Below are positions 1 to 64,000 of a stretch of 64,000 nucleotides of DNA, piece by piece. A program made the position numbers and the translations under genes. The notes beneath the pieces are model-generated. The model did no database searches and was not told the DNA's origin. It saw only the letters and a list, made by a program, of their open reading frames with translations. The DNA lies in assembly GCA_030066085.1 (NCBI GenBank), contig JASJCI010000001.1, positions 1 to 64,000 on the forward strand. The letters are read 5' to 3'. This DNA is from Gammaproteobacteria bacterium (GTDB lineage: Bacteria > Pseudomonadota > Gammaproteobacteria > GCA-001735895). Within the stretch, counting starts at the first letter, position 1; the number at the start of each line of letters is the position of its first letter.

Positions 1-211
1 CGCCCTCGAGACCGCTCGCGAGGGTCTTGACCGAGCGCGTCTTGGCCAGCCCCGGCGGCCCCTCGACCAGCACGTGCCCGTCGGCCAGCAGGGCCACGAG
101 CATGCGTGAAACCAGGTTTTCCTGGCCGACGATGCGCTGGTTCAGGTAGTCGCGCAGGCTGACAATACACTGTAGCGGAGAGTCGTTTTCGGTTTGCAGG
201 TTCGGTTCCAT
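1..211 (-). CDS. MoxR-family AAA ATPase, N-terminal 70 residues (cut by window edge)
   Basis: The reading frame runs off the left edge. The visible part starts at an ATG at 211 and contains a Walker A motif, GPPGLAKT, near residue 50. Upstream of that are the segments IVGQENLV and ALLADGHVLVEG, which are characteristic of MoxR/RavA-type AAA+ ATPases. These are chaperone-like ATPases, usually encoded next to a DUF58 protein and VWA-domain proteins, and are thought to help metal or cofactor insertion or complex assembly. No clear Shine-Dalgarno is visible before the ATG. Partners would lie to the left, outside the window. The family is clear; the specific role is not. Confidence 0.85.
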   Translation of the reverse strand, partial: MEPNLQTENDSPLQCIVSLRDYLNQRIVGQENLVSRMLVALLADGHVLVEGPPGLAKTRSVKTLASGLEG

Positions 212-325
212 AACGCAGATGCCAGGCCTGGCGGCAGGGACCGGCGCCCTGCCCGCAGGAACCGAGCATAAACACCCGTCGGCGTAATTACCAGTCCATG
301 CCCTGCGTGAACTGCCGGATCGCGG

Positions 326-1102
326 TCAGGACTCCAGGCGGAACAGGCGGTTGGCGTTGTGGTAAGTGGCGGCGGCGATCTGCTCCAGCGATTCAGCGCG
401 AATTTCGGCCAGCTTCGCCGCCACCAGCGGCACGCGTCCCGGGAAATTGGGCTTGCCGCGGAAGGGTGCCGGCGACAGCCAGGGGGCGTCGGTTTCGATC
501 AGCAGGCGCTCGAGCGGAACCTGGCGGGCCATCTCGCGCACGTTTTCGGCCTGGTTGAAGGTTACGATACCCGATATCGAGATGTAGAAATCCAGTTCTA
601 TGGCAGCCCTTGCCATTTCCCAGTCCTCGGTAAAACAGTGCAGCACGCCACCGACCTCTTCCGCGCCATGCCGACGCAAAAGATCGAGCGTGTCCTCGCG
701 GGCATCGCGGGTATGTACCACCAGCGGCTTGCCGCAGCGGCGCGCTGCCTCGATGTGGGTAACGAAACGCTGGCGTTGCCATTCGAGATCGCCGGACTGG
801 TGAAAATAGTCGAGGCCGGTTTCGCCGATCGCGACCACCCCGTCACGCCCGGCGAGATTACACAGCTCGTCGACCGTGGGTTCGCGCACGTCAAGATAAT
901 CGGGGTGTACACCAACCGTGCAGTAGATCTGCTCGTAGGGCAGTACCCGGGCATACATCGACTCGAAGGAGTCGAGATCGACACCGATGCACAGCATACG
1001 CGTTACACCCTCCGCGGCGATTTCCGCGAGCAAGCGATCGAAGTCGGCGGCGAAATTTTCGAGGTCGATATGGTCGAGATGGCAGTGCGAATCGAAATAC
1101 AT
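326..1102 (-). CDS. tatD: TatD-family metal-dependent hydrolase (YcfH type)
   Basis: 258-aa TIM-barrel metallohydrolase of the TatD DNase family (Mg-dependent 3'-5' exonuclease / D-aminoacyl-type hydrolase fold). Metal ligands are all present: H6 and H8 in DSHCHLD, E94 in GETGLDY, H130 in VVHTRDA, H155 in LHCF and D205 in IETDAPWLSP. Length is usual for the family. It is the last gene of the mltG-tmk-holB-pilZ-tatD block, the position held by ycfH in E. coli, so that orthologue is the best match. It is 86 bp downstream of pilZ. Family certain, physiological substrate not. Confidence 0.93.
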   Translation of the reverse strand: MYFDSHCHLDHIDLENFAADFDRLLAEIAAEGVTRMLCIGVDLDSFESMYARVLPYEQIYCTVGVHPDYLDVREPTVDELCNLAGRDGVVAIGETGLDYFHQSGDLEWQRQRFVTHIEAARRCGKPLVVHTRDAREDTLDLLRRHGAEEVGGVLHCFTEDWEMARAAIELDFYISISGIVTFNQAENVREMARQVPLERLLIETDAPWLSPAPFRGKPNFPGRVPLVAAKLAEIRAESLEQIAAATYHNANRLFRLES

Positions 1103-1188
1103 CTGCTGCTGGTCGCGCGTGTTACTCGCGCGTAAGTCGGGTTACTGGAATTCGAGTCGGTTCGTTCGGCGCGCGGCGCCGCCTGCGT

Positions 1189-1536
1189 TTACATCGTGTG
1201 CGTGGGTCGATCAGCCTGTAACGCGCCGGCGAGGAAACCCTCGATCTTGTTGCGCGTGGTGCCATTATCCTGGGCGCTGAACTGCACCCCGATGCCGGCA
1301 GCCTTGTTGCTTTGTGCGCCCTGCGGCGTGACCCAGATTATCTTGCCGGCCACCGGCAGGCGTTCCTTGTCGTCCATCAGGCTGAGCAGCATGAATACTT
1401 CGTCACCAAGCGAATACTGCTTGTTGGTCGGTATGAACAGGCCCCCGTTTTTTACGTAAGGCATGTAGGCGGCGTACAGTGCGCTCTTGTCCTTGATATT
1501 GAGGGAAAGTATCCCCTGGCTTCCAGGTGCGCCCAT
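1189..1536 (-). CDS. pilZ: Type IV pilus assembly protein PilZ
   Basis: 115-aa single PilZ-domain protein. Segments such as ILSLNIKDKSALYAAYMP, GGLFIPTNK, AGIGVQF and the C-terminal DRPTHTM match the pseudomonad PilZ needed for type IV pilus assembly. Like that protein it lacks the RxxxR and D/NxSxxG motifs used for cyclic-di-GMP binding, so it is probably a non-binding adaptor that works through pilus-assembly ATPase regulators. Its ATG (1536) overlaps the holB stop by one base (TGATG), suggesting translational coupling. The holB-pilZ-tatD order is the same as in Pseudomonas and implies this organism makes type IV pili. Confidence 0.95.
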   Translation of the reverse strand: MGAPGSQGILSLNIKDKSALYAAYMPYVKNGGLFIPTNKQYSLGDEVFMLLSLMDDKERLPVAGKIIWVTPQGAQSNKAAGIGVQFSAQDNGTTRNKIEGFLAGALQADRPTHTM

Positions 1537-2528
1537 CAGTTCGGTCTCCGGCTGAGAATCTGTTTAATTGATATTAGCACGTCTTCCAGCTGAAGTTGGA
1601 AATCGAGATTGTTTTCGTCAGTCGCGAGTTGTGACCCCGCACGACCATACAGCCGCTGCAAAGCCTGCGCACGGGCGCGGTCGACGGTCTGTTGCGAGTC
1701 GCCGTCGGCGCTCACACCGCTGGTCTGGAAACTGTAGGCGCGCAGGATCATGTCGATCAGCCGGCGTACCAGGTCGGCATCAGATTGATTCAGTTTGCTC
1801 GCCAGTTCGGCAACCGCCAGTTCGCCGCGCATAAACTGCGCAAAGTCGCGCTTGAATTCCTGCACCAGTTCGGCATAGCCGCGATGGGCAAGGTCCGCCG
1901 CCAGCAGCGGGTCGCCGCGAGCATAATCGAGATAGGTTTCGGCCACGTCCCGCCCGATCCCCTGTCCTTCCAGCCAGGCGTCCGCCAGTGCCCTGTCGGG
2001 TAGCGGGACCGACCACTGCTGGCAGCGGCTGCGAACGGTAACCGGGATGCGTCCCCGGTTATGCGTGACCAGTAGCAGCAGCACGCCGGCGGCCGGTTCC
2101 TCCAGCGTTTTCAGCAGCGCGTTGGCGCTGGCGGTGTTCATGCGCTCGGCGGGATAAATAGCGGCAATCTTCAGTGCGCCGTGCTGACGGGTCAGGTTGA
2201 GTTGATAAATTAGGTCACGTATCTGGTCTATCTTTATGTTTTTGCTCAGTTTTTTAGTCTTATCATCCGTTTCGAGCGTAACCAGGCCAAAATCACCACA
2301 GGTACCGGCGCGCAGCAGTCGACAGGTTTCGCAGGCCCCGCAGGGCGTATGCTCTCGCGGGGTATGGCACAGCAAGGCCTGGGCTAACTGGTGGATCAGG
2401 ACGGTAGCGTCGCCACGATCGGCGAGGTCTATCATGACCGCGTGCGGTAACTGCTCGGCCTGCCTGAGCGCGAGAGCGCGTTCGATAACGGGCGCCTGCC
2501 ACGGCAGTAAAACGTCGCCCGCCTCCAT
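1536..2528 (-). CDS. holB: DNA polymerase III subunit delta'
   Basis: 330-aa clamp-loader subunit. It has a cysteine cluster CGACETC preceded by an upstream Cys (zinc module), the ANALLKTLEEP helix, and the SRC motif (VRSRCQQW) that supplies the arginine finger to neighbouring clamp-loader subunits. No GxxGxGKT P-loop is present at the expected place, as is normal for delta', which does not hydrolyse ATP. The ATG at 2528 overlaps the tmk stop by one base (TGATG). A further in-frame start 42 bp upstream lies inside tmk and is unlikely. Position between tmk and pilZ matches other gammaproteobacteria. Confidence 0.93.
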   Translation of the reverse strand: MEAGDVLLPWQAPVIERALALRQAEQLPHAVMIDLADRGDATVLIHQLAQALLCHTPREHTPCGACETCRLLRAGTCGDFGLVTLETDDKTKKLSKNIKIDQIRDLIYQLNLTRQHGALKIAAIYPAERMNTASANALLKTLEEPAAGVLLLLVTHNRGRIPVTVRSRCQQWSVPLPDRALADAWLEGQGIGRDVAETYLDYARGDPLLAADLAHRGYAELVQEFKRDFAQFMRGELAVAELASKLNQSDADLVRRLIDMILRAYSFQTSGVSADGDSQQTVDRARAQALQRLYGRAGSQLATDENNLDFQLQLEDVLISIKQILSRRPN

Positions 2529-3184
2529 CAGTCGCCCCGGTCCGGCGTCAACTTCAGCGCAAAACGGCAATTTACCGCATCCGTCACCGCCCTGCTGACA
2601 GCGTCGCGATCCTGCTCGGCATCGATCAGCACGTAACGCTCGTCATCCTCCCGCGCGAGCTGGCGGAATGCCGCGCGTACGCGGGCGTGGTACTCGGCAC
2701 CCTTCTTCTCGAAACGATCTTCATGGTCTCCGCGCTGACGTGCCCGCTCCAGGGCGACGCCCTCGGGCAGATCCAGAACGAGGACCAGTGCCGGCGCAAA
2801 TTCGCCCAGCACCAGCTGGTGCAGGTGTTCGACCGTGTCGAGCCCGAGCTCGCCGGCTATGCCCTGGAAAGCGCGGCTGGAATCGGCATGACGATCGCTG
2901 ATGACCCAGCGGCCGGCGGCGAGTGCGGGCCAGACCGTATCGCGCAAATGGGCGCGCCGCGCGGCATACATCAGCAACAGTTCGGTCATGTCATCCCAGT
3001 GTTCGGGTTCGCCTTCAACCAGCAGGCGCCGGATTTCCTCGGCGGCCGGCGAGCCACCGGGTTCCCGGGTCAGGATGACGTCTGCCCCCGCGCTGGCGAA
3101 GGAGCGGTGCAGGCGGCGGCACTGCAGGCTCTTGCCCGAACCGTCTACTCCCTCGATAACGATCATGCGGTTGTCCGTGCTCAC
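2528..3184 (-). CDS. tmk: Thymidylate kinase
   Basis: 218-aa dTMP kinase (dTMP + ATP to dTDP + ADP). The P-loop GVDGSGKS is at the N-terminus, followed by the TREPGGSPAAEEIR substrate segment and ISDRHADSSRAFQG (DR-Y/H type dTMP-binding motif; the usual Tyr is His here). I prefer the GTG start at 3184, because GGAG lies 6 nt upstream, it gives normal length and it leaves no overlap with mltG. The ATG at 3166 is the alternative. It lies 16 bp after mltG and is coupled to holB. Confidence 0.94.
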   Translation of the reverse strand: MSTDNRMIVIEGVDGSGKSLQCRRLHRSFASAGADVILTREPGGSPAAEEIRRLLVEGEPEHWDDMTELLLMYAARRAHLRDTVWPALAAGRWVISDRHADSSRAFQGIAGELGLDTVEHLHQLVLGEFAPALVLVLDLPEGVALERARQRGDHEDRFEKKGAEYHARVRAAFRQLAREDDERYVLIDAEQDRDAVSRAVTDAVNCRFALKLTPDRGD

Positions 3185-3200
3185 CTTCGGCTCCAGTCGC

Positions 3201-4232
3201 TCACTGCTGCTGGTTGAGCTGGTAGCGCCTGACCGCGGCATTGTGTTGCTCCAGCGTTTCGGAGAACTGGTGCGTACCGTCACCTTTCGACACGAAAAAC
3301 AATGCATCGGTAGCGGCCGGCTGCAGGGCAGCGCGAATCGAATCGAGACCCGGCAATGCGATCGGGGTCGGCGTCAGGCCGGCATGCAGGTAGGTGTTGT
3401 AGGGCGTGTCGCGCCTGAGATCGCGATAGCGAATATCGCCGTCGAACTCGTCTCCGAGACCATAAATGATCGTGGGATCGGTTTGCAGGCGCATGCCGCG
3501 CCGCAGCCGTTCCACGAACACGCCTGCAATCATCGGCCGTTCCTCGCCAACCGCGGTTTCCTTTTCGATAATCGATGCCAGCGTCAGTGCTTCGTAAGGG
3601 GAATCGAGCGGCAGGTCGGGCGCACGTTTTTCCCATTCACGCTGCAGGTGTCGCTGCATTACATGGTACGCGCGACGCAGGAATTCGATATCGGAGGTGC
3701 CGCGCGGGAAGCGGTAGGTATCGGGGAAGAAACGACCTTCCGGATGCTCACCCTCGTAACCGAGCAGGCGCATGATCTCGGCATCGTCTTTACCCTCGAG
3801 CCGGTGCTCGATAATCGGATCGCGCGCCAGCGCCGCGAGCATCTGGCGGAAGGTCCAGCCCTCGATCACGGTAAAGCTGTACTGAATCGAATTGCCCTCG
3901 GTGAACTGCCGCAGCAGCGCCTCGGCGCTGGTGCCGTGCACCAGTCGGTACTCGCCGGCGCGGACCCGCGTATCCAGCCCCTGGAGTCGTGCCAGCAGCA
4001 CGAACAACCAGGGATCGTCGATGATCTGCTGGCGCGTCAGTTCCTGCGCAATGGTGGTTATGTTGCTGCCCGAGCGAATCAGGAAGATAGTCTCGCTGCC
4101 TTCGAGATCGATCGTCTTCTGCTGGAAGCGCCAGAGCTGCAAGGCGACCACGCCGGCGACCGCGAGGCTGCCGACCAGCCCCAGGACCACGAGGTTTTTG
4201 AGCAGTTTCTTCACCGGTCGATATTCAGCCAA
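3201..4232 (-). CDS. mltG: Endolytic peptidoglycan transglycosylase MltG (YceG)
   Basis: 343-aa membrane-anchored lytic transglycosylase that cuts nascent glycan strands and terminates chain growth. One transmembrane segment lies at about residues 11-33 (LKNLVVLGLVGSLAVAGVVA). It is followed by a LysM-like region and the YceG catalytic domain, with the catalytic Glu in LASIIEKET (E223). The motifs FFPDTYRF and a C-terminal DPTIIYGLG/PYNTYLHAGL are typical. E. coli has pabC between fabF and mltG. Here only 67 bp separate the two genes and pabC is absent. Confidence 0.94.
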   Translation of the reverse strand: MAEYRPVKKLLKNLVVLGLVGSLAVAGVVALQLWRFQQKTIDLEGSETIFLIRSGSNITTIAQELTRQQIIDDPWLFVLLARLQGLDTRVRAGEYRLVHGTSAEALLRQFTEGNSIQYSFTVIEGWTFRQMLAALARDPIIEHRLEGKDDAEIMRLLGYEGEHPEGRFFPDTYRFPRGTSDIEFLRRAYHVMQRHLQREWEKRAPDLPLDSPYEALTLASIIEKETAVGEERPMIAGVFVERLRRGMRLQTDPTIIYGLGDEFDGDIRYRDLRRDTPYNTYLHAGLTPTPIALPGLDSIRAALQPAATDALFFVSKGDGTHQFSETLEQHNAAVRRYQLNQQQ

Positions 4233-4299
4233 GCGGGTTGTGCCACACCGGGGTTACGGCTGCCTCGGACGGCGCGGCTGCGACCGCTGGCGGGCACGG

Positions 4300-5538
4300 T
4301 TACAGCGTTTTGAAAACCAGGGTTCCGTTGGTACCGCCGAAGCCGAAGGAATTCGACATGGATACCGACAGGCGCGTTTCACGCGCGCTGTTGGCGACAT
4401 AGTCGAGATCACATGCCGGATCCTGGTTTTCGAGGTTGATCGTGGGCGGGACTACCTGGTCGCGCAGCGCCAGGATCGAGAAGATTGCCTCGATACCGCC
4501 GGCGGCACCGAGCAGGTGCCCGGTCATCGATTTGGTCGAGCTGACGAGCGTTTTATAGGCGTGGTCACCGAGCGCCGCCTTGACCGCGAGGGTTTCAGCA
4601 ATGTCGCCGGCCGGTGTCGAGGTGCCGTGCGCATTGATGTAGCCGACGTCTTCGGGGTTCAAACCTGCATCCTTGAGTGCATTCAGCATGCAGCGCGCGG
4701 CGCCTTCGCCACCCTCCGACGGTGAAGTCATGTGATACGCATCGCCGCTCATACCGTAGCCCGCGAGCTCGCAGTAGATGTTGGCGCCCCGTTGCTTCGC
4801 CATCTCGTACTCTTCGAGCACGACCACGCCGGCACCGTCACCGAGGACAAAACCGTCGCGGTCGCGATCCCAGGGGCGGCTCGCGGCCTCGGGATCATCG
4901 TTGCGCGTGGACAGTGCGCGTGCCGCGGCGAAACCGCCGATGCCGAGAGCCGAGGTGGCCATTTCGGCGCCGCCGGCGATCATGATGTCGGCGTCACCGT
5001 AGGAAATCATGCGCGCCGCGTCGCCGATGTTGTGCGCACCGGTGGTGCAGGCGCTGACGATCGAGATGTTCGGACCCTTGAGCCCCTTCATGATCGAGAG
5101 GTTGCCCGAGACCATGTTAATGATCGAACTGGGCACGAAAAACGGTGAAATCTTGCGCGGACCACCCGCAACGTAGGCGTCGCGGTTTTTTTCTATCGTC
5201 GGCAGCCCGCCGATTCCCGAGCCGATCGCGACGCCGATACGTTCGGCGTTTGCCTCGGTCACCTCGATGCCGGCGTCGTCCATCGCCTGGATGCCCGCGG
5301 CGATGCCGAAGTGGATGAAAATATCCATCTTCTTCATGTCTTTCGGGGGCAGGTACTGGGTGGCGTCGAAATCCTTGACCGAGCCGGAGATGCGGGTGGA
5401 AAACTGGCTGGCATCGAAAACGGTGATCGGGGCGACACCGCTCTTGCCGGCGACGATGTTTGTCCAGGACTCTTCGACGTTATTGCCAACCGGGGTCAAT
5501 AACCCGAGTCCGGTGACTACTACGCGACGTTTCGACAA
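4300..5538 (-). CDS. fabF: 3-oxoacyl-ACP synthase II
   Basis: 412-aa condensing enzyme that elongates acyl-ACP with malonyl-ACP. The catalytic Cys is C164 in [10 protein letters not shown]. The two histidines are in [11 protein letters not shown] and [12 protein letters not shown]. The glycine-rich end [14 protein letters not shown] is standard. Length equals that of E. coli FabF. It follows acpP, with a hairpin-plus-T-tract in the gap (5586-5618), so part of acpP transcription probably stops before fabF. Confidence 0.97.
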
Positions 5539-5576
5539 AACTTGTTCCTCTTCGACAATGCAGTCGTCTCGGTCAA

Positions 5577-5618
5577 TAAACGAAAATGCCGCTTAACACT
5601 CGGCATGGTAAGCGGCAT
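5577..5618 (-). terminator. Intrinsic terminator/attenuator between acpP and fabF
   Basis: A perfect 10-bp inverted repeat (ATGCCGCTTA at 5586-5595, TAAGCGGCAT at 5609-5618) with a 13-nt loop. On the minus strand it is followed by TTTCGTTTATT. It begins 23 bp after the acpP stop codon and would let acpP be expressed well above fabF. The stem is seen directly; termination efficiency is inferred. Confidence 0.7.
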
Positions 5619-5640
5619 CCATGGATTCGAGACGGCTGTT

Positions 5641-5874
5641 TTACAGGTTGGCGTTGACGTAGTCGATGGCGAGTTGAACGCTGGTAATTTTTTCTGCTTC
5701 TTCGTCGGGAATTTCGGTTTCGAATTCCTCTTCCAGTGCCATGACCAGCTCTACAGTATCGAGTGAGTCCGCGCCCAGATCATCGACGAAGGATGCATTG
5801 TTGGTTACTTCTTCTTCCTTGACGCCTAATTGTTCTGCAACAATTTTTTTCACACGTTCTTCTACAGAGCTCAT
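5641..5874 (-). CDS. acpP: Acyl carrier protein
   Basis: 77-aa acidic four-helix carrier of growing acyl chains. The phosphopantetheine attachment serine is S37 in [18 protein letters not shown], and the N-terminus [17 protein letters not shown] matches gammaproteobacterial AcpP closely. It sits between fabG and fabF with relatively wide AT-rich gaps on each side and hairpins in both, which suggests a separate transcript. A Shine-Dalgarno (CTGGAGAA) precedes the ATG. Confidence 0.98.
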
Positions 5875-5966
5875 TTTGTGAGTTTCTCCAGGTTAAAAAA
5901 AATCGAAATTTTCGCGGTGCGATATTAGTTCAGAAACTTGAGGTGCAGTATTGTAGTGAAAAGCCC

Positions 5967-5987
5967 GGCCAGTTACCACACCTGGCC
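5967..5987. other. Hairpin with T-tract in the fabG-acpP gap
   Basis: GGCCAG (5967-5972) and CTGGCC (5982-5987) form a 6-bp stem with a 9-nt loop. On the plus strand it is followed by TAAATTTTTTTT. On the minus strand, in the direction of fabG to acpP, it is followed by GGGCTTTT. The stronger T-run is on the strand that carries no gene, so it may be a weak terminator for fabG or only part of the acpP upstream region. The 180-bp gap (5875-6054) is AT-rich and is the likely home of an acpP promoter. Confidence 0.35.
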
Positions 5988-6054
5988 TAAATTTTTTTTC
6001 GGGTGAAATAATCTTATAAAACAACAATTTACGTTAGTTTTTAGCGGGATCGAT

Positions 6055-6795
6055 TCAACCCATGAACATGCCGCCGTTGACGTGAATCGTTTCACCCGTG
6101 ATATACGCGGCACCGGGGGAGGCCAGGAAAACAACCGCCGCGGCAACTTCTTCGCCACTGCCGAGGCGCCCGAGCGGAATCTGCTCGGACAGTTTTTGCC
6201 GTTGCTCCTCGGCCAGTTCGCGCGTCATGTCAGTATCGATGAAGCCGGGCGCAACCATGTTGACCGTGATGCCGCGCGAGCCGATTTCACGCGCCAGCGA
6301 CTTGCCGAATCCGGCCAGCCCGGCCTTGGCCGCGGCGTAATTGGTCTGCCCGGGATTACCGGTCGCACCAACTACCGACGAGATGTTGATAATACGTCCG
6401 CCGCGTTTTTTCATCATCGGTCGAATAACGGCCTTGCACATGCGATACACGGAACTCAGGTTGGTGTTGATAATGTCGTCCCACTGATCCTGTTTCATCA
6501 TCATCAGCAGGTTGTCGCGCGTGATGCCGGCGTTATTGACAAGGATATCGGGCATGCCGAATTCGTCGCCGATACGCTGCAGGCAGGCATCCACCGACGC
6601 CTGCTCACCGACGTCCAGCACCATGCCGGTGCCCTTGATACCCTGCTCCGAGAGTGTCGCGGTGATACCGTCGGCGCCGGCCTGGCTGGTCGCGGTGCCG
6701 ATCACCGTGGCCCCGGCCGCGCCGAGGGCGGCTGCGATGGACTTGCCGATACCGCGGCTGGCACCGGTTACCAGCGCGATCTGATCAGTCAACAT
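6055..6795 (-). CDS. fabG: 3-oxoacyl-ACP reductase
   Basis: 246-aa short-chain dehydrogenase that reduces 3-oxoacyl-ACP with NADPH. The nucleotide site TGASRGIG is at residues 10-17, the structural NNAG motif follows, and the catalytic Ser/Tyr/Lys are in NISSVVG and NYAAAKAG. The C-terminal TGETIHVNGGMFM is typical of FabG. The ATG at 6795 has GGAG upstream and overlaps the last 11 bp of fabD. Longer in-frame versions would start deeper in fabD and are unlikely. Confidence 0.97.
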   Translation of the reverse strand: MLTDQIALVTGASRGIGKSIAAALGAAGATVIGTATSQAGADGITATLSEQGIKGTGMVLDVGEQASVDACLQRIGDEFGMPDILVNNAGITRDNLLMMMKQDQWDDIINTNLSSVYRMCKAVIRPMMKKRGGRIINISSVVGATGNPGQTNYAAAKAGLAGFGKSLAREIGSRGITVNMVAPGFIDTDMTRELAEEQRQKLSEQIPLGRLGSGEEVAAAVVFLASPGAAYITGETIHVNGGMFMG

Positions 6796-7735
6796 TCGAT
6801 TCTTCTCCGAGTGACAGTTCCGCGGCATCGAGCGACTCGGCATCGAACACCGGGTAAGCCTGCAGCGATTTTTCGATTCGCCTGGCCAGGCTCGTCAGGA
6901 CCTTGCCGGGACCACATTCGACCAGCGTGGTGATGCCACGACGGTGCATGACCTCGACGCTGGCAACCCACTTGACCGACTGGTACAGCTGCAGCTGCAG
7001 CCGTTCGCGAATTTCGTCGACCGACGCGGCGATACCGGCATTCTGATTGTGCACCACCGGTACGCGCGGCATCGCGAGATCGATAACTTCGAGTTCGGCT
7101 GCAAGCTGGCGCGCGGCGTCCTTCAATAACGAGCAGTGGCAGGGCACGCTGACCGGCAGCGGCAGTGCACGCCTGGCGCCAAGCGCTCGTGCCGCCGCCA
7201 TTGCCGCCTCGAGGGCGTCATTCTCACCGGCGATCACGACCTGGCCGGGCGCATTGAAGTTAACCGCCTCGACCAGGCCATCGGAAACGGATTCACAGGC
7301 TTCGATCACGGCGTCATCGTCGAGCCCGATGATCGCCGCCATCGCACCGACGCCGGCGGCGACCGTGGACTGCATCAGGTGACCACGTTTAGCCACCAGG
7401 CGCACGGCGTCGCCGAGGCGCATGCTGCCAGCACATACCAGCGCAGTGTATTCGCCGAGACTGTGCCCGGCCATCATCTCGGCCGCGGGCAGGCCGGCGG
7501 CCTCGGCTACCCGGTAGCTGGCGACACCGGCGCACAGCATCGCCGGCTGGGTAACTTCGGTTTGATCCAGGGTTTCGGCAGGGCCTTCGGCGATAAGCGC
7601 ACCGAGATCGTAGTCGAGAACGTCAGCGGCCTCTTCGAAGACGGCATCGACGATTCCCTGGTGGCCTCCCCAGGCCGACATCATACCGACCGATTGCGAC
7701 CCCTGCCCCGGAAAAACATAGGCGATTCTGGTCAT
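6785..7735 (-). CDS. fabD: Malonyl-CoA:ACP transacylase
   Basis: 316-aa transacylase that loads malonate onto ACP. It shows the FPGQGSQ N-terminal motif, nucleophile S92 in AGHSLGEY, and the catalytic His at about 200 in VPCHCSLL. It is the first gene of this block. In E. coli fabH precedes it directly, but here the upstream neighbour is the divergent infA, and fabH lies about 33 kb away at 41000-41968. The 121-bp divergent gap must hold its promoter. Confidence 0.97.
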   Translation of the reverse strand: MTRIAYVFPGQGSQSVGMMSAWGGHQGIVDAVFEEAADVLDYDLGALIAEGPAETLDQTEVTQPAMLCAGVASYRVAEAAGLPAAEMMAGHSLGEYTALVCAGSMRLGDAVRLVAKRGHLMQSTVAAGVGAMAAIIGLDDDAVIEACESVSDGLVEAVNFNAPGQVVIAGENDALEAAMAAARALGARRALPLPVSVPCHCSLLKDAARQLAAELEVIDLAMPRVPVVHNQNAGIAASVDEIRERLQLQLYQSVKWVASVEVMHRRGITTLVECGPGKVLTSLARRIEKSLQAYPVFDAESLDAAELSLGEESNVD

Positions 7736-7801
7736 GATTCAGGTAAAAAAGGAAAACAGCGAAATGTTAACACAGGGTCGGCAAAGGCGTTACCCACTCT
7801 A

Positions 7802-7829
7802 TTGCTTAAGGCGGTAAATAATGGATAAT
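7802..7829 (+). promoter_or_regulatory. Candidate sigma-70 promoter of infA
   Basis: TTGCTT (7802-7807), a 16-nt spacer and GATAAT (7824-7829) lie 28 bp before the infA ATG, in an AT-rich pocket between divergent fabD and infA. The -10 has one mismatch to consensus; the -35 is weaker. Sequence match only. Confidence 0.5.
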
Positions 7830-7856
7830 GGCGCGCTTTAAACAACGAGTGCAAAG

Positions 7857-8075
7857 ATGCCCAAAGGCGATCACATCGAAATGCGGGGCGTGGTCAAGGA
7901 GACTCTGCCGAACACCATGTTTCGCGTCGAGCTGGAAAACGGTCACGTCGTTACCGCGCATATCTCCGGCAAGATGCGCAAGCACTACATCCGCATCCTG
8001 ACCGGTGACACGGTCACCGTCGAGCTCACTCCCTACGACCTGACCAAGGGTCGCATCACCTTTCGCGAGCGCTGA
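7857..8075 (+). CDS. infA: Translation initiation factor IF-1
   Basis: 72-aa S1/OB-fold protein that binds the 30S A site during initiation. The sequence contains [24 protein letters not shown] and [11 protein letters not shown], nearly invariant in bacterial IF-1, and ends GRITFRER. It is convergent with clpA with only 3 bp between stop codons. The clpA/infA neighbourhood is the same as in E. coli. Confidence 0.98.
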
Positions 8076-8078
8076 GCG

Positions 8079-10361
8079 CTACCCGTCTACCGGGGTCTTT
8101 TCCTTACCCTTACCCTCGGTTTCGACTACCTGGCAGTGCAGGCTGCCGTCCTTGACATCGATCTTGACCCGGCCGCCATGGGTCAGCGCGCCGAACAGCA
8201 GCTCGTCCGCGAGCACCTGCTTGATCTCGTCCTGGATTACGCGCGCCATCGGCCGCGCACCCATTTTCGGATCGTAACCCTTGTCGGCCAGCCAGCGGCG
8301 TGCACGGTCACTGACCGTCATGCTGACCTTCTTGGCCTCGAGCTGGGATTCGAGCTCGATCAGGAACTTGTCGACGACGTTTAGAATGACGTTGGTATCC
8401 AGCGCCTGGAACTGAATGACGGCATCGAGCCGGTTGCGGAATTCCGGGGTAAAGGTCTTCTTGATCGCTTCGCCGGCATCCAGCGTGTGGTCCTGCAGGG
8501 TAAAACCCATCGACGCACGACTCATCTGCTCGGCACCCGCGTTGGTGGTCATCACCAGGATGCTGTTGCGGAAGTCCGCCTTGCGTCCGTTGCTGTCGGT
8601 CAGGGTACCGTTGTCCATTACCTGCAGCAGCAGGTTGAAAACGTCGGGATGGGCCTTTTCGATTTCGTCGAGCAGCACTACCGAATAGGGATGCTTGTTC
8701 AACTCCTCGGTCAGCAGGCCGCCCTGGTCGAAGCCGACGTAACCGGGCGGCGCGCCGATCAGGCGCGAAACCGTGTGCCGCTCCATGTATTCCGACATAT
8801 CGAAACGAATCAGTTCGACACCCATGATCTTCGCGATCTGGCGGCAGACCTCGGTTTTGCCGACCCCCGTCGGTCCCGAGAACAGGAAGGATCCAACCGG
8901 CTTGGATTCGCGGCCCAGTCCCGAGCGAGACATCTTGATCGCGGCGTCCAGCGCATTGATCGCCTCGTCCTGGCCGAATACGACGCGAGCCAGGTTTTTA
9001 CCCAGGTTCTTCAGCATTTCGAGATCCGAGGTGCTGACCGTGTTGGACGGAATACGCGCGATCTTGGCGACGATATTCTCGATGTCGTGAATGCCGATCG
9101 TCTTCTTGCGCTGCTTGGTCGGCAGCAGCCGGCGCTGTGCTCCCGCCTCGTCGATCACGTCGATCGCCTTGTCCGGCAGGTGGCGATCGTTGATGTAACG
9201 CGCGGACAGCTCGGTAGCCTTGCGCAGGGCCTGCAGCGTGTACTTGACGTTGTGGTGTTCCTCGAAGCGCGACTTGAGACCTTTCAGGATCAGGTAGGTC
9301 TCCTCGTTGGTGGGCTCGGGCACGTCGATTTTCTGGAACCGTCGCGCCAGCGCGCGATCCTTTTCGAAAATGCCGCGAAACTCGGTATAGGTGGTCGAGC
9401 CGATACACTTGATATCGCCGTTGGCCAGCACCGGCTTGATCAGGTTGGATGCATCCATGACACCGCCCGAGGCCGAACCCGCGCCGATTATGGTGTGGAT
9501 TTCATCGATAAACAGGATTGCACCGGGCTCGCGGGTCAACTGTCCGATCACTGCCTTGAGACGTTTTTCGAAGTCCCCGCGGTACTTGGTGCCGGCAACC
9601 AATGCACCGAGATCGAGCGCGTAAACCGTGCTTTCGAGCAAAACGTCGGGTACTTCTTCCTCGACGATCTTGCGCGCAAGTCCCTCGGCGATGGCGGTTT
9701 TACCGACGCCGGCCTCGCCCACCAGCAATGGATTGTTTTTGCGCCGGCGACACAGGGTCTGGATGATGCGCTCGATTTCATGATCGCGGCCGATCAGCGG
9801 GTCGATCTTGCCGGAAAACGCGAGCTCGTTCAGGTTGGTGGCGAACTTTTCCAGCGGATTGCTGTTTTCCTGGTCGCCGGGCAGCGACTCGGCGTCGTGC
9901 GCGAAGGATTCTTCATCGGGTTCCTCGTTGACACGGGTGATGCCGTGCGAGAGGTAATTGGTCACGTCGAGACGCTCGATGTTGTGCTTGTTCAGCAGGT
10001 AAACCGCGTGCGAATCCTGCTCGGAGAAGATTGCGACTAGCACGTTGGCGCCGGAGACCTCCCCCTTGCCGGAGGACTGCACGTGAAACAGCGCGCGCTG
10101 CAGCACGCGCTGGAAGCCGAGCGTCGGCTGGGTATCGCGGTCCTCGTCGGGCATCAGTAACGGCGTGTTCTGATCGACGAAAATCTCCAGTTCGGTCTTG
10201 AGCAGCTTGACGTCACCGCCGCAGGCCTCGATCACGGCCGCCGCGGCATCGTTTTCGGTGAGCATGAGCAGCAGGTGTTCGACGGTAATGAACTCGTGCC
10301 GCTTTTCGTTAGCGTCGTGAAACGCCTTGTTGAGGGATTGTTCCAGTTCTTTGTTCAGCAT
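8079..10361 (-). CDS. clpA: ATP-dependent Clp protease ATP-binding subunit ClpA
   Basis: 760-aa HSP100 unfoldase partner of ClpP. In order: N-domain ([16 protein letters not shown]), AAA domain 1 with Walker [10 protein letters not shown] and [13 protein letters not shown] domain 2 with GPTGVGKTE and [12 protein letters not shown], and the D2-small domain. The ClpP-docking tripeptide in the position of E. coli IGL reads MGF ([10 protein letters not shown]). It is downstream of clpS on the same strand with a 108-bp gap. I chose the ATG at 10361 because it matches the usual ClpA N-terminus. Confidence 0.97.
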
Positions 10362-10469
10362 AGGTCCGGTTACTGCCTTGTGCTCACGCAAATAAATATA
10401 GCTGATTTGACCTTGAAAGTAGATCGAATGTTCGGTCGCCGCGCGACTTTTTCAAGCCTGCCGAGCCTA

Positions 10470-10793
10470 TCAGCTTTCCTCCATGTCGCACAATAACGGG
10501 TGTTTGTTCTCGCGCGCGTAACTATTGACCGAAGTGACCTTGGTCTCGGCAATGTCACGCGTGTAGATGCCGCAAACGCCCTTGCCGGTCTGGTGTACGT
10601 TGAGCATGATGCGGGTTGCGTTTTCCCGGTTGTGTCCGAATATGGTTTCGAGCACGTGCACCACGAACTCCATCGGCGTGTAGTCGTCGTTGAGCAGAAT
10701 CACCTTGTACAGCGGCGGTTTTTTCAGCTTTGGGCGCGTGCGCTCGAGTAACAGGGTATCGTCGTCGTCGTTGTCGGACTGCTGATCGGACAT
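10470..10793 (-). CDS. clpS: ClpAP adaptor ClpS
   Basis: 107-aa N-end-rule adaptor. An acidic, flexible N-terminus ([10 protein letters not shown]) precedes the folded core. The core carries the signature [13 protein letters not shown], which forms the pocket for N-degron side chains, and the segments [20 protein letters not shown]. It is in the usual position upstream of clpA and divergent from the cold-shock gene. The ATG at 10793 was chosen over an upstream in-frame start because it gives the normal N-terminal extension. Confidence 0.95.
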
Positions 10794-10995
10794 AAATCGG
10801 GAATTTCGATAAGTAAAAGCTATAAACTGCGGTCGGGGTTGCAATAATTCAAGCCGTGGCTATCATTGTTTTACTGCCAAATGCGGGATCTTATAGGGCC
10901 AGATACCTCGGATGTGACGGCGATTTAAATAGGTTTTAGCTATCATTGCTCGCTCTATCCTGTGGTTAAGACAGCAACAAACAAGAGGATGAGTC

Positions 10996-11208
10996 ATGCC
11001 CACCGGAACAGTCAAGTGGTTTAGCAACGTGAAGGGGTACGGGTTCGTCAACACCGACGACGACCAGGAACGCGATATATTCGCTCACTTCTCGGCGATC
11101 GAAATGGAAGGTTACAAGAAGCTCACGTCGGGACAACGGATCGAGTTCGAAATCGACGAGGGACCCAAGGGACTGCAGGCGCAGAAAATCCGATCGATCG
11201 GCAGCTGA
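10996..11208 (+). CDS. cspD: Cold-shock domain protein, CspD type
   Basis: 70-aa single cold-shock domain with RNP-1 (KGYGFV) and RNP-2 (DIFAHFS) nucleic-acid-binding motifs and the N-terminal TGTVKWFSNVKGYGF. It is divergent from clpS, exactly where E. coli has cspD, a stationary-phase inhibitor of replication. The name therefore rests mainly on gene order. The AGAGGA ribosome-binding site is 6 nt before the ATG. Confidence 0.9.
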   Translation: MPTGTVKWFSNVKGYGFVNTDDDQERDIFAHFSAIEMEGYKKLTSGQRIEFEIDEGPKGLQAQKIRSIGS

Positions 11209-11332
11209 CCGCCGCCGTCACCCCGGTCGCCGACCGCGTAGCGCGGACCTGGCCGGCCTACATTATCTTTCTTCCGGACCCGCTGCCGGCATGCACACGC
11301 AGCAGCGTTTTTTTTGGCGCATCAATCTACTG

Positions 11333-11338
11333 TATAAT
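11333..11338 (+). promoter_or_regulatory. Consensus -10 element upstream of icd
   Basis: TATAAT lies 35 bp before the icd ATG. At the -35 distance there is only a T-rich run (11309-11315), so any promoter relies on its perfect -10. A strong AGGGGG Shine-Dalgarno precedes the ATG at 11374. Confidence 0.5.
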
Positions 11339-11373
11339 CCGCCGCTCGAGAATAATCCCGCCCAGGGGGTAAC

Positions 11374-12627
11374 ATGAGCCATATAAAGATTCCAGCCGAC
11401 GGACAGGCGATCACCGCTAATGACGATCTGAGCCTGAACGTGCCCGACAACCCGATTATCCCCTACGTCGAGGGCGACGGCATTGGCATCGATATCTCGC
11501 CGGTGATGATCCAGGTCGTGGATGCAGCGGTGGAGAAAGCTTACCAGGGGCAGCGCAAGATCTCCTGGATGGAAATCTACGCCGGGGAGAAGGCAACCTC
11601 GATCTACGGCGAAGACGAGTGGCTGCCTGCCGAAACCCTGGCGGCCATGCAGGACTACATCGTATCCATCAAGGGACCCCTGACCACGCCGGTCGGTGGC
11701 GGTATCCGGTCGCTTAACGTCTCGATCCGGCAGCAGCTCGACCTCTACGCCTGTGTCCGCCCGGTACGCTACTTCCAGGGCATCGAGACCCCGCTGAAGC
11801 GCCCGGAGGATACCGATATGGTGATCTTCCGCGAGAACACCGAGGACATATACGCCGGTATCGAGTGGGAATCCGGCAGCCCCGAGGCACAGAAAGTCAT
11901 TCGCTTTCTCACCGAGGAGATGGACGTTACCAGTATCAGGTTTCCCGAGACCTCGGGTATCGGCGTGAAACCGGTGTCGTCGGAAGGCACGCGCCGCCTG
12001 GTACGCAAGGCATTGCAATACGCGATCGACAACGATCGCAAGTCGGTGGCGCTGGTGCACAAGGGCAATATCATGAAGTTCACCGAGGGCGCTTTCCGCA
12101 ACTGGGGTTACGAACTGGCAAAGGAAATGTACGGCGCGGCCGAAATCGACGGCGGCCCCTGGTGCGAATTCCAGAATCCGAAAACCGGCTCCACGATCAC
12201 GGTCAAGGACGTCATCGCCGACAACTTCCTGCAGCAGATCGTTACCCGCCCGCGCGAGTACGACGTGATCGCGACCCTGAACCTGAACGGTGACTACATT
12301 TCGGACGCGCTTGCGGCCCAGGTCGGCGGCATCGGCATCGCGCCGGGCGCCAATATCGCGGACACGGTCGGCGTGTTCGAAGCAACCCACGGCACCGCGC
12401 CGAAGTATGCCGGCCAGGACAAGGTCAATCCCGGATCGCTGATCCTGTCGGCCGACATGATGCTGCGCTACATGGGCTGGACCGAGGCTGCCGACAAGGT
12501 GATTGCCGGCATGGAGGGCGCGATCGGCGCCAAGCAGGTCACCTACGACCTGGCGCGCAATGAACCGGAGGCGACCGAGTTGTCCAGTTCCGGTTTCGGT
12601 GAAGCGGTAGTCAACCACATGGCTTGA
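11374..12627 (+). CDS. icd: NADP-dependent isocitrate dehydrogenase
   Basis: 417-aa homodimeric TCA-cycle enzyme (isocitrate to 2-oxoglutarate). The regulatory/active-site serine is S113 in [18 protein letters not shown], identical in number to E. coli S113, the residue phosphorylated by AceK. The cofactor segment [17 protein letters not shown] carries the Lys-Tyr pair that selects NADP. Metal-binding acidic residues are also in place. It is tail-to-tail with ppsR (4 bp between stops). AceK is not in the window, so regulation by phosphorylation is inferred only. Confidence 0.98.
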
Positions 12628-12631
12628 GCCC

Positions 12632-13465
12632 TCAGTGGGTTTCGACCCGCTGCAGATCGTTGTCGCGAATGATGCGGGCCGAAATTTCTTCCACCGACAT
12701 GCGTGTCGTGTTGATGTACTGGATAGCGTGCAGCTGGAACATTTTCTCCACCGCGCGCAGTTCGTAACGGCATTGGTCCAGCGACGCGTAGCGACTGCCG
12801 GGCCTGCGCTCCTCGCGAATGCTGACGAGGCGGTCGAGATCCGTGGTCAGGCCGTAGAGCCGCTCGCGAAACGGCGCCACCGGTGACGGCAGCCGGTCGG
12901 ATTCCATGTCTTCCTCGGTAATCGGATAATTGGCCGCCTTGATGCCGAACTGCAGCGCAAGATAGAGACAGCTGGGCGTCTTGCCCGAGCGTGACACGCC
13001 GACGAGAATGATATCGGCCTGGTCGTAGTTAGCCGTCTTGCCGCCGTCGTCGTGCTGCATCGCGTAGTCGATCGCCTCGATGCGCGAGTCGTAGCGCGAC
13101 GGGTTCACAATTCGATGAGACTGGCCGGGCTGATGTAGGTGTTGCGCGGCCAGCACCTTTTCGAGACGCGGCAGAAAGTCGTGGAAGGGATCGATAATCA
13201 GCGCCTTGCAGCGCTTGATGATTTTCATCAGGTCGTCGTCGGCCATGGTGCAGATCACGATCGGCTGCTGCTTCGATGCGTCGCCGCCGCGATCGATTTC
13301 CTCGACTATCGCGCGCGCTTTTTCGACCGTATCGACGAACGGGATCGTGCGAATCCTGAACTGGTGATCCGGAAACTGGGCGAGCAGGCTCAGGCCCAGC
13401 GTCTCGGCCGTGATCGCGGTGCCGTTGGAGAGAAAGTAGACCTGGCGTTGCTGCTCGTTTTCCAT
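12632..13465 (-). CDS. ppsR: PEP synthase regulatory protein (bifunctional kinase/pyrophosphorylase)
   Basis: 277-aa DUF299 protein, the same length as E. coli PpsR (YdiA). It inactivates PEP synthase by ADP-dependent phosphorylation of a threonine next to the catalytic histidine and reactivates it by phosphorolysis. The P-loop-like GVSRSGKTPSCLYLA lies near residue 150. Next to it is divergent ppsA, its target, with 80 bp between starts. The ATG at 13465 gives normal length; a longer in-frame form would intrude further into the divergent promoter region. Confidence 0.95.
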   Translation of the reverse strand: MENEQQRQVYFLSNGTAITAETLGLSLLAQFPDHQFRIRTIPFVDTVEKARAIVEEIDRGGDASKQQPIVICTMADDDLMKIIKRCKALIIDPFHDFLPRLEKVLAAQHLHQPGQSHRIVNPSRYDSRIEAIDYAMQHDDGGKTANYDQADIILVGVSRSGKTPSCLYLALQFGIKAANYPITEEDMESDRLPSPVAPFRERLYGLTTDLDRLVSIREERRPGSRYASLDQCRYELRAVEKMFQLHAIQYINTTRMSVEEISARIIRDNDLQRVETH

Positions 13466-13545
13466 TGGGGCCTCGGGTTCCGGTTGATATACTAGTACAC
13501 TTGCAACTCGCGGCATAATCGTCCGCCTTCAGACAGGAAAAACAC

Positions 13546-15924
13546 ATGACAGACAATGTCCTGCCACTGGACCAACTCGGTATGAACGACGTCGCGCAGG
13601 TGGGCGGCAAGAACGCATCGCTGGGCGAGATGATCGCCAACCTCGGTAACCTGGGGGTGACCGTTCCCGGCGGCTTTGCCACCACGGCCGATGCCTTCAA
13701 TCGCTTTCTCGACAGCGCCGGTATCCGCGAGCGAATTCACGCTCGCCTCGACGCACTCGACGTCGACGACGTGAAGGCGCTTGCCGAAGCGGGTCAAACC
13801 ATCCGTGACTGGGTCATGGACTCGGAGCTGCCCGAGGATCTGCGGCGGGACATCAGTGCCGCTTACGCGGCCATGGCGGTCGACGGCCACGAGGTCACCG
13901 TCGCGGTGCGATCCTCCGCCACCGCCGAGGATTTGCCGGATGCCTCTTTCGCCGGGCAGCAGGAGACCTATCTCAACGTCCGCGGAATCGAGCCGGTGTT
14001 GCATGCAATCAAGCTGGTATTCGCATCCCTGTTCAACGATCGCGCGATTTCCTACCGCGTGCACCAGGGTTTTGCCCACGCCGATGTCTCCCTGTCGGCC
14101 GGCGTGCAGCGCATGGTACGCAGCGACCTGGCCGCCAGCGGGGTCATGTTCAGCATTGATACCGAGTCCGGCTTCGAGGACGCGGTGTTTATCACCGGCA
14201 GCTACGGGCTCGGCGAGACCGTTGTCCAGGGAGCGGTCAACCCGGACGAGTTCTACGTTTACAAGCCGACCCTGGATACTGCCGAGAATGCCATCCTGCT
14301 GAAGAACCGCGGCAGCAAGTTGATCAAGATGGTTTATGCCGATGGCAACACGCCGCACGAGGCCGTACAAACAGTCCCGGTCGATGCCGAGGACCGTGCG
14401 CGTTTCTGTATCGGTAACGCACAAATCATGCAGCTCGCGCGCATGGCGGTCACTATCGAGCGCCACTACGGTCGCCCGATGGATATCGAGTGGGCGCTGG
14501 ATGGCGAGGATCAGCAGCTCTATATCGTACAGGCGCGCCCCGAAACCGTGCAGTCACGCGCCGGCAGGGTCGTCGAGCGATACCAGCTGAAACAATCGGC
14601 GGAGCCGCTGGTCAGTGGCCGCGCGGTCGGCAATCGTATCGGCCAGGGTATCGCGCGCGTCATCAACGACCTGTCGCAAATGGACCAGATCGGCGAAGGG
14701 GACGTGCTGGTAACGGACATGACCGATCCTGACTGGGAGCCGATCATGAAACGGGCATCGGCCATCGTCACCAATCGTGGCGGACGCACCTGTCACGCCG
14801 CGATCATCGCGCGCGAGCTCGGCATACCCGCGGTCGTGGGCACCGGTTCCTGTACCGAGGATATCCCGGCGGGTTCGCCGGTTACCGTGTCCTGTGCCGA
14901 GGGTGACACCGGCTACGCCTTTCCCGGCCTGCTGGAGTTCGAACACCAGCGGCACGAACTCTCGAACATGCCCGAAATACCGGTCAAGATTTCGATGAAC
15001 GTCGCCAACCCGGAGCGCGCCTTTACCTTCGCCAGCCTGCCGCATGCCGGTATCGGACTCGCGCGCCTCGAATTCATCATCAGCAACATGATCGGTATTC
15101 ATCCGCGCGCCCTGCTCGAGTTCGACAGTCTCGACGACGACATGCAGACCCAGATTCGTGCGCGCATCGCGGGCTATGCCAGCCCGGTCGACTACTACGT
15201 CGACCGCCTCAGCGAGGGTATTGCAACCCTGGCCGCGGCATTCGCGCCGGAACGCGTGATCGTACGCATGTCCGACTTCAAGTCGAACGAATACGCGCAC
15301 CTGCTCGGCGGCGATCAGTTCGAACCGCAGGAGGAAAATCCGATGATCGGTTTTCGCGGCGCGTCGCGCTACATCAGCGACACTTTTCGTCCGAGCTTCG
15401 TGCTCGAGTGCGATGCGATCAAGCGGGTGCGCAACGACATGAAGCTGCGCAACGTCGATATCATGATTCCGTTCGTGCGCACCCTCGGCGAGGCAAAAGG
15501 GGTGCACGAACTGCTGGCGCAGAACGGCCTGGAGCGCGGCAGCGACGATTTCCGCGTGATCATGATGTGCGAAATCCCGGCCAACGTCATGCTGGCAGAA
15601 GACTTCCTCGAATACTTCGACGGATTCTCGATCGGTTCCAACGATCTTACCCAGCTGACTCTCGGTCTCGACCGCGACTCCGGGCTGGTTGCCAGCAGCT
15701 TCGACGAACGCGATCCCGCGGTGATGAAAATGCTCGAGCATGCGATCGAGGTTTGCCGCTCGGCCGGCAAGTACGTCGGCATCTGTGGCCAGGGCCCTTC
15801 CGACCACCCCGACCTGGCAGAATGGCTGATGGAGCGCGGCATCACCGCGATATCGCTGAACCCGGATACCGTCGTCGACACCTGGCTGTACATGGGCGAA
15901 CATTACTCTGCCCAGCGGGACTGA
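13546..15924 (+). CDS. ppsA: Phosphoenolpyruvate synthase
   Basis: 792-aa enzyme converting pyruvate + ATP to PEP + AMP + Pi for gluconeogenesis. Domains: N-terminal ATP-grasp ([22 protein letters not shown]), a central swivelling phosphohistidine domain with [18 protein letters not shown], and a C-terminal TIM barrel ([27 protein letters not shown]). The Thr-Cys-His of GGRTCHA contains both the catalytic His and the Thr that PpsR phosphorylates. It is adjacent to the divergent ppsR. Length matches E. coli PpsA. Confidence 0.98.
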
Positions 15925-15927
15925 TGC

Positions 15928-16860
15928 ATGCCGCAACACGAGGATCTCGGCCGGGGTGTTTACTGCATAGACGCGGATTACCTGCGCCCGCGCCTGGCGG
16001 CGATCTACCTGGTCGTCGATAACGGCGAAGCGGCGTTTATCGAGACCGGCACCAGCCACTCGCTGGCCAACGCACTCGCCGCGCTGGCAGAGCTGAAGCT
16101 CGATCCGGGCCAGGTGCGTTACGTGATACCAACCCACGTTCATCTCGATCACGCCGGTGGTGCCAGCGCAATGATGGAGGCATTCCCCCATGCCGAGCTG
16201 GTAATTCATCCACGCGGTGCACGCCACATGATCGACCCGTCCGCACTGGTTGCGGCAAGCGAGGCCGTTTACGGCAAAGCTGCTTTCGCGCGACTCTACG
16301 GCCAGATCCAGCCAGTCGAGGAACAGCGCATCAGGGTTGCCGATGACGGGACCCGGCTCGAACTGGGTCGGCGGCAGCTGGAATTTTTCGATACCCCGGG
16401 GCATGCCCGCCATCATTTCTGCATCCGTGACGCCACCGCCGGCGGAATCTTCACCGGCGATACCGGGGGCTTCTGCTACGACCAGCACAAGCACCTCGAG
16501 GGTGCACTGTTGCCCTCCACGGTACCGACACAGTTCGAACCGGAAGCGCTGAAAGCATCCTTTGCCCGAATCCTCGGCTACGAGCCCGAGCGTCTGTTCC
16601 TGACGCACTACGGCGAGTTTCGCGATCCCGCGACCCAGGCCGACAGTTTCGATGCCTGGGTCGATCGTTTCGTCGATCTCTGCCGCGAGCTCGGCCCGCG
16701 CGACAGCGCCGGTGAGCGGGCACTGGAACATCGCCTCGGCGAATGCGTACGTAACCGGCTGGATGTCGATGGCGATAACTTCGACGGCATCCTCGGCGGC
16801 GATATGCGTCTCAACGCCCAGGGCCTGGCGCACTGGTGGCGGCGCGAGCAACGTGACTGA
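15928..16860 (+). CDS. Metallo-beta-lactamase-fold hydrolase
   Basis: 310-aa protein with the MBL metal-binding motif THVHLDHAGG near residue 70, a further HARHHF (metal His), GDTGGF (metal Asp) and a final LTHYGEF histidine. Architecture is a single MBL domain plus a C-terminal helical region, like glyoxalase II/RNase Z-type hydrolases of unknown substrate. It begins 3 bp after the ppsA stop, so it is almost certainly co-transcribed with ppsA, and it is followed by an overlapping nudJ. I cannot assign a substrate. Confidence 0.85.
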   Translation: MPQHEDLGRGVYCIDADYLRPRLAAIYLVVDNGEAAFIETGTSHSLANALAALAELKLDPGQVRYVIPTHVHLDHAGGASAMMEAFPHAELVIHPRGARHMIDPSALVAASEAVYGKAAFARLYGQIQPVEEQRIRVADDGTRLELGRRQLEFFDTPGHARHHFCIRDATAGGIFTGDTGGFCYDQHKHLEGALLPSTVPTQFEPEALKASFARILGYEPERLFLTHYGEFRDPATQADSFDAWVDRFVDLCRELGPRDSAGERALEHRLGECVRNRLDVDGDNFDGILGGDMRLNAQGLAHWWRREQRD

Positions 16861-17311
16861 AGCAGCCTGGAAGCCGCATGTCACGGTGGCCGCGCATTGC
16901 GAACGCGACGGTCGTTACCTGCTGGTGCGCGAGTCGATCGACGGGCGCGAGGTCTACAACCAGCCCGCCGGACATCTCGACCCCGGTGAAAGCCTGCTCG
17001 AGGCCGTGATTCGCGAGACGCTCGAGGAGACCCTGTTTCGCTTCGAGCCGACGGCCATGGTCGGAATTTACCGTTACCCGCTGCCGGGGGACGACGACGC
17101 CACCTTCGTGCGTTTCCTTTTCCGCGGCGAGGTTACCGGGCCGGTTGCCGGGGAGCTGGATGCGGACATCGTGGCCGCCGAATGGCTGACCTACGCGGAG
17201 GTAATGGCCTGCCGTGATCGGCACCGAACACCGATGGTCATGCAGTGCATCGATGACGCACGTGCCGGTCGCAGCTTTCCGCTCGCGATCTTCAGCCCGG
17301 AGTTCGTCTGA
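16853..17311 (+). CDS. nudJ: Nudix phosphatase NudJ
   Basis: 152-aa Nudix hydrolase. The box GHLDPGE..REtLEE is present at about residues 38-60 and keeps the metal-binding glutamates. The glycine usually found near the end of the box (EETG) is Leu (EETL). NudJ in E. coli hydrolyses thiamine pyrophosphate and other pyrophosphates. The gene lies upstream of mnmA-hflD as in E. coli, which supports the name. The GTG start at 16853 overlaps the MBL gene stop by 8 bp; upstream in-frame starts lie inside that gene. Confidence 0.85.
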   Translation: MTEAAWKPHVTVAAHCERDGRYLLVRESIDGREVYNQPAGHLDPGESLLEAVIRETLEETLFRFEPTAMVGIYRYPLPGDDDATFVRFLFRGEVTGPVAGELDADIVAAEWLTYAEVMACRDRHRTPMVMQCIDDARAGRSFPLAIFSPEFV

Positions 17312-17314
17312 CCC

Positions 17315-17890
17315 ATGTTCGTTATCCGTAGCCTCTTGCTGTTACTTTGCTGCACTCCGGCGCTGGCCACGCCCACCTTCATTCACTGTTACGACTATGG
17401 CTGCAAGTCGACCAGCGAGGTCCGCTACGGCGCAGACCAGTGGCGGCAAATCCGGCAGCTATTCACCGCGCGCGAACTGTCGATCGACGAGGAGAAGCAG
17501 GCTATCAGGCAAGCCATAGCGCTGATGGAACGCTTCAGCGGTGCACTCGCCGGCACCGATATCGATGTCGGCGGCAACTATCCCGGCTACGACGACTTCG
17601 AGCGCCAGATGGATTGTATCGACGAGTCGACCAATACCTTTCAGTACCTGTCGGCACTCGACGAGCTCGGCCTGCTCCGCTGGCACCGCGCCGGGATAAA
17701 ACAGCGACGTATCGTCTGGATCCTGACTCACTGGACCGCGACCATTGCCGAGACCGGCAGCGGGCGGGTATACGCGGTCGACTCGTGGTACCTCGACAAC
17801 GGCGAACTGCCCTTTCTGCAGCCGATCGCCGACTGGCGGCGCAAGCGCGACTTCCCCGCCAGTTACAATCCCGAGCTGGCGCTTGACTAG
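17315..17890 (+). CDS. Secreted hypothetical protein between nudJ and mnmA
   Basis: 191-aa protein with a clear signal peptide ([17 protein letters not shown], cleavage expected after residue 18-19). The mature part has three Cys, a helical segment with many Glu/Arg, and Trp/Tyr-rich strands near the C-terminus. I recognise no family. It starts 3 bp after nudJ and ends 4 bp before mnmA, so it is part of that operon. This suggests a periplasmic product expressed with tRNA thiolation genes, but the link may be only positional. Confidence 0.75.
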
Positions 17891-17894
17891 CCCG

Positions 17895-18998
17895 ATGTCT
17901 GCGCCGACATCGGAAAAGATCATCGTCGGTATGTCCGGCGGCGTCGATTCCTCGGTTTCTGCCTGGCTGCTGTTGCAGCAGGGCTACCGGGTCGAAGGCC
18001 TGTTCATGAAAAACTGGGAGGAAGACGACAGCGAGGAATACTGTTCCGCCAGCGTCGACCTGGCCGACGCGGAGCAGGTTTGCGCGCGACTCGGCATCCG
18101 CCTGCACACGGTCAACTTTTCCACCGAGTACTGGGACAACGTGTTCGAGCATTTTTTGCACGAGTATCGCGCGGGTCGCACGCCGAATCCCGACATCATG
18201 TGCAACCGCGAAATCAAGTTCAAGGCCTTCCTCGATCATGCGCAGACGCTCGGCGCCAGCCGAATCGCAACCGGCCACTACGTGCGCTCGCGCCGCCGCG
18301 GCGATCGGGTCGAACTATTGCGTGGTCTCGACCCGAACAAGGACCAGTCGTACTTCCTCTACGCACTGGATCAGCACCAGATCGGGCACGCGCTGTTCCC
18401 TGTCGGTGAACTCGACAAGAGCGCGGTGCGCGAGATTGCGCGCGAGCAGGGATTCGCGGTGCATGCCAAGAAAGACAGCACCGGTATCTGCTTTATCGGC
18501 GAACGCAAGTTTCGCGACTTCCTGCAGCGCTTCCTGCCGGCACAACCGGGCGAAATCGTCGATCTCGACGGCGAGACTATCGGTGAACACGGCGGCCTGA
18601 TGTATTACACCATCGGCCAGCGCCAGGGGCTCGGTATCGGCGGCACCGACCGCGGCAGCGAGCTGCCCTGGTACGTGATCGACAAGGAACTCGAGCATAA
18701 TCGTCTCGTGGTTGCACAGGGGGTTGATCATCCGCGCCTGTTCTATGCGCGCTGCCGTATCACCGACCTGCACTGGATCGGCGAGCCGGTTACCACCCTG
18801 CCCTTTGCCTGCAGCGCCAAGATTCGCTATCGACAGCAGGATTCCCCCTGCCGCGTGGTCGCAATCGACGGCGATCGCGCCCTGGTCGAGTTCGAACAGG
18901 CGCAGCGTGCGGTAACTCCCGGACAGGCCCTCGTGTTTTATGCCGGTGAGGTCTGTCTCGGCGGCGGCACGATCGAAACGGCGCAAAGGTCGGCGTGA
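17895..18998 (+). CDS. mnmA: tRNA-specific 2-thiouridylase MnmA
   Basis: 367-aa enzyme that adds the 2-thio group to the wobble uridine of Lys, Glu and Gln tRNAs. The PP-loop [15 protein letters not shown] is at the N-terminus. The two catalytic cysteines lie in [12 protein letters not shown] and [14 protein letters not shown] and the C-terminal beta-barrel are as expected. The ATG at 17895 gives a standard length. The last codon region overlaps the hflD start (GTGA), indicating translational coupling. Confidence 0.97.
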
Positions 18999-19624
18999 AC
19001 CCGCTACAGGACCAGACCCTGGCCCTGGCGGGACTGTTTCAGGCCGCGGTCGAAACCGACAGCCTGGCAAGCGACGGTTTCTGCGATAGCACGGCGCTGG
19101 ACTGCAGCCTGGCCAGCCTGTTTCGTATCGAGGCCGAATCCACCGCGGCGGTATACGGCGACATTGGCGGACTCGGCCGCGGCCTGTCCGCGCTGGTCGA
19201 ATTCCTCGGCGGCCAGACCCGCAGCTCCGGACGCAACGTCTCCTACTACGTGCTGTCGATGCTGAAGCTCTCGCGTGCGCTGCTGCGCGACCGCTCGACG
19301 GCCGAAAACCTGCTCGAGGGCTTGCGCCAGATCGACAGCGCGGCGCGCGACTTCGGGCTCGAACGCGCCACCGTTATTGCCCGGGTCGACGGTCTCTACC
19401 AGCGCTGTATCAGTGGTATGCAGCCACGCATCATCGTACGCGGCGAGGCCAGTTTCCTGCGTGACGAAAACACCGCCATGCGCGTGCGCACGCTGTTGCT
19501 GGCGGGAATTCGCGCCGGGGTTTTGTGGCACCAGCTCGGCGGCAGCCGCTGGCGCCTGCTGTGGTCACGCCGCGATTATGTCCGCAACGCGCGGGCCCTT
19601 CTGCGTCGCGATCAGAACGCGTAA
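18995..19624 (+). CDS. hflD: High-frequency lysogenisation protein HflD homologue
   Basis: 209-aa all-helical DUF489 protein, peripheral to the inner membrane. In E. coli it follows mnmA and affects phage lambda CII. It has the family segments [17 protein letters not shown] and [13 protein letters not shown]. It starts with GTG at 18995 inside the mnmA stop (4-bp overlap). Its last 13 bp overlap the convergent phosphatase gene. The purB gene that follows hflD in E. coli is missing here. Confidence 0.92.
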
Positions 19625-20100
19625 CGTTCGCGGATGCGGGACAGCAGCCCCGTGGCTGCGCTGTCGATCAAATCGTAAACCCGTTCGAAACCGGCGTCGC
19701 CATAGTAGGGATCGGGCACCTCCATCTCGCCAACCTCGTCGGCAAAATCCAGCATCAGCGAAGCCTCCGCGCGCGGGTTATCCGGCCTGAGCGCGAGCAT
19801 GTCCGCGAGGTTGCCGCGATCCATGCCGATGACATAGTCGAACTCGAGAAAGTCCCGGCTTTCGAAACGGCGCGCGCGCTGGGTCGACAGGTCGACGCCG
19901 CGAGCCCGCGCGGTCGCCTGCGCCCGGGGATCGGGAGGTGTGCCAACGTGATAACCATGCGTGCCGGCCGAGTCGACCTGGATACGCGCCTGCAGGCCGT
20001 GGCTTGCCACCAGCGCCTCGAATATCCCGTGCGCGGTAGGTGAACGGCAGATGTTGCCCATGCAGACGAAGAGCACTCTAACGGGTTGAATGTCGCTCAT
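19612..20100 (-). CDS. Low-molecular-weight protein-tyrosine phosphatase
   Basis: 162-aa LMW-PTP. The catalytic P-loop CMGNICRS (CX5RS) is at residues 13-20 and the general-acid Asp is in VPDPYYGDAGF. Length is normal. These enzymes dephosphorylate tyrosine kinases and other substrates, often in exopolysaccharide control, but no capsule genes are nearby. The ATG at 20100 gives the usual N-terminus (SDIQPVRVLFVC). It is convergent with hflD and divergent from the HisA-like fusion. Confidence 0.92.
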   Translation of the reverse strand: MSDIQPVRVLFVCMGNICRSPTAHGIFEALVASHGLQARIQVDSAGTHGYHVGTPPDPRAQATARARGVDLSTQRARRFESRDFLEFDYVIGMDRGNLADMLALRPDNPRAEASLMLDFADEVGEMEVPDPYYGDAGFERVYDLIDSAATGLLSRIRERYAF

Positions 20101-20136
20101 AGGTAGAAAAGCTTCATTCTGAAACAAAAACGCGTC

Positions 20137-20165
20137 TTCGCCAAGTCCCGCAGTGGCGTTACAAT
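20137..20165 (+). promoter_or_regulatory. Candidate promoter of the HisA-like fusion gene
   Basis: TTCGCC (20137-20142), a 17-nt spacer and TACAAT (20160-20165) lie 37 bp before the ATG at 20202, between divergent genes. The -10 has one mismatch; the -35 is poor. Sequence match only. Confidence 0.4.
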
Positions 20166-20201
20166 GACGCCCCTCACAGCGTACATCCAGGTTGAATCGC
20201 C

Positions 20202-21425
20202 ATGCTCATCATTCCCGAAATTCAACTGCAGGACGGCAAGGTAGTTACCCGCTCATCGGTAGCCGGACAATCATACATTCACGATATCGAGCCGCAAGAA
20301 GCGCTGCGCAAGTTTGTTGCCGGCGGCGCGGAAATGATCCAGATTGTCGATGTCGACGCGGCCAGCGGTCACTCGACCAACAACGAGGCGTTGATCCGGC
20401 AGATGATCGACCAGACCGACATCCCGATCCAGGTAGCGGGCGGCGTCCGCACCCTGGTGCAGATCAACGACTGGTTCGAAGCCGGCGCCGCGCGAGTCGT
20501 GCTCGGTACCATCGCCATCACCGATGCCCCGCTGGTCGTCGAGGCTGCCAACCGCCATCCCGGTGGAATCATCGTGCACCTGGCAACGCGCGACGGTTAC
20601 GTCATGATCGACGGCTGGAAAACCCAGACCGCGTTCCAGGCCCAGGACCTGATCCGCGACCTGCAGATGACCGGTATCGCGGGTGTCGTGCACAAGGATA
20701 CCGAAAGCCTCGATATCGAATTTGCCGAGGCACTGGCGCTGACCGAGCAACTCAGCCATGACGTCTCGATCCCGGTTTATTCCAGCGGCACGGTACGCAC
20801 GCTCGACGACATTGCCCGCCTGCGCTACATGCCGAACATCAACGGTGCAATCGTCAGTCACGCACTGCTGACCGGCGAACTCGATCTCGAGGATGCGCTA
20901 CGGGTCGCGGCGGAAAAAGAAGTCAACCTCGAACCCGAATCGATCACGCGCAACGTCAACATGGGTATCCATCACGGCGTACGCGCATACCTCGCGGCCT
21001 ATAACAGTTCGCAGGCGGCACGGGTGTGGAACCTGCAGCTGCGCGAAACCCTGACCGAGGATAACCCCTACATGGAAATGCTGATTCCGCAGCACGACCT
21101 CGACCTGGATCTCGCCAGCATGTCGCGGCGCGAAATCCAGGCTGCCTACGAGTCCGAGCTGGATCGTGCAGACATCGTCGTGGTTGTGCTCGAAGGCGTG
21201 GAAGCCGAGGCCTGGACCGGGTTCGAATGCGGTTACGCGCGTGCCCACGGCAAGTACATTTACGGCATTACCTCGGACCATGCGCACAAACTGCCGAGCC
21301 AGACCCGCTTCGAGGCCATGTGCGACGAGATCATCGTTTTCACCCATGGTGACGACGTTACCAAGACGCACGCCGAAATATCGCACGCACTGGCTACGCG
21401 AGTCATGGTCAAGAACGCGGGCTGA
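20202..21425 (+). CDS. Fusion: HisA-like TIM barrel (catalytic Asp residues lost) + nucleoside 2-deoxyribosyltransferase-like domain
   Basis: 407 aa. Residues 1 to about 240 align by eye with HisA (ProFAR isomerase): IIPEIQLQDGK at the N-terminus, VDVDAASGH, IPIQVAGGVRT and GAARVVLGT. The two catalytic aspartates of HisA are replaced: the PAIDL position reads PEIQL (Q8) and the GLDARDG position reads HLATRDG (A128). The late SRDGT phosphate motif is also missing. Residues about 262-400 resemble nucleoside 2-deoxyribosyltransferases: RADIVVVVLEG, then GFECGYARAHGK with the likely nucleophile E342. No other his gene is near. Transcription probably ends at the strong terminator at 21441-21474. 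The function is unknown; it is not a normal HisA. Confidence 0.85.
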   Translation: MLIIPEIQLQDGKVVTRSSVAGQSYIHDIEPQEALRKFVAGGAEMIQIVDVDAASGHSTNNEALIRQMIDQTDIPIQVAGGVRTLVQINDWFEAGAARVVLGTIAITDAPLVVEAANRHPGGIIVHLATRDGYVMIDGWKTQTAFQAQDLIRDLQMTGIAGVVHKDTESLDIEFAEALALTEQLSHDVSIPVYSSGTVRTLDDIARLRYMPNINGAIVSHALLTGELDLEDALRVAAEKEVNLEPESITRNVNMGIHHGVRAYLAAYNSSQAARVWNLQLRETLTEDNPYMEMLIPQHDLDLDLASMSRREIQAAYESELDRADIVVVVLEGVEAEAWTGFECGYARAHGKYIYGITSDHAHKLPSQTRFEAMCDEIIVFTHGDDVTKTHAEISHALATRVMVKNAG

Positions 21426-21440
21426 AGCTCCGCTGGTGCA

Positions 21441-21474
21441 AAAAAAGGGCCCGCTCGAAGCGGGCCCTTTTCGT
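21441..21474. terminator. Strong bidirectional Rho-independent terminator
   Basis: A perfect 9-bp stem, GGGCCCGCT (21447-21455) / AGCGGGCCC (21459-21467), with a CGA loop is flanked by six A and four T residues. It therefore works on both strands for the convergent genes ending at 21425 (plus) and 21497 (minus). Confidence 0.92.
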
Positions 21475-21496
21475 TTCTGCGATCGTCGGCTTCTTC

Positions 21497-21820
21497 CTAG
21501 CCGTCGGGGTTGACACACTTGTAGACCATGAAGGTCTGCGCGCCCTCTTCGATCACGGTCAGCGGTACGATCGTATCGCCGCCCATGTTGGATGCGCTGT
21601 TGCGCGCAACTATGCGCAATTCCTTGGCAATGGTCTCTATCGGTCGGTCTATACCCATGACCTTCGCTGTCGTGGTGGTATTGGTGCGGCCCAGCTCGCG
21701 GCAGGTTTCGATCTCGGACGGATCCAGCACGCGCACTTTTTCGCCGCCCTCGTTGAGTTCGAGGCTCGCGCAGCCGGCAAGCGTTGCGAGTGCGGATAAC
21801 AGGATAATATTGCGATACAT
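21497..21820 (-). CDS. Small lipoprotein, DUF4156-like
   Basis: 107-aa protein with a lipoprotein signal peptide (YRNIILLSALATLAGC, lipobox LAGC) and a small domain containing SASNMGGDTIVPL and a C-terminal YKC. This resembles DUF4156 lipoproteins such as E. coli YjeI. It is expected in the periplasm, membrane-anchored; an Asp is not at position +2 (sequence CASLE), so outer-membrane sorting is likely. It is 22 bp downstream of the aldolase gene. Function unknown. Confidence 0.8.
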   Translation of the reverse strand: MYRNIILLSALATLAGCASLELNEGGEKVRVLDPSEIETCRELGRTNTTTTAKVMGIDRPIETIAKELRIVARNSASNMGGDTIVPLTVIEEGAQTFMVYKCVNPDG

Positions 21821-21842
21821 GTTTGCTCTCCCCTTGTTGGCG

Positions 21843-22736
21843 TCAGGTGTTCGAAGCCTGGAAGATACTCTCGATCGACGCGTCGAGCATGGCGTTGAAC
21901 TCGTCATCGCTCTGCTGCGCGCTCAGGCCCTCGGACAGCGCCCGCGAAAAGCTTGCAACCATGCCGTTCTGCCTTGCCAGGCGCTGGTTGGCCTCCTCGC
22001 GCGAGTAGCCGCCGGACAGGGCCACTACCTTGAGCACGTTGGCGTGTTCGATGCAGTCGCGGTAAAAGTTATCCTGTTCCGGCAGGGTCAGCTTGAGCAT
22101 CACCAGTTGACCGTCACCCAGGGCGTCGAGCTGACGCATCAGGGCCGACTTGAGTAACTCCTCGGTAGCCGCCTTGGCGGGGCTGTTGATGTCGACCTCG
22201 GGCTCGATGATCGGCACCAGGCCCGCGTCGACGATGCGGCGACCGATTTCGAACTGCTGGTCGACGACCGCGTCGACCCCGGCCGCGTTGTCGGTTTTGA
22301 TTACCGAGCGCATCTTGGTGCCGAAGACGTTTTTCGCTCGCGCACGCTGCAGCAGCACATCGAGGCCGGGCATGGGTTTCATGACCTGGGCGCCGTTCTG
22401 TTCATCGGCAAGTCCCTTGTCGACCTTCAGAAACGGCACAACGCGTTTGACCTGCCAGAGATAGTCGGCCGTCGGCTGCCCTTGCACTTCGCGGTCCATC
22501 GTGTTTTCGAACAGGATGGCACCCATGATCCGCTCGCCGGTGAAAGCCGGGCTGGTCATGATGCGGGTGCGCATGGCATGGACGAGGTCGAACATTTCGT
22601 CGTCGCCGGAATAGGCATCGGTCGCAACGCCGTAGTTGGCCAACGCCTTCGGGGTACTGCCGCCGCTCTGGTCGAGTGCGGCGATGAAACCGGGTAAATT
22701 GCGGATTTTATCGATTTGCTGATTAGTGTCTGTCAC
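21843..22736 (-). CDS. Class I fructose-bisphosphate aldolase
   Basis: 297-aa Schiff-base (class I) aldolase of the bacterial/FdaB type. It has [14 protein letters not shown] near the N-terminus, PIIEPEVDI and the Schiff-base lysine in [12 protein letters not shown], and [14 protein letters not shown] for phosphate binding. It interconverts fructose 1,6-bisphosphate with DHAP and glyceraldehyde 3-phosphate. It starts with GTG at 22736. The nearby ppsA and fumC fit a gluconeogenic setting but are not in one operon. Confidence 0.93.
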
Positions 22737-22861
22737 GGTTTGCTGCGCCTGTCAGGTGGAGATAACGATCGGATCGAATCGAAGGCCCCGAAGTATAAAG
22801 GGACTGATTTTTTAATACAACGAAGTCGCCCGCCAGGCAACGCGCAAGCGAACGCGGAGGC

Positions 22862-23461
22862 TCACTCGCGCATGGGTACGAACCCGGGGAGCGCGCGAAT
22901 TCGCTCCAGCCAGGCAAGCAGCGCGGGGAAGTCGGCGAGATCGAATCCACCCTCGTCAGCCACGTGGGTGTAGGCAAACAGCGACACATCGGCGATGCTG
23001 GCTCGATCGCCGACCAGGTAATCCTGCTGCGCAAGATGGGTATCCATCAACCGTAACGCGCGCGCGCCGGCTTTGAGCTTCGCCTCGTACTCGGCCTGGC
23101 GTGCGGCCGGCATCTTCTGATAATGGCGGATGAAGCGTGCCACCGCGATGCTGGGTTCATGCGTGTACTGCTCGAAAAACTGCCATTGCAGGACCCTTGC
23201 CTGCGCGAGTGCGTCTTGTGGCCAGTAAACGCTGTCGCGCGCGAGATAATACAGGATGGCGTTGGACTCCGTCAGCACGTCGCCGCCGTCGGTAACGCAG
23301 ACGGGGATCTGCCCGCCCGGATTGAGTGCAAGGAAACTCTCGCTCCGTGTTTCACCAGCGAGGATATCGACCGGGATCCAGTCGTAGCCCCGGTCTACCA
23401 GCCCGCATATCAATTTCAGCTTGTAGCAATTGCCCGACTCGCTGTCGCCATAGATTTGCAT
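22862..23461 (-). CDS. Glutathione S-transferase family protein
   Basis: 199-aa two-domain GST. The thioredoxin-like N-domain contains GNCYKLKLICGL (Ser/Cys-type active-site region at about residues 10-14), the cis-Pro segment GGQIPVCV and the gamma-glutamyl-binding TESNAILYYLA. The helical C-domain has the N-capping/hydrophobic motif near GDRASIADVSLFAY. Substrate cannot be deduced. It starts 5 bp after the slt stop, so it probably sits in the same transcript. Confidence 0.9.
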   Translation of the reverse strand: MQIYGDSESGNCYKLKLICGLVDRGYDWIPVDILAGETRSESFLALNPGGQIPVCVTDGGDVLTESNAILYYLARDSVYWPQDALAQARVLQWQFFEQYTHEPSIAVARFIRHYQKMPAARQAEYEAKLKAGARALRLMDTHLAQQDYLVGDRASIADVSLFAYTHVADEGGFDLADFPALLAWLERIRALPGFVPMRE

Positions 23462-23466
23462 CGCCT

Positions 23467-25407
23467 TCAGTACTGCGGACGAATTTCGTCCATGCGGCTC
23501 GACATCAGCGTATCGCGGCCGAGCGACCGGTCGAACACGGTCGAATAGGCGAGCACGGCCTGCACGTAATTGCGCGTTTCCTTGAACGGCACCGTTTCGA
23601 CCCAGAGGTCGGCGGACATGCTGTTTTCCCGCGGCAGCCAGCGGACGACGTTGCGTGGCCCCGCGTTATAGGCGGCCGCTGCCAGCGCGACGTTGTTGTC
23701 GAAGCGATTCATGACCGTGCGCAGATACTGCGTGCCGAGCCGGATGTTGTTGTCGACGCGCAGGATATCGGATTTGCGCGGTCGTTTCATACCGAGCGAT
23801 CGCGCCACGTTACGCGCGGTACTCGGCATCAGCTGCATCAGTCCGAGCGCGCCGACATGTGAACGCGCCAGCGGATCGAACAGGCTTTCGCGGCGCATTA
23901 CGCCGTAAATCAGCGACGGATCGAGTTCCTTGGCGCGGGCATGTTCGAGCACCTGCTCCTTGTACGGCATCGGAAAGCGCAGGCTGAAATCATTACGGTG
24001 CTCGGTTTTCGCCACCGTGCGGATGGCGCTGTCGTGCCACTGCCAGCTGGAGGCGAGCTTGGCCGCTTGCTTGATCTGTTCGTGATCCAGGTAACGCAGC
24101 GCCTGGAACCACTCGCGCTTGGCGTCGACCAGCCGATCCAGGAAATAAAGCTCGCGCGCGCGCAGCATGTGGGGCTTGTCACGCAGGAACTCGCCTTCGT
24201 CGATGAGGTCGGCGGTGGCGTCCTGCTGCTCGATGCGATATTCGCGGCGCAGCTTGTCGGCCGCGAGGAAGCCGTAATAACTGCTGCGATCCGCCAGTTG
24301 CTCGAGCAGGTTGAGCGAGTCGACCAGCTGGCCCTCTGACTCGAGCGCACGCGACAGCCAGTACTGCCATTCGTTCTCCTGGTACAGGTGAGCCGGCATG
24401 CGGTTGATGGTCTGCTGCAATCCCGCCCAGTCATGCGCGCGTAGCTGGATACGGGCCAGCCACAGGAAAGCCTGGTCGTTCATGCTCGACTCCGGCAACT
24501 GCTGCAGCAGGGTCCGAGCTTCGGATTTGTGCTGGTAAGCCGCGGACAGCGCTATGCGCCGCTGACTCTGCTCGATCTGCTCGGGGCTGAAGGCAAATTG
24601 ATCCCGCAACAGGTTCCAGTGCTCCAGCGCCTTGAGACTGCTCTTGCGCGCGAGCCGGTCGATGGCATGCGCGATGATTGCGCGGTTACGATCGGTGTCG
24701 GCAACATCGGCCAGCTGTTTGAGTGACCTTTCGGGCCGCTTGTGCGCGTTGTACCAGGTCTCCACGATTTTCTGGTCGGCCTGGTCGAGTTTACGCCCGA
24801 GGTAGCGCGCCAGGTTCGGTCGGCGCGCCTTGAAGGCCTTTTCGATACGCTGCCAGGTAACCTGCCCGGGCGATGCGTGATGCTCGAGGAAGTAGGCAAA
24901 CGCGGGATCACATTCCGAGGGTTGCGAGTAACCGCGCAGCCAGACCCGGGTAATCTCATCGACCAGGCCCTCGGTTTGCCCGGTTTGCAGGCGCGCCTTG
25001 AAGGCCAGGCAGCGCAGGCGGGTATTTTCGCGGTCATCGAAAAACTCGAGGTAGTTTTGCCAGTCACCGCGTCGGGCGAGCACCGACAGCCACTTGCCGC
25101 GCGCATGGTAGGCAAACGGAAAATCAGCGAAGCGGCGCAGGAAAGCCTCAACCTGTTCAGGTTTCATCTGGTTGACCCGGCGCCGGAACATGTCGTATTC
25201 GAGATAGGGGCGCGCGGGATAGCCCTCGAGCTCGGCCAGGATCCGGTTGAAACGCGTGACCTGGTTACGCTCGAGCGCGAACGCGGCGTCGTGGAACAAC
25301 TGGCGCTGCTCCTCGATGGAGCCGATTGCGGGCGTACTGGCGAGGCACAGCGGCAACAGTGCCAGCAAGCTTGCCGCGAGGCTGGATTTCAGTGTTTTTA
25401 CAGGCAA
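23467..25407 (-). CDS. slt: Soluble lytic murein transglycosylase
   Basis: 646-aa periplasmic enzyme that cleaves peptidoglycan with 1,6-anhydro product. It has a signal peptide (LAASLLALLPLCLAS), a long alpha-superhelical U-domain, and a C-terminal SLT domain with catalytic Glu in MRRESLFDPLARS followed by GALGLMQLMPSTA and AAAYNAGPRNVVRWLP. Length is the same as that of E. coli Slt70. It starts with TTG at 25407 behind AAGGG; no internal ATG would preserve the signal peptide. Confidence 0.94.
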   Translation of the reverse strand: MPVKTLKSSLAASLLALLPLCLASTPAIGSIEEQRQLFHDAAFALERNQVTRFNRILAELEGYPARPYLEYDMFRRRVNQMKPEQVEAFLRRFADFPFAYHARGKWLSVLARRGDWQNYLEFFDDRENTRLRCLAFKARLQTGQTEGLVDEITRVWLRGYSQPSECDPAFAYFLEHHASPGQVTWQRIEKAFKARRPNLARYLGRKLDQADQKIVETWYNAHKRPERSLKQLADVADTDRNRAIIAHAIDRLARKSSLKALEHWNLLRDQFAFSPEQIEQSQRRIALSAAYQHKSEARTLLQQLPESSMNDQAFLWLARIQLRAHDWAGLQQTINRMPAHLYQENEWQYWLSRALESEGQLVDSLNLLEQLADRSSYYGFLAADKLRREYRIEQQDATADLIDEGEFLRDKPHMLRARELYFLDRLVDAKREWFQALRYLDHEQIKQAAKLASSWQWHDSAIRTVAKTEHRNDFSLRFPMPYKEQVLEHARAKELDPSLIYGVMRRESLFDPLARSHVGALGLMQLMPSTARNVARSLGMKRPRKSDILRVDNNIRLGTQYLRTVMNRFDNNVALAAAAYNAGPRNVVRWLPRENSMSADLWVETVPFKETRNYVQAVLAYSTVFDRSLGRDTLMSSRMDEIRPQY

Positions 25408-25491
25408 CAGAAACCCTTACATTTCATTAATTTAGGCCGAATTTTAGAAGTACTTTATCGATACCGCAAGACGTATTCGCAAAGACCTGCT

Positions 25492-26859
25492 TCAGGCTCC
25501 CGTCAAGCGTGCCGGATCCAGCAGGCGAGCCAGTTCCGCGCCATCGATATCGGTCAATTCGAGCGCTACCTCGAGTATAGGACGATTTTCATCGAGCGCG
25601 ATTTTGGCGATTTCGGCCGCGCGCTCGTAGCCGATCAACGGATTGAGCGCCGTTGCCAGGATCGGGTTACGTTCCAGGCCCTCCTCCAGGGTGGATTGCT
25701 CGACGCTGAAACCGTCGACTACGCGCGCCAGCGCATCGGCAGCGGCGGCCGCAATTGCGATACTTTGCAGCAGGTTGTAGCCGATTATCGGCAGCATGAC
25801 GTTGAGCTGGAAGTTACCCGAGGCCGCCGCGATCGCGATCGTGCTGTCGTTGCCGCCGATCTGTGCCGCCACCATCAGGATCGCCTCGGGCAGCACCGGG
25901 TTGACCTTACCCGGCATGATCGAGCTGCCCGGCTGCAGCGGCGCGAGCCGGATTTCGCCAAGGCCGGTCAGTGGCCCGGAGTTCATCCAGCGTAAATCGT
26001 TACAGATCTTGGTGAAGGAGCTGGCCAGCACGCGCAGCTGCCCACTGGCCTCGAGCGCGGTGTTTTGCGTGGCAATGCCTTCGAAGCGGTTTTCCATGGG
26101 CCGAAATGCAACCCCGCTGTCGGCCTCGAGATGCGCGCAGACGCGCTCACCGAAATCCGGCGCGGTGTTGACGCCAGTGCCGACCGCGGTGCCGCCGATA
26201 GCGAGCTGCTGCAGGCGCGTGAGACTGGCCTGCAGGCGATAACGATCGCTCCTGAGCTGCGACGCCCAGGCCGAGATTTCCTGGCCGAGCCGTATCGGCA
26301 TCGCATCCATCAGGTGGGTACGGCCGGTCTTGACGATATCCGCATGTCTCGCCGCGGCGGCTTCCAGCCGGTCCTCGAGCTGGCGCAGCCGTGGCAGCAG
26401 TTGCTGGTGAAACTCGAGACTCGCGGCGACGTGAATCGCCGACGGAAAGACGTCGTTGGAGCTCTGCCCCATGTTGACGTGATCGTTCGGATGCAGCTCC
26501 AGCCCATCGCCGCTGGCAAGCGTGCTGATGACCTCGTTGACGTTCATGTTGCTGCTGGTGCCTGACCCGGTCTGGAACACGTCGATACCGAACTGGTCGC
26601 CGAATTCGCCGGCGATGATCCGGTCGGCAGCGGCAACGATTGCGTTGCAACGCTCTTGCTCCAGCAGGCCCAGATCTAGATTGGCGCGCGCGCAGGCGCG
26701 CTTGATGCGGGCCAGCGCCGCGATCAGGCTGGCCGGCAGGCGCAGGTCGCTGAAGCGGAAATTATCCAGCGCACGCTGGGTCTGGGCCTGGTACAGCGCA
26801 TCGGCCGGAATCTCGATGGTGCCCATGCTGTCACGTACCTTGCGCGTCTTTTTTGCCAT
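25492..26859 (-). CDS. fumC: Class II fumarate hydratase
   Basis: 455-aa oxygen-stable fumarase (fumarate to malate). It has GSGTSSNMNVNEV, HPNDHVNMGQSSND, TGRTHLMDAMPI and the signature GSSIMPGKVNPV that carries the catalytic serine loop. The fold is shared with aspartase and argininosuccinate lyase, but the length and GSSIMPGK sequence favour fumarase. An adjacent divergent small ORF lies at 27051. In this window the TCA cycle is otherwise represented only by icd. Confidence 0.94.
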   Translation of the reverse strand: MAKKTRKVRDSMGTIEIPADALYQAQTQRALDNFRFSDLRLPASLIAALARIKRACARANLDLGLLEQERCNAIVAAADRIIAGEFGDQFGIDVFQTGSGTSSNMNVNEVISTLASGDGLELHPNDHVNMGQSSNDVFPSAIHVAASLEFHQQLLPRLRQLEDRLEAAAARHADIVKTGRTHLMDAMPIRLGQEISAWASQLRSDRYRLQASLTRLQQLAIGGTAVGTGVNTAPDFGERVCAHLEADSGVAFRPMENRFEGIATQNTALEASGQLRVLASSFTKICNDLRWMNSGPLTGLGEIRLAPLQPGSSIMPGKVNPVLPEAILMVAAQIGGNDSTIAIAAASGNFQLNVMLPIIGYNLLQSIAIAAAAADALARVVDGFSVEQSTLEEGLERNPILATALNPLIGYERAAEIAKIALDENRPILEVALELTDIDGAELARLLDPARLTGA

Positions 26860-27050
26860 GTTTTCCCGCCGCTGCCGACTCGCGCCAGTGTATCATCCCC
26901 GTGCGCCGATTCCCGCTGTTTGCGCACGACAGGCAAGCCGCACCAAAGCTGCACACAAAAGCCGGATAAGTGGTCTACAATAGGAAGAATGCCGCAAGGC
27001 GCTTACGACATTTCCGGCGATACTGCCAGCCGAACCCTGAGGTGAAAGCA

Positions 27051-27155
27051 ATGGACAATGAAGATACCGTGGTCTTGACCCCCGAGGAAAAAGAGAAAGT
27101 TCTCAACGAAGTCCCCGAGGACGAGCAACAGGACGAGGACGGGGACGAAGACTAG
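27051..27155 (+). CDS. Small acidic hypothetical protein (34 aa)
   Basis: 34 aa, with 17 Asp/Glu, ending QQDEDGDED. It has a good Shine-Dalgarno (GAGGTGA, 5 nt before the ATG) and a TACAAT -10-like hexamer at 26976-26981. The stop codon lies in the loop of a perfect 10-bp hairpin. A longer form from 26970 would add a basic 27-aa segment that looks non-coding. I do not recognise it. Real expression is plausible but unproven. Confidence 0.45.
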   Translation: MDNEDTVVLTPEEKEKVLNEVPEDEQQDEDGDED

Positions 27156-27170
27156 ACCGGCTTCGTCCCC
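27141..27170. other. Perfect 10-bp inverted repeat spanning the stop of the 34-aa ORF
   Basis: GGGGACGAAG (27141-27150) pairs with CTTCGTCCCC (27161-27170) across a 10-nt loop that includes the TAG stop. There is no T-tract after it on either strand, so it could stabilise RNA ends or help Rho-dependent termination between convergent genes rather than act as an intrinsic terminator. Confidence 0.55.
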
Positions 27171-27194
27171 GCGCGGGTCTCACCGGCCCGTGCC

Positions 27195-27518
27195 TCAGGC
27201 AGACAGGCAACGGATTGCTTTTGCCGTCCCCAGAAATTCCTTCATTTCCGTCTGCTGGGTGTACACGACGAAAACGCCGTCGGCACCGAGCGCGGCCGCA
27301 TCCCGGCGTAAATTGGAAAACATCGATTGCAGCGACAGGTAGCCACTGGCGCTGAGTTCGGCCACGGTCTCGAAGCGGCAGGTCGGCCGCTGCGTGTAGA
27401 AGATCGAGACTTCGTTCGGATCCAGCGCGTTACCGGGCCGGCCGATAACCACCGGCGGCTGAACGCAGGCTGCGAGCACCAGGCTCGAAATCAACAGGGT
27501 AATCATCGGGCGCAACAT
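27195..27518 (-). CDS. Small lipoprotein
   Basis: 107-aa protein with a lipoprotein signal (LRPMITLLISSLVLAACVQ, lipobox LAAC) and a short mature domain containing YTQRPTCRF, LGADGVFVVYT and a C-terminal RCLSA. The pattern of a conserved Cys pair and LGAD/A-type helix resembles the small-lipoprotein relatives of DUF4156 seen at 21497. ATG 27518 is preceded by GGAGG five nt upstream, better than the GTG at 27530. It follows bioA by 62 bp on the same strand. Function unknown. Confidence 0.75.
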   Translation of the reverse strand: MLRPMITLLISSLVLAACVQPPVVIGRPGNALDPNEVSIFYTQRPTCRFETVAELSASGYLSLQSMFSNLRRDAAALGADGVFVVYTQQTEMKEFLGTAKAIRCLSA

Positions 27519-27580
27519 TTTGACCTCCACCCGCTGTATCGGCGCAAGCGGCGTGAACTTGACGATCGATCACCCGCGAT

Positions 27581-28894
27581 TCAGGCGGGCTGGCGCGCCA
27601 CCACCTCCACCAGCGCGGCACAGAGCCGAGCCAGGTCATCGTCCTGCATGACGTAAGCCGGCATCAGGTAAACCAGCCTGCCGAACGGTCTGATCCACAC
27701 GCCGGCCTCGACAAAATTGTTGCTGATCCGCGCCATATCGACCGGTTCGTGCAGTTCGACCACGCCGATCGCCCCGAGCGTCCTGACCTCCCGCACCGAC
27801 GGCAAATCGCGGCAGGGTGCCAGGCCGGCGCGCAAACCACGCTCGATACGCTGCACCTGCTGTCGCCAGTCACCTTCGCGCAACAGGTTTAGGCTTTCCA
27901 GCGCAACCGCGCAGGCCAGCGGGTTACCCATGAAGGTCGGCCCGTGCATGAAGACACCCGGCGAACCGGCGTCGATGGTGTTGCTGACCTGTTCGCTCGC
28001 AAGCGTCGCGGCGAGACTGAGGTAACCGCCGGTGAGCGCCTTGCCGAGGCACATGATGTCCGGCTCGATAGCGGCATGTTCGCAGGCGAATAGTTCGCCG
28101 CTCCGACCGAAACCGGTCGCAATCTCGTCCGCGATCAACAGGATATCGTAGCGATCGCAGAGTTCGCGCACGCGCCGCAGGTAGTCCGCGGAATAAAAGT
28201 ACATGCCGCCGGCACCCTGCACGATCGGCTCCAGCACCATGGCGGCAATTTGATCGTGCTTGCGCTCGAACAGCCGCTGCAGTGGATCGAGATCGGCATC
28301 GTTGCAAGCCTCGCCGTAGCGGCAACCCGGGCGTTCGACAAAATGCTGCTTTGCCAGCACCGAGCTGAACAGACTGTGCATGCCGGTCACCGGGTCGCAA
28401 ACCGACATGGCCCCGAAGGTATCGCCGTGATAACCGTTGCGCAGGGTTGCAAAGCGCTGCTTGTGCGCCCTGCCCGCGGCATGCCAGTACTGCAGCGCGA
28501 GCTTCATCGCGACCTCGACGGCAACCGACCCCGAATCCGACAGGAATACCGCCGACAGGTTCGAGGGTGTCAGCTCGACCAGCCGCTCCACCAGCCGGAT
28601 GGCCGGCGCGTGCGTCAGGCCGCCAAACATCACGTGCGCCATCTGCGCGAGCTGGGTCTCGATAGCGCCGTTCAGTCGGGGGTGGTTGTAACCGTGAATA
28701 ACGCACCACCAGGAAGCCATGCCATCGATGATTTCACGACCGTCGGAAAGGCGCAGGCGCACGCCCGCGGCAGAATCCACGTGGAATACCGGTAGAGCGC
28801 TGTGCATGGCGCTGTAAGGGTGCCATATATGACTGGCGTCGATCGCCATTTGAGCCGCCAGTGGTGCGTTGCCGGACACGATATATTTCCGCAT
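27581..28894 (-). CDS. bioA: Adenosylmethionine-8-amino-7-oxononanoate aminotransferase
   Basis: 437-aa class III PLP aminotransferase of biotin synthesis (KAPA to DAPA, with S-adenosylmethionine as amino donor). The N-terminal HIWHPYSAMHS is specific to BioA. SDSGSVAVEVAMKLALQYW, GYHGDTFGAMS and the PLP lysine in LGKALTGGYLSLAATL are in place. No other bio gene is in the window. I prefer ATG 28894 over an in-frame start 30 bp upstream. Confidence 0.95.
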   Translation of the reverse strand: MRKYIVSGNAPLAAQMAIDASHIWHPYSAMHSALPVFHVDSAAGVRLRLSDGREIIDGMASWWCVIHGYNHPRLNGAIETQLAQMAHVMFGGLTHAPAIRLVERLVELTPSNLSAVFLSDSGSVAVEVAMKLALQYWHAAGRAHKQRFATLRNGYHGDTFGAMSVCDPVTGMHSLFSSVLAKQHFVERPGCRYGEACNDADLDPLQRLFERKHDQIAAMVLEPIVQGAGGMYFYSADYLRRVRELCDRYDILLIADEIATGFGRSGELFACEHAAIEPDIMCLGKALTGGYLSLAATLASEQVSNTIDAGSPGVFMHGPTFMGNPLACAVALESLNLLREGDWRQQVQRIERGLRAGLAPCRDLPSVREVRTLGAIGVVELHEPVDMARISNNFVEAGVWIRPFGRLVYLMPAYVMQDDDLARLCAALVEVVARQPA

Positions 28895-29085
28895 GAAGCC
28901 AGATTCTGGTGCATAATAATGCAAATTCGCTGGTATTGTTGCTATTTAAAGTAGTTTATTTATAATCGCCCTAGATTATTGATAATTATAATAAAATTCC
29001 AAGAAATACTATTAAAATGCGCGTTAAGTCATCAGCGTTTCACGCGGGCTTTGTCGGCCCTCGAAGACAACAGATAGAGACAAAC
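28895..29085. promoter_or_regulatory. AT-rich divergent promoter region, bioA / solute-binding protein gene
   Basis: 191 bp, much richer in A+T than the surroundings, particularly 28925-29010, with several TATAAT-like hexamers (for example TTATAATC near 28960). It must contain promoters in both directions. I looked for a BirA operator (TTGTAAAC / GTTTACAA) and did not find a convincing one. Confidence 0.4.
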
Positions 29086-29829
29086 ATGATACGCCCACGC
29101 ACCCTACGCGCACTCCTGGCCATAACGCTCCTGCTAATTTGCCCGCAACTCGCGGCCCGCGACGTCAGCATGCTGACCCTGAACTGGGCACCGCATTACG
29201 CCAGTGACCTGCCCGAGCAGGGACTGACAACCGCGCTGGTCAAGGCCGCTTTCCGCGCCGGGGGTCACAATGCCGAAGTCGAATTCATTCCATGGGCACG
29301 CGCGCTGAAGGAGGTCGAGGAAGGCAAGGCCGACGTGGTCATGGGTGCGTACTACAACGAGGAACGCACGCAGAAGTTCATCTTCAGCGACGTGATTTAT
29401 CACCTCAATCTCGGCCTGATTGCACGTCCGGGCCTCGACAAGACACGTTACCAGTCACTGCAGGAATTGAGCGAATACAGTATCGGCGTCGCCCGCGGAT
29501 TTGCCAACAGCGAGGATTTCGACGCCGCCAACTACCTCGATAAGCAGGTTGCGAGCACACCCAGGCTCAACATTCGCAAGCTTTTCCGTGGCCGCATCGA
29601 CATGGCGGTCATGAACTTCGACCTGTTTCGTTACGAAGCCAAGAAGGAAGGTTTTTGCATCAGCGACGTTACCTTCATGGACCCGCCACTGAGCACGGAG
29701 GGGCTGTACGTGATGGCATCACGCAGGATTGCGGACGGTGAACAGCTGATGCAGGATTTCAATCGTGGACTCGCGGCCATTCGCGCCAACGGCGAGTTCG
29801 ACCGTATCGTCAATCGTTTCCGCAAGTAG
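29086..29829 (+). CDS. Periplasmic solute-binding protein, family 3-like
   Basis: 247 aa. Signal peptide: RALLAITLLLICPQLAARD, cleavage near residue 22. The mature part is a two-lobe periplasmic binding fold: LNWAPHYASDLPEQG, ADVVMGAYYNEERTQKFIFS and SIGVARGFANSEDFDA match family 3 (polar amino acid type) binding proteins. No ABC permease or ATPase is adjacent. Instead it is followed 26 bp later by a HAMP membrane protein and then a DUF protein, which suggests a sensory rather than a transport role. Confidence 0.85.
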   Translation: MIRPRTLRALLAITLLLICPQLAARDVSMLTLNWAPHYASDLPEQGLTTALVKAAFRAGGHNAEVEFIPWARALKEVEEGKADVVMGAYYNEERTQKFIFSDVIYHLNLGLIARPGLDKTRYQSLQELSEYSIGVARGFANSEDFDAANYLDKQVASTPRLNIRKLFRGRIDMAVMNFDLFRYEAKKEGFCISDVTFMDPPLSTEGLYVMASRRIADGEQLMQDFNRGLAAIRANGEFDRIVNRFRK

Positions 29830-29855
29830 GCTCGCCGCAGAGCAGGATCACCGAC

Positions 29856-30584
29856 ATGAATAAAGGCAAGATTCGCTGGTACAGCACGATTCGCATGAAG
29901 GTCGTACTGGTGGTTATCATATCCTGTACCCTGGTGCTGGGTGGCCTGAGTGCATACAACACTATCAACGACCAAAAGCAGCTGACCGCCGAACTGCAGC
30001 AGCTCGCCGGGGTTACCTCGCAACGACTCTCGAAACACCTGATCCTGCCGATGTGGGATCTCGACCGCGAACAGGTCGACAGCACGCTCGAAGCCGAAAT
30101 GCTGGAAGACAACATCCAGGCAATCGTCGTCTGGGACGAGGGCAAAACGGCGATCTTCTCGGCACGCGAACGCGGCCCGGCGGGGCTGCCGGTGCAGTCG
30201 AACGGGTCGATTACCGGTGACGTCATCGAATCGCGTAACGAGGTCAGCAACGGCGCCAAGTCGATTGGCGAAGTAGCCGTCTACGTCTCCAAGAAGCAGC
30301 TGAACCAGCAGCTGACGGCAGCCACTATCGCCAATATCATTACCCTGATCGCGCTGATCGTGGTCATGGCCGTGGTCATGGTCATCGTTATGAACCAGAT
30401 CATCATCGGCCCGATCACGCGCCTGGCCAAGCACGCCGACGACATCAGTCACGGCGACCTGAAACAAAACATCGTGCCGGAATCCAACGATGAAATCGGG
30501 CAGCTGGCGGAGGCTTTCCATCGCATGCAGACCAGCCTGCGGGTGGCGTTTAAACGGATTTACGCCAAGGCGAAGTCGGCCTGA
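29856..30584 (+). CDS. Membrane sensor with periplasmic domain and HAMP, no output domain
   Basis: 242 aa: transmembrane helix at about 15-33, a periplasmic domain of about 115 residues (including HLILPMWDLDREQVDSTLEAEM), a second transmembrane helix at about 158-180, then a HAMP domain (IIGPITRLAKHADDISHGDL; DEIGQLAEAFHRMQ). It stops 20 residues later, with no kinase, cyclase or methyl-accepting output domain. It must therefore signal through a partner, perhaps the gene product starting at 30629. It is downstream of the solute-binding protein, so ligand sensing is plausible. Confidence 0.85.
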   Translation: MNKGKIRWYSTIRMKVVLVVIISCTLVLGGLSAYNTINDQKQLTAELQQLAGVTSQRLSKHLILPMWDLDREQVDSTLEAEMLEDNIQAIVVWDEGKTAIFSARERGPAGLPVQSNGSITGDVIESRNEVSNGAKSIGEVAVYVSKKQLNQQLTAATIANIITLIALIVVMAVVMVIVMNQIIIGPITRLAKHADDISHGDLKQNIVPESNDEIGQLAEAFHRMQTSLRVAFKRIYAKAKSA

Positions 30585-30628
30585 TCGAGCCAATGGTCGA
30601 AACCGGATGAATCCGGGAGTGCGCCACG

Positions 30629-31204
30629 GTGAGTGACTGGATCGGCTATGACGAGTTCGTCGATCTGGTGCGCAATCATCATCACGATGGTTTTACCGGC
30701 CTGATCACCGGGGTCAGCGAGCGCAAACACTCCTTCCGCATCGGCTTCGATCGCGGCGAAATCGTTCTCCTGACCTACCGTGTGCAAAAGGGTAACGATG
30801 CGCTGCAGTCGATTAGCGGAATCGAGCGGGCCAAGGTCACCGAACATCCGAATACCGCGATTCAGCGGACCGAAAACACCCCGGATACCAGCACGATCCT
30901 GTCCCAGTTGACGACCCGGACACTGGACGACACCACCACCACGATAACCGACATCGAGGACGTGCCGGCGCCCCGCCCGCTACCCGGCACGGGCAGCGCT
31001 GGCAACGTCATCGACGAACGCATGCGCAAGGTTATCGAAACCGCTGCCGTGCATCATTTCGGCCCGATCGGCGCGATGGTGTGCGAGGAACGGCTGAACA
31101 ATCCCCGCGGCGACCTGCGCCAGGTCATGCTCGAGATTGCGCACGAAGTCGGCGCCAGCGAGGCCGATACCCAGGCGTTTTTTCAGTCGGTGACGAACGC
31201 CTGA
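30629..31204 (+). CDS. Cytoplasmic signalling protein, DUF4388-like N-terminus and DUF8082-like C-terminus
   Basis: 191 aa, GTG start, no signal peptide. Residues 1-70 (DGFTGLITGV..FRIGFDRGEIVLLTYR) resemble PATAN/DUF4388 modules. A Thr-rich linker (TTRTLDDTTTTITDI) follows. The last 60 residues (VIETAAVHHFGPIGAMVCEE) resemble DUF8082, a small helical module found at the ends of bacterial signalling proteins. It is the third gene of the solute-binding/HAMP/DUF unit. Domain calls are by eye; function is unknown. Confidence 0.65.
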   Translation: MSDWIGYDEFVDLVRNHHHDGFTGLITGVSERKHSFRIGFDRGEIVLLTYRVQKGNDALQSISGIERAKVTEHPNTAIQRTENTPDTSTILSQLTTRTLDDTTTTITDIEDVPAPRPLPGTGSAGNVIDERMRKVIETAAVHHFGPIGAMVCEERLNNPRGDLRQVMLEIAHEVGASEADTQAFFQSVTNA

Positions 31205-31824
31205 TCCTGTGATCGCGGGCGCCAGCCTTCGGGTCCCAGGTGCATTGCCTCGAGCAGCAGGTCCACACCACGACCGGCAGCCTCGCGTTCTATCGCGGCA
31301 CGATTGCGCTCGCCTTTTGCGATGGCAAAACTCGCCTGTGCGACGATGTCGCCATGGTCGAAGCGTTCGTCGAGCAGGTGCAGGGTCACGCCGAGGCGCT
31401 CCTCGCCCGCGGCCAGTTGTTCGCCGATCGGATCGGCACCGCGAAAACGCGGCAGGCAGGAGGGGTGCAGGTTCAGCGTCGCCCTCGTAGCCGCGGCGCG
31501 CATTCGCGGCCCCAGCAGCCGCGGCCAGCAGGCGACCAGCAGGTATTCGATTCGTGCGCGCCGCAGCGCCGACGCCAGTTGCGCCTCGCCGGCCCCGGCC
31601 GCGTACAGCAGCGGCAAATCGCCGATCAGCTGCAGGATCGCGCGTGGCGAGGAATCGGCAAGTTCGATCGAAGCGGGAGGTACTGCCGGCGGGAATTCCG
31701 GCAGCAGGACCAGCGCGGGCAGGCGCTCCCGCGCGCGTAACTCGCTCAATACCCGGCAGGAAAAAGCGGCATCGCTCAGGCAAACGGCGAGGCGCGGCCG
31801 CCGCAGTGCATCAGGGATCGTCAT
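31183..31824 (-). CDS. Short formyltransferase-like protein
   Basis: 213 aa. It has the formyltransferase signature ([16 protein letters not shown]) with catalytic Asn and His, and the Asp in [10 protein letters not shown], as in methionyl-tRNA formyltransferase (Fmt) and PurN-type enzymes. It lacks the C-terminal tRNA-binding domain of Fmt (usually over 300 aa). The start overlaps the upstream deformylase by 14 bp, so the two are coupled. Its substrate may be an amino sugar or amine rather than Met-tRNA. Overlaps the convergent DUF gene by 22 bp. Confidence 0.75.
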
Positions 31825-32362
31825 CACAGGGCTGGCGCGCCAGCAAGCCGCTCTCGGTTAGAGTATCGATGTAACCGAAACTGCGCATGTCCTCTATGCG
31901 AAAAGGGTAAAGAATCCCGTCGAGATGATCACACTCGTGCTGCACGACACGCGCATGAAAACCGCTGGCCTCGCGTTCGATACGGTTGCCGTGCTGGTCG
32001 TACCCGGCGTAGCGGATGTGGCGAAAACGCGGCACGATGCCGCGCATACCGGGCACGCTCAGGCATCCTTCCCAGCCGTCTTCACGGGTGTCGTCGAGCG
32101 GCGTAATCTCGGGGTTGACGAGCACGGTACGCGGCACCGGCGGGGCATCCGGGTAGCGTGGGTTGTGGTCATAGCCGAAAATGACGACCCGTTGCAGCAC
32201 GCCGATCTGCGGCGCGGCAATCCCGGCGCCCTTTGCCGCGGCCATCGTGTCCCACATATCCTGCAGCAGCGGCTGTAATACCTCCGGCTCGACGGGATCG
32301 ACCCGCGCCGACACCTCGAGCAATCGCGGATCTCCCATTTTCAGTATCGATCGCACAGCCAT
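31811..32362 (-). CDS. def: Peptide deformylase (second copy likely elsewhere)
   Basis: 183-aa metalloenzyme that removes formyl from nascent Met. All three motifs are present: [17 protein letters not shown] and HECDHLDG, with the metal ligands Cys and two His and the catalytic Glu replaced in part: HECDH carries Cys where HEFDH is usual in the type I enzyme. It is somewhat long. It heads a two-gene unit with the short formyltransferase-like protein. A canonical def-fmt pair is usually near rsmB/smf, so this may be a paralogue. Confidence 0.9.
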
Positions 32363-32381
32363 AACGTCCCCCCGGGTCTGA

Positions 32382-32410
32382 TTGCGCTGGCCCGGCGACG
32401 ATGATATAAC
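32382..32410 (+). promoter_or_regulatory. Extended -10 promoter of the agmatinase-family gene
   Basis: TTGCGC (32382-32387), a 17-nt spacer and TATAAC (32405-32410) preceded by TGA, i.e. an extended -10 TGnTATAAC. Transcription would begin near 32417. This rules out a translation start upstream of it and supports the TTG at 32436. Confidence 0.6.
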
Positions 32411-32435
32411 ACCGGCTCGACTCGGAGACAGCGTT

Positions 32436-33389
32436 TTGGCGAAATCACCCCCCGTCGGCCCGGTCAGTGGCACCGTGGTGCCCCGCTTCGCCGGCCCCTC
32501 GACCTTTTGTCGCCTGCCGGAACTGCGTGACGTAGCCGACTGCGATGTGGCGATTCTCGGCATACCCTTCGATGCCGGCACCAGTTACCGGCCCGGGGCC
32601 CGTTTCGGACCCCAGGCGATCCGCCAGGCCTCGCGCCACCTGCGTACCAACTTTCACCCGGCCTACGACACCGAACCCTTTCGGACCCTGCAGGTCGCCG
32701 ATGCCGGCGACGTAGCCTGCAATCCTTACAACATCGAGGAAGCGATCGGGCAGATCGAAAGCGCTGCTTCCGATCTGCTGCAGCAGGCGCCGGTAATCGT
32801 CAGTCTCGGCGGCGATCACACCATTGCGGTTCCGCTGCTGCGATCCATGCACGCCCGCCACGGTCCGGTTGCGCTGGTACATTTCGATGCCCATCTCGAT
32901 ACCTGGGACACTTATTTCGGCGCACCCTATACCCACGGCACACCGTTTCGGCGCGCTGCCGAGGAGGGCCTGTTCAATGACCGGGCTTCGATGCATGTGG
33001 GTATTCGCGGACCGCTCTACAGCCGTGACGACCTGGAGCGCGACGCCGAACTCGGTTTCAAGGTGGTCCATTGCGACGATCTCGAGCAGGGTGGTGTCGA
33101 GCGGGTGGTGCAGCGGATTCGTGAACGCGTCGGCGACGAACCACTGTACCTGTCAATCGATATCGACGTGCTCGATCCGGCGCATGCACCCGGCACGGGC
33201 ACTCCCGAAATTGCCGGGCTGAGCAGTCGCGAGCTGGTGAACATCGTGCGTGGCCTGCAGGGTCTCAATCTCGTTGGTGCCGATATCGTCGAGGTGGCAC
33301 CCGCCTACGACCATGCCGAAATCACGTCGCTGGCGGCTGCGACCATCGCTTACGAAATGATCAACCTGGTCGCCTGCCGGCCTGCGTGA
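32436..33389 (+). CDS. speB: Agmatinase / ureohydrolase family enzyme
   Basis: 317 aa binuclear Mn hydrolase. The metal motifs are [16 protein letters not shown] and [19 protein letters not shown], and the fold segment [18 protein letters not shown] is typical of SpeB-like agmatinases (agmatine to putrescine + urea). Guanidinobutyrase or related activity cannot be excluded, and no other polyamine genes are near. Translation most likely starts at TTG 32436, with GGAG 8 nt upstream. It is divergent from def and tail-to-tail with the transporter gene. Confidence 0.85.
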
Positions 33390-33397
33390 AGCGCGAC

Positions 33398-34282
33398 CTA
33401 GTCGCGAATCGTCTCCTCGCGCAGCGTGTGACGCGCAAACCATACGACCGAAGCAAGCAGCATACTGCCGCCGACCAGGGTGTTGGCCGACGGTGTTTCA
33501 CTGATGACCAGCCACACCCAGAGAGGGCCCAGCACGCTCTCGAGCAGGTAGACCAGCTGGACCTCGGCGGAATTGGCGAAACGCGGCGCGATCGTCAAAA
33601 CGATGAACGCGAACGGCACCAGCAACAGCCCCATGATCGCCATGTATAGCCACTGTGATCCCGTAAGCGACAGGGACGGATCGCGCGACAGGGCGAACAG
33701 CGCGGTGAACAGGCTGCCGAGCATAACCGAAGGCACCAGGTCGATTTCCTTGCGCAGGCGCACCAGCACCGCGCTGCAGGCAGTAAACACCGCACAGCCA
33801 AGTGCCAGCAGGTCACCCACCAGGCCGTCGCTGCCATAACTGCCGTAGCCGATAATGAAAATACTGAGCATCGAAAGCCCGATGATCAGCCAGGTCGTTG
33901 GACGTTGATTTTCACGCAGCACCAGCAGTGACAGCAGTGCTGCAAAGACCGGCGCTGATGACAGGAACAGCAGCGTGTTGGCGACCGTGGTGCGCTGGAT
34001 GGCGCCGATGAAGGTCAGGTTGACGCAGGCAAAAAAGACGCCGTTGAGCAGTCCGGCCCAGCCCATTCGCAGTAGCGCACGCGGCAGGTCGCCGCGATAA
34101 AACAGCAGCAGGAACAGGCCAATGGCGAAGATCGGGAACAGGCCGCGAAAGAACAGGACGGTATCATCGTCCAGCCCGGCCAGCCGGATCATCAGGCTGT
34201 CCGGGCTCAATACGAATACACCGACCAGTGCCATCGCGATTCCCCTGCCTCTATCACTGAGTCTGAAAAACAATCCGGTCAT
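33398..34282 (-). CDS. EamA/DMT-family membrane transporter
   Basis: 294 aa with ten predicted hydrophobic helices in two repeats of five: for example residues 13-33 (AMALVGVFVLSPDSLMI), VANTLLFLSSAPVFAALLSLLVL, LIIGLSMLSIFIIGYG and LLVPFAFIVLTIAP. This is the drug/metabolite transporter architecture of EamA proteins, which export amino acids or other metabolites. Substrate unknown. It is divergent from the DUF2889 gene; the AT-rich 74-bp gap (34283-34356) should carry both promoters. Confidence 0.88.
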   Translation of the reverse strand: MTGLFFRLSDRGRGIAMALVGVFVLSPDSLMIRLAGLDDDTVLFFRGLFPIFAIGLFLLLFYRGDLPRALLRMGWAGLLNGVFFACVNLTFIGAIQRTTVANTLLFLSSAPVFAALLSLLVLRENQRPTTWLIIGLSMLSIFIIGYGSYGSDGLVGDLLALGCAVFTACSAVLVRLRKEIDLVPSVMLGSLFTALFALSRDPSLSLTGSQWLYMAIMGLLLVPFAFIVLTIAPRFANSAEVQLVYLLESVLGPLWVWLVISETPSANTLVGGSMLLASVVWFARHTLREETIRD

Positions 34283-34356
34283 GCAGGGCTAGTAATATTT
34301 TTTTTGCATGATAATGTCTGGCGCCGAATTAATCAGCCCGTTTGATCGAGGTTAAA

Positions 34357-34908
34357 ATGCCGCTGAGCACGCCTGCAGAACGCGAACTGACGCATACACG
34401 CGTCGTCACCTGTCACGGCTACCGCCGCAGTGACGGCCTGTTCGATATCGAAGGTCGCATCGTAGACACCAAGCCCTATCGCTTTCGCAACCGCGATCGG
34501 GGTGGCTGGATCGAAGCGGACGAGGCGCTGCACGATATGTCGATACGACTGACCGTCGACGATAACTTCGAAGTGGTGGACGCAGAGGCAGTAATCGATG
34601 CCTCGCCGTACAACTATTGCGCCAGCGTTTCCCGGGTAGCGCGCAACCTGATCGGCTTGCGTATCCGTCCGGGCTGGACCGACAAATCGCGCCAGGCGAT
34701 GGGTGACAAGCGTGGCTGTACTCATCTCACCGAACTGCTGGGCCCGGTGGCAACCACGGCAATCCAGACCATCGTGGCCGGGCGCAACCGCGATGCAAAA
34801 CCAGGCCCTTACCGGGGCAAGCCGCCGTTTCTGAACAGCTGCCACTCCTATGCCGACGACAGTCCCGTGATCAGGGAACACTGGCCGGAGGCCTACCGGG
34901 GCGACTGA
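34357..34908 (+). CDS. DUF2889 family protein
   Basis: 183-aa soluble protein. It has the DUF2889 hallmarks: an early RxVxCxGYRRxDGLFDIEGR-like stretch (CHGYRRSDGLFDIEGR), HDMSIRLTVDD, and GCTHLTELLGPVATTA. The domain is widespread in proteobacteria and of unknown function. The ATG at 34357 has GAGG 5 nt upstream; an in-frame TTG 15 bp earlier is possible. The next gene (35013) is 104 bp downstream, past a palindrome. Confidence 0.85.
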   Translation: MPLSTPAERELTHTRVVTCHGYRRSDGLFDIEGRIVDTKPYRFRNRDRGGWIEADEALHDMSIRLTVDDNFEVVDAEAVIDASPYNYCASVSRVARNLIGLRIRPGWTDKSRQAMGDKRGCTHLTELLGPVATTAIQTIVAGRNRDAKPGPYRGKPPFLNSCHSYADDSPVIREHWPEAYRGD

Positions 34909-34913
34909 GCCGC

Positions 34914-34933
34914 ATGTAGGAGAAGTCCTACAT
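34914..34933. promoter_or_regulatory. 20-bp palindrome, candidate operator (LuxR/GacA-box-like)
   Basis: Perfect 8-bp arms ATGTAGGA and TCCTACAT around GAAG, i.e. TGTAGG-N6-CCTACA. The spacing and symmetry are like the GacA/UvrY box TGTAAG-N6-CTTACA with one change per arm, and like other FixJ/LuxR-family sites. It lies 80 bp upstream of the small gene at 35013. It could also form a short RNA hairpin. Binding is inferred. Confidence 0.45.
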
Positions 34934-35012
34934 TTACGACCGTCGTTTGCCATATGAATCCCCGGGGGTGTTTGCTAGCCTCGATCTACGACATTGCGCA
35001 CAGGGACGTCAG

Positions 35013-35222
35013 ATGAACAACAATGACCCGGCCAGCGGCTATCTTCTAACCAGCCAGCTCCTGTCGCAGCTCGACATGGCACTCGATCGCTCCAGCATCA
35101 TGCGTGACATCGTTGCCGGCTACGAGCGCCTGCGGATGCTCGAGAGCCTGACCGGACCGACGCGGCGCACGCGCCTGTTGCGGCAGGAAATTGCCCGGAT
35201 GGAATCGCAACTGCATCTTTGA
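35013..35222 (+). CDS. Small hypothetical protein (69 aa)
   Basis: 69-aa cytoplasmic protein, probably all helical, with an Arg-rich C-terminal half (YERLRMLESL, RRTRLLRQEIARMESQL). No known domain is recognised. A moderate ribosome-binding site (AGGGA) precedes the ATG, and the palindrome at 34914-34933 lies upstream. The 243 bp after it (35223-35465) contain no gene or structure that I can support. Confidence 0.6.
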   Translation: MNNNDPASGYLLTSQLLSQLDMALDRSSIMRDIVAGYERLRMLESLTGPTRRTRLLRQEIARMESQLHL

Positions 35223-35465
35223 TGCTGGCGCAGCCAGCGCGATGCCGCCATGAATTTCGCGTGCGCTGGCGACTGGTGCGCGCCTGGCCGGCGTCCCCGG
35301 TTACCCGGGAATCGCATGCTCGCCATCTTTGGCGCGTTCGACAGCATTACTGCCAGACCGCGCGATCTCCGCGGTCCAGGATCGGGGTTGTCGGGCGGCT
35401 GCCGCGTGATTCGACATGCGCCGGGGCGCGCGGAACAGCCAGCGCGCAGGGCTGGAGGAGATCAG

Positions 35466-35999
35466 CTAGGTCGCCTGGCCGGAAGCGCTGTCAGCGTCGG
35501 CTGCATGTTCCATGTCGCCAATTTCGTCCAGGCGTGCCTGCAGCCTGAGTTTATCCAGCGATGCGAACGGCAGGTTGACGAAAATCGAAATCCTGCGATC
35601 GAGCGCCATGAAGGTTTGCTGGAAGGCGGTCTTCTGTTCGATTTCGAGCCCCTCGACCGCGGCAGGATCGGGCATGCCCCAGTGCGCGGTCATCGGTTGA
35701 CCGGGGAAGATCGGGCACTGTTCGGCGGCATGATCGCAGACCGTGAACACGAAATCGATCCTGGGCGCACCCTCGCCGATAAACTCGTCGATCGACTTGC
35801 TGGAATAGCTATCAACCAGGTAATTGTTGGCTTCGAGCACCCACAGGGCCAGCGGGTGAACTTCACCTTTCGGTTCGCTGCCGGCGCTGAAAGCGTTGAA
35901 CTTGCCGCGTCCCCAGCGACCGAGCACCGCTTCCGCGATGATACTGCGTGCCGAATTACCGGTGCAGACGAACAGTACGTTGTATTTTTCCTGCGCCAT
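35466..35999 (-). CDS. arsC: Arsenate reductase, thioredoxin-coupled (LMW-PTP fold)
   Basis: 177 aa. P-loop CTGNSARS starts at C12; two further cysteines, C88 and C95 (FTVCDHAAEQCP), match the Cys10-Cys82-Cys89 relay of the Staphylococcus-type ArsC. HWGMPDPA contains the general-acid Asp. It reduces arsenate to arsenite using thioredoxin. No arsR, arsB or acr3 is adjacent, so it is an orphan. A different substrate is possible but the three-cysteine arrangement is good evidence. Confidence 0.88.
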   Translation of the reverse strand: MAQEKYNVLFVCTGNSARSIIAEAVLGRWGRGKFNAFSAGSEPKGEVHPLALWVLEANNYLVDSYSSKSIDEFIGEGAPRIDFVFTVCDHAAEQCPIFPGQPMTAHWGMPDPAAVEGLEIEQKTAFQQTFMALDRRISIFVNLPFASLDKLRLQARLDEIGDMEHAADADSASGQAT

Positions 36000-36070
36000 C
36001 GAATTCCTCCCGGAATACCCTGCAAAACCGCGTGATGATAGCCCCGCAATACTACAGTCTTGTTACAAAG

Positions 36071-36087
36071 CCGGTTTTGGTAACCGG
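36071..36087 (-). terminator. Possible terminator of the tRNA operon
   Basis: CCGGTT / AACCGG (36082-36087 with 36071-36076) around a 5-nt loop, 24 bp beyond the tRNA-Leu 3' end on the minus strand, followed by CTTTG. A second GC-rich repeat (CGCGCC..GGCGCG) precedes it. The T-tract is short, so confidence is low. Confidence 0.4.
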
Positions 36088-36162
36088 GCGCGCCGGCAGG
36101 CGCGAAAGAATGGTGCCCGGAGCCGGAGTCGAACCGGCACGGTGTTTCCACCGAGGGATTTT

Positions 36163-36852
36163 CATACCATCTACGGCTTTCGCCGCAGCGGGCGTTACCC
36201 GCCTTTGTGGTCTGGACTTTCTCTTTACCTTATCATGACTGGCATAACTTAGGCAGGAGCCGTCAAGTCTCTACACTTTCGTCGATACGGACGCGACATG
36301 AAGTTGTTCAAATATACCCGATTCGACCTGCAACAGGCCGTGGCCTCGTCGAAATCCATGCGACAAACGCTGATACGTTTGCACGTCGCTCCATACGGCG
36401 GTAACTACAGCGTGTTAAAAAAGGCCATCAAGTATTTCGACCTCGACACGTCGCATTTCACCGGACAGGCCTGGAACAGGGGGAAATCCATCGCCCCGAG
36501 AAAGGAACTCGACGCCTATCTCAGGACCGGTTCGAACATTTCGTCGTTCAAACTGAAGAACAGGTTGCTGCAGGCAAAATTACTGCAGCCGAAATGTTCT
36601 GGCTGCGGGCGCCTCACCTGGCGAAAACAGCCGATTCCCCTCGAACTCGATCATATCAATGGCAACAACAGAGATAATCGAATTCTCAACCTCAGGTTAC
36701 TTTGCCCCAACTGTCATGCCCTGACCCCGACTTATCGAGGTAAAAACCGTAAAGACGCTTAGCTCGGGATTGCCACCATCTTGCAGCTGAGGTTTCCCCG
36801 AATTTGACTCCATTCACATCGACGGTTTCCCGGTCGAGTGCTCAATCAGTTT
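36163..36852 (-). ncRNA. Group I (IC3-like) self-splicing intron in tRNA-Leu(UAA)
   Basis: 690 nt. P1 is formed by exon CUU plus intron AA with TTGAG (36845-36841), giving a U.G pair at the 5' splice site. P2 is a GAAA-capped hairpin (about 36840-36815). The Q region reads AATCCCGAGCTAAG (36771-36758), R reads GTGTAGAGACTTGACGG (36276-36260) and S reads AAGAGAAAGTCC (36225-36214). A GCGGC-GAAA-GCCGT P9 hairpin follows, and the intron ends in G. These elements and the insertion site closely match the cyanobacterial/plastid trnL(UAA) intron. An HNH gene lies antisense in the P6 loop. Confidence 0.93.
36298..36762 (+). CDS. HNH homing endonuclease, antisense within the group I intron
   Basis: 154 aa. 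The C-terminal half is an HNH nuclease: CSGCG and CPNCH form a zinc site and LELDHINGNN..NLRLLCPNCH carries the H-N-H residues. The N-terminal half is basic, predicted to bind DNA. The gene runs opposite to the tRNA and intron. Its last codons and stop are complementary to the 5' strand of P6 (CGTC, 36757-36754), and its start is 15 bp from the 3' strand (GACG, 36283-36280). Intron mobility is the likely role; the recognition site would be an intronless trnL(UAA). Confidence 0.88.
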   Translation: MKLFKYTRFDLQQAVASSKSMRQTLIRLHVAPYGGNYSVLKKAIKYFDLDTSHFTGQAWNRGKSIAPRKELDAYLRTGSNISSFKLKNRLLQAKLLQPKCSGCGRLTWRKQPIPLELDHINGNNRDNRILNLRLLCPNCHALTPTYRGKNRKDA

Positions 36853-36950
36853 AAGTCCCTTGCGTCTACCAATTTCGCCATCCGGGCAGGATAGTGTCGT
36901 CTAGCAGGCGTCGCGATGATACCCCATCGATGTTTCGAGGTATACAGAAA

Positions 36951-37024
36951 TGGAGGCGGAGGTCGGAATCGAACCGGCGTACACGGCTTTGCAGGCCGCT
37001 GCATAACCACTCTGCCACTCCGCC
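36951..37024 (-). tRNA. cysT: tRNA-Cys(GCA)
   Basis: 74 nt with encoded CCA. Acceptor GGCGGAG/CTCCGCC, discriminator T, anticodon loop CTGCAAA (anticodon GCA), T-loop TTCGATT. Middle gene of the Gly-Cys-Leu cluster, as in E. coli glyW-cysT-leuZ. Confidence 0.96.
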
Positions 37025-37112
37025 ATCTCGGAATAAACGTGGTGACCCTGGCCATCATAACGACTGCGAATGGCCAAAAAAAGCCCCGATCGAGATCAGG
37101 GCCTGGAAAAAC

Positions 37113-37188
37113 TGGAGCGGGAAACGAGATTCGAACTCGCGACCCCAACCTTGGCAAGGTTGTGCTCTACCAGCTGAGCTATTCCCGC
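37113..37188 (-). tRNA. glyW: tRNA-Gly(GCC)
   Basis: 76 nt with encoded CCA. Acceptor GCGGGAA/TTCCCGC, D-arm AGCTCAGCTGGTAGAGC, anticodon loop TTGCCAA (anticodon GCC), T-loop TTCGAAT. It is the first gene of the tRNA operon, 51 bp downstream of pgsA and behind a near-consensus promoter. Confidence 0.97.
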
Positions 37189-37201
37189 GAAAAGAGCCGC
37201 T

Positions 37202-37229
37202 ATTCTATAGATTCACCCTGCACTGTCAA
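37202..37229 (-). promoter_or_regulatory. Sigma-70 promoter of the tRNA Gly-Cys-Leu operon
   Basis: On the minus strand TTGACA (37229-37224), a 16-nt spacer and TAGAAT (37207-37202) lie 13 bp upstream of mature tRNA-Gly. The region after the -10 is GC-rich (AGCGGC), as in stringently controlled stable-RNA promoters. Confidence 0.75.
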
Positions 37230-37239
37230 GCAACCCGCC

Positions 37240-37800
37240 TCATCCCTCGCGCGTGAGCACCGGCCAGGCCGCGCGCAGGTAAATTACCATCGAAATGATG
37301 GTCAGAATGGCCGCCACGTAATAGACAGTCAGTCCGATCTCGAAGATCGGCAGACCGAAAAAAGGTTCTTCGTAGACCATGAAACCGATCGCGAACATCT
37401 GCGCCACGGTCTTGCTCTTGCCGACGAACGATACCTTGACCGTGGTGCGACTGCCGAGTTCGGCCATCCACTCCCGCAGCGCCGATATCGAGATCTCGCG
37501 GGCAACGATCACTACCGAAGGCAGCGCGACGTAGATACTCGGATGCGCCTGCACCAGCAGGATGATGATAACCACCACCATCAGCTTGTCCGCGACCGGG
37601 TCGAGAAAGGCGCCGAACGGCGACTCGAGGCGCAGGCTGCGCGCGAGGTAACCATCTACCCAGTCGCTGACGCAGGCTACAAAAAATATGGCCGCACCAG
37701 CGACATTGGTCCAGCCGAACGGCAGGTAGAAGACAACCACGAACAACGGGATCAGCAGGATCCGGAAGAGCGTGATGGCGGTTGGCAGGTTTATTGTCAT
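37240..37800 (-). CDS. pgsA: CDP-diacylglycerol-glycerol-3-phosphate 3-phosphatidyltransferase
   Basis: 186-aa integral membrane enzyme making phosphatidylglycerophosphate. The CDP-alcohol phosphotransferase motif DGYLAR...GAFLDPVADK (DGx2ARx8Gx3Dx3D) is intact at about residues 49-71. There are about five hydrophobic segments. It follows uvrC and precedes the tRNAs, as in E. coli. Confidence 0.96.
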   Translation of the reverse strand: MTINLPTAITLFRILLIPLFVVVFYLPFGWTNVAGAAIFFVACVSDWVDGYLARSLRLESPFGAFLDPVADKLMVVVIIILLVQAHPSIYVALPSVVIVAREISISALREWMAELGSRTTVKVSFVGKSKTVAQMFAIGFMVYEEPFFGLPIFEIGLTVYYVAAILTIISMVIYLRAAWPVLTREG

Positions 37801-37817
37801 CGTCGGGGACTGGCGAA

Positions 37818-39650
37818 TCAGCTGTGAAACCTATCATAGATCATTTGCGCGGTCTCGCGGTTGATTCCCTTGATCTGCATCAGTTCCTCGACGCCCGCCG
37901 CCATGACGCCCTGCAGCCCGCCGAAGGTATTGAGCAACAGCTGGCGTTTGCGTGCGCCGATGCCCGGGATCTCCTCGAGTTTCGACTTTCGCCGGGCACG
38001 TGCGCGCGCCTGTCGGTGACCGGTGATCGCGAAGCGATGCGCCTCGTCGCGGATCTGCTGGATCAGCAGCAGCGCCGGCGAATCCAGCGCAACGGCGACC
38101 GGGGTCATTTCCTCGTCGAGGATCTGCTCGTATCCGGCGCGGCGCTCGGCACCCTTGGCCACGGCAAATACCCGCAGGTTCGGCTTGACCGTCGGGATAT
38201 TCAGCGCCTCCAGCACTTCCAGGGCAACCCCGAGTTGCCCCTTGCCGCCGTCGATCAGTACCAGGTCCGGCAGCAGGTCGGGATTATCACGCCGTTTCGA
38301 GTAACGCCGGTCCAGCACCTGGCGCATCGCGGCATAGTCGTCCCCGGCAGCAATGTCCTTGATGTTGTAGCGTCGATATTCAGTCTTGTCGGCACCCTCC
38401 TGGCCGAACACCACGCAGGACGCCTTGGTCGCCTCGCCCATGGTATGGCTGATATCGAAACACTCGATACGGTCCGGCGCCTGCTCGAGGTGCAGCGCCT
38501 CGACCAGGCTCTGCATGCGCTTGCTCAGCAGGCTCGACGACAGCAGGTAGGCCTTGAGCGCCTGGCGCGCGTTGTCGACAGCGTTTTCCAGCGCCCGGCG
38601 GCGCTTGTCACGCACGTTGTGCTGTATGCGGACCCGCGAGTCGTTGAGTTGCTGCAGCGACTCGGCCAGCAGCGCGGGATTCTCGAGCTCATGGCTGACG
38701 ATGATTTCGGCTGGCGCGGGATGGTTCGAGTAATGCTGGATGATGAAGGTTTCGAGCAGCTCGGCGGCATCGGTGTCGAGCCGGGTGCGATTGTAGAACG
38801 GCTTGTTGCCAAGCGAGGTCCCGTTGCGAATCATGAACAGCTGGATACAGCTGAAATCCTGTTCCAGCGCGCAGGCGACGATATCCATGTCGCCGTGGAA
38901 ATCGGTAACGAACTGTTTTTCGGTCACGCGCCGCAGGGTTTCGATCCGGTCGCGAACCTCGGCCGCGTTTTCAAAATCCAGCTGGCGCGAAAATTCTTCC
39001 ATCAGCGCAACCTGCTGATCGATGAGTTCGCTGCTCTTGCCCTCGAGAAAAAGCCTGGCCTGCTCGATCTGGGCGGCATAACTCTCGCGATCGGTATGGC
39101 CGACGCAGGGCCCCGTGCAGCGTTTGATCTGGTACTGCAGGCAGGCGCGACGACGATTCAGCATGGCGGAGTCTTCGCAATTGCGCAGTTTGAAAATCCG
39201 CTGTACGTGATTGATCGTGTAACGAATCGACCCCGCACTCGGAAAAGGACCGTAAAAGCTGCCCTTGCTGCGGTCGGGTTTACCGCGGAAAACCTTCAGC
39301 CGCGGGAACTCGTGATTCGTCAGCTGCACGTAGGGATAACTCTTGTCGTCGCGAAACAGGATGTTGTAACGCGGATTCAGGTTCTTGATCAGGTCGTTTT
39401 CGAGCAACAGCGCCTCGCTTTCGGTGCGCGTGTTGGTTACCTCGATACGGTCGATGTTGTTGACCAGCGACAGGATGCGCGTGGTAAGGCCGGTTTTGCG
39501 AAAGTAGCTGGCCAGGCGTTTCTTCAGGTTTTTCGCCTTGCCGACATAGATCACCCTGCCCTTGCGATCGATCATGCGATACACGCCGGGCTTGTTGTTG
39601 ACCGTGGCGAGAAAGGCCTGGTGGTCGAATCCCTGCCGGTCGTCGTTCAC
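37818..39650 (-). CDS. uvrC: UvrABC system protein C
   Basis: 610 aa, identical in length to E. coli UvrC. N-terminal GIY-YIG nuclease (KPGVYRMIDRKGRVIYVGKAKN), a Cys-rich turn (ACLQYQIKRCTGPC), the UVR motif region (ALMEEFSRQLDFENAAEVRDR), the RNase H-like 5' nuclease (LVLIDGGKGQLGVA) and a C-terminal double HhH (EIPGIGARKRQLLLNTFGG). It starts with GTG at 39650, overlapping the glycosylase stop (GTGA). It makes both incisions in nucleotide excision repair. Confidence 0.96.
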   Translation of the reverse strand: MNDDRQGFDHQAFLATVNNKPGVYRMIDRKGRVIYVGKAKNLKKRLASYFRKTGLTTRILSLVNNIDRIEVTNTRTESEALLLENDLIKNLNPRYNILFRDDKSYPYVQLTNHEFPRLKVFRGKPDRSKGSFYGPFPSAGSIRYTINHVQRIFKLRNCEDSAMLNRRRACLQYQIKRCTGPCVGHTDRESYAAQIEQARLFLEGKSSELIDQQVALMEEFSRQLDFENAAEVRDRIETLRRVTEKQFVTDFHGDMDIVACALEQDFSCIQLFMIRNGTSLGNKPFYNRTRLDTDAAELLETFIIQHYSNHPAPAEIIVSHELENPALLAESLQQLNDSRVRIQHNVRDKRRRALENAVDNARQALKAYLLSSSLLSKRMQSLVEALHLEQAPDRIECFDISHTMGEATKASCVVFGQEGADKTEYRRYNIKDIAAGDDYAAMRQVLDRRYSKRRDNPDLLPDLVLIDGGKGQLGVALEVLEALNIPTVKPNLRVFAVAKGAERRAGYEQILDEEMTPVAVALDSPALLLIQQIRDEAHRFAITGHRQARARARRKSKLEEIPGIGARKRQLLLNTFGGLQGVMAAGVEELMQIKGINRETAQMIYDRFHS

Positions 39651-40267
39651 CCGAACCACTCGCGCAGGCGTTTGAACACCGCATCGAAGCCGGCCTCGTC
39701 GAGACGCCCGGTGTTGAAGTTGTAGCGACTGCAATGATACGAATCCAGCAACAGGCGCGCGCCTGGCAAGGCGTGCTCGGCCAGGTGGGAAAATCGATAG
39801 CGACCCGGTGCCAGCGCCAGGGCTCGCAGGATCGCGCGGTGCGCCACGCCCCCGAGCGCGAGCACGGCGCCGTTCGCGCCGACCTGTTCCAGCTCCGCTC
39901 GCAGGAAACGATTGCAGGTGTCGATCTCGCGGGTGTTCGGCCGGTTTAGCGGCGGCAGACACTTGACCGCATTGGTAATGCGGCAATTCAGCAATTCGAT
40001 GCCCGTCGCCTCGCCGTCGCTGCGGCGCGCGAAACCGCTGCGGCACAGCGCGGCATGCAACCGCTCGCCGGAAGCGTCGCCGTGAAACGGAATCCCGGTT
40101 GCGTTGGCGCCGTGCAATCCGGGTGCCAGGCCAACGACGAGCAGGCCGGCGTCGGCACGCCCAACGGCAGCTACCGGACGGTTGTGATAATGCGGAAAAT
40201 CCCGTTGCTGCTGCTGGCGGTATCCATGCAGGCGCTCACAGAGCTGACAGTTCGACAGTTCGCTCAT
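39647..40267 (-). CDS. Iron-sulphur uracil-DNA glycosylase, family 5 (UDGb)-like
   Basis: 206 aa. Four cysteines suited to a 4Fe-4S cluster: C7, C10, C103 and C118. Motif A reads GLAPGLHGANATG (46-58), where family 4 has GEGPG and family 5 has GLAPG, so no acidic catalytic residue is present in that motif; FHGDASG follows. It removes uracil or other deaminated bases. It lies between uvrY and uvrC, coupled to uvrC by GTGA, so base-excision and nucleotide-excision repair genes share a transcript. In E. coli nothing lies in this position. Confidence 0.88.
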   Translation of the reverse strand: MSELSNCQLCERLHGYRQQQQRDFPHYHNRPVAAVGRADAGLLVVGLAPGLHGANATGIPFHGDASGERLHAALCRSGFARRSDGEATGIELLNCRITNAVKCLPPLNRPNTREIDTCNRFLRAELEQVGANGAVLALGGVAHRAILRALALAPGRYRFSHLAEHALPGARLLLDSYHCSRYNFNTGRLDEAGFDAVFKRLREWFG

Positions 40268-40285
40268 CGGGCTCGGCGCCGACGA

Positions 40286-40933
40286 CTAGTCGGACTGGAC
40301 AAATTCGACCATGCCCTGCTCCACCGCGATCTTGACCAGGTCCACCTCGTTTTGCGCCCCGAGTTTATCCAGCAGGCGCAGGCGATAGGTGCTGATGGTC
40401 TTCGGGCTAAGGCAGAGCTTGTCCGATATTTCAGCGTTGGTCAGGCCGTGCGAGATCATCAACATGACCTGGAATTCTCGTCGCGAGAGACGATCGATCG
40501 GGTTGCTCTCGTTGCCCGGCAGCAGCGACAGCGCCAGCTGCTGCGCAATGCTCGGCGCGATGTAGGCGTTGCCCTCGTACACCTGCCGAATCGCCGCCAG
40601 CATTTCGTCGACGCCGCATTCCTTGGTGAGATACCCCTTGGCGCCGATTTCGAGCATGCGCTTGGGGAAGGTCTGCTCATTATGCACGGTCAGAACGATA
40701 ATCTTTTGTGCCGGATTGCGCTGCAGGATACGGTGGCAGGCTTCAACACCGCCGATGCCGGGCATATTGACGTCCATCAGGATAACGTCGGGCGCCAGCT
40801 CCTGGGCCAGCTTCACGCTGGTCTCGCCGCAGTCGGCCTCGCCGACGATGCGCACTTCGCCGCTGTCTTCCAGCAGGCGGCGAATACCGGTACGCACGAT
40901 CTCGTGATCGTCGGTCAGCAGGATATTTATCAT
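40286..40933 (-). CDS. uvrY: Response regulator UvrY/GacA
   Basis: 215 aa. Receiver domain with D8/D9 and phospho-acceptor D54 (ILMDVNMPG), Thr and Lys of the switch region (LTVHNE, GYLTK), and a LuxR-type C-terminal helix-turn-helix (LSRREFQVMLMISHGLTNAEISDKLCLSPKTISTYR). It lies directly upstream of the glycosylase/uvrC genes, as uvrY does in E. coli. It is the partner of a BarA/GacS kinase and activates Csr small RNAs in relatives. ATG 40933 is preferred over 40942. Confidence 0.92.
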   Translation of the reverse strand: MINILLTDDHEIVRTGIRRLLEDSGEVRIVGEADCGETSVKLAQELAPDVILMDVNMPGIGGVEACHRILQRNPAQKIIVLTVHNEQTFPKRMLEIGAKGYLTKECGVDEMLAAIRQVYEGNAYIAPSIAQQLALSLLPGNESNPIDRLSRREFQVMLMISHGLTNAEISDKLCLSPKTISTYRLRLLDKLGAQNEVDLVKIAVEQGMVEFVQSD

Positions 40934-40999
40934 CAGGAACAACCAGGTCGACTGGCGCGATCATATCACAGCCATCCTACCTCGTGTAATCCGGGCGGA

Positions 41000-41968
41000 T
41001 CAGTAGCGCAGCAGCACCGAACCCCAGGTAAATCCGCCGCCGAAGGCTTCCAGCAGCAGTAATTCGTTCTCCTTGATACGCCCGTCGCGGACCGCCACGT
41101 CGAGCGCAAGCGGAACCGACGCGGCCGAGGTATTACCGTGCCGGTCGACGGTTACGACGACCTGGTCCATCGACATCTTGAGCTTCTTCGCGGTTGCCGC
41201 GATGATGCGGATATTGGCCTGGTGAGGCACCAGCCAGTCGATATCGGACTTCATCATGCGATTGGCGGCAAGGGTTTCGTCGACGATCCGGCCGAGGGTA
41301 TTGACCGCCATCTTGAACACCTCGTTGCCGCGCATTTCGACGTAAGCCTTGCCCGCGCGAACCTCTTCCATGCCGTCGCCGATACCATGCGGTACCCATA
41401 ACAGGTTTTCGTACTTGCCATCGGCGTGAATATGGGTAGACAGGATACCGGTTTCCTCGCTGGCCTCCAGGATCACGGCGCCGGCGCCATCGCCGAACAG
41501 AACGCAGGTGCCGCGGTCTTGCCAGTTCAGAATGCGGGAAAAGACTTCCGCGCCCACCACCAGTGCTTTTTTGGCACTGCCGGTCTTGATGAACTTGTCG
41601 GCCACCGTCAGCGCATAGACGAAGCCGGTACACACGGCCTGGATATCGAATGCGGGACAACCGTGAATATCGAGACGTGCCTGCAGAATGCAGGCCGAGC
41701 TGGGGAAAATCTTGTCCGGCGTCGAGGTTGCCATCACGATCAGGTCGATTTCCTGCGGATCGATGCCCGCCGCTTCGATCGCATGGCGGGCCGCCTTTTC
41801 CGCGAGGTCCACGGTAGTTTCGTTGTCGCCGGCGATATGGCGCTGCTCGATGCCGGTACGCTCGCGAATCCACTGGTCGGTGGTGTCGACCAGGCTTTCG
41901 AGCTCGTGATTGGTCATCACCCGTTCGGGCAGGTAACTGCCGGTACCGACGATTCGTGCATAAGTCAT
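41000..41968 (-). CDS. fabH: 3-oxoacyl-ACP synthase III
   Basis: 322-aa initiating condensing enzyme (acetyl-CoA + malonyl-ACP). Catalytic Cys in [13 protein letters not shown], His in VPHQANIRI and Asn in [12 protein letters not shown]. Length as usual. It overlaps plsX by 4 bp (ATGA). In E. coli fabD follows, but here the next gene is uvrY (66 bp), so the fab operon is broken at this point. Confidence 0.97.
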
Positions 41969-42996
41969 GTCACCACCTCGACGGGTTGATCGAGATGCGC
42001 TTCGATAGCGCTCGATATGCGTGACGGCACGTCGTTCTCGATCTCGATTGCGGCAATTCTGATGGCGTTCATGAACGAGCTTATATCCGCGCTGCCGTGA
42101 CTCTTGACGACAATGCCGTTGAGACCCAGCAGGCTGGCGCCGTTGTAGCGCCGCGGATCGAGCTTGCGCCGCACCGCCTTCAACACCGGCATCGCACAAA
42201 GTGCGCCGAGACGAGTGATGAAGTTACGCTTGAATTCGCTTTGCAGTACGTGGCTCACGAGCGCCGCCAGGCCTTCACCTGTTTTCAACGACACGTTGCC
42301 GACGAAACCGTCGGTGACGATAACGTCCACCGTTCCCTTGTAGATATCGTCACCTTCGACGAAGCCGTAATAATTGACGCCGCTGGCGGCGATCAGTTGC
42401 GCAGCGCGCTTGATCGACTCGTTGCCCTTGACCTCTTCCGAGCCGATATTGAGCAAACCAACGCTTGGATTCCTGATGTTTTCAACGGATTGCACGAGGA
42501 TCGATCCCATCAGCGCAAACTCGGCGAGATGCTCCGGCGAACACTCGAGGTTGGCGCCCAGGTCCAGCATGTGAGTGGGTCCCTGGACACCCGGCAACTC
42601 GGTACAGATTGCAGGGCGACTGATTCCGCGAATCGTTTTGAGCACGAACTTGCTGGTCGCCATCAACGCGCCGGTATTGCCCGCGCTGACGCAGGCCTGT
42701 ACTTCGCCGGACTTGACCAGGTCGATCGCCACACGCATCGAGGAATCCTTTTTCTTCTTCAGCGCCAGTGCCGGTAATTCGTCCATGTCGACCACCTCCG
42801 AAGCGTGGTGCACGCGCACTCGCTGGTCGTCGGCCAGGCCGTATTGTTCGATCTGATGCCGCAACTTGTCGCGGTCACCCACCAGTACCAGTTCGATCGC
42901 CGGGATCTGTTCGATCGCCTGCTTGGCGGCACCAACGGTTACCCGGGGACCAAAATCCCCGCCCATGGCATCCAGGGCTATCAGTTTTCGTTTCAC
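41965..42996 (-). CDS. plsX: Phosphate acyltransferase PlsX
   Basis: 343 aa (GTG start). It transfers acyl groups from ACP to phosphate, feeding PlsY in phospholipid synthesis. N-terminal [13 protein letters not shown] and the segments [32 protein letters not shown] and [15 protein letters not shown] are diagnostic. An in-frame TTG at 43011 would add five residues. The hairpin at 43016-43043 lies just upstream. Coupled to fabH. Confidence 0.95.
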
Positions 42997-43015
42997 TGAC
43001 GTTGTGTCCAAAATA

Positions 43016-43043
43016 AATACGGGCGGTTAACGCCGCCCGTATT
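43016..43043 (-). terminator. Hairpin between rpmF and plsX
   Basis: An 11-bp perfect stem, AATACGGGCGG (43016-43026) with CCGCCCGTATT (43033-43043), 6-nt loop. On the minus strand it is followed by TATTTT. It probably causes partial termination after rpmF, giving more L32 than lipid enzymes. The stem is certain; its effect is inferred. Confidence 0.65.
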
Positions 43044-43064
43044 CATAGCACAATCGACGCGGAT

Positions 43065-43265
43065 CTACTCTTCGTAATCGTCGTCATCGACGACCTTGTC
43101 GGCGATAACCTTGCGGCCCTTGTAGTAGCCGTCAGCACTGACGTGATGGCGGCGATGAATTTCGCCGGTGGTCGGTTCCACCGACAGGGTCGGTGCACCG
43201 AGGGCATCGTGCGAACGGCGCATACCGCGCTTCGACGGGGTTTTCCGGTTCTGTTGAACGGCCAT
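43065..43265 (-). CDS. rpmF: Large ribosomal subunit protein bL32
   Basis: 66 aa, [21 protein letters not shown] at the N-terminus, the standard L32 sequence; no zinc-binding Cys pair (C-minus form). It follows yceD by 18 bp, as in most proteobacteria. Confidence 0.97.
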
Positions 43266-43283
43266 TGTTAAATCTCCAGGTAT

Positions 43284-43796
43284 CTATTCAGTCGCTTTCA
43301 GCTGCGCCAGCACAGCAAATGGATTTTCTCTCGTTTCGGTCGCGGCATCCGCAACCGGCCAGTGTTCGTTACACTCACTATCGTCGTGCCTGGCAACCAG
43401 CGGTACCGCCAGGATCAATTCGTCCTCGACCAGCGCGAACAGGTCGACGTAACCGTCATCGCTGTCGATGGAATCCTGGTCGCTCTCCTGCAGAACGGAA
43501 TCGTCGGCATCGACCATAACCCGGAACTCCAGCGCTAGTGGAACCTCCATGGGTTCAAGGCATCGCTGGCATTCCAGAACCAGGGTGGTTTCGAGCCGCC
43601 CGACGACGATCGGCGTGTCGAATTCGTTGCGCACGAATTCGAACCTGACGCTGACGCTGTCACCGCGCTCCGCGGATTGAGCATGTAGCAGACCTTGCAG
43701 GCGCTCCAGTTCGACCAGTGGGATTTTGCCCTCGAAGTACCCGTTTCGAGCAACTTCCCTGTGGACCTGGTATTGCCTGCGCAGCTTGTCCCGCAT
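43284..43796 (-). CDS. yceD: YceD / DUF177 family protein (23S rRNA accumulation)
   Basis: 170-aa acidic protein with the DUF177 Cys pair (LECQRCLEPM) in its centre and an acidic C-terminal part. Orthologues are always upstream of rpmF and are needed for normal 23S rRNA levels. The position agrees. Divergent from maf; the 135-bp gap holds promoters for both. Confidence 0.93.
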   Translation of the reverse strand: MRDKLRRQYQVHREVARNGYFEGKIPLVELERLQGLLHAQSAERGDSVSVRFEFVRNEFDTPIVVGRLETTLVLECQRCLEPMEVPLALEFRVMVDADDSVLQESDQDSIDSDDGYVDLFALVEDELILAVPLVARHDDSECNEHWPVADAATETRENPFAVLAQLKATE

Positions 43797-43931
43797 AAGG
43801 CGGCGATTCTAGTGCTTGTGGATAAAATTGTCTACGCCAAAATGGGCCTCTGATCGAGCTGCCTGTGCACGCTCGACAGCCTGTAATATACTGCGCGGCC
43901 GCAAATCATCCATCACCCCGGAGGCACAGGC

Positions 43932-44513
43932 GTGAAACCGCAAATCGTTCTGGCCAGCAGCTCGGTTTACCGGCGCGAGCTGCTGGCTCGACTGCAGCTC
44001 GATTTCGAAGCCGTGAGCCCTGATATCGACGAGACGCGCCTGGCCGGAGAAGCTGCCGGTGCCTACGTCAGGCGCCTGGCTGAAAGCAAGGCCCGCCGTC
44101 TCGCGCAGCGTTTTCCGTCAGCAGTGTTGATCGGCTCCGACCAGTGTGCCGTGCTCGACGACGAAATACTCGGCAAACCCGGCAGCCACGAGGCCGCAAT
44201 GGATCAATTACGGCGCGCGCAGGGCCGTACCGTCGTTTTCCATACTGGCCTGTGCGTGTTGCGCGAGGCCACCGGCTTCGTCGAAGTAGACGATATCCTG
44301 TTCGAAGTCGACTTTCGTCACCGGCAGGACGCCCAGCTCGAGCGCTACCTGCTCGCCGAAAAACCCTATGACTGCGCCGGCAGTTTTCGTTCGGAGGGCT
44401 ATGGGATAAGCCTGTTCAGTCGCCTGCGCGGCGACGACCCGACCGCGTTGATCGGGTTACCGCTGATTCGCCTGGTCGGCATGCTCGAGGCAGCCGGAGT
44501 CGAAGTAGTCTGA
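43932..44513 (+). CDS. maf: Maf-like nucleoside triphosphate pyrophosphatase (YceF type)
   Basis: 193 aa, GTG start behind CGGAGG. It hydrolyses m7GTP and similar abnormal nucleotides to monophosphates. LASSSVYRRELL, IDETRLAGE, IGSDQCAVLDDEILGKPG and AGSFRSEGYGISLF match the YceF subfamily. It lies next to yceD-rpmF as in E. coli and converges on the S49 peptidase gene with a 3-bp gap. Confidence 0.94.
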   Translation: MKPQIVLASSSVYRRELLARLQLDFEAVSPDIDETRLAGEAAGAYVRRLAESKARRLAQRFPSAVLIGSDQCAVLDDEILGKPGSHEAAMDQLRRAQGRTVVFHTGLCVLREATGFVEVDDILFEVDFRHRQDAQLERYLLAEKPYDCAGSFRSEGYGISLFSRLRGDDPTALIGLPLIRLVGMLEAAGVEVV

Positions 44514-44516
44514 AAC

Positions 44517-45494
44517 TCAACGCAGTGCCGGGCCGCCAAACAGGATTTCGCCGATCCGCTGACCCGCGCTGCTGCCGACCTGGCTCGCGATTCGACTGAG
44601 CAGGCCCGGTTTCGGGGTAAAATCGACGATTTCCTCGGCTTCGAATTCACGCGCAACGCTGCGGCGATTGCCGAAATCATCGATCAGGCCGAGCGCAAGC
44701 GCCCGCTCGCCGCTCCAGATCAGGCCGCTGAACAACTCGTCGTCCTGCGCCAGCCGATCACCCCTGCCCTGCTTGACCGCGTCGATGAAATGTCTGTGCA
44801 CTTCCTGCAGCATGGATTGTATGTGCGCGTTGACCTCCGGATCCGGCGGCGAAAACGGATCGAGCAAGCCCTTGTTTTCACCCGCGGTCAGCAGGCGTCG
44901 TTCCACGCCGACCTTCTGCATCAGGTCGACGAAACCGAAAGATCCCATGCGCACCCCGATCGATCCGAGCAGGCTGGATTTGTTGGCATAGATACGATCG
45001 GCAGCGGCGGCGACGAAGTATCCGCCGGAAAAAGCCGAGTCGCCGATCACGGCGTACAGCGGTATATCCGGATTGTCCTGTCGCAGGCGGCGGATTTCAT
45101 CGTAAATATCGGCGGCCTGCACCGGCAAGCCGCCCTGGGAATTGATTTCGAGCACGATACCGGCGGTGTCATCGTGTTCGAAAGCGGCCCTGAGACCATC
45201 GATAATGTTGTCCGCTCCGCCGCCCTGGCCGGGTGCAATCAATCCGTTGAGCGTTACCAGCGCCGTGTGTTTTTCACCATCGGCGACACTGGCGGCATCA
45301 CCCGCTCGATCGCCGAGCAGGATTACGGTGACAACGCTCAGGTAACCCACGAAGAACAGCATGAAAAAGACCCGCCAGCGGCGGGCACGGCGTTGCTCGG
45401 TCAACGCGGCAAACACCAGCCTGTCGACAACCTTGTGCGACTGCTGGTCAGTTTTATCGCGGCTCGCGCGTGTATCGGATTCTTGCTCGGTCAT
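44517..45494 (-). CDS. sppA: Signal peptide peptidase, S49 family
   Basis: 325-aa single-domain SppA-like serine peptidase. Cytoplasmic N-terminus, then a transmembrane helix at about residues 43-60 (FFMLFFVGYLSVVTVILLG). The Ser-Lys dyad serine is in GDSAFSGGYFVAAAAD; the dyad Lys is likely in the NKSSLLGSIGV segment. It degrades cleaved signal peptides in the inner membrane. It is about half the length of E. coli SppA, as in the short bacterial form. It starts 8 bp after rluC and is co-transcribed with it. Confidence 0.9.
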   Translation of the reverse strand: MTEQESDTRASRDKTDQQSHKVVDRLVFAALTEQRRARRWRVFFMLFFVGYLSVVTVILLGDRAGDAASVADGEKHTALVTLNGLIAPGQGGGADNIIDGLRAAFEHDDTAGIVLEINSQGGLPVQAADIYDEIRRLRQDNPDIPLYAVIGDSAFSGGYFVAAAADRIYANKSSLLGSIGVRMGSFGFVDLMQKVGVERRLLTAGENKGLLDPFSPPDPEVNAHIQSMLQEVHRHFIDAVKQGRGDRLAQDDELFSGLIWSGERALALGLIDDFGNRRSVAREFEAEEIVDFTPKPGLLSRIASQVGSSAGQRIGEILFGGPALR

Positions 45495-45502
45495 GATAGG
45501 GC

Positions 45503-46522
45503 TTACCTGTTGGCTCTGGTGGACGGCGATGGTTGCCGCTCGAGCAGCTGGAACTCCGGCGGCAACGGTGCGTTGACGACCTGCTCGGGGGTATACTCGG
45601 TTGGCGGCAGTTCCAGGCTGGCCGCATGCAGCATGAGACGCCGGATTCCTCGCTGGCGCATCGCGCGATTGAATTCGGCGTCCCCGTACTTGTCGTCGCC
45701 GGCGATCGGGTGACCGACTGCCTGGCAATGCACCCTGATTTGATGGGTGCGCCCGGTCAGGATTTCAACCCGCAGCTGCGAATACTCCGCACCGCTGGCA
45801 AGGACTTCGATGCGCGTCAGCGCGGTCTTGCCCTGTGGATCGACGCGCACCCGCCGTTCGCCGTTGGCGAGGGTGTACCGGCTGAGGCGAGCGTCGATTT
45901 CGACCTGCTCGCGCGGCCATCGGCCCATGACCAGTGCACGGTAATTCTTGCCGATGCCGCCATCCTGCAGTTCCTGCTGCAGCGCCAGCAGCGCCGGGCG
46001 GTTGCGCGCGAGCATGAGGCAACCGCTGGTATCTCGATCGAGCCGGTGCACGAGCTCCAGTTCCTCCGCGGGTCGCGCCGCGCGCAGGATATCGATCACG
46101 CCGTAGTCGACCCCAGAGCCGGCATGCACCGCCAGCCCGGCGGGCTTGTCGATCACCAGCAGGTGACGATTCTCGAACAGTACCGCGCGCTCGAGGCGCT
46201 CAAGCTGGAGCGCGCCGGGACGCTTCCTCGCCGGTGCCTCGCCCGGGTCGAGTCGTAGCGGTGGAATTCGAATGGCGTCACCCGCGACGAGTTTATACTC
46301 GGGCTTGCGACGACCGCCGTTGACGCGCACTTCGCCCTTGCGAATCATGCGGTAGATCCGGGTTCGCGGTATACCGTCGAGTCGTCGTGAGAGAAAGTTA
46401 TCGAGTCGCTGGCCGGATTGGGTGGCCTCGATCTCGACCACGACAACCCCCGATTTTGGCGTTGATTTTGAATTCAATGGCTGGCAGCCGCTACAAACTA
46501 TGTTATATTCCGCTGGTAGCAT
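45503..46522 (-). CDS. rluC: 23S rRNA pseudouridine synthase RluC
   Basis: 339 aa. N-terminal S4 RNA-binding domain (GQRLDNFLSRRLDGIPRTRIYRMIRKGEVRVNG), then the RluA-type catalytic domain with the essential Asp in ELVHRLDRDTSGCLML and RTHQIRVH. RluC modifies U955, U2504 and U2580 of 23S rRNA. It is divergent from rne, as in E. coli, which supports RluC rather than RluD. Confidence 0.93.
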   Translation of the reverse strand: MLPAEYNIVCSGCQPLNSKSTPKSGVVVVEIEATQSGQRLDNFLSRRLDGIPRTRIYRMIRKGEVRVNGGRRKPEYKLVAGDAIRIPPLRLDPGEAPARKRPGALQLERLERAVLFENRHLLVIDKPAGLAVHAGSGVDYGVIDILRAARPAEELELVHRLDRDTSGCLMLARNRPALLALQQELQDGGIGKNYRALVMGRWPREQVEIDARLSRYTLANGERRVRVDPQGKTALTRIEVLASGAEYSQLRVEILTGRTHQIRVHCQAVGHPIAGDDKYGDAEFNRAMRQRGIRRLMLHAASLELPPTEYTPEQVVNAPLPPEFQLLERQPSPSTRANR

Positions 46523-46842
46523 TGTACTGCCTAAAATCCGGGCACAACACTACTCAACAGAATTTTTATGGCGGAAGCACATCACCCAAGTGGTTGTTTC
46601 CCCTGAATAATTAAGCCGGATTTCAGAATGCGTTGACGCTTCTCGTCCGGACTTCAAAGTAACACCAGGGTCCATGGTCTGTCTTTCTTATAGCTTCCTG
46701 CTGATCAAGAACATCCTGTCGCTCTGCGGATGCGAGACATCCGCGGCGCCGGCGCTCGTGCGCCTGCCCGACAGTCCGGATGTACGCGCAAGCGGGTGGC
46801 GACAAGGCAGTTCCCGGCCCCATTTGCAGGGCAAGTATTTCC
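46523..46842 (+). promoter_or_regulatory. 320-bp rne leader / divergent rluC promoter region
   Basis: No gene is seen here. The left 100 bp are AT-rich, the right 200 bp GC-rich. It holds a perfect 7-bp hairpin, GCGGATG / CATCCGC (46726-46744), followed by further GC-rich potential stems. In E. coli rne has a long 5' UTR through which RNase E controls its own mRNA; this region is suitably placed, but I cannot show sequence homology. Confidence 0.5.
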
Positions 46843-49446
46843 ATGAAAAGAATTCTTATCAATGCCACCCAGGCGGAAGAACTGCGCGTGGCGATGGTCG
46901 ACGGTCAGCGTCTCTACGACCTCGATATCGAAGTCCCCAGTCGGGAACAGAAAAAATCCAACATCTACAAGGGTAAGATCACCCGCGTAGAGCCCAGCCT
47001 CGAGGCAGCCTTCGTCAACTATGGCGCGGAACGGCACGGTTTCCTGCCGTTCAAGGAGATAGCCAAGCAGTACTACGGCAACGCTCCACGGGACGACAAC
47101 GGCAAGCCGCTGCTGAAGGACGCGCTCAAGGTCGACCAGGAGATCATCGTCCAGGTCGAAAAAGAAGAACGCGGCAACAAGGGCGCGGCGCTGACCAGCT
47201 TCATCAGTCTCGCGGGCCGCTTCCTGGTCGCCATGCCGCAAAACCCCCGCGCCGGCGGTGTTTCCAGGCGTATCGAAGGCGAAGACCGGGACGAACTCAA
47301 GAAAACCCTGGCCGAGTTGACCATGCCCGAGGGTATGGGTGTGATCGTGCGTACCGCCGGTGTCGGCCGCTCCAGTGAAGAGCTGCAGTGGGATCTCGAC
47401 TACCTGACCCAGGTCTGGGGCGCGATCGAAAAAGCGGCCGAGGGCAAAGCGGCTCCGTTTTTGATCTACCAGGAATCCGACATCGTCGTGCGTGCGCTGC
47501 GCGATCATTATCGCACCGATATCGGCGAGATCCTGATCGATTCCGAGCGCGCCTACCAGCAGGCGCACGATTTCATGTCGATGGTCATGCCGGGCTCGAT
47601 AAACAAGCTCAAGCGCTTCGACGACAAGCTGCCCCTGTTCAATCGCTTCCAGATTGAAAACCAGATCGAGTCCGCGTTTTCGCGCGAGGTCAACCTGCCT
47701 TCGGGCGGTGCCATCGTCATCGACCACACCGAGGCGCTGACGTCGATCGACATCAATTCCGCGCGCGCAACCCGCGGCAGCGACATCGAGGAGACCGCCA
47801 AGCTGACCAATCTAGAAGCGGCCGACGAGGTTGCGCGCCAGCTGCGCATCCGCGATCTCGGCGGCCTGATCGTGATCGATTTCATCGACATGATGCAGAA
47901 CAAGAACCAGCGCGAAGTCGAACAACGCCTGCGCAACGCGGTTTACGAAGATCGCGCGCGGGTGCAGATCGGGCGCATCTCGCGCTTCGGACTGCTGGAA
48001 ATGTCGCGCCAGCGGCTGCGGCCTTCACTCGAGGAATCCAGCCAGATCGTGTGCCCGCGCTGTAACGGCCAGGGCAAGATTCGCGACGTCGAGTCCCTGT
48101 CGCTGGCGGTACTGCGCCTGCTTGAAGAAGAGTCACTGAAAGACAACACCGGCAAGATCCTGGCCAAGATTCCGGTCGAGTGCGCCACCTACCTGCTGAA
48201 CGAAAAGCGCGAAAAAATCGATGCGCTGGAACAGCGCCGCGAGGTGCACGTCGTGGTGATCCCGGACCCGAAACTGCAGACACCCCACTACGTGATCGAG
48301 CGGGTCAAGGACAACGATACCCATCGACACGAATCGAATTACAAGAAATCCTACGAACTGGTAACCGACGAAGAGCCGGTCGACCTGGTCGAAATGGCCA
48401 GCAGCACCCCGGTCACCACCGAACAGGCCGCGGTACAGCGTATCACGCCACCGGCGCCGCGACCGCAGGCCCCGGCGGTCAGCAGCGACAGCCAGGGCCC
48501 CGGCCTGCTCGGCAAACTGCTCGGCTTTTTTACCGGTAACGGCGAGGAAAAGCCCGCCGAGGAAGCGGCCAAACCGGGCGCCGGCAGCGAACGCAAAAGC
48601 CCGGGCAACCGTTCGCGCCGTGGCGGCGGGCGCAAGCGTGGCGGACAGAAACGAACGAGCCAGGGCGCCAGCGCCGGCGAATCTTCACGTAACGAAAAGA
48701 GCAGCGAGCGCGAGACCCGTGGCGGTGAGCGCGGCGAGGAATCCAGGCGTTCGGGATCATCGCGCTCGGGTCGTTCACGGGGCGGTCGCGGCGGCAGTCG
48801 CGGCAATCGTCGGGGTGGTGAGCAAAAACCGGCACAGGATGCCGCGCGCAAGTCCGGCGAGCAAGCGGCCGCGGATGGTGGCAACGAAGCGGCGGTCGAT
48901 ACCAGCGACGAGCAGCGCCGCAACGAGGAACGCAAGCAGGGCAAGTCACGCTCGCGCGGCTCGCGCCGATCCTCGTCACGCAACAAGAACACGCGCGAAG
49001 CCGAAAATCGCAGCAATACCGGCGCGGGCGACAGCGCCAGCGTCGACGACAGCGCGGACAAGAAACCGGTGAGCCGGGAGGCGGACGACAAACAGTCCAC
49101 GGCCAGCGAAGCCGCGACGACCCAACCGCGGGACAGCGGCAAATCGGCGAGCGCAGCGACGGATCGCTCGGACCCGGCCGCCGGCAGGGACGTGCAGGAA
49201 AAGCCCGCTGCCGCGGAATCCGGCAAGCCCGACGCTTCGGCGGACAGGCCGCCGGCGGCCGACGCTGCCGCCGGCGACCAGCGGGCAGCGGCAAAATCCA
49301 ATGGCAAGCAGGCGGGCGCGTCCGCGGGTACCGGCAGGGCCGACAGCAACGCGTCGCCGACATCCGGTGATAGCGGGGATGCGCCTAAACCGGAGACGGC
49401 GGCAGCGGCAAATACTGACGTCCGCGGCAGCGGTACGGAAAGCTGA
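46843..49446 (+). CDS. rne: Ribonuclease E
   Basis: 867 aa. N-terminal catalytic half: S1 domain ([20 protein letters not shown]), DNase I-like domain with catalytic Asp residues in SIDINSAR and IVIDFIDMM, and the Zn-link CPRCNGQG. From about residue 530 the sequence is disordered and biased: Arg/Gly/Ser-rich ([15 protein letters not shown]), then Ala/Asp/Lys/Ser-rich. This part should bind RNA and assemble the degradosome. ATG 46843 gives the conserved [15 protein letters not shown] start. Confidence 0.96.
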
Positions 49447-49453
49447 GGGTTAA

Positions 49454-49476
49454 CGCGGCCGCCGGGGGCGGCCGCG
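49454..49476. terminator. GC-rich hairpin between convergent rne and skp
   Basis: A 10-bp perfect stem CGCGGCCGCC / GGCGGCCGCG with GGG loop, 8 bp after rne and 10 bp before the skp stop. There is no T-tract on either side, so it may protect 3' ends rather than terminate by itself. Confidence 0.5.
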
Positions 49477-49486
49477 AATGAGCGGG

Positions 49487-49978
49487 TTACTCCGCCTGCA
49501 GTTGCTGCAGGATATCGTCGGTTATATCGACCGCATCGCTGGCAAACACCAGGCTGGAGTCGGAGAAGATGAAATCATATCCGTTGTCCTTGCCGTACTG
49601 GCGAATCACCGCGCTTATTTCCACCTGCAGCTTTTGTAACAACTCCCTGCGCTTGGACTCCAGGTCTTCCTTGAGCGACTGCTGCTCGAACTGAAAACGG
49701 CGCTTGTTCTGGATGATGTTGTCCTCGGCTTTCTTCTTTTGTTCGGCACTCATGATGGCGCTGTCTTTCTGGTAGGTTTGCTCCATCTGCTGAATACTGT
49801 TGCGCAGGTCGAGCAGACCCTGTTCGCGTTCGCCGAACTGTTCCTTCAACTGGGTATTGGCGGCAACGGCCTGGGGCGACTTTTCCATCAGCATCTTCAC
49901 ACTGATGAAGGCGGATTTGCCGGCCGCGCTAAGGTTGAAGCTAAGCAGGGTCAGCAACACGAAAGTCGTTAGTCTCAT
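49487..49978 (-). CDS. skp: Periplasmic chaperone Skp / OmpH family
   Basis: 163 aa: signal peptide (RLTTFVLLTLLSFNLSAAG), then a long coiled-coil tentacle region (QFGEREQGLLDLRNSIQQMEQTYQ to ESKRRELLQKLQVEI) and a C-terminal DFIFSDSSLVFA strand. This matches Skp/OmpH outer-membrane-protein chaperones. The usual bamA-skp-lpxD neighbourhood is absent, so it could be an OmpH paralogue rather than the main Skp. ATG 49978 marks the signal peptide. Confidence 0.85.
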   Translation of the reverse strand: MRLTTFVLLTLLSFNLSAAGKSAFISVKMLMEKSPQAVAANTQLKEQFGEREQGLLDLRNSIQQMEQTYQKDSAIMSAEQKKKAEDNIIQNKRRFQFEQQSLKEDLESKRRELLQKLQVEISAVIRQYGKDNGYDFIFSDSSLVFASDAVDITDDILQQLQAE

Positions 49979-49991
49979 ACGTCGATGTCTC

Positions 49992-50492
49992 TTATTGGTT
50001 AAAGGCTTGTTCCTGCTGCTGCAACCGCTGGTTGAGCAGCTTCTCGATATTCCTGGCATCCTCGAACAGTTTGTCGATATTTTCCTGCGAATAAGGATTG
50101 CCGATCTCGCCGGGCTCGGTGACCGGCTCGGCATCGCCGCCGGCCACTTCCTCGGGCTGTGCTTCGTCCGGCAATTTTACCGCCTGGATCACGTTGGCGT
50201 CGGGATCATAACCCCGCACCGTATACTCGACACCCTCGGGCGGCGGCTCGGAACTGAAGTTGCGATTCCCGGCGCCATCATACCACTCGTAGATCAGGCT
50301 CTTGCCGGAACCCGCGCTGTCGATAGTGGGCGCCAGCTGTTCGACCTCGCCAAAATCCGGCAGCGAAAAATCCGGCATTTTCAGATCGGAGAAACTGATG
50401 AGGGGCTTGCCGCTGTCATCCTTGAGCACCGTAAACGGCAGCGCCATGGCTATGACCAGAAGCGCGATCATGAGTTTCGCAAACAGTTTCAT
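49992..50492 (-). CDS. Secreted protein with DUF4124-like domain
   Basis: 166 aa. Signal peptide or N-terminal anchor at 1-22 (KLFAKLMIALLVIAMALPFTV). The segment IYEWYDGAGNRNFSSEPPP is like DUF4124, a short periplasmic beta module of proteobacteria. The rest is acidic and ends in a Gln-rich helix (LLNQRLQQQEQAFNQ). It lies 13 bp upstream of skp on the same strand. Function unknown. Confidence 0.75.
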   Translation of the reverse strand: MKLFAKLMIALLVIAMALPFTVLKDDSGKPLISFSDLKMPDFSLPDFGEVEQLAPTIDSAGSGKSLIYEWYDGAGNRNFSSEPPPEGVEYTVRGYDPDANVIQAVKLPDEAQPEEVAGGDAEPVTEPGEIGNPYSQENIDKLFEDARNIEKLLNQRLQQQEQAFNQ

Positions 50493-50534
50493 CTCGATTC
50501 CCGACTCGTCAGCTGTACCGCTCAGTATAGCTTT

Positions 50535-51818
<1,284 letters not shown>

Positions 51819-52196
51819 TTAGATCAGTTGTCTGGCGGTGGCCAGGCCGGCCCAGGCACCCAGCACACAGAGGGCGACGCTGAGCAGGATATATGCCCCC
51901 AGCTTCAACAGCGCCCCGTTGCCGGCCAGGTGAAGACTGTCCATGGCAAAGGTTGAAAAAGTGGTGAAGGAACCGAGAAAACCGGCCAGCAAACCGATTC
52001 GAATCTCGTCGCTGACCTGGAAACGATGGATCAGCAGCACCGACAGAAAGCCCATCACCAGGGATCCCAGCAGGTTGACCGCCAGCGTACCCCAGGGGAA
52101 CTGCTGCCCGAGCCAGCTGTAGGTCGCGCTCGAAACCCAGTATCGGGATACGGCGCCGGCAGAACCGCCCACGGCAATCGCGAGGTAGATCGACAT
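51819..52196 (-). CDS. crcB: Fluoride channel CrcB/Fluc
   Basis: 125-aa, four hydrophobic helices. The family motifs GGSAGAVSRYW, FPWGTLAVNLLGSLVMG and GFLGSFTTFSTF are all present; they form the dimeric fluoride pore. No fluoride riboswitch fits in the short gap before it: queG starts divergently about 46 bp away. Confidence 0.93.
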   Translation of the reverse strand: MSIYLAIAVGGSAGAVSRYWVSSATYSWLGQQFPWGTLAVNLLGSLVMGFLSVLLIHRFQVSDEIRIGLLAGFLGSFTTFSTFAMDSLHLAGNGALLKLGAYILLSVALCVLGAWAGLATARQLI

Positions 52197-52242
52197 TTCA
52201 GATTTAGCGGAAAATGCGATATTGTACCAGCCGCCCCGAAAG

Positions 52243-53313
52243 ATGCATCCGTCTATACAGCCCTTGCCGTCGACCACGCAAACCATCAAGCAGATCGGAC
52301 TCGAGCTGGGTTTCCAGCAGGTTGGCATCAGCGACGTGCGGCTCGATCCCGAACACGAGCGCTACGCGCAGTGGATCGCAAGCAACTATCACGGCGAAAT
52401 GGGCTACATGGCGCGCAACGTATGCAAGCGGCTGTACCCGCAAAAGCTGGTGCCCGCTACCCTGTCGGTAATCTGCGTGCGCCTCGATTACCTGGTCGAG
52501 GAGCCCGTGGACCCGGCACAAATCCTCGAACTTCCGACCCGAGCCTACGTCTCCCGCTACGCGCTCGGGCGCGACTATCACAAGCTCATGCGCAAACGCC
52601 TGCAGCGATATGCCGAACGGATTCGGGCGCGCTTCGGCGAGCTCGGCTACCGGGTGTTTACCGATAGCGCACCGGTGCTGGAAAAGGCGCTGGCGGCCAA
52701 GGCCGGCATCGGCTGGCAGGGCAAACACAGCAACCTGCTGCACCGGGAGCACGGCTCGTGGTTCTTCCTCGGAGAAATATATACCGACCTGGAACTCGAA
52801 CCGGACCAGCCGCTCGAAAACCATTGCGGGCGCTGCAGCAGCTGTATCGATGCCTGCCCTACCGGTGCCATCGTGGAGCCCTACGTGGTCGATGCGCGCC
52901 GCTGCATATCCTACCTGACCATCGAGCACCATTCCGCGATCCCGGTCGAATGGCGCAGCGCGATCGGCAATCGTATATACGGCTGCGATGACTGCCAGCT
53001 GGTTTGCCCGTGGAATCGCTTTGCCCGTTACACCAGCGAACCGGATTTCCAGCCGCGCCATGGACTGGACCATATCTCGTTGCTCGAATGTTACGGCTGG
53101 AGCGAAGACGAGTTCCTGCAGCGCATGGAAGGCTCGGCTATCCGGCGTATCGGCCACCAGCGCTGGCTGCGCAACGTGGTGATCGCGCTTGGAAACGCGC
53201 CCTGGGACCCCCATATCGTCGCCAGGCTGCGGCGGGATTACGAGCGGCATACGCCGTACCTGCGTGAGCACGTCGACTGGGCGATCGAACAACAGGAGAG
53301 CAAGGCACCATGA
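52243..53313 (+). CDS. queG: Epoxyqueuosine reductase QueG
   Basis: 356 aa. Cobalamin- and FeS-dependent enzyme for the last step of queuosine synthesis in tRNA. Two 4Fe-4S motifs: CGRCSSCIDACPTGAI and CDDCQLVCPWN. N-terminal DUF1730 (GEMGYMARN), RIGHQRWLRNVVIALGN heat-like repeat at the end. ATG 52243 is used; an upstream TTG would add 7 aa. Overlaps ygfZ by 4 bp (ATGA). Confidence 0.96.
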   Translation: MHPSIQPLPSTTQTIKQIGLELGFQQVGISDVRLDPEHERYAQWIASNYHGEMGYMARNVCKRLYPQKLVPATLSVICVRLDYLVEEPVDPAQILELPTRAYVSRYALGRDYHKLMRKRLQRYAERIRARFGELGYRVFTDSAPVLEKALAAKAGIGWQGKHSNLLHREHGSWFFLGEIYTDLELEPDQPLENHCGRCSSCIDACPTGAIVEPYVVDARRCISYLTIEHHSAIPVEWRSAIGNRIYGCDDCQLVCPWNRFARYTSEPDFQPRHGLDHISLLECYGWSEDEFLQRMEGSAIRRIGHQRWLRNVVIALGNAPWDPHIVARLRRDYERHTPYLREHVDWAIEQQESKAP

Positions 53314-54296
53314 ATCAGTGGCGGGAATTTGCCGCGGCGCGGCCGGGCGAACGTCGTGATGACGAATTTATCAGCGTGGCTGACGATATCGGCCTCATCC
53401 TGATCACCGGCGAGGACGCTACTGATTACCTGCACAACCTGCTCAGCAACGACGTACGCCCCCTCGACGAGGAGCACCACCAGCTCAGCAGTTACTCGAC
53501 ACCGAAGGGCCGCATGCTCGGCATCTTCCGCGTGGTCCGCATCAGCAACGGCTACCTGCTGGTGACGCCGCGCTCGACCGTGCTGCCGTTGTTGGAGAGT
53601 CTTGCCCGCTACGTCCTGCAGTCGCGGGTGAACCTGGCCGATGCAAGCGACTACTTCGCTCGCTTCACGCTGGTCACGGCACAGGCCGAAATTCTTGCCC
53701 ACCCTGCACTGCCGCCGCTACCGGGTAATACCCTGCAAAACGACAAGATCGTCGCGTTACAGCTCGAACCACTCGGACAACAGAGGCGCTTCCTGCTGTG
53801 TGCGCTTGATCCGGACGCGGCAATCGAGCTCTGGCAGTCATGGCAGGACAGGCTGCAGGTTGCCGACTATGCATCATGGCGGCTGAGCGAGATTCGTGCC
53901 GGTATCCCGTCCATCCAGCCCGCCACCAGCGACGAATTTGTCCTGCAGATGGCCAACCTGGGCGCGCTCGACGGCGTCAGCTTCAAGAAAGGCTGCTTCC
54001 CGGGACAGGAAATCGTCGCGCGCATGCAGTATCTCGGCAAACTCAAGCGGCGGATGTTCCTCGCTCGTATCGATACCGGCCAGTTGCCGCGGGCCGGTGA
54101 CGAGCTGGTGACCCGGGGCAAGGATCGCGCCGACGGCAGCGGCAAGATCGTCGATGCCGAGTTCGACACGAAGGGACAGTGTCATTGCCTGTATATCGCG
54201 CGCATCGACCGCGCCGAAGCGGGCGAACTGGCGCTGCTGGAACAGCCCGACGCCTCGATCGAAAACAGCGCGCTGCCCTACTCGCTCGCATCCTGA
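53310..54296 (+). CDS. ygfZ: Folate-binding FeS-cluster protein YgfZ
   Basis: 328 aa. GcvT-like fold with the YgfZ signature KKGCFPGQEIVARMQYLG, which holds the redox-active Cys. It helps repair or make certain FeS clusters with tetrahydrofolate. Translational coupling to queG (itself an FeS enzyme) makes functional sense. Confidence 0.94.
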   Translation: MNQWREFAAARPGERRDDEFISVADDIGLILITGEDATDYLHNLLSNDVRPLDEEHHQLSSYSTPKGRMLGIFRVVRISNGYLLVTPRSTVLPLLESLARYVLQSRVNLADASDYFARFTLVTAQAEILAHPALPPLPGNTLQNDKIVALQLEPLGQQRRFLLCALDPDAAIELWQSWQDRLQVADYASWRLSEIRAGIPSIQPATSDEFVLQMANLGALDGVSFKKGCFPGQEIVARMQYLGKLKRRMFLARIDTGQLPRAGDELVTRGKDRADGSGKIVDAEFDTKGQCHCLYIARIDRAEAGELALLEQPDASIENSALPYSLAS

Positions 54297-54362
54297 CGCG
54301 CGCCTGCGAAATTGTCGCGGGCATCTATACTCGGGATATTCGATCAATCGCCCCGAGCCAGC

Positions 54363-55193
54363 ATGAGTATTACCTCCGAAACCATCATCGACGATCTCGA
54401 AAACGAGCGCCTGCCGCTACCTACCCTGCCCGAGGTGGCTCTGCGCGTACGCGAAACCGCCGATGACGAAGACGCATCCATTACCGACGTCGCCAGGATC
54501 ATCGAAACCGACGCCGCGCTGAGCGCGCGTATCGTCCAGGTCGGCAACTCCGCCCTGTACCGCGGCGTCAACCCGGCCGAGACGGTGCAGGCCGCGGCCA
54601 TGCGCATGGGCCTGGATACGGTGCGCACCTTGGCCACCAGCCTGGTCATGAAACAGCTGTTCCAGGCGACCCATCCGGTGGTCGACCTGTACCTGCGCAA
54701 AGCCTGGAAACAGAGTACGGACGTCGCCGCCCTGAGCGCGGTCATCGCGCGCAGCGTTACCGGCCTCGAGGCCGACAGCGCGCTGCTGGCCGGGCTGACG
54801 CACTGCATCGGCCTGTCACCGATCCTGGTGAAGGCGGAGAGCGACCCTGCCCTGCTCAACGATTCGCAGAAACTCGAAGCGCTGCTGTATGAACTCTACC
54901 CGGTGGTTGGCAGCCAGATTCTGAAGAACTGGGGCTTCAGCGATATGCTGATCAAGGTGCCGGCGGAACACCTGCTAACGGTGCGCAAGGGTGACAATGG
55001 CCAGCCCGATTACGTCGACGTGGTGCAGGTCGCGCTGCTACAGACGCTCGATGATCCCGCCCACCCGCTGGCCCAGGTCGACCGCGCACAGATCAGCGCC
55101 TTCGACCGCCTCGGCATGACCGAGGACGTCGAGGAAATCGATATGTCCGGCGGCGTCATCGAAGTCGAGGAGATCAAGGACGCGATCCTGTAA
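54363..55193 (+). CDS. HDOD-domain signalling protein
   Basis: 276 aa with one HDOD domain: LPTLPEVALRVRET, IETDAALSARIVQVGNSALYRG and ALLAGLTHCIG (the place of the HD pair; no HD is seen). HDOD proteins act in c-di-GMP and stress signalling by protein interaction. An acidic tail follows. ATG 54363 gives a normal N-terminus. Its last 20 bp overlap the convergent FrnE-like gene. Confidence 0.88.
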   Translation: MSITSETIIDDLENERLPLPTLPEVALRVRETADDEDASITDVARIIETDAALSARIVQVGNSALYRGVNPAETVQAAAMRMGLDTVRTLATSLVMKQLFQATHPVVDLYLRKAWKQSTDVAALSAVIARSVTGLEADSALLAGLTHCIGLSPILVKAESDPALLNDSQKLEALLYELYPVVGSQILKNWGFSDMLIKVPAEHLLTVRKGDNGQPDYVDVVQVALLQTLDDPAHPLAQVDRAQISAFDRLGMTEDVEEIDMSGGVIEVEEIKDAIL

Positions 55194-55803
55194 TCGCGTC
55201 GATCTGTTGCAGCAGGAAGTCCAGGTCAGTGTAGTTCAGCGCGAGATGCCGCGGTACGCCGTCGCATAACACGGCGAGACTCGGAAAGCTGTAGATATCG
55301 AGCGCCCGCGCCTGCATCATTTCCTCCAGGTGCGCCTGCCGGGTCTCCTCTGCGACCAGGTCATGCGCGAACCGCTCAGCCTCCAGCCCGAGTTCGTCCG
55401 CCAGCTCGATCAGGGTCGAATCGTCCGACGGGTTGCGCGCTTCGAGATAGTAAGCCTGCTGAATCCTGGCGGTCATGCGGCCGTCGCCGGCCGGGTCCTG
55501 CCGACGAGCCGCGATTACCGCGCGATTGGACGGGTAGGTAGAACGACGCGGTTCGCAGTCTTGCCAGAAGGCGTGATTGAAGCGGGTACCGGGCACAACC
55601 TGTTCGATGTGGCGCCAGGTCTGCTGCAGCTTTTCGCGCATCGCCAACGGCATCGGCGCATCCGAATCGGGCGCCAGCCCGCCGAGCAGGCGCCGTACCG
55701 GCAAGCGGCCTTCCAGCGCGGAGAACAGACGCTCGCGCAGGGGCTCGAAGGCATAACACCAGCTGCACATCGGATCGTGCACGTAGACCAGTTCCGCGTT
55801 CAT
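55174..55803 (-). CDS. DsbA-family protein, FrnE-like
   Basis: 209-aa thioredoxin-fold protein with active site CSWC (VHDPMCSWCYAFEP) and the cis-Pro region YSFPSLAVL. No signal peptide, so cytoplasmic, as in FrnE/2-hydroxychromene isomerase-like oxidoreductases. It overlaps the nitronate monooxygenase by 4 bp (ATGA); the three minus-strand genes form one operon. Confidence 0.9.
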   Translation of the reverse strand: MNAELVYVHDPMCSWCYAFEPLRERLFSALEGRLPVRRLLGGLAPDSDAPMPLAMREKLQQTWRHIEQVVPGTRFNHAFWQDCEPRRSTYPSNRAVIAARRQDPAGDGRMTARIQQAYYLEARNPSDDSTLIELADELGLEAERFAHDLVAEETRQAHLEEMMQARALDIYSFPSLAVLCDGVPRHLALNYTDLDFLLQQIDAITGSRP

Positions 55804-56798
55804 TGTTTCTGTTCCCCGGGTAAAATCATGTTGCGGACGATACTGTCGCAGGAGCGGATGTCATTGACGGCCCCGGCACTCTTGCCGGCCTGCCAGTAAT
55901 CCTGCTCGCCAGCGGCATCGAGCGACGCACGCTTGAGCTGCCAGATCGACTTCAGGCCGAAAAACAGCCGCATCCAGTGCTTGCGGCGCTTGCCGGCAAG
56001 CATCCAGCGGGCAAAGCCGCCCAGCCGGGTGCCTCGACGACGAATGTAGTCGGTGTTGATCACCGACACCGGCACCCCGGTGACCTTCTCCGACAGCACG
56101 ATATCGGCTTCGCCGGCATCGACCACCGCCTGCTTGTAGGCATCGCTGGCGCGGCATTCGTGACTGGCGATGAAGCGGGTACCGAGCTGGCAGGCGGCGT
56201 AGCCGGTTTGCAGCGCCTGCCAGAAATCTCCGCGGTCGCCGACACCGCCGGCGCAGACCAGCGGTAGGCCGAGCCCATGCAGTTGTTCGTACAGTTCCTG
56301 CATCGACCGCGGGCCCGCATGTCCTCCGGCACGGTTATTGACGCAGACAAGGCCATCGACCCCGCTGTCCAGGCCGATACGCGCCCACCTGTACTCGGTA
56401 ACATCGTGATAGACGAGGCCGCCGGCAGCGTGTACGCGCTCGACCACCCAGTCGGGCTTGCCGAGCGAGGTTACGAAAAAGCGAATACCCTCCTCGAGCG
56501 CTATGTCGATCCAGGCGCGCATGCGTTCGTGATAACGCTGCGAGGATTTCTCGATCAGCGCGTTCATACCGATGGGACGATCGGTGAGGCGTCGCATCAT
56601 GCGGATACCCTCGCGGTACTCGTGCCCGTGCACGTAGGTCAGGGAGATCGGCTGCATGATACCGATTCCCCCGGCCGCGGATACCGCGGCGGTCAGCTCC
56701 GGGTTGCTGCAGGGATACATGGGTCCGCCGACAAGCGGGTAGCGAATGCCGAGACGCTCGCAAAACGCCTGCGCCGCGGCGGGAAATGCTGTCGTCAT
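55800..56798 (-). CDS. Nitronate monooxygenase-family FMN enzyme
   Basis: 332-aa TIM-barrel flavoprotein: GIRYPLVGGPMYPCSNPEL, NNRAGGHAG (the NMO-type HAGG segment) and LVCAGGVGDRGDFWQALQTGYAACQLGTRFIAS for FMN phosphate. It may oxidise nitronates, or be an enoyl reductase-type homologue. The start overlaps the DUF4442 stop (ATGA). Confidence 0.88.
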   Translation of the reverse strand: MTTAFPAAAQAFCERLGIRYPLVGGPMYPCSNPELTAAVSAAGGIGIMQPISLTYVHGHEYREGIRMMRRLTDRPIGMNALIEKSSQRYHERMRAWIDIALEEGIRFFVTSLGKPDWVVERVHAAGGLVYHDVTEYRWARIGLDSGVDGLVCVNNRAGGHAGPRSMQELYEQLHGLGLPLVCAGGVGDRGDFWQALQTGYAACQLGTRFIASHECRASDAYKQAVVDAGEADIVLSEKVTGVPVSVINTDYIRRRGTRLGGFARWMLAGKRRKHWMRLFFGLKSIWQLKRASLDAAGEQDYWQAGKSAGAVNDIRSCDSIVRNMILPGEQKQ

Positions 56799-57286
56799 GC
56801 AGGTCGGTACCCGAGTTGCCAGGTCGCTCGTACCCGGGTTACGACGTCGCCGGAGGCATCTCGCAGGCAGGCCTCCACGCTGTACCGCGTATCTTCGCCG
56901 ATTTCATCCGGCAACTCGAACTCGGTGATGGCCTCGATCCGCCCACGGGCTTTCTTGACGTATTCTGCCTCGATGCCGACCAGGATACCGCGCAGTTCGG
57001 CGGACAGGGCCGACAGGACCGCCAGGCCGGTCGCAATCTCGCCGAGGTTGACCAGCGCAATGGCGTGGATCGAATCGAGGTGATTGCGCACCCCGCGCCG
57101 ATCGCGCAGGCTGACGCGGGCATAACCCGGCCGCACTTCCTCGACCCGTGCGCCGATAGTACCGCTGTAAGGCGCAAATCGCCCGAGCATCAGGCTGAAC
57201 AGACGCGCTCCTCCCGGCAGAGCCTGGCAGCGCCGCCACCAGGCCATGATCGGGCCATTTGCGGTGACCGGGTTGATCTGCGTCAT
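56795..57286 (-). CDS. DUF4442 hotdog-fold protein
   Basis: 163 aa. A thioesterase-like hotdog sequence: MAWWRRCQALPGGARLFSLMLGRFAPYSG, NHLDSIHAIALVNLGEIATGLAVL (central helix) and a C-terminal VRATWQLG. DUF4442 proteins are putative acyl-CoA thioesterases. It is the first gene of the DUF4442-NMO-FrnE operon, with ATGA overlaps throughout. Confidence 0.85.
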   Translation of the reverse strand: MTQINPVTANGPIMAWWRRCQALPGGARLFSLMLGRFAPYSGTIGARVEEVRPGYARVSLRDRRGVRNHLDSIHAIALVNLGEIATGLAVLSALSAELRGILVGIEAEYVKKARGRIEAITEFELPDEIGEDTRYSVEACLRDASGDVVTRVRATWQLGYRPA

Positions 57287-57338
57287 GCTTGCTCGAGGCG
57301 AACTTGTGCAGCCGTTATTATGCGTTAATAATGCAGGC

Positions 57339-57848
57339 ATGGACAAACCCGATCTCGAGAAACTGACGCGCGCATTCGAACATCTCGTCGACCAGGTCGG
57401 CGAGGCGGTGCATGACACCGAGGAAGCACTGGCGCCTACCATCGATGAAATCGTGCACAATGCCCAGGTAACGACCCGCGAGATCTTTACCCTGTCGCAG
57501 GAAGAAGTCGAAATTCTCGGCAATACCCTGAAACGCGACCTGCACAAGGCAAACCAGGCCCTGAACCGCGAGGGCAAGGAGTTGCGGCAGTGGTTCGCGT
57601 TCGACCTGGGCCTTATCGAGGATCGTTTCATCGACCTGGTGAAACGTGCCGCGGACAAGACCTGGCTAGAATTTCGCGACTTCGAATTCGAGGACCACCA
57701 GGCCAGCGTCTACCACAGCGGTGAAATCTGCAATGCCGGCAGTTTCAGCTGCCGCGCCTGCAACAACGTGGTTCAACTGCCGCGTACCGGAGCACTGCCG
57801 CCCTGCCCGGCCTGCGATCAGCGCGAGTTCTACCGCGTAATCGACTGA
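57339..57848 (+). CDS. DUF1451 zinc-ribbon protein (YbeL-like)
   Basis: 169 aa. A helical, charged N-terminal two-thirds (LTRAFEHLVDQVGEAVHDTEEAL) and a C-terminal zinc ribbon FSCRACNN..CPACDQREFYRV. It resembles the E. coli YbeL family, whose role is unknown. ATG 57339 is chosen; an upstream version would overlap the divergent operon. Confidence 0.85.
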   Translation: MDKPDLEKLTRAFEHLVDQVGEAVHDTEEALAPTIDEIVHNAQVTTREIFTLSQEEVEILGNTLKRDLHKANQALNREGKELRQWFAFDLGLIEDRFIDLVKRAADKTWLEFRDFEFEDHQASVYHSGEICNAGSFSCRACNNVVQLPRTGALPPCPACDQREFYRVID

Positions 57849-58093
57849 ATCCCGATCGGCTTGTCATCCTGCCCGTCGATCCGGGCCCGACTCGCTACAA
57901 GCTTTGCTTGATTACCGCGCGGGCATTCATAAGATAGTAATCATTACCGCCGCCGGCGATGATCGTCTTCCGGGGGAGCAGACGACGACTCCGGCATCCA
58001 GGCGGTACCCGCACGACCGAATCGAGCCGTCGCGCGGCCGGGAGCGAGCACTTGCCGTCCCGCCGATCGACAAAAAATAACAGGGGGAGCGGC

Positions 58094-61000
58094 ATGAACC
58101 GGTGGTATCAACAGTTATTCAAACGCATCGGCGAGCACGACGGGCTGGCGAAACTCAAGGTCTCCGAAGCCACATTTTCCGAAAACTACCAGGGCGATTT
58201 CAGCGTCGCCGATGCGATTCCGGACCTGGAAGTGCTCGCTACCATAGGCCCCAGGAACCGTGCCCAGGCGCGGCTGGTCAAGATATCGCGCGATCCGAAA
58301 AATTACTCGATCAAACTCTACACGCTCAAGGACACGATTCCGCTCTCGCAGTCGATGCCGGTATTCGAATCGATGGGTCTGCAGGTACTGATCGGTCGCC
58401 CCTACCGCATAAAGCTCGGTAATCGCAACTACTGGATCAATCATTTCACGCTGGAGCGCGGCGACGATATCTGCGACGTCGACGCCGACCGGATTCCACG
58501 GTTTTTCAGCGAACTGTTCGAAAGCATCTGGCGCCAGCAAAGCGAAAACGATGCGTTCAACAACCTGCTTTTCAGCGCCTGCATCAAGGCGCGCAACATA
58601 CAGATCCTGCGCGCCTATACCGCCTACCTGCAGCAGGTTCGCTTCCCGCACAGTCGCGATTACATCATCGAGACGCTCAACACCTATCCCGCTATCACGC
58701 TGCTGCTGGTGCGCGCGTTCCTGCACAAGTTCGATCCGGAGCGCACCCAGCGTGACTCTTACCTCGAGCTGTTCGAGCAAATTCGCCAGAAACTGCACGA
58801 CATCGAATCGCTGGACCACGACCTGATATACAAGCGCATGCTCAACCTGGTCGATGCAACCGTGCGCACCAACTACTTCCAGCAGGACGCGAGCGCCAGC
58901 GGACACATCAGTTTCAAACTGGAGTCGCAGCGCATCGAAGGTCTGCCGCGCCCCAAACCCCGCTTCGAGATCTTCGTCTACGCGACGCGCTTCGAAGGTA
59001 TCCACCTGCGCGGTGGCCGGGTAGCGCGCGGCGGCATCCGCTGGTCCGATCGACGCGAGGACTACCGCACCGAGGTGCTTGGCCTGATGAAGGCGCAGAT
59101 GGTAAAGAACGCCGTCATCGTGCCGGCCGGTTCCAAGGGCGGCTTCATCACCAAGCAGATCGCCCACCTGCCGCCAGGCGAGGTTTATGGCGAGGTACAG
59201 GCCTGTTACTCGCTATACATCAACTCGCTGCTCGAACTCACCGATAACCGGGTCGGCGGCGAAATCGAGCAGCCGGCGCGCACCCGCGTACATGACGATG
59301 CCGATCCGTATCTCGTGGTGGCCGCCGACAAGGGGACGGCCGCGTTTTCCGACGTCGCCAACGGCATCGCCGCGGAACACGAATTCTGGCTCGACGATGC
59401 TTTCGCATCGGGCGGATCGCAGGGTTACGATCACAAGAAGATGGGAATCACCGCGCGCGGAGCCTGGGAATCGGTCAAGCGCCACTTTCGCGGACTGGGG
59501 GTGGATACCCAGAGCCAGCCCTTCAGCGTGGTCGGCATCGGCGACATGTCGGGCGACGTCTTTGGCAACGGCATGCTGTTGTCACCCTGCATCAGGCTGG
59601 TGGCGGCATTCAATCACATGCATATCTTCATCGATCCCGCGCCGGATGTGAAAAAGAGCTTCAAGGAACGCGAGCGCCTGTTTCGGCTGACGCGTTCGAC
59701 CTGGAACGACTACAACAAGAAACTGATCAGCCGCGGCGGCGGCGTGTTCTCGCGCAGGGCCAAACAGATCGAGCTGACGCCGCAGATCCAGCAGTTGCTC
59801 GGTATACGCGATGAACAGCTGACCCCGGACGAGCTGATCGTGCATATCCTCAAGGCGCCTGTCGACCTGATCTGGAACGGCGGTATCGGCACCTATGTCA
59901 GCGCCTCCAACGAAACCGCCGCCGACGTTTCCGACAAGAGTAACGACGCGATCCGTATCAGCGGCAAGCAGGTACGCGCGAAGGCAATCGGTGAAGGCGG
60001 CAACCTCGGTGTTACCCAGCGTGGTCGCGTCGAGTACGCGCTCAACGGCGGCCTGATCTACACCGACTCGATCGATAACTCGGCTGGCGTCGACTGTTCC
60101 GACAACGAGGTTAACATCAAGATTCTGCTGTCGCAGCTGGTAAAGGCCGGGCGCATGTCGAACCGGGAACGCAACCAGTTGCTGGTCGATATGACCGACT
60201 ACGTCGCCAACAAGGTGTTGCTCAACAATTACCGGCAAACCCAGATCATCGACAGCATCGAGATGCATGCCGCGCGCGACATGTACCAGCATGCCCGCTT
60301 CATGCGTCACCTCGAGGCCGAGGGCATCATGAACCGGCGGCTGGAAAACCTGCCCAGCGATAAACAGATCACCGACCGCATCGCGAAAAACAGGGGGCTG
60401 ACCCGGCCGGAACTGTCAATCCTGCTGTCCTACAGCAAGCTCACCTACAAGAACGCCCTGCTCGAGTCGTCCGCGCTCAGCGCGGAGTGCTACGACCCGC
60501 TGCTGCTCGGTTATTTTCCGCGCGTGTTGCAGGAGCGTTACGCCGACGAAATCCTGCAGCACCCGCTGCGCAAGGAAATTATCGCCACCCTGCTCAGCAA
60601 CCAGATCGCCAACAATATCGGCATCGGTTTCGGCTTTCGTATTCGCGAGGAAACCGGCGCCACGATCGAGGATATCGCCAAGGCATACGTGGTTTCGGTC
60701 GAGGTTTTCGATCTCTATTCGCTGTGGCGCTCGCTGGAACGACTCGACAATGTCGTCGCCGAGGGCAACCGTTACGATACCTTTCAAATGGTCAGCGGCC
60801 TGCTGGAGCGTTCGATCAGCTGGCTCCTGCGCCACCAGCCCGCCGATTTCAACGTCAGCCACGTGATCGAGCGCTACAAGACCGATATCCGCATCCTGCA
60901 CGAGGTAATCGGGTCATCGATCATTGGCCAGTCGCGCAAGAATTACCTCGCGGTCAGACGTAAACTGCAGAAGTACCGCCTGCCGGTGGAACTGGCCACG

Positions 61001-61453
61001 GAAGTGACCGACAAGACCACGCTGGCATCCGCCTACGACATCATCGAGATCAAGTCTCGGCTCTTCAGCAATACCGAGAGCGTGGCGAGGATTTTTTACG
61101 CGCTGTCGGAACGCCTGCAGCTGCACTGGATCCGCGAAGCGATCTCGCAGACGATCGTGCGCACGCACTGGAATCACCTCGCGATCCTGAACCTGCGCAA
61201 CGACCTGCACGCCAACCAGCGCAACCTGACCGAGCTGGTGCTGCAAATCGTGCAGAACAAACGCCATACCAACAAGGCACTGTCGATCTGGGAGGAACAG
61301 CACGCCAGCGCGCTGCAGCGCTACGACCGTATCCTGCACGAGTTGAGCGCGATGCGGACCTGCGATTTTCCGACCATCAGCGTGGCGGTTTCCGAGGTGC
61401 GGCGCCTGGTGGCGCTCGGCCAGCGCGCACACTATTCGCAGCGCGACAGTTAG
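58094..61453 (+). CDS. NAD-specific glutamate dehydrogenase, short form
   Basis: 1119 aa. It contains the catalytic domain of the large NAD-GDH class: ARGGIRWSDRREDYRTEV, LMKAQMVKNAVIVPAGSKGGF (Lys residues), VGIGDMSGDVFGNGML, KAPVDLIWNGGIGTYVS, then the long C-terminal domain. GDH-180 enzymes are about 1600 aa with N-terminal ACT-like domains of roughly 500 aa. These are missing, and upstream DNA belongs to another gene. A strong GGGGGAG precedes ATG 58094, so the short form seems genuine. It oxidises glutamate to 2-oxoglutarate and ammonia. Confidence 0.9.
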   Translation: MNRWYQQLFKRIGEHDGLAKLKVSEATFSENYQGDFSVADAIPDLEVLATIGPRNRAQARLVKISRDPKNYSIKLYTLKDTIPLSQSMPVFESMGLQVLIGRPYRIKLGNRNYWINHFTLERGDDICDVDADRIPRFFSELFESIWRQQSENDAFNNLLFSACIKARNIQILRAYTAYLQQVRFPHSRDYIIETLNTYPAITLLLVRAFLHKFDPERTQRDSYLELFEQIRQKLHDIESLDHDLIYKRMLNLVDATVRTNYFQQDASASGHISFKLESQRIEGLPRPKPRFEIFVYATRFEGIHLRGGRVARGGIRWSDRREDYRTEVLGLMKAQMVKNAVIVPAGSKGGFITKQIAHLPPGEVYGEVQACYSLYINSLLELTDNRVGGEIEQPARTRVHDDADPYLVVAADKGTAAFSDVANGIAAEHEFWLDDAFASGGSQGYDHKKMGITARGAWESVKRHFRGLGVDTQSQPFSVVGIGDMSGDVFGNGMLLSPCIRLVAAFNHMHIFIDPAPDVKKSFKERERLFRLTRSTWNDYNKKLISRGGGVFSRRAKQIELTPQIQQLLGIRDEQLTPDELIVHILKAPVDLIWNGGIGTYVSASNETAADVSDKSNDAIRISGKQVRAKAIGEGGNLGVTQRGRVEYALNGGLIYTDSIDNSAGVDCSDNEVNIKILLSQLVKAGRMSNRERNQLLVDMTDYVANKVLLNNYRQTQIIDSIEMHAARDMYQHARFMRHLEAEGIMNRRLENLPSDKQITDRIAKNRGLTRPELSILLSYSKLTYKNALLESSALSAECYDPLLLGYFPRVLQERYADEILQHPLRKEIIATLLSNQIANNIGIGFGFRIREETGATIEDIAKAYVVSVEVFDLYSLWRSLERLDNVVAEGNRYDTFQMVSGLLERSISWLLRHQPADFNVSHVIERYKTDIRILHEVIGSSIIGQSRKNYLAVRRKLQKYRLPVELATEVTDKTTLASAYDIIEIKSRLFSNTESVARIFYALSERLQLHWIREAISQTIVRTHWNHLAILNLRNDLHANQRNLTELVLQIVQNKRHTNKALSIWEEQHASALQRYDRILHELSAMRTCDFPTISVAVSEVRRLVALGQRAHYSQRDS

Positions 61454-61673
61454 CGCCGAACACCGGGTCGCGCTCGACAGGTGAGCGCGGTCTCGATTAG
61501 TTTAGACCTGTATCTGACTTAGATTCATATTTTTCAGTTACTTAAATTACTTTGTTAAAGTAAATTATTCTATCTTTTTCGAGTCCTGGCTTGAACAGTT
61601 GCTGACACAACAATAAACGCGATGCCTCGCCATTACCTTCTCAGTCGTGGAAACGGGGAGTAAACTCGGCGTC

Positions 61674-62012
61674 ATGAGCCGGTTTCGTGACAGTTTCGAT
61701 CAGCGCGTCTGGCAAGTCGTGAAAGGTATACCCGCCGGCCGCGTCATGGGCTATGGCGAGGTAGCGCGCGCGGCCGGGTTTCCACGCTACTCCCGCATGG
61801 TGGCCGCGGCGATGGGTCGCTGCCCGGAACCACTGCCCTGGTTTCGCGTGGTTCGCTCCAATCGTACCCTCGCTTTCGAATCCGGCTCGGCGGAATACCG
61901 CGAGCAGGCCCAGTTGCTGCGCCTGGAAGGTGTACGCTTCGACGGGGGCAAAATAGTGGAAGCCGAGCGCGACGACAGTCTCGATCGCGTGCTCTGGGGC
62001 CCCAGGGACTAA
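61674..62012 (+). CDS. Alkyltransferase-like protein (ATL)
   Basis: 112 aa with the MGMT DNA-binding fold: VWQVVKGIPAGRVMGYGEVARAAGFPR with helix-turn-helix and arginine finger. The active-site PCHR of methyltransferases is PWFR here (LPWFRVVRSN), so the acceptor Cys is Trp, as in ATL proteins (PWHR), and the His is also changed, to Phe. ATLs flag O6-alkylguanine for nucleotide excision repair. ATG 61674 is preferred; a GTG at 61647 is possible. Confidence 0.88.
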   Translation: MSRFRDSFDQRVWQVVKGIPAGRVMGYGEVARAAGFPRYSRMVAAAMGRCPEPLPWFRVVRSNRTLAFESGSAEYREQAQLLRLEGVRFDGGKIVEAERDDSLDRVLWGPRD

Positions 62013-62100
62013 CCATTGCGGATGCGCCAGCGGGATTCTCCCGCTTGTGCAGACGTACATTCACCTGCTGTTACCGGCCTCCGGCAGGCGACTTTGAACC

Positions 62101-62574
62101 TCAGCGATAACTCGCCGCGGTAATGAACTCGCCGAAGGATTCGCACCAGACCAGTACGGCGCGGTAGTCTTCCGGGTTAACCCCGGCCGGTATCTCCAGG
62201 ATGAAACGGTCGAAGGTCTTGACCGGTCCAACTTCGACCGACTGGTTCTTGATCGCGTTGAACCCGGCCTCGGTCTGGACGAATTCCGGCGTCAGGTAGA
62301 GGCGATAATCAGGCCCCGGCGCCATTGCACCGGAAAAACTGACACGCCGGGCGGAAATGGAAACCTCGCCTTCGCCCCAGTGCAGGAAATCGCTGTCCGT
62401 GAGCTCGCGCACGAAGGTGGTTTCGAACATTGCCTGCTGCGCATTGGCGGCAACCTCGGCATCGCTCGGTCCCTCGGGCGCAATCAGGATCGGCAGCAGG
62501 TAGATACCCAGCGCGAAACCGATCGCAAGCGCGATCCCGTGCGTGATCAAAAAACGAATCAGCTTGCCCACCAC
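62101..62574 (-). CDS. Membrane-anchored DM13-domain protein
   Basis: 157 aa: one N-terminal transmembrane anchor (FLITHGIALAIGFALGIYLLPIL), then a DM13 domain: GEGEVSISARRVSFSGAMAPGPDYRLYLTP, and IPAGVNPEDYRAVLVWCESFGEFITAASY with a single Cys. DM13 is an electron-transfer-like domain of uncertain role. GTG 62574 has GGAG 5 nt upstream. Divergent from gor. Confidence 0.85.
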   Translation of the reverse strand: MVGKLIRFLITHGIALAIGFALGIYLLPILIAPEGPSDAEVAANAQQAMFETTFVRELTDSDFLHWGEGEVSISARRVSFSGAMAPGPDYRLYLTPEFVQTEAGFNAIKNQSVEVGPVKTFDRFILEIPAGVNPEDYRAVLVWCESFGEFITAASYR

Positions 62575-62673
62575 ATATTCTCCTGCCTGAACGGCGCAAT
62601 TATGGCCGTGCGGGGGTAAAAAAGCCACGGCAAACCTGTTACAGTGCGCGCCGAGCAAGCCGCGCGAGTTATC

Positions 62674-64000
62674 ATGCCACACGACTACGATTTCGACCTG
62701 ATCACCCTCGGCGCCGGTAGTGGCGGACTGTCGATAATCGAACGCGCCGCGGCCTATGGCCAGAACTGCGCCGTGATCGAACACGGCCGCATCGGCGGAA
62801 CCTGCGTTAATGTCGGCTGCGTACCGAAAAAGATCATGTGGTTCGCCGCCAACCTGGCGCACACGCTGGAGGATGCGCGCGGCTACGGCTTCGATATACA
62901 GCGGCATGGCTTCGACTGGGCACAGCTGGTAGCGAAGCGCGAGCAGTACATCGACAACATCAACCGCTACTATCACGGTTACATGGCCGAACTCGGCGTT
63001 ACCGAGATCGAGGGCTCGGCGACCTTTGTCGATCCGCACAGGGTCGCGGTCGGGGATACCGTTTACAGCGCCAAACATATTTGTATTGCCACCGGCACCC
63101 GCCCCGTCCTGCCGCAGATTCCGGGCATCGAACACGCGCTTACATCCGACGGTTTTTTCGCGCTGCACGAGCAGCCCCGGCGCGTCGCGATCGCGGGTTC
63201 AGGCTATATTGCGGTGGAGCTGGCCGGCGTTCTCGCGGCGCTTGGCACGGCGGTGACGCTGTACCTGCGCAAAGACCACGTGCTGCGCGAATTCGATGGC
63301 ATGCTGCAAACGACCCTGCTCGAGCAGCTCGAACACAGCGGTATCGAAATACGGCTGCGCAGCGAAATTACCGCGATCGAACGCGGCGCGGATGGCGCGC
63401 TCGACATCGACGACAACCACGGTGAGCGTATGACCGCGCTGGACGCGGTGATATTCGCCATTGGACGTTCGGCCGATCTCGAATCCCTGCGCCTCGACCT
63501 GGCCGGGGTCGAAACCAATGACGCCGGTTTCATCGAAACCGATCTTTACCAGTACACCAGTCAGCCACATATTTTTGCGCTCGGTGACGTCACCGGGCGC
63601 GCGCCGCTGACACCGGTTGCAATTGCCGCCGGCCGACGGCTGGCCGATCGCCTCTACGACAACCAGCAGGGTCGCCACCTCGATTATCGGCTGATCCCGA
63701 GCGTGGTCTTCAGCCACCCGCCGATCGGCACCGTCGGCATGACCGAGGAAGAGGCGCGCGCCGAGTACGGCGAGCGCATTCGCGTGTACCAGACACGGTT
63801 TACCGCGATGTACAACTCGATCAGCGGCCACGAGGTACCAACCGCGATGAAGCTGGTCTGTCTCGACGACGAGGAAAAGGTGATCGGCTGCCACATGATC
63901 GGGCCGGCCGTCGACGAGATGTTGCAGGGTTTTGCGGTCGCGATGCGCATGGGTGCAACCAAGCGGGATTTCGACGATACCGTGGCGCTTCACCCCACCA
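62674..64000 (+). CDS. gor: Glutathione-disulfide reductase (3' end cut by window edge)
   Basis: 442 residues visible. FAD site LGAGSGGLS, redox-active disulfide [18 protein letters not shown] site [18 protein letters not shown] and second FAD motif IFALGDVTG. The CVNVGC motif and closeness to gammaproteobacterial Gor favour glutathione reductase over dihydrolipoamide or mercuric reductase. The reading frame is open to the window end, where the C-terminal HP dyad (VALHPT) has just been reached. Confidence 0.92.

Follow-up and report, generated by a model that had tools for sequence, protein, structure and literature searches.

A gene in the 64,000-nucleotide stretch of gammaproteobacterial DNA that we analysed (the window) joins a HisA-type barrel to a nucleoside deoxyribosyltransferase-type domain in one polypeptide of 407 amino acids. 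The barrel lacks all three of the aspartates that matter in HisA, and the second domain keeps the Tyr-Glu nucleophile pair of the nucleoside 2-deoxyribosyltransferases (NDTs) in an otherwise altered active site. The gene (20202..21425, + strand, with an ATG start and a TGA stop) belongs to a conserved family and is more than a chance joining. We propose, tentatively and with a probability of about 0.42, that a non-isomerising, phosphoribosyl-binding barrel is coupled to an N-glycosidase or (deoxy)ribosyl-transfer domain that would use Glu342.

The original prediction described this open reading frame as a HisA-like barrel followed by an NDT-like domain, and Pfam places both domains above cut-off: His_biosynth (PF00977) matches residues 3-227 with 148 bits (cut-off 23.6) and Nuc_deoxyrib_tr (PF05014) matches residues 263-362 with 42-45 bits (cut-off 28.8). 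The (beta-alpha)8 barrel takes up residues 1-240 (20202..20921, + strand) and the NDT/DNPH1-type domain takes up approximately residues 259-407 (20976..21422, +). Between them is a linker of low model confidence (approximately residues 241-258, 20922..20975, +; pLDDT <50). In NCBIfam, the nearest family for the barrel is HisA, and the barrel is well below every equivalog cut-off: for TIGR00007, the HisA equivalog, it reaches 148.4 of the required 228.95 bits and so falls 80 bits short, and for the HisA/HisF-related family TIGR00734 it has 23.2 bits (cut-off 179.85). The barrel is about 30% identical to HisA and has the same fold; its best match in the PDB, by Foldseek, is the HisA structure 5a5w (E 4e-18). 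A separate, true HisA adjoins HisF on another contig (C16) of the same genome, so the gene was rightly described as far from any his gene as regards hisA and hisF. Both families are known and the fold itself is not new; it is the architecture that is undescribed. A literature search, with subscription journals mostly outside its scope, returned no paper with both HisA and nucleoside 2-deoxyribosyltransferase, or with both PF05014 and PF00977.

The original prediction suggested a search for the same fusion across genomes. Within the window's order, we found it in 24 of the 31 genomes of the window's genus and in no genome of the family's two other genera. Full-length copies from 21 genus members were aligned and are 60-80% identical to the window's protein. 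The other three are incomplete: one (L021) ends at a contig edge, and two, from metagenome bins, have broken frames (L046:3626-4851 and L026:1501-2714). At the frame break in L046 there is a short direct duplication. The two broken frames could reflect assembly error or decay. The carriers are uncultured marine and sediment bacteria, including the Gamma 3 endosymbiont of Olavius algarvensis and metagenome bins labelled Gammaproteobacteria. We also found a full-length fusion in another gammaproteobacterial genus (L048, from genome G253), with 42% identity and in a different gene context. A small gene that adjoins the fusion in G253 (L048:546-983) reads, by eye, as a BLUF blue-light sensor domain. 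A profile of the C-terminal domain found no relatives beyond the genus and L048 in 398 genomes from the phylum and 369 from the class; plasmids had no full-length match, and phages and viral contigs had no match to the C-terminal domain. Across 49 pairs, dN/dS (Nei-Gojobori) had a median of 0.079 in the barrel and of 0.067 in the C-terminal half, values that indicate strong purifying selection on each half.

In HisA from Salmonella, three aspartates matter (D7, D129, and D176; PMC9088769), and a single change at D129 or D176 abolishes activity (PMC7591586). We compared the 21 homologues from the genus to 12 true HisA proteins, all of which have Asp at each of these positions. In place of D7, the window's protein has Q8 (codon 20223..20225, +), with Gln in 20 of the 21 homologues and His in the other. 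In place of D129 it has A128, the last of three strand-5 residues (H126-L127-A128, codons 20577..20585, +), and the homologues have Ala, Val, Ser, or Thr. In place of D176, the Asp of the loop-6 RDG motif, it has L170 (codon 20709..20711, +), and the homologues have Leu, Met, or Asn (21/21). The replacements at Q8 and A128 and the absence of the late SRDGT motif had been predicted; to this we add that three aspartates matter and that all are lost, with none aligning to those of true HisA. As changes at D129 or D176 abolish the activity of the Salmonella enzyme and a normal hisA is present, an isomerase role is not needed.

The phosphoribosyl ligand suggested for the barrel gains some support from the residues that the family has kept. 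R83 and S103 of HisA grip the distal phosphate (PMC9088769), and the equivalents of this grip (G80, G81, R83, G102, and T103) are kept in at least 20 of the 21 homologues. R83 (codon 20448..20450, +) is kept in 20 of the 21 and in all 12 HisA proteins, and the loop-5 Trp of HisA is kept in 19/21. The best PDB match, 5a5w, is HisA D7N/D176A with ProFAR bound, which shows that substrate binding by HisA can survive the loss of two of the acids. Together, the kept grip and this structure favour a phosphoribosyl-binding barrel. On the other side, genus members have changes in the second phosphate site (G197T, G219S, and R220H), of which L048 keeps the original G219 and R220.

The order in which the aspartates were lost can be proposed from the relatives. 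We found a standalone HisA paralogue (L049:1477-2217, from genome G394) that is 35% identical to the window's barrel and looks related to it. It is the sole clear standalone paralogue found in its order, with 200 bits; four other matches above the threshold had 140-147 bits. In a tree, the fusions group with L048 (100/97) and L049 joins next (99/99); the branches are long, which makes the deeper joins uncertain. Both L048 and L049 have E8, keep D129, and lack the loop-6 Asp (Phe in L048 and Tyr in L049), so on these sequences the loop-6 Asp was probably lost first and D129 was lost later, in the window's genus.

For the second domain, we aligned 12 fusions with 13 other NDTs. The original prediction was that the nucleophile Glu is retained, and this part stands: E342 (codon 21225..21227, +) is invariant in all of the fusions and all of the NDTs, and it is the equivalent of the nucleophiles E88 of CtNDT and E104 of DNPH1. 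Y263 (codon 20988..20990, +) is also invariant, with Tyr in 13/13 of the other NDTs, and is equivalent to Y7 of CtNDT, the tyrosine that positions the nucleophile (PMC12645435). Both residues are unchanged down to 42% identity (L048). What does not stand is an intact site. Position 316 corresponds to D80 of DNPH1, D62 of CtNDT, D72 of the L. leichmannii NDT, and N53 of TbNDT, by alignment and by the 8-residue spacing to the next Asp. This base/acid position is Y316 (codon 21147..21149, +) in 12/12 fusions, L048 included, and Asp or Asn in the other 13 NDTs (Cys in two of them). We considered D324 as the catalytic Asp and dropped it, as the spacing of CtNDT D62 and DNPH1 D80 to the Glu and to the next Asp points to Y316. 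W338 (codon 21213..21215, +) is Trp in 12/12 fusions where the DxGT motif has Gly (13/13 other NDTs). The sugar-binding Asp of that motif is not kept: position 336 is Glu, Thr, Lys, or Asp. The Pro after YLAG is Tyr267 in the fusions (Phe once). Tyr316, Trp338, and Tyr267 had all escaped the original prediction.

The catalytic triad of DNPH1 is Y24-D80-E104 (PMC10603095); in the fusion the Tyr and the Glu are kept and the Asp is Tyr316. The pH-rate profile of DNPH1 D80A is still measurable (PMC12751057), so loss of the Asp does not necessarily abolish activity. Judging from the aligned residues, the fusions keep the nucleophile pair in a remodelled pocket for base and sugar, and the active site is not intact. 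The suggested cleavage or transfer of a base or ribosyl group by this domain is thus plausible, given Glu342 and the NDT/DNPH1 fold, but it is not secured, given the loss of the Asp/Asn at 316 and of the sugar Asp at 336.

The C-terminal half was confirmed as a PF05014 fold rather than another family. A full-length model built with 21 close homologues had a pLDDT of 65.5 overall and was poor in the C-terminal half, so we modelled the C-terminal domain alone with 25 sequences (AlphaFold2), which gave a pLDDT of 88. Foldseek ranked the deoxyribosyltransferase from Desulfotalea (7o62) first for this model, and the VIA Z was 16.0 to 7m5h, 15.4 to 7o62, and 14.4 to DNPH1 D80A.

Compared to known proteins, the barrel resembles HisA (TIGR00007; PDB 5a5w and 5ahe) in its whole fold, the grip (G80-G81-x-R83 and G102-T103), and the loop-5 Trp, but it has no equivalents of D7, D129, and D176, it is away from the his genes, and it has a second domain. 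That domain shares the flavodoxin-like fold and the Tyr and nucleophile Glu of the NDTs (PF05014; Desulfotalea psychrophila 7o62, CtNDT from Chroococcidiopsis 8pqr, and L. leichmannii NDT), and it aligns to the Desulfotalea enzyme without gaps from the strand to the Glu. Unlike them it has Tyr316 for Asp/Asn and Trp338 for Gly, does not keep the sugar Asp, has Asp for an Asn in the C-terminal part, and sits behind a barrel. The fold, with the Tyr and Glu of the triad, is also that of the nucleotide N-hydrolases DNPH1/RCL and MilB, but there is no equivalent of D80, the identity is about 14%, and the fusion is a two-domain protein. A parallel in layout is a set of PfkB-NDT fusions from five Pseudomonadota genomes (L083 and L128-L131; approximately 405-436 amino acids), in which a phosphosugar-type domain is followed by an NDT domain. 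Their first domain instead resembles kinases of the ribokinase type (recognised by eye, from the region of the GSGD motif), and the NDT parts that we aligned (L083 and L128) keep the Asp. NDT domains fused to Abi N-terminal domains have been published (PMC3710099); we saw nothing resembling these near the fusion gene, and none of the PADLOC families (anti-phage defence) matched at E 0.1. The known his-gene fusions (hisIE, hisNB, hisHF, and hisIED; PMC1963479) likewise involve domains of the histidine pathway, and none of them joins HisA to an NDT domain.

The fusion gene looks like a single unit with no operon partner. On one side is a divergent gene for a low-molecular-weight phosphotyrosine phosphatase (19612..20127, - strand), and on the other side is a convergent gene for a DUF4156 lipoprotein-like protein (21497..21907, -); both are conserved neighbours. 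A strong terminator had been predicted, and we found a hairpin at 21443..21471 (+) with a 13-bp stem, -26.5 kcal/mol, and a z of -2.94. With its flanking A-run and T-run, it can serve both of the convergent genes. The predicted promoter is not supported: there is a single candidate with 9/12 matches, versus 0.5 +/- 0.8 expected, which is no better than chance. The conserved neighbours (MnmA, HflD, the phosphatase, DUF4156, a class-I aldolase, GST, SLT, and FumC) are general housekeeping genes, and none of them points to a nucleotide metabolism pathway. Two genomes (G009 and G010) have the DUF4156-aldolase side but lack the fusion in the next kilobase, so this otherwise stable site has either acquired the gene or lost it. 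In five genomes from the other genera of the family, nothing matched the class-I fructose-bisphosphate aldolase next to the fusion in the window (21843-22736) at E 1e-40. The Olavius Gamma 3 symbiont (L033:7207-10594) has about 3.4 kb between the fusion and DUF4156, compared to a few hundred bases at most in the others, and there the MnmA-HflD-phosphatase side does not adjoin the fusion.

Under the reading that we favour, a duplicated HisA would have lost its isomerase acids and become fused to an NDT/DNPH1-type domain. The barrel would perform no Amadori isomerisation and, through its distal-phosphate grip, would bind a phosphoribosyl-type compound. The second domain would carry out N-glycosidase or (deoxy)ribosyl-transfer chemistry with retention. 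Held in position by Tyr263, Glu342 would attack a nucleoside or nucleotide at C1' and release the base, and the (deoxy)ribosyl-enzyme ester on Glu342 would then be resolved by water or by an acceptor. Tyr316, Trp338, and Tyr267 may reshape the base and sugar pocket, in which case the substrate would be something other than an ordinary deoxynucleoside. The barrel may supply or gate the chemistry of the second domain. The invariant Tyr-Glu pair, the NDT/DNPH1 fold, and the measurable pH-rate profile of DNPH1 D80A favour glycosidase or transfer chemistry. Three observations count against the proposal: part of the usual active site has failed (positions 316 and 336), the housekeeping neighbours lend no support from a nucleotide-metabolism pathway, and the second phosphate site is altered.

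The main rival, which we consider less probable, is a two-site sensor or regulator in which each domain would bind a ligand and catalyse nothing. The barrel would read a phosphoribosyl compound, the second domain would read a nucleoside, a nucleotide, or an ADP-ribose-like ligand, and the output would go through a partner or allostery. Acid/base residues are gone from both domains while the scaffold and the ligand grips are kept, the gene has no operon partner, and the family has a narrow distribution and can be dispensed with by some relatives (as in G009 and G010), all of which would suit a sensor. The loss of acids from the two domains fits this rival no less well than the favoured reading. 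But E342 and Y263, the core of glycosyl transfer, would be unneeded for pure binding and yet are invariant to 42% identity, and neither Pfam nor NCBIfam finds an output domain or a DNA-binding part. At the other extreme, it is very improbable that the protein is a HisA that has diverged and gained a domain but still works: the barrel has the fold of HisA and about 30% identity to it, but we reject this reading because all three functional aspartates are replaced, a second, normal hisA lies beside hisF in the same genome, and the score is far below the equivalog cut-off. Even less credible is a decaying or mis-joined gene (a pseudogene or an assembly artefact). The frame is broken in two metagenome bins, but the gene is intact in at least 20 genomes from independent assemblies, mostly with the same neighbours, and this together with dN/dS of about 0.07-0.08 already refutes it.

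It is also possible, but in our view unlikely, that the barrel is an enzyme with a new site formed by Q8, H126, and K165 (for Asp, Gly, and Thr), such as a lyase or aldolase that would use the strand-6 Lys on a sugar phosphate released by the second domain. K165 (codon 20694..20696, +) is Lys in 20 of the 21 genus members and Arg in the other, where all 12 HisA proteins, L048, and L049 have Thr; H126 is kept in 20 of the 21, where nearly all HisA have Gly. The predicted model places residues 161-166 in a strand, and the strong purifying selection on the barrel would fit as well. However, the residue set is not family-wide (N126/T165 in L048 and T126/R165 in L025), and the weak match of the barrel to DeoC (E 3e-4) spans only residues 28-99 and misses the Lys. 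A two-step enzyme with two rebuilt sites is a long shot: Glu342 would strip the base or aminoimidazole from an unusual nucleotide, for example ProFAR or a ribotide that has been damaged, and the barrel would use Q8, H126, and K165 to process the freed phosphoribosyl part. An unidentified activity that converts ProFAR to phosphoribosylamine has been proposed in Salmonella (PMC3485032). If the two-step reading were true, cleavage of ProFAR would bear on that proposed activity, but the gene is not known from Salmonella.

We return to the glycosidase or transfer reading. The original prediction of a new enzyme of nucleotide metabolism or sensing was a reasonable class of guess, and the protein probably handles a sugar-phosphate or a nucleotide in a way that is not yet described. 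We did not find this architecture with its paired loss of acids in the literature that we searched or among the known his fusions. A duplicated HisA is a textbook model for the acquisition of a new role by an enzyme. In this case, all three of the HisA aspartates have been removed, the barrel is under strong selection, and it is coupled to a rebuilt glycosyl-transfer domain. Identification of the ligand would reveal either a new reaction in nucleotide processing or a new sensor of metabolites, and it would show what the HisA scaffold can become without isomerase chemistry.

Follow-up and report, generated by a model that had tools for sequence, protein, structure and literature searches.

What is the DNA that splits the tRNA-Leu(UAA) gene of this gammaproteobacterium in its anticodon loop, and does the insert carry the means of its own movement? 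We addressed this question in the window (the whole 64,000-nt stretch of DNA that was analysed), in the rest of its genome and in related bacterial and viral loci.

Results

An interrupted tRNA-Leu(UAA) gene in its usual setting

Run in intron mode, ARAGORN places a tRNA-Leu(UAA) gene on the minus strand at 36111-36887, whose 690-nt intron starts at gene position 36, directly after U34; these are exactly the coordinates proposed in the initial annotation. Plain ARAGORN (default settings, no intron mode) did not call this split gene in the window. When joined, the two exons (35 and 52 nt) give a perfect 87-nt tRNA-Leu(taa) with an encoded CCA, and the fold of the joined exons agrees with what had been read from the sequence. 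The insertion site, between U34 and A35, is that of trnL(UAA) introns of subgroup IC3. The adjoining tRNA-Cys(gca) and tRNA-Gly(gcc) bear out the suggestion that the gene occupies the normal glyW-cysT-leuZ position. The ORF that follows the tRNA gene (window 34342-34908, plus strand) is matched, by eye, by an ORF behind the intron-bearing tRNA-Leu of two relatives, G003 and G027. Because of this counterpart, the flank is syntenic even in G003, where tRNA-Cys and tRNA-Gly were not seen.

The tRNA content of the source genome (a 4.39-Mb assembly, 96.6% complete, with 32 tRNAs above threshold) was taken from family searches. These searches also sought a second tRNA-Leu(UAA) in the 96.6%-complete assembly and found none, the other Leu anticodons being TAG, CAG and CAA, in line with the earlier remark that this is the only leuZ-like gene. 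Some isotypes assigned by ARAGORN in intron mode, such as Phe(aaa), were not counted as other tRNAs, as they are probably Leu(taa) with shifted boundaries. The split gene is likely the sole reader of UUA codons in this genome, a reading that rests on an incomplete assembly.

Table 1. Features of the tRNA-Leu(UAA) locus, with positions in the window and the evidence for each.
Feature	Position	Strand	Evidence
5' exon of tRNA-Leu(UAA), final base U34	36853-36887	-	ARAGORN intron mode; same sequence as in intronless relatives
Group I intron of 690 nt, ending in G (36163)	36163-36852	-	ARAGORN; covariation; insert-less relative passes RF00028
3' exon of tRNA-Leu(UAA), CCA encoded	36111-36162	-	ARAGORN; fold of joined exons; same sequence as in intronless relatives
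P1 (CUUAA/UUGAG), splice-site pair U36853.G36843	36841-36855	-	U.G in 52/52
P2	36815-36840	-	compensatory changes
P3 5' strand, partner 36256-36261	36806-36811	-	100% paired, 104 two-sided cells
P3 3' strand	36256-36261	-	covariation
P4-P5 domain (P and Q elements)	36763-36802	-	sequence; invariance partly from selection of relatives
P6 5' strand, overlapping the HNH stop codon (36760-36762)	36761-36763	-	two-sided changes U-A/C-G/G-C
P6a 5' strand, other strand encoding the HNH C terminus	36747-36757	-	90% paired, two-sided changes; kept in HNH-less relatives
P6a 3' strand, other strand preceding the HNH start codon	36280-36290	-	covariation, coordinates
P7 5' strand (R element), partner 36215-36219	36265-36269	-	100% paired; U-A to A-U in 21/52
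P7 3' strand (S element)	36215-36219	-	covariation
P8	36226-36255	-	88% of cells paired; innermost tested pair unsupported
P9.0, P9 (36188-36202) and P9.1 (36172-36187, GAAA loop)	36166-36211	-	P9: 108 two-sided cells
HNH endonuclease gene (154 aa), on the strand opposite the intron and within the loop of P6a	36298-36762	+	PF13392 1.3e-5; phrog_10822 8.6e-47; pN/pS 0.24-0.30
tRNA-Cys(GCA), neighbour	36951-37024	-	tRNA scan
tRNA-Gly(GCC), neighbour	37113-37188	-	tRNA scan

The intron core is supported by covariation

For the covariation analysis, we aligned 52 tRNA-Leu(taa) introns, collected by a P/Q pattern and stripped of long inserts, and tested 65 named pairs of P1-P9.1, including the P3/P7 pseudoknot, against controls in which the partners were slid by 1-3 columns. 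Standard pairing was found in 93% of cells, compared with 32-44% for slid partners, and two-sided changes occurred at 39 pairs (580 cells, against 94-141 in the slid controls), while one tested pair in P8 and one in P9.1 were unsupported. The U.G pair at the splice site and the terminal G are each present in all 52 introns. Since the relatives were fetched with the P/Q pattern, the invariance of P4/P5 is no evidence for that domain; with this reservation, the alignment supports the P1 U.G pair, the Q/R/S core, the tetraloop hairpin in the P9 region and the terminal G noted earlier. The P5 loop is short (about 16 nt, 36775-36790) and has no P5abc extension, and IC3 introns have been described as lacking P5a-d (PMC11835236). 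The site after U34 and the matching core also agree with the earlier assignment to the cyanobacterial/plastid trnL type. Judged from its sequence, the insert belongs to the group I introns of trnL (IC3-like) type, and covariation supports its P1-P9.1 core.

At its gathering threshold, Rfam gave no match in the window, and RF00028 matches the window intron only in part, at 15.3 bits, below threshold. Rfam overlooks this intron because the inserted gene interrupts P6: the intron of the relative G004 (L260), which has lost the insert, reaches 50.1 against a cut-off of 50, over model positions 1-253, that is, the whole model. The initial annotation had named a missing covariance match, together with a lack of spliced reads, as grounds for refuting the intron; the missing match is no such ground, because the insert breaks the Rfam model. 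Minimum free energy folding of the window intron alone was neither significant nor diagnostic (z -1.4), and neither it nor the Rfam scan at threshold was counted as evidence.

The P6a loop holds a conserved HNH gene on the opposite strand

While the initial annotation was right about the intron, its site, its type and its position, it overlooked the most informative part of the locus, an antisense HNH gene at 36298-36762. The encoded protein scores 25.1 bits against PF13392 (cut-off 24.8) and contains an HNH motif with zinc-binding CxxC pairs. Cys100, Cys103, His119, Asn127, Cys136, Cys139 and His140 are invariant in 12 aligned HNH sequences. When the HNH family and its model were searched against solved structures, no homing endonuclease matched in fold with confidence; the matches were weak ones to McrA/HNH, which are consistent with an HNH protein and not decisive. 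The same antisense gene occurs at 11 gammaproteobacterial loci besides the window (three of which, L299, L291 and L292, repeat L061, L042 and L046 with identical proteins), and the window protein and these 11 form one clade with support of 100/96. The gene is nonetheless rare: a search across the phylum found it in one of 399 genomes, the window's own.

This gene shares bases with the ribozyme: its stop codon overlaps P6, and the 5' strand of P6a is the complement of its last codons. Among the relatives, P6a covaries while the last residues of the HNH protein vary. The pN/pS of the antisense gene is 0.24-0.30 (about 0.25, at near-saturated synonymous sites), which indicates purifying selection and therefore a gene that has been kept functional. 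In most antisense copies, a Shine-Dalgarno-like AGGA/GGAG lies a few bases before the start, the window copy having a weak match only, and a consensus scan for a sigma-70-like promoter of the gene found none. The gene is presumably expressed. In one locus, L309, it is broken.

Presence, absence and decay among relatives

The intron is found in four of 41 family genomes. In G000, the window's own genome, and in G003 it carries an intact HNH gene, and in G004 and G027 this gene has been deleted, leaving a remnant of P6a. More than 20 relatives have an uninterrupted tRNA-Leu(taa), nearly always beside tRNA-Cys and tRNA-Gly. The sequence around the insertion site is identical between these relatives and the window exons, so an empty site exists. 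In a tree of one gene, UvrC, the four intron bearers do not group, well-supported branches force four changes, and the nearest relatives of G000, G004 and G027 have no intron. This scattered presence reflects gain or loss, and loss alone could explain it. The intact gene, the broken gene, the deleted gene with the intron kept and the empty site may correspond to stages of the known homing cycle.

The initial annotation took such introns to be rare outside cyanobacteria, a view that has to be abandoned. An exact, conservative R-element pattern, whose count is a lower bound, turns up in at least 22 of the 369 gammaproteobacterial genomes searched, and there for the most part within introns of tRNA-Leu(taa); the P/Q pattern occurs at no fewer than 119 loci in several phyla; and gammaproteobacterial cases have been published (PMC4853749).

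Some loci have peculiarities of their own. The intron-bearing tRNA-Leu of G004 (L260) ends in CAA, not CCA, and two partial tRNA-Leu-like repeats lie upstream of it (L260 130-310). When short introns were searched with tblastn for remnants of the HNH gene, the matches were mostly spurious, the L044 query having run into intron sequence, and only L084 looked real. This tRNA-Leu(taa) intron of a member of the Bacteroidota (Lishizhenia) contains a degenerate HNH C terminus near its 5' end (intron positions 3-92), which suggests a separate insertion in or near P1.

A second tRNA of the family, tRNA-Arg(TCT), also has a group I intron. In G000 (C8:68973-69282; L019:1626-1935; L345) it is 233 nt long, ORF-less and located between tRNA-Pro and tRNA-His. 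In relatives (L348 1101-1511, L349 1065-1511, L350) it carries a PD-(D/E)XK endonuclease in sense orientation (PF11645, 1.3e-39 for L349), and in G029 the insert is shorter and apparently decayed. Within one family, the introns of tRNA-Leu(UAA) and tRNA-Arg(TCT) thus differ in both the fold and the strand of their nucleases.

The HNH family lies beside tRNA-Leu(UAA) in viruses

In viral contigs, we examined 29 non-redundant free-standing relatives of the HNH protein. A tRNA lies within 150 bp of 19 of these, and in 18 of the 19 it is tRNA-Leu(taa), although this tRNA makes up just 18 of the 79 tRNAs in these viral loci. The nearest tRNA is Leu(taa) in 18 of 23 loci, versus 8.2 expected under random choice within each locus, and none of 200,000 simulations gave so high a number. 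From sequence, this adjacency suggests what the target of the HNH protein might be. In phage isolates, HNH relatives are likewise located within tRNA clusters, next to tRNA-Leu(taa) in Rhodococcus phage Francesca, next to a tRNA-Leu in mistaenkt, Maleficent and GodonK, and next to other tRNAs in B8 and Dorin. No tRNA is annotated near the HNH relative of Dulem virus 42.

Viral contigs also contain trnL introns with the antisense HNH gene. The two viral introns that could be placed (L195 and L373) fall inside the gammaproteobacterial intron clade with support of 97/90, which makes an exchange of the intron and its HNH gene between phages and bacteria, in either direction, plausible. Bacilli have HNH-family genes in sense orientation in their trnL introns, and viruses have them in tRNA introns, so the family has entered introns more than once. 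Examples are the tRNA-Leu(taa) introns of three uncultured Bacilli (L048, L058 and L099), of which at least L048 has a strong ribosome-binding site, and two viral introns in tRNAs of other apparent isotypes (ARAGORN: Thr for L174 and Tyr for L212), with an HNH gene of the same superfamily. The 861-nt tRNA-Leu(taa) intron of another viral contig (L202) has a sense 195-aa ORF that is LAGLIDADG-like by eye. Four viral contigs (L172, L194, L229 and L252) each have at least two group I introns in tRNA genes, such as Arg(tct) and Leu(taa), separated by a few hundred bases.

Discussion

The reading that we favor, and consider probable, is that the trnL intron is mobile and homes through its antisense HNH endonuclease, that it splices itself from the sole tRNA-Leu(UAA) gene found, and that its HNH gene is of phage origin. 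As the anatomy and the covariation suggest, GTP would attack at the U34.G pair of P1 in the pre-tRNA, and the exons would then be joined at the terminal G to yield a normal tRNA. The HNH gene lies in the P6a loop, on the opposite strand; its C-terminal codons and stop double as P6a and P6, and its ribosome-binding region faces the 3' strand of this helix. Uninterrupted tRNA-Leu(UAA) genes (intronless leuZ) are most likely what the endonuclease binds and nicks or cuts, and repair by recombination would copy the intron and the HNH gene into the empty site. Once the intron is fixed, the HNH gene would decay and the splicing core would be kept. The HNH family probably derives from phages, where it also exists free-standing beside tRNA-Leu(UAA). 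A bolder version, which we offer tentatively and with some doubt, is that an HNH lineage specific to tRNA-Leu(UAA) carries trnL introns back and forth between phages and the chromosomes of bacteria, the locus being the resident form of a phage-linked homing system whose HNH C terminus and ribosome-binding site co-evolve with P6a base for base.

It is also conceivable, if improbable, that this trnL group I intron is an unremarkable one, passed on vertically, which splices and carries the HNH gene as a passenger with no role in movement, its patchiness being due to repeated losses. The wide distribution of trnL introns seen with both patterns would fit such a history, as would the mixture of ORF-less and HNH-bearing introns within the gammaproteobacterial intron clade and the two relatives that have lost the HNH gene and kept the intron. 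A passenger, however, would decay, and the HNH gene has been under long-term purifying selection; moreover, its orientation and site are constant, and its family is specifically tied to tRNA-Leu(UAA) in viral contigs. We consider it more doubtful still that the HNH protein serves mainly for interference, being directed at tRNA-Leu(UAA) genes in rival phages or other mobile DNA, with host-to-host homing secondary. The abundance of HNH relatives in phage tRNA clusters would suit this role, and so would the presence of the same intron and antisense gene in viral contigs, both placeable ones lying within the gammaproteobacterial clade, but most intron-bearing bacterial relatives have no intact HNH gene. 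The failed Rfam match and the weak z-score of the window intron might hint at a split tRNA gene that is dead, or at an error of assembly, with no splicing in either case. This can be rejected with near certainty because independent genomes show the same arrangement, compensatory changes included, and the exons are intact in a 96.6%-complete genome where no other tRNA-Leu(UAA) was found.

How does this intron compare with known systems? The trnL(UAA) intron of cyanobacteria and plastids (IC3) shares with it the gene, the site (U34/A35), a P/Q/R/S-type core and a small P5, and differs in that the window intron resides in a gammaproteobacterium and has an antisense HNH gene in P6a. To our knowledge, cyanobacterial trnL introns generally lack endonuclease genes. 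A trnL intron was reportedly found in a gammaproteobacterium by Vepritskiy et al. in 2002. Plastid trnL introns have been described as immobile (PMC5733544). Closer to the window in taxonomy, Beggiatoa and Thiomargarita, also Gammaproteobacteria, have group I introns in tRNA-Leu-TAA and tRNA-Arg-TCT, the same two tRNA genes that bear introns in the window's genome; their interrupted genes span about 324-353 nt, and the accessible part of the source describes neither an endonuclease nor a structure (PMC4853749).

Endonucleases in bacterial tRNA introns have a precedent in the tRNA-fMet intron of Synechocystis, whose homing endonuclease (Bonocora and Shub 2001, as cited in PMC3984707) targets the anticodon region of the tRNA gene that carries the intron; the HNH protein of the window element would resemble it in this. 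That system involves a different tRNA and a different nuclease fold, and PF11645, of that fold, sits in sense orientation in the tRNA-Arg(TCT) intron of the relatives. The fold of the Synechocystis enzyme is said to be PD-(D/E)XK. Antisense homing endonuclease genes are known from nuclear rDNA introns, as in Didymium (I-DsqI), where compartments of the nucleus are believed to restrain antisense interference (PMC9548176). There too, the endonuclease gene lies opposite the ribozyme strand, but the enzyme is of the His-Cys kind and its gene sits in P9.2 of an IE intron of the nucleus, whereas here an HNH gene sits in P6a of a bacterial intron. The phage proteins of phrog_10822 belong to the same family as the window HNH protein (8.6e-47) and are free-standing beside tRNA genes, mostly outside introns, with a function that is putative. 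According to a 2014 review, all phage introns then known lay in protein genes (PMC3984707), and a 2025 paper on a group I intron database mentions neither HNH nor antisense genes. While gammaproteobacterial trnL introns and antisense endonuclease genes in nuclear rDNA introns are already known, a search of the literature outside subscription papers turned up no description of a bacterial tRNA intron with an endonuclease gene on its opposite strand, and within that literature the present case is the first.

Three aspects of this locus have a wider bearing. Default tRNA and Rfam scans overlooked the tRNA gene at 36111-36887, which is probably essential. In P6/P6a, one stretch of DNA serves as protein code on one strand and as a ribozyme helix on the other. 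Finally, trnL(UAA) holds the textbook case of an ancient group I intron, whose mobility and its mechanism have been debated for decades; since an intron of this kind here carries a conserved endonuclease with viral kin beside tRNA-Leu(UAA), close relatives have empty sites and one genus contains a decay series, such mobility is directly testable.
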